Shown: positions 1-22,014 of the stretch, in pieces
Position numbering within the stretch: position 1 is the first letter of the stretch
Layout: the number at the start of each line of letters is the position of its first letter
Position numbers and translations under genes: made by a program
The notes under the pieces: generated by a model
The model's input: only the letters and a program-made list of their open reading frames with translations
Told to the model about the DNA's origin: nothing
The model's database searches: none
IMG/VR virus record: IMGVR_UViG_3300008120_000525
Location: 1-22,014 of that record
Strand: one strand, 5' to 3'
Length of the DNA stretch: 22,014 nucleotides
DNA from: a virus

Positions 1-351
1 TGTACTAGTTCCACGTGCCATGGGACTAGGGTTATATCCTTCAGGTAGTTTTTTACTTGTAGGCTCTAAGAATTTAAGAACAGTACCACCCACTTGCATA
101 GATGGACCACCCCATGCACCATTGTAATTAAATCCTTTATCTGTCAATCCACCCATTGTTCCCTCTATACCGTTCTGTGCTTTAGGAGCATCATACTTAT
201 CTAACCATCCTCCAGATTCAGCTTTGTAAGGCTTAGCTCCTCCAGCAATAGCACCAAAGAACCTGCGCTGTTTGTCAGTCAAAGGTTGCCCATGCACTTC
301 TTTGTCGTGCAATATCTTTCTTGCTTTTGTGGATGTAAGCTTCTTTGCCAT
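1..351 (-). CDS. Conserved phage protein, 3'-partial, possible virion cargo/tail-associated protein
   Basis: A gene starts with ATG at 351 and stays open to the left edge, giving 117 visible residues beginning MAKKLTSTKARKILHDKEVH. The start overlaps the stop of the upstream gene by one base (TAATG), the coupling pattern used elsewhere here. The visible part has a basic N-terminus with GQPLTDKQRRFFGAIAGG near residues 21-38, then a Gly/Asn/Pro-rich, low-hydrophobicity stretch. From memory, similar 'G-x-PLTDKQRRFFG' N-termini recur in large uncharacterised proteins of Bacteroidetes phages. A role as an ejected or internal virion protein is inferred only from its place just after the tail genes. 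No catalytic domain is visible, and the C-terminal part lies outside the window. The reading frame is sure; the function is not known. Confidence 0.8.
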   Translation of the reverse strand, partial: MAKKLTSTKARKILHDKEVHGQPLTDKQRRFFGAIAGGAKPYKAESGGWLDKYDAPKAQNGIEGTMGGLTDKGFNYNGAWGGPSMQVGGTVLKFLEPTSKKLPEGYNPSPMARGTST

Positions 352-1217
352 TATTTGTAAGAGATTTGAGCTGGTGTAATAATGAACTGGCTAACCAGAT
401 GCGCATCATATCTATTATCTAGGATGTGTCTCACCTTCAATTCTTTAGCACGCAGAGGTTCCTTCTTAAAGGATCTCTTACCATAATCCATATTTGCTTG
501 GTTTACTAACTTATCTATAGACAGACCCTCGCACGTGCGCACGAACAGAGGTTCCTGCTTATACTTAACCAATGACCAGAATGTGTTATACTGATAGAAG
601 TTATCACTCTTGGTGAATGTAATTGTCTTACTATCAGTGTTGTATATAGGATACTTCATGTACTCCTTCAAGTTGTTGATTGGTTTAGGAACCAGTTCAA
701 GCACACCTGAAGATTGTTGACCATTATACACTACAGCCTTATTAAACCAAGCATCATCAGTTTCTATCTTGCGGTTGTCATCAGACACACCATCTGGATC
801 AGGGAAGTACTTGTATGCTTTGGTGTAATCTTGTACACTCTGAAGAATCTCATCCTGATACTGATAAGCAAAAGGATACTCAATGATGTATTGTTCTATG
901 TTTCCATAGAAGTAGTTGTATATCACTGGGTTCTTCAGGTGTCTCCAGAGACAAGCTGTTCTCACCTGTGTGTATTCTGCGGATGCTAAATCAACTGGAT
1001 TTGTAACACCAACAGGGAATGTTTTCTTGCTTTTACATTTACCAGTGGATTCCAAAGTCACCATAGTAACATTATCAGCAACACTATAGCTCACCCCTTC
1101 AATCAACTGATCTTTGGTAACACCTGTTGCTAGAATGTTACCAAATTCATCAGTGATTGTAAAAGGGCCCGCTGTAGGTCCTGAGGAAGTTAACTTTATG
1201 ACGATTGTTTTAGCCAT
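351..1217 (-). CDS. Tail-region structural protein with a duplicated N-terminal display-type domain
   Basis: This 288-residue protein follows the 202-aa gene after a 10-nt gap and overlaps the next start as TAATG. Residues 1-68 align by eye with residues 1-69 of that upstream protein: both have a short beta-rich opening, a GPF motif, ATGV/ETGV, an L-x-x-G segment and a terminal STG-x-C. Here the shared domain is followed directly by a distinct ~220-residue C-terminal region rich in Tyr, Asn and Asp, with no Thr linker. That region has no motif I recognise. I see no signal peptide or membrane segment. The position after the muzzle and before a possible cargo gene suggests a tail appendage or tail-tip component, which is inference. 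The start at 1217 is preceded by an A-rich leader and begins the shared domain cleanly. Confidence 0.8.
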   Translation of the reverse strand: MAKTIVIKLTSSGPTAGPFTITDEFGNILATGVTKDQLIEGVSYSVADNVTMVTLESTGKCKSKKTFPVGVTNPVDLASAEYTQVRTACLWRHLKNPVIYNYFYGNIEQYIIEYPFAYQYQDEILQSVQDYTKAYKYFPDPDGVSDDNRKIETDDAWFNKAVVYNGQQSSGVLELVPKPINNLKEYMKYPIYNTDSKTITFTKSDNFYQYNTFWSLVKYKQEPLFVRTCEGLSIDKLVNQANMDYGKRSFKKEPLRAKELKVRHILDNRYDAHLVSQFIITPAQISYK

Positions 1218-1227
1218 TCTTATTTAT

Positions 1228-1836
1228 TTAACAAGTTCCATCTACAATCTCAAACTCTACTAAATCAGTTGTTCCAAAGGTTATTCCAGTGAAGGTGTAA
1301 ACCCCTGTTGAACCTACATTCTGCTGTGCAACAGCTATTGTATTTACATAAAGTGTAAGACATGCATTACCAAGAGACTGAGTAACATCTACATCAATAT
1401 TAGCTGAAACTAATGCAGAATGAGTACCTGAAGCAGTTTGACTAGGTCCTACAGGCAATGATCCTGTATTGAGGAAGTAGAAAGAAGCTGCTGAAACTGT
1501 AATGTTATTTATCGTACTATTTGTACTACCGTTTGTGATAAAGAATGTATCTCCAAAAATAGTTGTTGTAGTAGTTGTTGTAGGTGGTGGTACAATTGTA
1601 GTAGTGGTTGTAGTTGTTGTAACTACTATAATGTCTATATAGTTTAAACAAGTGCCTGTAGACTTTACTCTTATGATTGTTGTACCATTAGGCACAAGTG
1701 AAGAAGAATAACCAGCTACAAGAGCTGCTTTAGACACTCCTGTTTCAAATGCTGAAACATAACCATCTACATTTGAGTAGAGATCAAAAGGACCTGTATC
1801 CGTTCCAGCTGTTGTTAATGTTATTAATACTGTCAT
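1228..1836 (-). CDS. Thr-linker display protein, in frame with the muzzle C-terminus
   Basis: The 202-residue protein has three visible parts. Residues 1-70 form a beta-rich domain (GPFDLYS, FETGVSK, STGTC) shared with the 288-aa protein. Residues 73-92 are a linker made of eight Thr, IVPPP, then seven Thr. Residues 93-202 form a Ser/Thr/Asn-rich beta-type domain ending in DGTC. This layout fits an exposed virion decoration or receptor-contact module; that role is inferred. The ATG at 1836 lies 12 nt past the muzzle TAA and is in the same reading frame, with no other stop between. It could therefore be a separate gene, or the distal part of a muzzle product made by readthrough, or the result of a stop mutation that split a longer gene. 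The start has no clear Shine-Dalgarno sequence. Confidence 0.8.
   Translation of the reverse strand: MTVLITLTTAGTDTGPFDLYSNVDGYVSAFETGVSKAALVAGYSSSLVPNGTTIIRVKSTGTCLNYIDIIVVTTTTTTTTIVPPPTTTTTTTIFGDTFFITNGSTNSTINNITVSAASFYFLNTGSLPVGPSQTASGTHSALVSANIDVDVTQSLGNACLTLYVNTIAVAQQNVGSTGVYTFTGITFGTTDLVEFEIVDGTC
1561..1620 (-). repeat. Degenerate ACN trinucleotide repeat encoding a Thr linker
   Basis: The tract encodes residues 73-92 of the 202-aa protein: two Thr runs around IVPPP. On the plus strand it appears as mixed gtt/gta/gtg triplets. Thr codons are mixed rather than one codon repeated, so selection seems to act on the Thr-rich peptide as well as on the DNA repeat. Confidence 0.9.
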
Positions 1837-1848
1837 TGTTATATTGTG

Positions 1849-4800
1849 TTAAGGTGCAGAAGTTGTTGTTGTGGTAGTTGTACTACAGTTAGTAATAAAT
1901 ACAATTAGTCCACCCACCACTTGGAACACTGTGTTCACTGACTGAGAAGCTCCTGTAAAGTACCAGCCGTCAGGGATGGTTGCACAATTATTTGTACCAT
2001 TTGCTACAAACACCTTAGATCCAACATAAAGTCCTTGATATTGGATGGTTAGGAATGTAGGTATAACGTTTACATAAACTCCATCTATAATGTTTGCATT
2101 CAAATATACCACAGCATTACATGCAGCTATTAAGCTTCCTGTAGAAACAACATTAGATGGTGGAGATATAATATCGTATCCTGTAAAGAATACATCATTT
2201 ATTAAACTTGAAGGCCTTGTACAAGGAGGAGGTGGAGTTGGTCCAATCACTATTGCTGATCCTCCAAGATTACAACTTTTCTCTACAGCAGATCCTTCTA
2301 AGTTACAACTCTTTGTTGTAGTGGTAGTTGTTGTAGAACTTGTAGATGTTGTAGATGTGCTAGATGTAGTGGTGGTAGTTGGAATAGGTCCAAGTGTACC
2401 AACAATAGCATCAAGATCTTCGCAACATCCATTAATACCAGAGTAGAAGAAGTTGTTCTCACCAATGTACCAGTTAGGGAAATAGGTGTGGAAACTTATC
2501 CAGCTCTTAGTGTTGAAGTTAAATGACACAGTCCAGCTCTTATTACAGAAGTATTCTAGATCTGTAACATACACCACCTTACGTGTAACTATAGGACGAA
2601 TAGTTGTAGTGGTAGTGAAAGTTCCTGGATTAGTAGTGGTACTTGTTGTAGTACCAGCTAGTGTAGTGGTGCTAGTTGTTGTAGGACCATTTTGAGGATA
2701 CACCTCTTCTACATAGAACTCTCTATTTACAGCATCCCATTTAACATCACTGCTCTTAGGGATGTAGTCAAGCTTAGTTATTAATACTCTATCATACTTG
2801 CTATCATATACACCATGTAAACCAATACCGTTATAATGGTTGTCTACAGGTACATCTGGGAAGTAACGTAAGATTTCAAATGCTAGATGGTCTGTAAAGA
2901 ACCTATTAAGTCCTGAACCAAATCCTGATAGATCCACAGCTTGTGTACCAGTGATTAAGAAAACTTGACCACGTTTAGCATCAATAGTTACCTGTCCTTG
3001 TGGAATCTTCAGAAGCATCTTGTGCTGGGTTCCTACATACCCCAAATCAGTTTCAGCAAAATCAATTGGAGGAGCTCCTCTGAAGAGCATAGGATTACCA
3101 ACATAAGCAGCTTGAGGATTGCTAGTATCGATTGTCAACAAGTTGTTGTACATCAACGTCTTGTTCTCAAATCTAGCTAACACAGCTCTGTTCTGAATAC
3201 CATCTAAAGAGATTAAGTCTCCATAGTTCTGAGGGAAGTCAAAATAAGATATTGATCTGTAGATTAACCAGCTATTGACCCTGTTATCAGCATCTATGTT
3301 CTGAGCATCAGAATAAATAGCCCTGAATGGATAGTAGGTGTAACAAGGTTTGTCCCAATCTATAGGCAGGTGAGTGAAGGTGTTCTCCCTGTTCTGTTTA
3401 GAGAATGTAACATTATAGTAATAAGTGTTATCCTGAGCAATAGGAACAAAGCTTTCTTGTACCCAGTCATCAGGAATACCTGTACTTACATGAGGCCAGT
3501 AGTCTCCTTCTCTATTATTGAACGCCTGACGTAAATCTACATTATAAGAACTTTCACAATAGAAGTTGGGAATACCATAAGCAAACATGTAGAAATATCC
3601 ATCATAGAAAGTTCTATTAGGATTTTCAGCTGGAGGTGCAGGTAATTGACTATTTGGACAATCAAACTCGTGAGCTTTGTAGGAAATAATGTTAGTGAGC
3701 AAACCACCACCACTTGTGTAGTTACTTAAAATAGAACGAGCTGAATGCCAGTATTTCGGATAAGCTATGTTACCTATCTCATCATAGAATATGTCACTAT
3801 CATCTGGAGCATTAACACGATTATCAATGAAGAATGGAAGCTTGGTCTTAAATGTAAATCTGCTGATAAATGTATCACCACCAAATACAGTTTGTATCTG
3901 AGGAGTGTCAGCATCCACAAATGCTTGGAATCCAGTATCTACAGTGTCATAAGAATAGATTTGTCCATATTGATTTACAAACACATTCTTAAGAGAAGCA
4001 TAATAAGACACTACAGATATATCTTCTTCCTTAGCAGGAACATCACAATTTCCTGCCTCTGATATAGTGAATCTTGATTTATCTGTAACAATAGGAACAA
4101 TTCCAGATAACATGTTAGGACTCTGATCTGGGAACGGAAGAGCTTGTTTACCTATATCAGTTCTCAAATAAACAGATGATTCTCTTTGGAAGTTGTTGAT
4201 GTTATGTATATCACCAACATTCTGTACACCAGGTATTAAATATCTAGCAATATCAAGAGTACGTTGTTTAATTCCCTGATTATCAGGAACTCCCACTCCA
4301 TAGTTATAATCAGCCACAGAGTTGAAAGAATAAGCATAGTTCTTTCTAGTAATACCATTTACGTATATGGTTAAATACGCTTGATATGCAGCAAACATTG
4401 CTGCTGCACTAAAACCTCCACCAAACATTACACTCTCAAGCTTCAGAATATCACCTAGGAATGGTTGTCCAAAAGATGTTTCAGGAGAGTTAAATATCTG
4501 TCTGTATTTTTCTGTAAATCCAGGTTGTGGATTCTGAATCTTACAATTTTTTCCAGTGACAAGTACAGGTCCAGTGATGCAAATATTTTCAGGATTTTCT
4601 ATTGCTACAGGTCCACCTGTTCCAGGAACTACAGAAAGAGTTAAAGTGTCTACACTTGGCCAACCATTAACCCATGTTTGAGATATTCCTTCATATATAT
4701 CATCCCACTCAATTCTTCCTCCAGCTTTTAGGAATGTAGGAGGACATATTGTTACTGTCCACTCTTCATATGTAGAAAGTCCAGTTTTTCCTTCTGCAGG

Positions 4801-6825
4801 AGCAAGTATAACAGGTTTGCTGGTAGAGCAAAGTGGGAATGTACCTATAGAATAATACTTTTGTGTGCCCTGTTTGTTAGTGTTACAATCTGTGTATTGT
4901 ACCTCAGCAAAGTCAGGACCACCATTTGGATCAGGACCTAATACAGTAATTATTACATTATAACCATCACATATCTGACTCCAAGCATTATTTGTAGAAT
5001 TAAGGAACGGATCTTGGTTAAGATCATTATAAGGATAGTTAGGATAGAAGTAGGTTTGCTTCTCTCTTTCGTATGTATTAACATTTCTAAGAATGCCCTT
5101 TGCTACAATAGACTTATTAGTACCACGGTCTGCACGAATAATCTTAAATGCTACAATCTCATCCTTTTGTTCTTGTGTTAAATTAGATGCTTGAATTAGC
5201 GCACTAACTTGTTGTACATCTATCTGCACACCAATAGGAAATACAGCATCATTACCCTGAACCATTGTATTAGGGCCTAAGAATATCTTAGACTCATACG
5301 CAGGACTGATATTAATGTCAGGAAACTTATGGTGTCTAATAGGTTGACCAGCAAGATCACCCCATACATCTACATTACATGGATAGGTGTCTGTTGATTC
5401 CCAATAACCAAACTGGCCATATTGATAAGGACCTTTGTATTCAGGAGCAGGAGAGTAACCAGGACTTGTACCAATTACAGATCCTGTGTTATAGATTTTC
5501 CAATAAGGACTATATCCTATTCCTCCAGATGCGTAATCAGGATTGCCTATAAAGTCTGGGTTAGTGTCTGGTACGTCTGGTTGTAATGTTTCTGAAGGGC
5601 CTTTAATTCTACCAGGAATATGGAAACCATCAGTTTGCTTACCATTTCTAAGCAAAAATACTATCTCAAAAGCATAAACCTCATCTCTCAAATATCCTCT
5701 GAGATTGGTTGCGTTCAACTCATCTGCATAGTTTTCATTAGCTGGTATTCTCCAGCTCTCCCATAACAGATTGATTTGATTAGCAATGCTTTGGTAGTTA
5801 ATACGATCAATTGATGTTAAGTTATCCCAAACGAGAATGTCCTGCACATTTGTTAAGTCTTGTGCAATATCATAGTAAGGGAATTTCTCAAATATATCAT
5901 CAACAGTTAGACGTATTTGTGTTACGTTCTGACCAGTGTATGTGATTTGCTTCTGGACATTATCAATATAATAAGTGCCTACAAGTTCAACAGAAGTGAT
6001 AGCATTAACAGTTCTAATCACTGCTAAGTTGAAATACTGATATAGTCCTGTATCCTCTAAGTTGCTTATATTAAGGATGATGGATTTACCAACAGGATAG
6101 TTAAAGTTCACAGATGTTATGAACTCATCAGCAATAGGAGTGGGATTGGTAACAGAGTAGTAGGAAGTGTAAGGATTACCCTGAGGATCAGAGTATTGGA
6201 TAGCAAACTGGTATGTACCAGCAATCAGATTACCTGTGCTAGTAACATCAACCACTTCTAATTGAGGAATCTTAAAATTAGGCTGTAGCTTTAACTGATT
6301 ACAGTCTACATCATCTGTATACTCTGGATTACAGAAAGGAGTACCAGACTTTAATATCTTTGGAATGTCATCAATATCTAAGTATCTTCTAGGATTGTAA
6401 CCATCTGTCCAGTAGATTTCTGTAGTGCAGTTGGTTATCTTGTGTGCTGCCTTGAGGATGGGATAGTTAACATTAAAGTTAAGACAAGGAGCATTTACAA
6501 GTACACGGTATATACAATCGTTATTCTCCATATATCCAATCTGACTACCACCTGTTTCAGGGTTAGTGATGAAGAATATATGTTTGTTTCTCTCCTGGAT
6601 GAAATGTGTACCAACCAATACAAAGCCAGAAGGGAATGAAACGCAAGGCTCATTCCCAGGCTCATTCTGATAGTTTACAGAATTAGCATCAAAGTTTTCA
6701 ACAACAGCATTCAATGCATATGTCAGCTTACCTTTCGGAATCTGATTAACTGTCTGGTCCATATTAAGACCAGTGGTGGCATTATTATACTCTTGTCTAA
6801 CGTTACCTTGTTCTTGTTCAGCCAT
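1849..6825 (-). CDS. crAss-like tail muzzle / 'stabilization' protein with Thr-linked C-terminal modules
   Basis: At 1658 residues this is the largest product. Its N-terminal region (GLNMDQTVNQIPKGKLTYAL, YQNEPGN, KITNCTTEIYWTDGYNPRRY at about 110-170) matches my memory of crAss-like 'stabilization' proteins, the tail muzzle in the phiCrAss001 virion and distantly like P22 gp10. It would cap the distal tail tube. The core continues to YFCNKSW and the Trp-rich NTKSWISFHTYFPNWY near 1425-1453. A Thr/Ser loop (1382-1409) interrupts this core between KLDY and YFCNKSW. After the core come a second linker (1483-1504), two tandem KSCNL-x-GSA units (1505-1526), a PTPPPP spacer, a ~115-residue beta-type domain with NNCATIPDGWYFTG, and a final seven-Thr run ending SAP. 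The start at 6825 lies 5 nt after the 324-aa gene's stop, supporting coupled expression with that ring protein. Confidence 0.85.
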   Translation of the reverse strand: MAEQEQGNVRQEYNNATTGLNMDQTVNQIPKGKLTYALNAVVENFDANSVNYQNEPGNEPCVSFPSGFVLVGTHFIQERNKHIFFITNPETGGSQIGYMENNDCIYRVLVNAPCLNFNVNYPILKAAHKITNCTTEIYWTDGYNPRRYLDIDDIPKILKSGTPFCNPEYTDDVDCNQLKLQPNFKIPQLEVVDVTSTGNLIAGTYQFAIQYSDPQGNPYTSYYSVTNPTPIADEFITSVNFNYPVGKSIILNISNLEDTGLYQYFNLAVIRTVNAITSVELVGTYYIDNVQKQITYTGQNVTQIRLTVDDIFEKFPYYDIAQDLTNVQDILVWDNLTSIDRINYQSIANQINLLWESWRIPANENYADELNATNLRGYLRDEVYAFEIVFLLRNGKQTDGFHIPGRIKGPSETLQPDVPDTNPDFIGNPDYASGGIGYSPYWKIYNTGSVIGTSPGYSPAPEYKGPYQYGQFGYWESTDTYPCNVDVWGDLAGQPIRHHKFPDINISPAYESKIFLGPNTMVQGNDAVFPIGVQIDVQQVSALIQASNLTQEQKDEIVAFKIIRADRGTNKSIVAKGILRNVNTYEREKQTYFYPNYPYNDLNQDPFLNSTNNAWSQICDGYNVIITVLGPDPNGGPDFAEVQYTDCNTNKQGTQKYYSIGTFPLCSTSKPVILAPAEGKTGLSTYEEWTVTICPPTFLKAGGRIEWDDIYEGISQTWVNGWPSVDTLTLSVVPGTGGPVAIENPENICITGPVLVTGKNCKIQNPQPGFTEKYRQIFNSPETSFGQPFLGDILKLESVMFGGGFSAAAMFAAYQAYLTIYVNGITRKNYAYSFNSVADYNYGVGVPDNQGIKQRTLDIARYLIPGVQNVGDIHNINNFQRESSVYLRTDIGKQALPFPDQSPNMLSGIVPIVTDKSRFTISEAGNCDVPAKEEDISVVSYYASLKNVFVNQYGQIYSYDTVDTGFQAFVDADTPQIQTVFGGDTFISRFTFKTKLPFFIDNRVNAPDDSDIFYDEIGNIAYPKYWHSARSILSNYTSGGGLLTNIISYKAHEFDCPNSQLPAPPAENPNRTFYDGYFYMFAYGIPNFYCESSYNVDLRQAFNNREGDYWPHVSTGIPDDWVQESFVPIAQDNTYYYNVTFSKQNRENTFTHLPIDWDKPCYTYYPFRAIYSDAQNIDADNRVNSWLIYRSISYFDFPQNYGDLISLDGIQNRAVLARFENKTLMYNNLLTIDTSNPQAAYVGNPMLFRGAPPIDFAETDLGYVGTQHKMLLKIPQGQVTIDAKRGQVFLITGTQAVDLSGFGSGLNRFFTDHLAFEILRYFPDVPVDNHYNGIGLHGVYDSKYDRVLITKLDYIPKSSDVKWDAVNREFYVEEVYPQNGPTTTSTTTLAGTTTSTTTNPGTFTTTTTIRPIVTRKVVYVTDLEYFCNKSWTVSFNFNTKSWISFHTYFPNWYIGENNFFYSGINGCCEDLDAIVGTLGPIPTTTTTSSTSTTSTSSTTTTTTTKSCNLEGSAVEKSCNLGGSAIVIGPTPPPPCTRPSSLINDVFFTGYDIISPPSNVVSTGSLIAACNAVVYLNANIIDGVYVNVIPTFLTIQYQGLYVGSKVFVANGTNNCATIPDGWYFTGASQSVNTVFQVVGGLIVFITNCSTTTTTTTSAP
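1861..1881 (-). repeat. Terminal seven-Thr repeat of the muzzle gene
   Basis: Seven Thr codons encode residues 1649-1655, followed only by SAP and TAA. A linker with nothing after it is unusual. The next ORF resumes in the same frame 12 nt after the stop. Confidence 0.9.
2248..2313 (-). repeat. Two-copy 33-bp tandem repeat encoding KSCNL-x-GSA
   Basis: Units 2281-2313 and 2248-2280 match at about 24 of 33 bases by hand alignment. They encode KSCNLEGSAVE and KSCNLGGSAIV back to back. This looks like an internal duplication, or a remnant of a larger domain, at the downstream edge of a Thr linker. Confidence 0.8.
2314..2379 (-). repeat. Thr/Ser linker repeat 2 of the muzzle gene
   Basis: This repeat encodes 22 consecutive Thr or Ser residues (1483-1504) between the end of the conserved muzzle core and the C-terminal display-type domain. 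It is the longest uninterrupted Thr/Ser run in the window. Confidence 0.9.
2599..2682 (-). repeat. Thr/Ser linker repeat 1 inserted in the muzzle core
   Basis: This encodes residues 1382-1409, three Thr/Ser blocks separated by LAG and NPGTF. It falls between two segments (KLDY upstream, YFCNKSW downstream) that I recall being closer together in other crAss-like muzzle proteins. It therefore looks like a loop insertion rather than an inter-domain linker. Confidence 0.75.
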
Positions 6826-6830
6826 TAGTA

Positions 6831-7805
6831 TTAATTATTGCGTCTCCAACCATATCTGTTAGTACGGTTAGGAAGTTCATACATATTAAATCTGTTCAGG
6901 TCATTCTTAATCCTACGCTGTTTAGCCCAAGGATCTTGTTTCTTAATCTCAATATCAGCCATGATGAATGCTTCCTCAGCCTGTTGCTTGTAATATGCAA
7001 GCTTCTGTTGGAGCTGATTAAAGGTCTCATCATTGGTCTGGTTGGTGAGAGTTTCCATCATCTTGTACTTGATGAAAGCCTCTATATATTCCCTAACACG
7101 GAAGTTATTGGGGATCATTTGGTTACCCACCTGATCATATTCCGTAGCATAGAAAATTAAATGCACAATACCATTACGGAAGTTTGTAACAAACTTATTA
7201 TCTCTAATATCAAATGAGTCATATCCAGCAGAACCAGGAGTGAACTCATTGAGAGGAGGAGCTTGTGCATAGAACTCCCAGTTATTTGTATATTCTACTC
7301 CACAGTTTCTTCTTGCAGAGATGTTACCAGGTTTTAATAAATACTCTCTTTGGTAGAGAACAGGAGCCTGATTATTAGTCTTGTACACTGTTTGTATAAT
7401 CTCAGGCATACAAGATCCATCACACCCTACGTTACCACAGCAAGGACTAGGACAAGATGGTCCACCATATGTGATGGGGCTCACCTGGATTGTTGTGGCT
7501 GTAGCAGCTTGTGAGTAGAATGAGTTAGCCTGTTGATAAGGAAAACCATTTACAGCTGTACATAACCAAGCCTCACGGACAGCATAGAAGTTGTCTGGGA
7601 GCCTTGCTTCATAGTCACTAATGTAAAGTACTTCCTCCTGAATCACATACGTAGCTCTACCTAGCTTAAGTAAGCATTTCTCTAGGTAGGTAGGGAACAT
7701 AAGATCATCAATAGCTCCTGTATCGAAGTAGCTTTTAAACTCTTCCTTTACAGTGGAATAGACAATCTCAGGGGAGATGAAGTTATATTTGTAATAGTAT
7801 GACAT
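6831..7805 (-). CDS. crAss-like ring/adaptor protein (P22 gp4-like tail tubular family)
   Basis: This 324-residue protein begins MSYYYKYNFISPEIVYSTVK, followed by FDTGAIDDLMFPTYLEKCL and GRATYVIQE. That N-terminus is a conserved signature of the crAss-like structural family often annotated as tail tubular or ring protein, and its place directly before the muzzle fits the connector protein nearest the portal. The N-terminal ~110 residues are predicted mostly helical. A Cys cluster (CPSPCCGNVGCDGSC, 118-132) follows and may be a loop with disulfides or bound metal. The C-terminal ~90 residues are helical and charged (FIKYKMMETL, KLAYYKQQAEEAF, then a basic RNDLNRF tail). It starts 5 nt after the 158-aa gene's stop. 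The ring-type assignment is moderately sure; the exact ring position is inferred from gene order. Confidence 0.75.
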   Translation of the reverse strand: MSYYYKYNFISPEIVYSTVKEEFKSYFDTGAIDDLMFPTYLEKCLLKLGRATYVIQEEVLYISDYEARLPDNFYAVREAWLCTAVNGFPYQQANSFYSQAATATTIQVSPITYGGPSCPSPCCGNVGCDGSCMPEIIQTVYKTNNQAPVLYQREYLLKPGNISARRNCGVEYTNNWEFYAQAPPLNEFTPGSAGYDSFDIRDNKFVTNFRNGIVHLIFYATEYDQVGNQMIPNNFRVREYIEAFIKYKMMETLTNQTNDETFNQLQQKLAYYKQQAEEAFIMADIEIKKQDPWAKQRRIKNDLNRFNMYELPNRTNRYGWRRNN

Positions 7806-7810
7806 CTATT

Positions 7811-8287
7811 TTACTTTTTCCATTCATGATAAATATGCTGATATGTATCACTGGTTTTGATATAGTGTGACAGCAATCTTGATGTGTTTCTAGATGGTTT
7901 GAAGTACCAGAGTCCTGAGTGTCTAAACCTTGCTGTATCTTTAAACCACATCCATCCAAAGAAGTATCCTTCTGTATGAAAATTAAAGTTGTAGATACGC
8001 TTACCTTTCTCTCTTGTCTTTTTCCAATCAATAGGAAGATTGACAAACTCTTTACCATCCACTCCTTTCATCTTTCTACGTTTCTTTTTATTAATGGAGA
8101 ACTCACCAAACCCATATGGAAGCTTTGCTCTTTCTCCTGTCTCCAGGATGTATTCTTTGAAAGCCTCATTGTAGGTGTAAATGATGTTCCTCCACTCGTC
8201 AAACGTAAGTTTGATAGAAGGATTCTTCTTGCAAAAATTGCTGTAGTTTTCTTTACTTGCGCTTCTCCAGTCTATCTTAATTCTCAT
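7811..8287 (-). CDS. Conserved crAss-like phage protein, probable neck/tail component
   Basis: I place the start at 8287 (MRIKIDWRSASKENY, 158 residues), one base after the upstream TGA. The longer open frame to 8335 would run 45 nt into the upstream coding sequence. The N-terminal third is helical and charged. Then come KLPYGFGEFSINKKKRRK and an aromatic, basic C-terminal half (GYFFGWMWFKDTARFRH, LWYFKPSRNTSRLL). I recall this F-x-W-x-W-plus-basic pattern as a conserved small family in Bacteroidetes phages, but I cannot give a biochemical role. Its position between two ring-type proteins makes a tail or neck part likely. No membrane segment or enzyme motif is visible. Confidence 0.75.
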   Translation of the reverse strand: MRIKIDWRSASKENYSNFCKKNPSIKLTFDEWRNIIYTYNEAFKEYILETGERAKLPYGFGEFSINKKKRRKMKGVDGKEFVNLPIDWKKTREKGKRIYNFNFHTEGYFFGWMWFKDTARFRHSGLWYFKPSRNTSRLLSHYIKTSDTYQHIYHEWKK

Positions 8288-8288
8288 C

Positions 8289-9017
8289 TCATCTAAGGTT
8301 TGGAGCGTTTGGTGCTTGACCATCAACTCCATCACTTGTGATGTCTGTCTTCAATTTGAAGTAGGTGGATAGTAACTTCTGGGAAGTTAGCTCGAGGACT
8401 TGCTTCTCTAGGTAACCAGGAACAGGAGACTCATTGTCAAGAGGGTTCTTGCAAAGTTGTTCTGTTGTATATTCTGGAGTACCACAACCACACTCTGGAT
8501 ACATAATGGAATTAGGAACATCCTCCTCGAACAAAGCAACAAGTCTGATAGCTTTGAGAAGTGGATTGTTTACATAAAGATATCCATTAGAAATCCAGTA
8601 GTATTCTTCCTTCTTAATGATAGGAAGCTTAAGCAAGTTAATGTATCGATTGATGGTTATTTCTTTTAGTTTCTTTCCTTGTCCACTCATCGCATTGATT
8701 GAGTAAACACCCTGGATAACATACTGATAGTTACCTTCAGTGATGCGAGGGAGCTTGAGTTTAGTTCTAGCTACAGAACAAGGATCGACATAATCACAGC
8801 ATTCAGAAATAGGAACCTCTACCATCTCTAAACAAGGGATGGTAGTGAATACTGTGTCAGTAGCCCAAAGCTTCCTCAGATTAGTCTCACGTTTAATCAA
8901 AAGGAAGGCATTGTTCTTAATCTCAGACATAACAGCTCTATCTGTTATCAAATTATCAGTTGACAACAGTTTATGCATAGAGCGTACATCTGAAACTAAT
9001 TTCCTAAAAGTAGACAT
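8289..9017 (-). CDS. crAss-like structural (ring/neck) protein
   Basis: The 242-residue protein matches a conserved crAss-like virion family: an N-terminal helix with a DRA-x-MSEIKNNAFLLIKRE segment, then LWATDTVFTTIPCLEMVEVP, SECC at about 72-75, then RTKLKLPRI and VIQGVYSI. A second Cys motif (CGCGTPEYTTEQLC) lies near 176-189, and the C-terminus contains a helical Leu-rich segment (LEKQVLELTSQKLLSTYFKL). I infer a tail-ring role from family memory and from its place upstream of the P22 gp4-like protein and the muzzle. The start overlaps the phosphoesterase stop as TAATG, and its TGA nearly touches the next start. The family call is fairly sure; the exact ring number is not. Confidence 0.75.
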   Translation of the reverse strand: MSTFRKLVSDVRSMHKLLSTDNLITDRAVMSEIKNNAFLLIKRETNLRKLWATDTVFTTIPCLEMVEVPISECCDYVDPCSVARTKLKLPRITEGNYQYVIQGVYSINAMSGQGKKLKEITINRYINLLKLPIIKKEEYYWISNGYLYVNNPLLKAIRLVALFEEDVPNSIMYPECGCGTPEYTTEQLCKNPLDNESPVPGYLEKQVLELTSQKLLSTYFKLKTDITSDGVDGQAPNAPNLR

Positions 9018-10267
9018 TATAAATATTGTTTGAATATGTTCGTCATCCCATAGAGCTCATCAATGAGAAACGCAGTTACCTCACCTCTCGCGCACGTGTA
9101 TCCATTCTTCTCATCCCACCCACTCTTTGCATTTGAGAATGCAGGGATTTGGTAAAATTTAATTCCGTTAAAGTCTTGACTCAATTCATGGTGCTTATCA
9201 CCTGTGAATATGTAAAACACTTCATGGTCAGACCAATTATCTTTATATTCCATTGGGAATATACCAGCAAGTTTAGCAGGTTTGATAGCATCACCATGAT
9301 TAAACATCATAGCTGTAACTCCATAACTTACGTACTTCCTATACTTAGGAGAACAATCAAATGTCACTCCAGGGATATATCTAAAGTAGGTTTGCAGCCA
9401 ATTTATCATGTGCCATCCTACATATTCATCGTGATTACCAGCTACATATATCACATCCACATTACTTGTGTAGTTGAGTAGCAATGAAATCATAAGAACC
9501 TCATGATCGCATATTGATTTGAATGACTCATGGTAACCTCCAATATTCTGTTGTGGAGTGCCTTTGGTTGTAGTTCCTGTAAACTCACTATTGAATTCAT
9601 CTGATCCAATAATGTATACAATCTTATCTAAGTTATTTGCTAAAGCAGCTTGTGCAAGGATTGTTTCAGTCCTGTAAGCCATTCTAGCAAATCTTTCTTT
9701 AATGTTGTTATCTCCATCTACATCAATCTTATTGTAATGCGCATCCTGTTTGTTAATAACAAGAGCAGCATTAGACTTGCTTGGATGTAGTTTTGGAGAC
9801 ATTATCTCCTGAGAAGCAGGAGTGTATGAACTGAGGAACTCTATAAAGGAGTCTTGGAATACCTGTTCTCCTTTCTTTTTACCAAGCCAAGCCTTCACTT
9901 GATAATGAGGCTGGTCAGCATTCCCCCAGTAGTTTTGTACGTATTTAGTTATTTCCCACTTGTCTGTATCAATCTTACACTTCTCAATTAAATCGTCTAA
10001 ATCTTTGATCTCTTCTTTACTATTAAAGACTATCTCACCTGTTCCCTTTTCCACATCCTCGGAAAACCTTACAATTGCATCTTCTAGTTCTCCAATATAG
10101 CTGGCAGTTTCTGCCTCATTTCTTATACTTTCTGAATTCCTTAACTCTCTTATCAACGAATCAACCTCATCCTCTGTAATGTTTAGTTTCTCTGCATAGA
10201 ACTTTTTGCTCTTTTTCCAGTGAAGCATCTGCTCCAGCTGGTGCAGAAGGGATTGATTTTCAGGCAT
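9017..10267 (-). CDS. Calcineurin-like metallophosphoesterase with N-terminal helical extension
   Basis: This 416-residue protein carries the metallophosphoesterase motif order: DAH (175-177), GSDE (221-224, replacing the usual GDxxD), GNHDE (277-281), NHGD (324-327 region) and GDKHH (356-360). These residues normally bind two divalent metals and hydrolyse phosphoesters; the substrate cannot be told from the sequence. Residues 1-60 contain a Lys-rich helix and KFYAEKLNITEDEVDSLIRE, which resembles a helix-turn-helix, so nucleic acid may be the target. A middle segment (YWGNADQPHYQVKAWL) precedes the catalytic domain. I recall phosphoesterases of this type in Bacteroidetes phages. The gene is flanked upstream by a strong terminator and its own candidate promoter, yet is coupled by TAATG to the next structural gene. 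Confidence 0.9.
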   Translation of the reverse strand: MPENQSLLHQLEQMLHWKKSKKFYAEKLNITEDEVDSLIRELRNSESIRNEAETASYIGELEDAIVRFSEDVEKGTGEIVFNSKEEIKDLDDLIEKCKIDTDKWEITKYVQNYWGNADQPHYQVKAWLGKKKGEQVFQDSFIEFLSSYTPASQEIMSPKLHPSKSNAALVINKQDAHYNKIDVDGDNNIKERFARMAYRTETILAQAALANNLDKIVYIIGSDEFNSEFTGTTTKGTPQQNIGGYHESFKSICDHEVLMISLLLNYTSNVDVIYVAGNHDEYVGWHMINWLQTYFRYIPGVTFDCSPKYRKYVSYGVTAMMFNHGDAIKPAKLAGIFPMEYKDNWSDHEVFYIFTGDKHHELSQDFNGIKFYQIPAFSNAKSGWDEKNGYTCARGEVTAFLIDELYGMTNIFKQYL

Positions 10268-10295
10268 TTACGATTTAATTTAGTTAAAATTGCAG

Positions 10296-10328
10296 TAAAG
10301 ATACGAAAGAGTTTTGATATTTTCCAAA
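10296..10328 (-). promoter_or_regulatory. Bacteroidetes-type promoter for the phosphoesterase/tail operon
   Basis: On the minus strand TTTG (10325-10328) is followed by 21 nt and then TATCTTTA (10296-10303). This fits the Bacteroidetes primary-sigma pattern (TTTG, ~19-21 nt, TAnnTTTG) with the last -7 base changed to A. It lies between a strong terminator and the phosphoesterase start, so transcription would begin some 20 nt before the ATG. Confidence 0.6.
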
Positions 10329-10376
10329 TTATTTTAACCTTTCTAGTTATCTATTCTAACTAAACTTGTTATAAAT

Positions 10377-10408
10377 AAAAAACTCCCAGGGGTAAAAACC
10401 CCCAGGAG
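10377..10408 (-). terminator. Strong rho-independent terminator after the fibre genes
   Basis: The minus-strand RNA forms an 11-bp stem, CTCCTGGGGGT with ACCCCTGGGAG (two G-U pairs), a TTTT loop, and a run of six T immediately after. It begins 36 nt downstream of the 215-aa gene's TAA and ends before the promoter at 10296-10328, marking a transcription-unit boundary. Confidence 0.9.
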
Positions 10409-10443
10409 AAGCCCTGAAAACCAACAAACAGAGCTTTTTAATA

Positions 10444-11091
10444 TTATGGACAAAGTACATATGCATTATCTTGTATTTGTAGATTTGCATATATACTAGT
10501 TACACCATTAATTACTTGTGATACTGGATTTGATATACCACATTTAGAAGTGAAATCTCCTGACACTTGTCCTTGACCAAACAACAAGTCTTGATTTGAA
10601 AAGTTTCTAATACCAAATATAAATGTGCCTCCAGCAGCTATAGGGAAAGTTGTTGATGGTATATAACTTGGATAATTACCTGGAGAAATATTCCAAGTTT
10701 GCCACCCACTTCCAGTGTCATACCATATTGTAACAGGTGATGGAACTAATCCATTAACAGCTAAATAAACAGTTACAGGATAGCTCTCTGCTAACGTTGT
10801 TGTGGTGGTTGTTGTAGGAGGAGTTACAGTCGTTGTGCTAGTAGTAGTAGTAGAAGATGTACTTGTTGTAGTAGTTAAAGCATTAATTTGGTTCTGTAAA
10901 GAAATAACAGTACTTTTTAAATCACAGATTTGCTCATCAATCTTTTGAAGAGCCACACTCAACGAATCACATGTCTGTACATTAGTACAAGGAAGATTTG
11001 GTCCAGTATAACCAACTTGATCAGACCCCACAACCTTTGATTGGCAGGGATCTTGACAGGGGCTACAATATTGTGGAGGAGTGAATTGCAT
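10444..11091 (-). CDS. Thr-linker fibre-like protein with shared anchor motif
   Basis: The 215-residue product has four parts. Residues 1-27 are Cys-rich (CSPCQDPC). Residues 28-50 hold YTGPNLPCTNVQTCDSLS, an anchor motif shared with the adjacent 376-aa protein. Residues 45-72 form a short coiled coil. Residues 73-99 are a Thr/Ser linker, followed by a beta-type domain with aromatic and Gly residues, ending YVLCP. The layout of virion anchor, trimerising coil, flexible stalk and display head suggests a head or tail fibre; this is inference from architecture. It starts 18 nt after the 376-aa stop and is followed by the strongest terminator in the window, so it ends a transcription unit. Confidence 0.8.
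   Translation of the reverse strand: MQFTPPQYCSPCQDPCQSKVVGSDQVGYTGPNLPCTNVQTCDSLSVALQKIDEQICDLKSTVISLQNQINALTTTTSTSSTTTTSTTTVTPPTTTTTTTLAESYPVTVYLAVNGLVPSPVTIWYDTGSGWQTWNISPGNYPSYIPSTTFPIAAGGTFIFGIRNFSNQDLLFGQGQVSGDFTSKCGISNPVSQVINGVTSIYANLQIQDNAYVLCP
10795..10875 (-). repeat. Thr/Ser linker repeat of the 215-aa fibre-like gene
   Basis: This encodes residues 73-99, Thr/Ser blocks broken by VTPP, between the coiled coil and the C-terminal domain. The plus strand shows gtagtagtagtag-type runs, the most uniform microsatellite here. Confidence 0.9.
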
Positions 11092-11109
11092 TATAGAGAG
11101 TTTAAGCTA

Positions 11110-12240
11110 TTAAGGGATATACATAATGTAGTAACAACCAAGACCAGGTTGATAGTTAGAGTGAGCTAATCCACCTCCTGTAGAGCCTATTGCTACAGAT
11201 ACATCAATTGTACCTTGAGCTCCGCTTGATTTACCAAGAGTTGCTGTAGTTTCACCACTTTTTCTAAGTTCATAAGCTGGATTTGTTCCACAACTTCCTG
11301 CTCTTGCAACTGGATCAGTTGATGTTATAATGTCACAACTACCAGTGCTATCGCTAGCTGCTACAAAATGATAATGGTTATCAACTACAGTAGCTGTAGC
11401 TGAGTGAGAGTGAGCAGGAATCTGTGTAGGGCTAAGAGTTACAGTGTTTGAACCAGCAGTTCCTAACAAAGCATAAGCAGGATTACCAGCAACCGCAGGA
11501 TCAACAGCAGGGTTTAGAGCTCCACCACCCATGCCAGTTGTAGCACCTACAGGAACACGTCCTCTTTTGTCAGGTGTACCATTATTACCGTTACACAAAT
11601 AGATTTTCTCCCAGTCACCTAGCCCAGCACCTGTTGCATCAAAGTTACCTGTAAGAGGACCATAATATTCTACAACAGCGTATGGAACCATACGATTGTA
11701 GTATTTAGTGGTAGTTCCTACACTAGCAAGGTAAGAAGCAATAAGTGAATTAAGATCTGCAAGCTTTACATAGTTGGTACTAACATTTAAAGCAAGAGCA
11801 TTGAGAGCAACCTCTACACTACAAAGTTTTGTAATAGTAGCCTGTAAAATAGCATGTGTTCCAGAGGTTGATGTTACACCAGTAAGACATCCTATTGTGT
11901 AGGGTCCTTCTAATGCAGCAAAATCATCCTCAAGAGCAGTAACTCTTGTGTCTAGTTCACAAACGGCTTTTATCAGGGCATTAATTACATTAACCAGTGT
12001 AAGGTCTTCACACTCTACCAAGTTTTTATTTATAATCTCACATATGATATCAGGATCAATAACTAGTTTGATACCTGTACCATCTAATGTAGAAGTGAGA
12101 AATCCAATCAATGCTTGTTCAACATATGACAGGGAGTCTCCTGTTTGAATTCCCAAAACTGGAACATCTACTCCTGTATACTTGACACATTGATCAGATA
12201 TAATCTCCGTGCATCCATTATAGCAATTAGAACAAGCCAT
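11110..12240 (-). CDS. Fibre protein with tail-collar (microcystin-dependent protein-like) domain
   Basis: This 376-residue protein starts with a Cys-rich segment and the anchor motif YTGVDVPVLGIQTGDSLS (21-38), shared with the following 215-aa protein. A helical region with a short coiled coil (ELDTRVTALEDDFAALE) runs to about 111. Residues 194-232 match the phage tail-collar fold (GDWEKIYLCNGNNGTPDKRG, then RVPVG). His residues in IPAHSHS (277, 279) and DNHYH (289, 291) could bind metal, as HxH motifs do in some trimeric tail fibres. The end, HSNYQPGLGCYYIMYIP, is typical of such domains. The likely role is a trimeric surface fibre on head or tail. Its stop lies 18 nt before the next start. 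The domain call is strong; the attachment site on the virion is not known. Confidence 0.85.
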   Translation of the reverse strand: MACSNCYNGCTEIISDQCVKYTGVDVPVLGIQTGDSLSYVEQALIGFLTSTLDGTGIKLVIDPDIICEIINKNLVECEDLTLVNVINALIKAVCELDTRVTALEDDFAALEGPYTIGCLTGVTSTSGTHAILQATITKLCSVEVALNALALNVSTNYVKLADLNSLIASYLASVGTTTKYYNRMVPYAVVEYYGPLTGNFDATGAGLGDWEKIYLCNGNNGTPDKRGRVPVGATTGMGGGALNPAVDPAVAGNPAYALLGTAGSNTVTLSPTQIPAHSHSATATVVDNHYHFVAASDSTGSCDIITSTDPVARAGSCGTNPAYELRKSGETTATLGKSSGAQGTIDVSVAIGSTGGGLAHSNYQPGLGCYYIMYIP

Positions 12241-12507
12241 TTATCTAAATTTTAAAATTTTAACTCTGCTGGCAATCATGTTCACAGTGAACTCAGCATT
12301 ATAATTAGGATTGCAATATTTATAAACAAGAATCCTCCTGTAGTTAAGGAGGTCCAACATTGTCCCACCAGGAACAGGTTGGTTTAACATATATACAACA
12401 TTGTTGTACAAATTACTAGCCAGATCAGCGAGCTTACAATCTATCTCTGCAATCAGAGAAGGAATGTTAGCGCATTCTGGACAATTTGTAAGCCTGGGTG
12501 ATAACAT
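12241..12507 (-). CDS. Small conserved crAss-like phage protein
   Basis: The 88-residue protein begins MLSPRLTNCPECANIPSLIA, has a helix (IDCKLADLASNLYNNVVYML), then LLNYRRILVYKYCNPNYN, and ends VKILKFR. I recall a near-identical small family in this position in crAss-like genomes, but no role is known to me. It may be a head-tail connector or fibre-assembly factor; that is inference from position only. The start at 12507 lies inside the upstream 50-aa gene, giving a 41-nt overlap in a different frame. The only downstream ATG would delete the Cys motif. It ends just before the collar-fibre start. Confidence 0.8.
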   Translation of the reverse strand: MLSPRLTNCPECANIPSLIAEIDCKLADLASNLYNNVVYMLNQPVPGGTMLDLLNYRRILVYKYCNPNYNAEFTVNMIASRVKILKFR

Positions 12508-12619
12508 TTCTTATAATTTTTCTTCCTTGTTTTACAGCACCGTTACATGCTGCACAAAGACCATTTATCAATTGACATCCGCAGCCAACATTAGCTCCGC
12601 AGTTTCTACATTTTGCCAT
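12467..12619 (-). CDS. 50-aa Cys-rich zinc-finger-like microprotein
   Basis: A 50-residue ORF starts at 12619, one base after the TAA of the 187-aa gene, and stops at 12467 inside the 88-aa gene. It begins MAKCRNCGANVGCGCQLING and contains C-x2-C (4, 7), C-x-C (13, 15) and C-x2-C (22, 25), then a basic tail (GRKIIRNVITQAYKL). The Cys spacing suggests a zinc ribbon or other metal-bound fold. I recall similar Cys-rich small proteins in Bacteroidetes phages. Without it a 113-nt gap would separate two tightly packed genes, and the tight spacing to both neighbours argues it is real. A regulatory, assembly or redox role cannot be told apart. Confidence 0.75.
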   Translation of the reverse strand: MAKCRNCGANVGCGCQLINGLCAACNGAVKQGRKIIRNVITQAYKLSRMR

Positions 12620-12620
12620 A

Positions 12621-13184
12621 TTAATAGAAGTTTATAACGTAGTTATTTCCAGAGCAACCACAATTATTCTTCAGGAAGTTATCAAGCATTATATCTGCCT
12701 GATTGTATAGTTTCATAGCTTCCTGTGTAGCACAATTGTTTGCAGCAGCTATTGATCCTTGGATGAAGAAATAGATAGAAGTTAAATCCACCTTTGCTTG
12801 TGTTTTAATAGCTCTATCACATTCCATCATATCAAGCTTCATAAATGCTCCGTCAAACTTCTCTTGTAATCTTTCAACACGCATGATTGACTTTTCTACA
12901 AAGTTTAAATATGCAGGTGCTACAGAATATTTCAGGTAGTATACACCATCAGGAAGTGGTTGATCCACACCTGGTGCAGTGATACCTAAGTTTGAAGAAG
13001 TGAATATGTTAAAGTCATTAACATTGAATGGTTTAACAACCACTCCAAAGTTAGGGACATTAATCTCAATAGTGGCTCCAGAAACAACAGGAGGGTTTGT
13101 AGGGTAGATAGATGCATCAGCAACACCTAGTGTAAGTGTATTATACGTAGGAATTACTAATATGTCTAATTTTAAATCTGCCAT
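12621..13184 (-). CDS. Conserved crAss-like structural protein (187 aa)
   Basis: The N-terminal ~90 residues are beta-rich (LDILVIPTYNTLTLGVADAS, YPTNPPVVSGATIEINVPNF). The C-terminal half is helical, with IMRVERLQEKFDGAFMKLDM and SIYFFIQGSIAAANNCA, ending in NNCGCSGNNYVINFY. I recall this family, including the PDGVYYLKYSVAPAY and CDRAIKTQ segments, as highly conserved in crAss-like phages next to the small CNPNY-type gene found here. Its exact place in the virion is unknown to me; head or neck is likely from position. The gene follows an 84-nt gap holding a hairpin, so it may be expressed by partial readthrough from the 389-aa gene. The start at 13184 is the first ATG and fits the conserved N-terminus. 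Confidence 0.8.
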   Translation of the reverse strand: MADLKLDILVIPTYNTLTLGVADASIYPTNPPVVSGATIEINVPNFGVVVKPFNVNDFNIFTSSNLGITAPGVDQPLPDGVYYLKYSVAPAYLNFVEKSIMRVERLQEKFDGAFMKLDMMECDRAIKTQAKVDLTSIYFFIQGSIAAANNCATQEAMKLYNQADIMLDNFLKNNCGCSGNNYVINFY

Positions 13185-13200
13185 GTTGTTTTAAATAAAT

Positions 13201-13240
13201 AAGCCAGAGGATTGAGTTTGAATCCTCTCACCTCTGGCTT
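13201..13240 (-). terminator. Bulged or alternative hairpin between the 389-aa and 187-aa genes
   Basis: Two stems compete for one 3' arm in minus-strand RNA: AAGCCAGAGG with CCTCTGGCTT (10 bp), or AGAGGATT with AATCCTCT (8 bp). They can also combine as one 13-bp stem with a 7-nt bulge. ATTTATTT follows, so a weak terminator or processing site is likely. No promoter is visible after it. Confidence 0.65.
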
Positions 13241-13268
13241 AGGTTTATAATCTAGGTTTATCCTACTA

Positions 13269-14438
13269 TTACGGAATCAAAGTTGATGTAGTAGTAGTAG
13301 AAGGCCATACAGTAGTTGTAGTGGATGTAGTTGTGATACAAGAGTTATCACCAGCTACAGGACCCAAACCAGCAACAAGAACAGCCTCGATAGCAGTTGC
13401 AGCAGCACTACCGCTTGCAACAGCAATGATTACAGTTGCATCTTCATAAATGTAGTCACCCCACTGATATGCAGACTTGTCATACTCATTGAACTTGATG
13501 TAGTAAGTATCGTAGGTAGTACCATCAGATACCCAGCTTTCAAAGTTCTCGTTGTAACCATTCATTCTGTACAAATGCTTCAGGTAACCAGCTTGGTAGC
13601 TGTAGAAGTTTTTCTCCAACTGAGCAATCTCAGCAGAAGTACCCACTGCATAAGAAGAACGCTGTACAACGGTAGCATCAGCTACAATGTTACAAGCATC
13701 TGCTACAATGAAGTCAGCAGTTGTTGCAGGTCCACTGTACACGAATGTACGGAACCACATACGGTCATACTCGAAAGGAAATGCTGCAACATCACAAGGC
13801 TGACCATATTTGGTAAGAGGCTTACCAGTGATACGCAAGAAAGCGTTTTGGTCGTTACCAATTCTTTGGAACTGATAGAAATCAGAGAAGGTGATGTTGT
13901 CAGGGTTGTTACCAGGAGCTTGCAATAAGAAATGATAGATGATATCATCAATCAATGCAGGGATATCAACGATAGAGCAAGGATCTCCACCACAATCGCA
14001 ACAAGGTGCGTTTACAGTTACTGAACGTGTAAAACCGTTGAAATACAGAGTGTCTAAGTAGCTAGAGTGAGCACGTAAAGTTACAGTGATAACATCACCA
14101 CACTGTACGTTGAAGTTTGTTACATCTGTAATTTGAGTTACAGGTGTAGGACAACCATTCACTTTATACCACTCAGTTACGTTGCTATTGCAACCAGCAC
14201 CTGAAGGACAACCTTTAATCTTATCAGAACGCTTAGAGCCTTGCAGATAAGTGTTTGTACGGCCCTGCGCAACATAAAAGTAAGGAGCAGCTGCGATGTT
14301 TACAGCTGTAGCCACGGCATAATCATTTTTGAAAATACCAACTTGGCCAGGAGTTAAGTCTTGCGTAGATCCAGAGCTAGGGAGCGCAGTTTGCCCTACT
14401 GGTACTACGAAGAGCGTAGTTAATGAAAAATCAGCCAT
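13269..14438 (-). CDS. Conserved virion structural protein with C-terminal Thr tail
   Basis: This 389-residue protein begins MADFSLTTLFVVPVGQTALP, with GQVGIFKNDYA and PYFYVAQGRTNTYLQGSKRS, an N-terminus I recall from conserved structural proteins of Bacteroidetes phages. A Cys cluster CCDCGGDPC lies at 146-154, followed by a helix and a beta-rich half with aromatic residues. The last 21 residues (369-389) are two Thr/Ser blocks joined by VWPS, ending STLIP with no domain after. That tail resembles the muzzle terminus and could be an exposed attachment arm or the remnant of a lost display domain. Codon choice looks GC-richer and more regular than in the fibre genes, as expected for an abundant protein. 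It starts 29 nt after the 243-aa stop; the hairpin follows it. Confidence 0.8.
   Translation of the reverse strand: MADFSLTTLFVVPVGQTALPSSGSTQDLTPGQVGIFKNDYAVATAVNIAAAPYFYVAQGRTNTYLQGSKRSDKIKGCPSGAGCNSNVTEWYKVNGCPTPVTQITDVTNFNVQCGDVITVTLRAHSSYLDTLYFNGFTRSVTVNAPCCDCGGDPCSIVDIPALIDDIIYHFLLQAPGNNPDNITFSDFYQFQRIGNDQNAFLRITGKPLTKYGQPCDVAAFPFEYDRMWFRTFVYSGPATTADFIVADACNIVADATVVQRSSYAVGTSAEIAQLEKNFYSYQAGYLKHLYRMNGYNENFESWVSDGTTYDTYYIKFNEYDKSAYQWGDYIYEDATVIIAVASGSAAATAIEAVLVAGLGPVAGDNSCITTTSTTTTVWPSTTTTSTLIP
13272..13334 (-). repeat. Terminal Thr/Ser repeat of the 389-aa gene
   Basis: This encodes residues 369-389 (TTTSTTTT, VWPS, TTTTSTLIP). The stop follows directly, and the only sequence before the next gene is the hairpin gap, so nothing is attached to this linker. 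Confidence 0.9.
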
Positions 14439-14467
14439 TTTGTTTTATTTTAGGTGATTGAAAAAAT

Positions 14468-15199
14468 TTATTCGTTTGTCTGTATTCTAAACTGTGCACT
14501 TTGAACAGCAGCAGCGTTCTCTGTGTACATTGCCAGATTCTGTACTGTTAAATCTAATAGTTCGTCCTCTAGATAGAGTTCAAGTTCGCAATCTTGATTA
14601 TAAGATGGTTGTCCGTCTAACATAACATATCCTTCTGCATTTATGTACACTGGATATCTCATATAAGACATATATATCTTACTCGGAGTGAAGGTACCAT
14701 CTGTGAAGATAGATATTTCATCTGTCGAGAGGAAGTTGAAAGTCTCTTGATATTCAAAGGAAGGCTTGTAGTGATCGTTATTCAGGATGAACTGTAAGTC
14801 ACCATGTTTAGCCAAGTCTCTGTTAATCCAGATCTTTCTATCCTTACACACTCCTTTGTCAGCAAGTATATAACTATCAATATAGAACATATACTTAGGA
14901 TTAAGAAGGTGCAGATTAGCAAACCATTGATTTAGTTCAGCATTCTTGAGTGTTAAGTCAAGAGGCTGATGATTGTAGGTAACAACCAAACTTTGGAGGT
15001 CCTCATAACGCTTCTTAAAAGCATCGAGTCCCATTCCACTTACCACACTAAAACCATCAACCTTTTGTTTTATCAGCTTGATTTGAGCTTCATTAAGAGC
15101 TAAAATCTTATCTTCTAAGTTTATCTGCTGATGTATATTAGTCGATAGTTTATTTAGTTTCTGGTCTATCTTATACAATAAACTATCTACTGGTATCAT
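14468..15199 (-). CDS. Conserved crAss-like head-completion/neck protein (243 aa)
   Basis: It begins MIPVDSLLYKIDQKLNKLST, then INLEDKILALNEAQIKLIKQ, a helical N-terminus I recall as strongly conserved in crAss-like phages. The middle contains GVCKDRKIW and HYKPSFEYQETF. The C-terminal third has MSYMRYPVYI, DCELELYLEDELLDLTVQNLA and QFRIQTNE. The helix-beta-helix layout with a C-terminal E-x-E-D-x-LLDLTVQ helix resembles connector or ring proteins, so a neck role is plausible; that is inferred. The start overlaps the upstream TGA as ATGA, so translation is coupled to the 322-aa gene. No enzymatic motif is visible. Confidence 0.8.
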   Translation of the reverse strand: MIPVDSLLYKIDQKLNKLSTNIHQQINLEDKILALNEAQIKLIKQKVDGFSVVSGMGLDAFKKRYEDLQSLVVTYNHQPLDLTLKNAELNQWFANLHLLNPKYMFYIDSYILADKGVCKDRKIWINRDLAKHGDLQFILNNDHYKPSFEYQETFNFLSTDEISIFTDGTFTPSKIYMSYMRYPVYINAEGYVMLDGQPSYNQDCELELYLEDELLDLTVQNLAMYTENAAAVQSAQFRIQTNE

Positions 15200-16164
15200 A
15201 CTGCAGCTAATTTCTTAGTTTTCAACTTACCTTCGAGAGTCAGAAGCATGTCCTGATTATCATCGTCAGCAAGCATTTTAATTAAATCATCTTCATCTTT
15301 AGCTACTTCAAACTCACCCTCATACACCTTACCATTAGGTTTAGATCTGTATATAGAATGTGTAAGAGCTTGTTTCACTAAGTCTTTGATATGGAGTAAG
15401 TTATCCTTCATGTCTGCAAAGCGTGTGAACACTTCAACAGGATTAAGTCCCTGATACTTACCGTTTTTAAACTCGGTTTGTTTGAGGACATTATCTACAA
15501 GGTTGTAAACTGCTTCCTCTTTAGTATCATCAGTTACAGGTAATCCCAACAGACGTGCCACTTTTCTTTTTCTTTCAGGAGTCATGCTGTCAAACTTAAC
15601 AATAGCTTTGTTAATCATTTGTTTCTTCTTGAACAAAACAGCATTTTCAATCTCTTCGTCTGCTACATAGAATTGTGTATCAGCAGGATATTCACCACGC
15701 TCCCAAGCCTGATAAGAGCTTGCAATTGTTGGATGAACACGTAACCAAGAGAATGCTAATTCCTGAAAAGGAATAGAAAGATCGAAAAAGTTATCACCAT
15801 CAAGTAATTTTACAGGCTGTACATGCAATGTATCATCTGTAGATGTTGATAATCCATAGTTCCAGAAACTAGAACGAGGACCTAAGTTAACATCACCAAG
15901 AGCAACTTGTAATCTTTCTCTTAGAGCTGTTACACGCTCAATCTCCATTTCTCTCTCAAGAGGATCAGAGATTCTGCGAATGTAAGCAGCGTTTGGATCA
16001 AGTCCTGTCCTATACTGACCATCAAGTTCTTTATAAGGATACTTGAATACACCAGTACCAGGAATACGTGTTAAGCCTTTAAGTGAAAGACCACCTTGCA
16101 TTGTTTGAAGTTGAGAGTTGTTATACTCTTTCTTAAGTGTTGAGATTTTACCTAACTTACCCAT
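15196..16164 (-). CDS. Conserved crAss-like head-region protein (322 aa)
   Basis: I choose ATG at 16164 (MGKLGKISTLKKEYNN, 322 residues). The longer frame to 16233 would run through the structured RNA region and adds non-conserved, Cys/Arg-rich residues. The chosen start is preceded by AATAAACTACAT, the same leader as the scaffold gene. Residues 1-60 are basic with GLTRIPGTGVFKYPYKEL. A helical segment (PLEREMEIERVTALRERLQV) follows. The centre has FWNYGLSTSTDD and IPFQELAFSWLRVHPTI, and the C-terminal half is charged and helical (TPERKRKVARLLGLPV), ending in Lys-rich LEGKLKTKKLAAV. I recall this as a conserved family just downstream of the crAss-like MCP, but I do not know its exact role. 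It overlaps the next start as ATGA. Confidence 0.8.
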   Translation of the reverse strand: MGKLGKISTLKKEYNNSQLQTMQGGLSLKGLTRIPGTGVFKYPYKELDGQYRTGLDPNAAYIRRISDPLEREMEIERVTALRERLQVALGDVNLGPRSSFWNYGLSTSTDDTLHVQPVKLLDGDNFFDLSIPFQELAFSWLRVHPTIASSYQAWERGEYPADTQFYVADEEIENAVLFKKKQMINKAIVKFDSMTPERKRKVARLLGLPVTDDTKEEAVYNLVDNVLKQTEFKNGKYQGLNPVEVFTRFADMKDNLLHIKDLVKQALTHSIYRSKPNGKVYEGEFEVAKDEDDLIKMLADDDNQDMLLTLEGKLKTKKLAAV

Positions 16165-16189
16165 ATGTAGTTTATTTATTTGGTTTTGT

Positions 16190-16335
16190 TTGCAGAGTGA
16201 TTCCCACCGAAGGGACCTGCAATTGGGAGACACCCCAATTCAACACTCTGTAGAGTTGAGAAGAGCTCCCCCACATTGAAGTGGGGGGCATTCTCTCCTC
16301 GGTAGATTATAAGAACAGCTCTTGCTGTATTCTTA
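16190..16335 (-). promoter_or_regulatory. Highly structured RNA region between MCP and the next gene
   Basis: Read as minus-strand RNA, this stretch holds four stems in succession. (1) Directly after the MCP stop at 16310-16335: TAAGAA-CAGC with GCTG-TTCTTA and a 2-nt bulge. (2) 16268-16287: CCCCCAC with GTGGGGG, extended by a GAGAA/TTCTC-type outer stem. (3) 16221-16240: AATTGGG with CCCAATT. (4) 16190-16222: TTGCAG with CTGCAA around an inner TCCC/GGGA. No TTTG/TAnnTTTG promoter is seen. It is a likely terminator and processing zone, or stabilising 3' structure for MCP mRNA. Confidence 0.7.
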
Positions 16336-17889
16336 TTAGAATTGTGGGATCTCTTCGATCAACACTGTACGAGACAAGTCCTCAATGAATACATCACAAC
16401 GATCCTTCATCCAGATTTCATATCCTGGGAATTTGTTCGCAGAGCTCATACCCTGAGACTTAGCAAAGCCTAAGTGGTGGCGAGTTCCATCGATATATCC
16501 CCAAGTCATAGAAGGTGCACCCTTCATACGAACTTCACGGATGTTATTAACCATAGAACCATCAGACATTGGAGATACGTCGAACACCATGAATACTGGA
16601 GTTGACTTCTTGTTCTGTCCAAATTCTAGGTTAGATTGTGGAAGGTCAAGTTCTTTCAAGTGAATAAGTTCAACACGACCTGTTTCACGTGTAACCATTG
16701 CATCGAATGCAAAGTTATAAGTGATGTGTTGTCCTTCTCCTTGCATGTAACGGTTTCCGCTATCAGCCATGAAGGTAAGACCACTGTTCAAAGCGTCTGT
16801 CTTCAAAGCTTGTTGGAACACGTCAAAACCTGCTTCGTTAGTGTACATTTTAACACGACGATCTTTAACATCCACACGACGATAGAACAGATCACCAAAG
16901 ACAGCACGGATTAAGTTCGCAGTGAACTCACCACGGTTATACTGTACAAGGTTACCGTTGTTACGCATACGGTGGTAAACACCAGCTGAAGTACGCTTCA
17001 ACTCTTGCTTAGATCCGTTAGTCTTAACAGTACCAGGCTTGCTCCAAATCATACGCTTAACTTTCAACTCAAGCATAGACTTACGCATCCAGAATTCAAT
17101 AAATGGCTCCCATTTAACATCATTACGAGTTAAAGGAAGTTGGTTACGACGCTGAGGTGCATATACTAGGATATCCAAAGGACGACCAGCAGAATCACGC
17201 ATCATTTTGTCATCAGCCCACTCAGTGATTTTGTGCTCAAAACCATATGCAGAACCTAAAGATTCAAACATTGTGATTTGCTCACCCAAACGAGGAAGAC
17301 CTAACAAATCTTGATCGAATTCACCAATTGCAGCATCAACCAACTCAAGTTCGATACCTACTTGTAAGAAAGTAGAGCTAACGAAATCTACAGTTGGGTT
17401 ATCACTAACCAAAGTGAAGCTATAAAGGAAGCCCATGTTCCAAGGAACTGGATCCTTAATAACGTAGAAACGAGGACCATACTGACGAGAACCTACAGAA
17501 ATGATAGCGTTCTTAGAGAACTCATTTGTGTCAAGTACCAGTTGGAACTCTTGACCATCGATACCAGGCTTCTGCAACTCTTGAGTGGCAGTTGGAACAT
17601 CAATGATTTTAGGGAATTTGTACGGAACAGCTACTTGCCATTTCCAAGCATCGCTATTATTATCAATGTAATAAGGCGTGCTTTTGTTGATCATGTCAAG
17701 AAAGTCATTGCTGTAAAGAGAGCTCTGAGTATAAAGACTGATTATCTTTTTATCGTAATCAGCAGGCTCAGTTGAGTGGAAGCTCTCCAGGTGGTTAGCA
17801 TCAGTCAGCTTACCTACAGCACGCTTGTCCATAGAAGCGACACGAGCATACGTAAAGCCAGTTAGACCTGGGATTGTTTGAATTGCCAT
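16336..17889 (-). CDS. Major capsid protein (crAss-like, HK97-fold expected)
   Basis: At 517 residues and in the right position, this matches the crAss-like MCP family: an N-terminus with GLTGFTYARVASMDKR, then KIISLYTQSSLYSNDFLDMI, VPYKFPKI and VGSRQYGPRFYVI, and later FDVFQQALKTDAL, YNFAFDAMV and a C-terminus with GYEIWMKDRCDVFIEDLSRT. The HK97 fold is expected from the family, not shown by the sequence alone. It would assemble the icosahedral head around the scaffold-like protein encoded just upstream. Codons look more regular and GC-richer than those of neighbouring fibre genes, fitting high expression. The start lies 28 nt after the scaffold stop behind an A-rich leader, and a dense hairpin region follows the TAA. 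Confidence 0.85.
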   Translation of the reverse strand: MAIQTIPGLTGFTYARVASMDKRAVGKLTDANHLESFHSTEPADYDKKIISLYTQSSLYSNDFLDMINKSTPYYIDNNSDAWKWQVAVPYKFPKIIDVPTATQELQKPGIDGQEFQLVLDTNEFSKNAIISVGSRQYGPRFYVIKDPVPWNMGFLYSFTLVSDNPTVDFVSSTFLQVGIELELVDAAIGEFDQDLLGLPRLGEQITMFESLGSAYGFEHKITEWADDKMMRDSAGRPLDILVYAPQRRNQLPLTRNDVKWEPFIEFWMRKSMLELKVKRMIWSKPGTVKTNGSKQELKRTSAGVYHRMRNNGNLVQYNRGEFTANLIRAVFGDLFYRRVDVKDRRVKMYTNEAGFDVFQQALKTDALNSGLTFMADSGNRYMQGEGQHITYNFAFDAMVTRETGRVELIHLKELDLPQSNLEFGQNKKSTPVFMVFDVSPMSDGSMVNNIREVRMKGAPSMTWGYIDGTRHHLGFAKSQGMSSANKFPGYEIWMKDRCDVFIEDLSRTVLIEEIPQF

Positions 17890-17917
17890 TTTTTATTCTT
17901 TTGTGTTTATGAAAAAA

Positions 17918-19198
17918 TTATAAAAACCATGAATTTTGTTTAGAAGGCTGAGAGCCACCGCTAGATTTAGTCTTAGTTACCTGTCTAGCTACTTCCCCAA
18001 ACAGCTCGTTAGATTTCTTTGTAACGCCTGTTTTTTGGATGGTAGATAATGTAGGATCTTTTTCTAGGATCTTTAATAGCAGTGCAACCTTTACTTTAGT
18101 TGCATGGTTTTCAGGTCTTTTCAACTCTAAGATGGTCTTATCAAAGTCTGTGAGAGTTTCTCCTGATGCTGTTTTGTATTTATCTACCAGCAGGAAGTCT
18201 TGTAGTTCATTTGCCAACTTAGGGTTGATGGGTATTCCGTCAAACTCCTTTGATTTCAACTTGTCCTGTAGGACTTGTTGAACATTATTAATATACTGAT
18301 TCTTAATAGCTTGTTTCTGTTGTAGCTCTTGCTCAGCCTTTTGCTCCATTTGGGCAAGTTTCTGGGCTTCCTTCTTAACAAGCACTTTGTGGTGCTTTGT
18401 CGCTACACTTTCCAGATCGCCATAGTTCTTGAGTCTTTCAACCTCTGTATCGATGTCTTCAGGCTCAAATCCCTGATCAGCTAGAGCTTGTTTAATTACT
18501 GACACTTGGTTATTCTCTTGTGAGAGATCCATGTCAGAAAAGCTCACTACGTTATTATATGCACCAAAATATTCTTTTGGATTAACGCCTTTTACGAATA
18601 TAGCCTCGAACGCTTGTTGATAATCTTCACCAAATTGACCAATGAAGTTGTTCACCACCTCTATAGCTCCTTTCTTCTTTTCCTCTTGGAAGCGTTCCAA
18701 GAATTGTTCAGGAGTTGAGATGTCTATATCTTCTTCATCTTCATCTTTAGAAAAAACACCTAGTTTAAATAGGTCACGAGAAAGTGCAGTGAATTGACTC
18801 ACTTGTTCATCTCCTTCTTCTTCTTCAGATTCAGTTTCTTCAGCAGCAGGTTTGTCTGCAGCAGGAGCTTTCTTCTTAACTGGTTGAGGATCAACATCTT
18901 CTGCATCCTCTTCCTCTTCACTAGAATTATCTCCTAGGAAGCTAGAAATCAGGTCTTGACCGCTAGGTTCTTTACCATCTTCTTTTGGAACAATCTCCTT
19001 ACCTTTTGGAACATCAGGTTTTGGATCTGGAGTGGCAGGTTCTACTTCTTTTACAATCTTCTGAATATCATCAGGACTACCTGTAGATGTTTCAGGAGAC
19101 ATAAGGTCATTAAGAAGTTCTGCATTTCCAGCACCCATTTCCATAGTATTCTCAATACTAAAGTTGCCAAATGATGGCATATCAAGGTTCTCAGCCAT
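17918..19198 (-). CDS. Scaffolding-like acidic coiled-coil protein
   Basis: The 426-residue protein lies directly before MCP, where scaffolds usually sit. Residues 1-160 are low-complexity and strongly acidic with Pro and Lys patches (NSSEEEEDAEDVDPQP, TESEEEEGDEQ, SKDEDEEDIDI). From about 160 it becomes helical (FLERFQEEKKKGAIEVVNNF), with a Gln/Lys coiled coil (KKEAQKLAQMEQKAEQELQQ) near 270-295, and ends in a Lys/Ser-rich tail (TKSSGGSQPSKQNSWFL). No fold is recognisable to me, and the scaffold role is inferred from composition and neighbours. The start at 19198 is fixed by the leader AATAAACTACATATGG, identical to that of the 322-aa gene, and lies about 30 nt from a candidate promoter. 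Confidence 0.75.
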   Translation of the reverse strand: MAENLDMPSFGNFSIENTMEMGAGNAELLNDLMSPETSTGSPDDIQKIVKEVEPATPDPKPDVPKGKEIVPKEDGKEPSGQDLISSFLGDNSSEEEEDAEDVDPQPVKKKAPAADKPAAEETESEEEEGDEQVSQFTALSRDLFKLGVFSKDEDEEDIDISTPEQFLERFQEEKKKGAIEVVNNFIGQFGEDYQQAFEAIFVKGVNPKEYFGAYNNVVSFSDMDLSQENNQVSVIKQALADQGFEPEDIDTEVERLKNYGDLESVATKHHKVLVKKEAQKLAQMEQKAEQELQQKQAIKNQYINNVQQVLQDKLKSKEFDGIPINPKLANELQDFLLVDKYKTASGETLTDFDKTILELKRPENHATKVKVALLLKILEKDPTLSTIQKTGVTKKSNELFGEVARQVTKTKSSGGSQPSKQNSWFL

Positions 19199-19214
19199 AT
19201 GTAGTTTATTTTTC
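19199..19214 (-). promoter_or_regulatory. Repeated start-site leader AATAAACTACAT before the scaffold gene
   Basis: The 16 bases AATAAACTACATATGG, which include the start codon, occur here and at 16161-16176 before the 322-aa gene. Both sites follow a gap rather than an overlap. No Shine-Dalgarno is present; an A-rich leader is typical of Bacteroidetes. Confidence 0.55.
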
Positions 19215-19229
19215 TTGGTTTATGAAACG

Positions 19230-19260
19230 TAAAAGTAGATAAAACGTATTGAATAGCAAA
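19230..19260 (-). promoter_or_regulatory. Bacteroidetes-type promoter for scaffold-MCP
   Basis: Minus-strand TTTG (19257-19260), 19 nt, then TACTTTTA (19230-19237) fits the Bacteroidetes sigma pattern with A instead of G at the end of the -7 element, as at 10296-10328. It lies in the only sizeable gap upstream of the scaffold gene. Confidence 0.6.
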
Positions 19261-19318
19261 GAGTTAATACAGTATATCAGTGGTTTTCACAGATAATATA
19301 GCATTAATATTTTTTAAT

Positions 19319-19849
19319 CTAATCAAGTTTGTTTATAACCGTGTCGTTTATTATTCTGAAGCTACGAATTGGAGCAATGTCTGTAAGTGTAACTTGTTGA
19401 ATCTCAACTCCCCACTTCTTAGCTTCCACCCTAACCTTCTTAGTCAAAAGGTTGTCCATTTCAGGATCAATACATTGTTCTAACGAGGATGATATTACAA
19501 TATTCTTAATGATAGACTGGGTCATATCAGCAAGAGCATCCTGAGCATCAAACACCTCTAATAGAAATGTTTTAACATCAGCAATCCTATATTTAATCAC
19601 TCCCTTCACAACAATGTTCTGTTTATCCTGTGTATATAAGGACTGAGGAGCTAAACTGAGAGTGGTAACAACAACATGTTGTGGTATCACCTCATCAAAT
19701 ATAGGAATCTTGAGATGAAATCCTGGGCCCAATACCTTCCTAAAATGCCCACTTCTTAATAGAACTGCCTGTTCATAGTTGGGAATAATCACTGCAGGAG
19801 TAAGGTAATTAAACCATTCAACTATTATATCTATTAGTTTATCAAACAT
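19319..19849 (-). CDS. Short SPFH/band-7 (stomatin-prohibitin-HflK/C-like) protein
   Basis: The 176 residues form an SPFH domain: a hydrophobic N-terminal segment (MFDKLIDIIVEWFNYLTPAV), VLGPGFHLKIPIFDEVIPQH near 39-58, then TQDKQNIVVKGVIKYRI, and later KWGVEIQQVTLTDIAP near 145-160. Family proteins form membrane-associated rings; HflK/C surrounds the FtsH protease. Cellular members usually exceed 250 residues and carry a long C-terminal coiled coil, which is missing here. The start overlaps the portal stop (TAATG), so it is made with the portal, and the gene ends in TAG, the only TAG stop in the window. A promoter-containing gap follows. The role is unknown to me; membrane docking during assembly or action on the host FtsH complex are inferences. 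Confidence 0.88.
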   Translation of the reverse strand: MFDKLIDIIVEWFNYLTPAVIIPNYEQAVLLRSGHFRKVLGPGFHLKIPIFDEVIPQHVVVTTLSLAPQSLYTQDKQNIVVKGVIKYRIADVKTFLLEVFDAQDALADMTQSIIKNIVISSSLEQCIDPEMDNLLTKKVRVEAKKWGVEIQQVTLTDIAPIRSFRIINDTVINKLD

Positions 19850-22014
19850 TATTTAGGTTTTTTAGCACGACCTTTAGCATTCTCTTTAGCGATAGCTAGA
19901 TCGTTCTTCTGATTCTCACGATCCACTTGTAACTTCTCCCTTTCGAGAGCAATCTTTTCAGCAGCCAGTCTGTTCTTGGTATTAAGGTCAGCCATCTTTG
20001 CCTGGTAGTCTCTAGTAGTTCTTTCTTGTTCTGCATTTAACTTACTGATTTCCAATACATCAGGAGTACCAGTTTTGTCTACATCAGATAGAGGACCCAT
20101 GTTCTTTGCCTCAGCAGCAATCAAAGCAATCTCTTTCTTGTTGATACGATCAAGTTCGTTCTGATAATTCTGATTAGCTATATCTTGTTCTTTCTGTATC
20201 TGAGCTTGTTGAAGTTGAGCCTGAGCAATCTGACCTTGTTGTTCAACTTGCTGTTGCTGAATCTGAAGCTTCTGCTGTTCCATAGCCTCTTGCTTATCAC
20301 GTAAATCTTTGAACACCTTCTTCATAGCTCTCATAGACTTAGTGCTGTACAGCTCAATCACATCGTACAATGATCCACCATTCTGCATCAAAGGTTGAGC
20401 CAATTGACGCAGTTCATTAAACATTTGTGTATCCTCAGGACGATTTGTCAAGAATACCTTCAGGTCACGGAATCTTAAGTCTGATCCATTTACAGATACA
20501 AATGCTGACTCACCTTCGCTAGTAATATAACTAAGAGTGGACTGAGGCTTCTTAGATTCTACATACAGAGCAGCATCTATAATTGCTTGATAGAGCTGAC
20601 CCATAACATATTCATGAGCCACAAACCAAGGCTCTGTTTGAGCATAAGATTGTGACACAGCTGTATTTACACCTGTAGCAGATTCACTAGCTGTAATAGA
20701 TCCCATACGCTGCCTACTCATACCTACTAGTTCCCAACACTCATTCTTAAGTTGCTGAGCTAATGTATAACGAGACTGTATCTCTTGTGTACGTGTAAGG
20801 TCAATATCCCTAAACTGGTTGAATGAGCTTGGGGATTTTAGGTTCTCAGGGCTATCATCAATAAAGACAACACCTCTGTTTCTAGCTTCCATTTCCCAGA
20901 TGTCCAATGCATCTTGAGCATCACCATCCTTAGGAACAGGAATGTGTCTGATGGATGTCAAATACACCTTACCCACTTCCTTCTCAAGAAGCTTGTAAAG
21001 CTGGTTCATACATACATTATATAACACCTGGAAAGGCTTCATCAAGTCAACTAGACTCTTTGCCTCTGTATTCTTCACCTCGTATGTGATACCTATGATA
21101 GGACAGTAGTTTAGAAGTTTGAATGGTTTAACGTGGTAGATATCTGGACCAATCTTGATTCCCTGATACCACTGGTTAATCCATCCCCATTCTAGAGATT
21201 GCTGTGTTGGCATAGTGCCAGACTTATAGTTCTCATCTACCAATACTGATTGCTCATTACCAAGCTCATCAATATAGATGAGTTTACCAATCTTCTTCTT
21301 ACTTAACCAGTAGCAGCGAACAACAACATACTTATAACCGAATGAACTAACATTTGACGTTAGACCTAAGAAGTCTTTAAGACCATCATTGTTCTCCTTC
21401 ATTTCACTCTCGATAATCATACGAGTTTGAAGAACCAGTGGATCAAATGTATCATAGGTAACTGAGTCAATACCAGGAACAGCATTAGGATTACCTAGAT
21501 TGGATTCACGGACGTTAATAAGTCCATAGTCTTGGAGAGAACTTCTTAGATGGTCTATTTCTTCTTTAGTAAGGTCTGGTATGCTTTCAATGATTTCTGA
21601 AAGTTCCATAACCTGTACTGTACCAGCGGCATAAGCCCCCTGAGCTCTACCTGTAGGATCAGAGATGTACTTTCTATCAGGAGTTGTAAGAAACCAAGTG
21701 TTTTTTGGATTAGCAACCTCGATATTAAAACCGAGTTTAGAATTGTCTTCATATATATGATAGAACTCTCTTCCAGAAATTAGTATATCACGAAATGCAT
21801 CTTCGCTTTTTTCCTTCAGATTGAATTCAGCTTTCTGACATGTTAGAATATGGTTAGCCCACTTTTCAGCTACAGATGTATAGCTATCCAATGTGTCTTG
21901 CACTTCATCCATAGTCATCTGGTTAACTTCCTCATCAGGAATCTCTTCTCCCTTAATAGCTGCATTTTGTAATATTTGCTGTTTAGCTTTTCCTATTATA
22001 TATTCATGCAGAAT
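19849..22014 (-). CDS. Portal protein, 5'-partial
   Basis: The frame is open through the right edge: codons upstream of the ATG at 21918 continue without a stop (LHEYIIGKAKQQILQ visible at 21970-22011), so the true start is outside the window and 721 residues are visible. The sequence matches crAss-like portals: YNVCMNQLYKLLEKEVGKVY, RNRGVVFIDDSPENLK, MSRQRMGSITASESATGV and FLTNRPEDTQMFNELRQL. The portal would form the dodecameric DNA gate at one head vertex. The last ~150 residues are an unusually Gln/Lys/Glu-rich coiled coil (KLQIQQQQVEQQGQIAQAQL), ending in basic NAKGRAKKPK, perhaps a barrel extension or a scaffold or DNA contact. Its TAA overlaps the SPFH start. Confidence 0.87.
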   Translation of the reverse strand: MLHEYIIGKAKQQILQNAAIKGEEIPDEEVNQMTMDEVQDTLDSYTSVAEKWANHILTCQKAEFNLKEKSEDAFRDILISGREFYHIYEDNSKLGFNIEVANPKNTWFLTTPDRKYISDPTGRAQGAYAAGTVQVMELSEIIESIPDLTKEEIDHLRSSLQDYGLINVRESNLGNPNAVPGIDSVTYDTFDPLVLQTRMIIESEMKENNDGLKDFLGLTSNVSSFGYKYVVVRCYWLSKKKIGKLIYIDELGNEQSVLVDENYKSGTMPTQQSLEWGWINQWYQGIKIGPDIYHVKPFKLLNYCPIIGITYEVKNTEAKSLVDLMKPFQVLYNVCMNQLYKLLEKEVGKVYLTSIRHIPVPKDGDAQDALDIWEMEARNRGVVFIDDSPENLKSPSSFNQFRDIDLTRTQEIQSRYTLAQQLKNECWELVGMSRQRMGSITASESATGVNTAVSQSYAQTEPWFVAHEYVMGQLYQAIIDAALYVESKKPQSTLSYITSEGESAFVSVNGSDLRFRDLKVFLTNRPEDTQMFNELRQLAQPLMQNGGSLYDVIELYSTKSMRAMKKVFKDLRDKQEAMEQQKLQIQQQQVEQQGQIAQAQLQQAQIQKEQDIANQNYQNELDRINKKEIALIAAEAKNMGPLSDVDKTGTPDVLEISKLNAEQERTTRDYQAKMADLNTKNRLAAEKIALEREKLQVDRENQKNDLAIAKENAKGRAKKPK

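Follow-up and report, generated by a model that had tools for sequence, protein, structure and literature searches.

The SPFH (Band 7) gene between the portal gene and a scaffold-like gene in the viral DNA analysed here (record IMGVR_UViG_3300008120_000525, positions 1 to 22,014; hereafter the window, 22,014 nucleotides) most likely helps the phage handle its host, as an optional gene, and is not part of the head-building machinery. We think it probable, if only somewhat so, that its short product is an optional membrane-surface protein that acts on the host membrane or its proteases and has spread as a cassette.

A mini-SPFH protein lacking the coiled coil

The original prediction of an SPFH/Band 7 gene between portal and scaffold was borne out by profile searches, modelling and fold comparison, and by a Crassvirales portal gene on one flank and a scaffold-like gene on the other (Table 1). 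The ORF, read from an ATG, matches Pfam PF01145 Band_7 with E=1.2e-24 and 87.7 bits against a cut-off of 23.6, and phmmer against the PDB gave stomatin (1.2e-11), QmcA (1.1e-9) and HflK (1.3e-6). An AlphaFold2 model built from 30 sequences (mean pLDDT 83, pTM 0.67) predicts a helix over residues 2-16, then a beta-rich SPFH1 and an alpha/beta SPFH2. Human stomatin was the top Foldseek match in the PDB (5.7e-15), with HflK, HflC and QmcA within the first ten, and Foldseek and VIA-align grouped the model with stomatin, HflK, QmcA, prohibitin, erlin and flotillin. By profile and by its predicted SPFH1-SPFH2 fold, the protein belongs to the SPFH/Band 7 superfamily.

The C-terminal coiled-coil helices of the dome-forming members (stomatin, HflK/C, prohibitin) were found in neither the ORF nor the model, where the last stretch, residues 161-176, is of low confidence (block means 60 and 48; residues 173-176 below pLDDT 50) and forms no helix. 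This absence, noted in the original prediction, extends to relatives: the ORF in this position is exactly 176 aa long in 71 of 74 non-identical loci, and 68 of the 74 end in TAG. TAG is read as glutamine in some Crassvirales (PMC10136315). We ruled out a coil hidden behind a recoded TAG: read-through lengthens the window ORF by four residues and none of the 74 by more than 35, a gain so small that recoding hides no coil, and the absence is constant in the set.

The N-terminal helix is predicted to be amphipathic. The hydrophobic moment of residues 1-17 is 0.73, a value reached by 0 of 1000 shuffles; for 43 distinct SPFH N-termini the median moment was 0.72, and shuffles as high numbered a median of 0 and at most 8 of 1000. 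At 15 residues and with a polar face, the modelled helix is too short for spanning a membrane. A membrane-surface location is plausible on this model, and the helix would bind the inner membrane from the cytoplasmic side; because only this 15-residue amphipathic helix precedes the domain in the model, the SPFH domain should remain in the cytoplasm. One divergent type, that of locus L149, has no strong N-terminal moment (0.10-0.14 for residues 1-17, and no more than 0.50 for any 14-residue stretch tried), which counts against the reading proposed below. In human SPFH complexes adjacent SPFH domains touch and SPFH1 aids membrane anchoring (PMC12624060); such domain contacts make partial assembly without a coil conceivable for the phage protein.

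Table 1. Annotated features of the portal-to-capsid region of the window.
Feature	Position	Strand	Evidence
Portal protein gene, 5' end beyond window	19849..22014	(-)	PF16510 1.2e-12; phrog_6547 2.9e-82
TAATG: portal stop and SPFH start, one base in common (19849)	19847..19851	(-)	Sequence
Mini-SPFH (Band 7) gene, 176 aa, without C-terminal coiled coil	19319..19849	(-)	Pfam PF01145, AF2 model, Foldseek
Predicted N-terminal amphipathic helix, codons 2-16	19802..19846	(-)	DSSP on AF2 model; hydrophobic moment
Band 7 domain, residues 21-160	19370..19789	(-)	Pfam
TAG stop of SPFH; read-through adds only IKKY	19319..19321	(-)	Stop read-through
Conserved AATGCTATAT motif near downstream slot border	19296..19305	(-)	Motif count over slots
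Promoter-like TTTG-N19-TAnnTTT ahead of scaffold gene	19231..19260	(-)	Motif count over slots
Scaffold-like gene, named from position only	17918..19198	(-)	ORF and profile searches
Major capsid protein (MCP) gene	16336..17889	(-)	Crass_capsid 7.8e-28

A slot with exchangeable contents

The portal beside the SPFH gene is of the P22-like/crAss type; the scaffold-like gene matches phrog_16294 (4.3e-8), a family without known function. We compared the interval between these two genes, which we call the slot, across three samples of relatives, so that the frequencies given are sample frequencies, from best-matching relatives. The SPFH-protein scan kept the best 80 of 104 relatives; the window MCP yielded the best 80 of at least 598, with 79 newly added loci; and an MCP profile headed by a distant crAss phage yielded the best 80 of at least 498, with 78 loci. 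Loci in which portal and scaffold were not both in view were excluded from the counts (3/80, 20/79 and 16/78, respectively).

Both flanks are in view in 77 of the 80 SPFH-selected loci, and all 77 carry the gene between portal and scaffold. The capsid-selected samples were more varied: the 59 judged loci from the window MCP comprised 41 with SPFH, 14 with a pair of small genes (ORF-A/ORF-B, hereafter AB), three empty and one other, and the 62 from the MCP profile comprised 16 with SPFH, 40 empty and six other. Pooled, and with identical slots removed, these samples gave 101 slots (41 SPFH, 41 empty, 12 AB, seven other), none of which held SPFH and ORF-B together. Even among relatives with 96-98% identical MCP, SPFH may be missing or the slot filled by other genes. 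A search of 36 whole records found Band 7 in 12: all ten with SPFH in the slot, and two, L089 and Leptolyngbya phage Lbo-JY46, with a Band 7 gene outside it. None was found in the 14 records whose slot is empty or of the AB or other class, in seven other Lbo-like records or in three named crAss phages. The 14 include contigs of 113,680, 114,745, 113,703 and 98,080 bases (completeness not given), which have 97-98% identical capsid proteins.

Conservation in this position across crAss-like genomes, which the original prediction named as a check, holds for the site, which is fixed, but not for the gene, which occupies only 41 of the 101 slots; a Crassvirales core head gene would be in all close relatives. 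The gene does show the patchy presence at a fixed site, with non-homologous replacements, that characterises an accessory, moron-like cassette. As regards an own transcription unit, the further mark of such cassettes, the SPFH gene overlaps the portal gene and a promoter signature lies 3' of it.

Among the minor occupants are an ORF of 66-68 aa that separates portal from SPFH (L011, L023), others of 85-110 aa (L273, L275, L278, L312, L333), one of 73 aa (L138), and genes of the endonuclease VII type (Pfam PF02945) both with SPFH (L169:5628-6047) and without it (L339:6142-6561). In L346 an ORF ahead of the scaffold gene (1-657) resembles a GIY-YIG/NUMOD endonuclease by eye only, with no Pfam match over the cut-off. 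L346 itself (JACIXZ010000023.1; MCP 89% identical to that of the window), the sole MCP relative that turned up among the genome contigs searched, sits in a Tissierellales MAG, where it is likely a stray phage contig, and we claim no host from it. Two proteins in the scaffold position carry annotations that look doubtful, 'regulatory protein RecX' (L083:11734-12912, cr6_1) and 'VIP2 toxin family' (L085:251-1405, Azobacteroides phage); the latter matches a scaffold profile weakly (7e-4).

The borders of the slot are regular. SPFH shares one base with the portal gene in 65 of 77 loci by a first count and in 54 of 74 non-identical slots, and in 17 further slots of the 74 it starts two bases past the portal stop. 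The same one-base overlap is made by ORF-A in 15 of 17 AB slots; because both genes overlap the portal stop, the overlap is a habit of the slot and not specific to SPFH. The coupling to the portal that had been proposed is present in the form of the TAATG. Near the downstream border, AATGCTATAT occurs in 74 of 75 SPFH slots (window included), 17 of 17 AB, 30 of 41 empty and three of seven other slots. TTTG-N18-21-TAnnTTT follows in 72/75, 17/17, 33/41 and 6/7, respectively, against a chance expectation in shuffles of under one per slot class. This signature, which we take to be the Bacteroidota promoter consensus, we read as the promoter of the scaffold/capsid genes; lying between SPFH and scaffold, it would make SPFH the last gene of the portal unit. 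The description of the gene as embedded in a head-assembly operon has to be qualified for this reason.

The history of the slot was followed on a FastTree tree of portal, scaffold and MCP from 126 loci (13 of 139 were left out with truncated genes; the root was not inferred). One clade of 86 loci holds 65 with SPFH, including L149 with its divergent type, together with 13 AB, seven empty and one other; outside it 33 of 40 loci are empty and one, L277, has SPFH. At least 10 changes of SPFH state are required, nine of them forced by starred branches, against a mean of 42 in shuffles. On this unrooted tree the empty slot is likely the older state.

The window locus is a mosaic, its SPFH allele having been exchanged between lineages. 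Its portal is 94.9% identical to those of L071 and L073 and 80.7% to that of L002, and its scaffold 88.7% to that of L071 and 70.4% to that of L002, while its SPFH is 69.9% identical to that of L071 and 89.2% to those of L002 and L314. DNA identity to L071 is 88-91% at the portal end, falls at the portal stop to 57% over the first half of SPFH and returns to 69-81% over the second half, which makes the 5' half the clearest part of the swap. Against L002, the DNA is 58-71% identical over the 3' portal, 75-83% over SPFH and 51-67% over the first part of the scaffold. On a tree of SPFH sequences, the window falls into a different lineage from the one to which its portal and scaffold belong.

The gene, though optional, is functional and under strong purifying selection. 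Median dN/dS was 0.066 for SPFH (109 pairs with dS of 0.1-1, not independent of one another), 0.059 for MCP (400 pairs), 0.103 for portal (150) and 0.169 for scaffold (241); L149 and L277 were omitted from the selection and SPFH-tree sets. A source among host genes was sought by scanning 84,980 species genomes with the SPFH alignment, and none of the 109 pattern matches of this pattern-limited scan was a relative. Of the sporadic presence with similarity to one host gene that would have marked a passing acquisition, only the patchiness was observed: the gene is strongly constrained, and the pattern-limited scan turned up no host source.

Elsewhere in the window, threonine runs (for example TTTTTTTT and TSTSSTTTTTT) occur in four proteins (1228-1836, 1849-6825, 10444-11091 and 13269-14438, minus strand); as linkers or tails they are possible low-complexity joints between exchangeable domains.

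Mini-SPFH genes and their alternates in other phages

Other phages, too, have coil-less mini-SPFH genes, and these lie apart from head genes. The divergent SPFH of L277, used as a query, returned 29 loci. Four of them sit in the crAss slot; for the remaining 25, whose contigs reach 317 and 364 kb, the available DNA shows no portal, scaffold or MCP of crAss type. The ORF is coil-less in 28 of the 29, the exception (L374) having a longer frame with an insertion; the query patterns included the N-terminus, and its conservation in the hits arises partly by selection. Adding 26 further sequences gave 55 (46 distinct), with lengths of 166-182 aa; L374 was left out of the mini-SPFH set. Ten neighbours from seven of the 25 loci were assigned to PHROGs as a dCMP deaminase, a thymidylate synthase, a DNA-binding protein, a Mom-like modification protein, two sugar transferases and one tail protein, with three unmatched. 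One neighbour of the non-crAss SPFH of L367 has matches to tail families and a weak one to a virion structural family, which counts against the reading proposed below.

The crAss slot holds three SPFH types, those of the window, L277 and L149, and the mini-SPFH tree favours three groups, although starred branches force only one change. In L089, kin of Lbo-JY46, an SPFH of the same length, 56-57% identical, lies one small gene ahead of TerL (phrog_6681, 6.1e-86), beside a NUMOD-motif gene; a query with it returned two loci, one of them its own contig. Three mini-SPFH types in one slot, and SPFH genes near TerL in L089 and in the podovirus locus L084, could reflect a real link to packaging or the head. 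L084 (MW202733.1, 7965-8543) is an unrelated podovirus with a coil-less SPFH frame directly 3' of the terminase gene, 192 aa from stop to stop and annotated from a later start as prohibitin-like. Annotated phage records gave 13 distant SPFH matches, of which L084 was viewed in its gene context. Lbo-JY46 itself (L174, PP438436.1; recorded host cyanobacterial) has a crAss-type portal and capsid, its MCP being 29% identical to that of the window, and its separate 260 aa Band 7 protein has, by eye, a lipoprotein-like start.

The most frequent replacement of SPFH in the slot is a pair of overlapping genes, ORF-A (about 79 aa; L100:6098-6337) and ORF-B (84 aa; L100:6309-6563). All 16 aligned ORF-B proteins contain HEHFHLKHPDWSE, an HExxH motif; searches of Pfam and PHROGs gave no family for ORF-B and none over the cut-off for ORF-A, and in the ORF-B model (pLDDT 65) only the two central helices can be relied on. 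The HExxH motif offers a lead towards a zinc protease role. Among the best 80 of 101 ORF-B relatives (L188-L267), 22 loci were crAss slots and 58 lay elsewhere, many on 30-35 kb contigs. Gene-by-gene reading of five non-crAss loci placed the pair behind lysis-type genes, three of these loci having endolysin or amidase matches, and at the end of the gene run.

SPFH and ORF-B also share surroundings outside crAss phages. Directly 5' of SPFH lies a metallophosphoesterase (phrog_221) in L352, L356 and L357 and a polymerase-exonuclease-like protein (phrog_403) in L353 and L354, PHROG assignment having been run on one protein of each kind. Homologues of the former (38-39%) lie 279-451 bases ahead of ORF-B in 21 of the 58 non-crAss loci, and of the latter (51%) 348-1160 bases ahead in 30; one of the two genes is present in 51 of the 58, and both in none. 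A second cassette region seems to lie where this run of genes ends. Of 40 records, 15 contained Band 7 and the remaining 25 ORF-B, never both, a mutual exclusion biased by the choice of records mostly for holding SPFH or ORF-B; within the crAss slot, exclusion follows because the two share one place. Two empty-slot records had neither gene.

This alternation at two unrelated places was unexpected. A tentative extension, which we hold to be possible but doubtful, is that several phage kinds carry a mini-SPFH with a membrane foot and no dome, acting on a host inner-membrane SPFH/protease or defence system, and that ORF-A with the HExxH protein ORF-B is its functional substitute; swapping of genes does not prove the same job.

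Proposed function and known systems

We infer membrane contact, assembly, timing and target as follows. The slot, from the portal stop codon to the promoter of the scaffold/capsid genes, would be a cassette site with SPFH as one optional occupant. Late in infection the N-terminal amphipathic helix would attach the protein to the inner membrane of the host on its cytoplasmic side, where SPFH1-SPFH2 units may form open arcs or rings, or mix with host SPFH subunits that face the cytoplasm; a closed dome would not be built, since the coil makes the dome. Some host membrane function, such as protease access, the membrane-stress response or a membrane-borne defence, would thereby be altered in favour of the phage. 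The gene would be kept where the host makes it useful and otherwise lost or replaced by ORF-A/ORF-B. Recombination in the flanks would exchange the cassettes, and endonuclease genes within or next to the slot may assist this in some lineages.

Part of the evidence would suit a membrane dock, in which SPFH would keep the portal on the inner membrane pending assembly of scaffold and capsid. T4 offers the precedent, its portal assembly being attached to the inner membrane and dependent on gp40 (PMC9958956). The one-base overlap with the portal gene, the constant position between portal and scaffold in the SPFH-selected loci, and the amphipathic helix all fit such a role, and docking of the procapsid at the membrane was among the functions originally proposed. 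Its membrane-surface component remains plausible, but a needed role finds no support when the gene is absent or replaced beside nearly identical capsid genes and missing from four contigs of 98-115 kb; the portal overlap is common to the unrelated ORF-A, and coil-less relatives occur away from head genes. We consider the dock unlikely. Modulation of the HflK/C-FtsH protease, also proposed originally, would have the coil-less subunit join the HflK/C ring and open or block it, shielding phage proteins from FtsH. HflK is the top NCBIfam match (1.4e-18) and HflK/C-FtsH structures are among the fold matches, but 67.3 bits fall far under the hflK equivalog cut-off of 159.4, and by sequence stomatin and QmcA outscore HflK. 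The SPFH domains of HflK/C are periplasmic, and the cytoplasmic position predicted for the phage domain speaks against mixing with them; we rate this reading as less likely again.

The position next to the portal also recalls crAss001, in which gp21, numbered next to the portal gp20, is a trimeric head fibre with homologues in only some groups (PMC10172136). An accessory virion protein in a head-decoration slot would agree with DAC15, whose portal gene is followed by one annotated as head fiber protein. However, relatives away from head genes fit this poorly, and an SPFH fold with an amphipathic helix is untypical of a decoration protein, so that we regard it as improbable, more so than either of the preceding readings. 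Patchy presence would suit a passing acquisition without phage function, carried only by an endonuclease-linked cassette, as would the endonuclease genes that a few loci have within or close to the slot; against this stand a dN/dS close to that of the MCP and the constant length of the protein, and we give this reading very little credence.

These findings have some general bearing. SPFH proteins are usually read as dome-forming membrane organisers, and the conserved coil-less phage form is a natural minimal SPFH unit, which allows testing what the domain pair does alone. That the portal-adjacent slot is swappable is a caution for anyone inferring function from gene position in phage head operons; the repeated alternation between SPFH and an HExxH protein points to a host target that phages may reach in two ways.

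Our search of the open-access literature found no paper on an SPFH, band 7 or stomatin gene of crAss-like phages; phage genome papers listed there mention an SPFH domain in passing, and a word search of a jumbo-phage review (PMC7824862) found none of SPFH, prohibitin, stomatin or band 7. PADLOC defence profiles gave no family for six proteins at E 0.01.

Among known systems, stomatin and QmcA are the best sequence and fold matches and have SPFH1 and SPFH2 in common with the window protein, but the latter lacks the coil, has an amphipathic helix instead of the usual membrane segment, and at 176 aa is far shorter than the QmcA chain (305 aa) or the longer stomatin chains (256-308 aa). HflK and HflC likewise have the domain pair, whereas the window model has neither a transmembrane-length helix nor a coil. 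A counterpart of similar length is the 'HflK' of an uncultured Caudovirales phage (A0A6J7WFI0, BFVD), also coil-less at 173 aa, with TM-scores of 0.86/0.88 and 29% identity. Band 7 folds of Rhizobium phage Pasto (281 aa) and Streptomyces phage StarPlatinum (288 aa) are longer and only weakly similar, and phrog_200, which collects longer phage SPFH proteins, matches the window protein at 1.1e-6. The mini-SPFH gene is a member of a coil-less set found across several phage kinds. With T4 gp40 it would have in common the idea of a phage-coded membrane helper, although the SPFH gene here is optional; with crAss001 gp21 and the DAC15 head fibre it has in common being a group-specific gene beside the portal, although those encode a different protein, a structural fibre.
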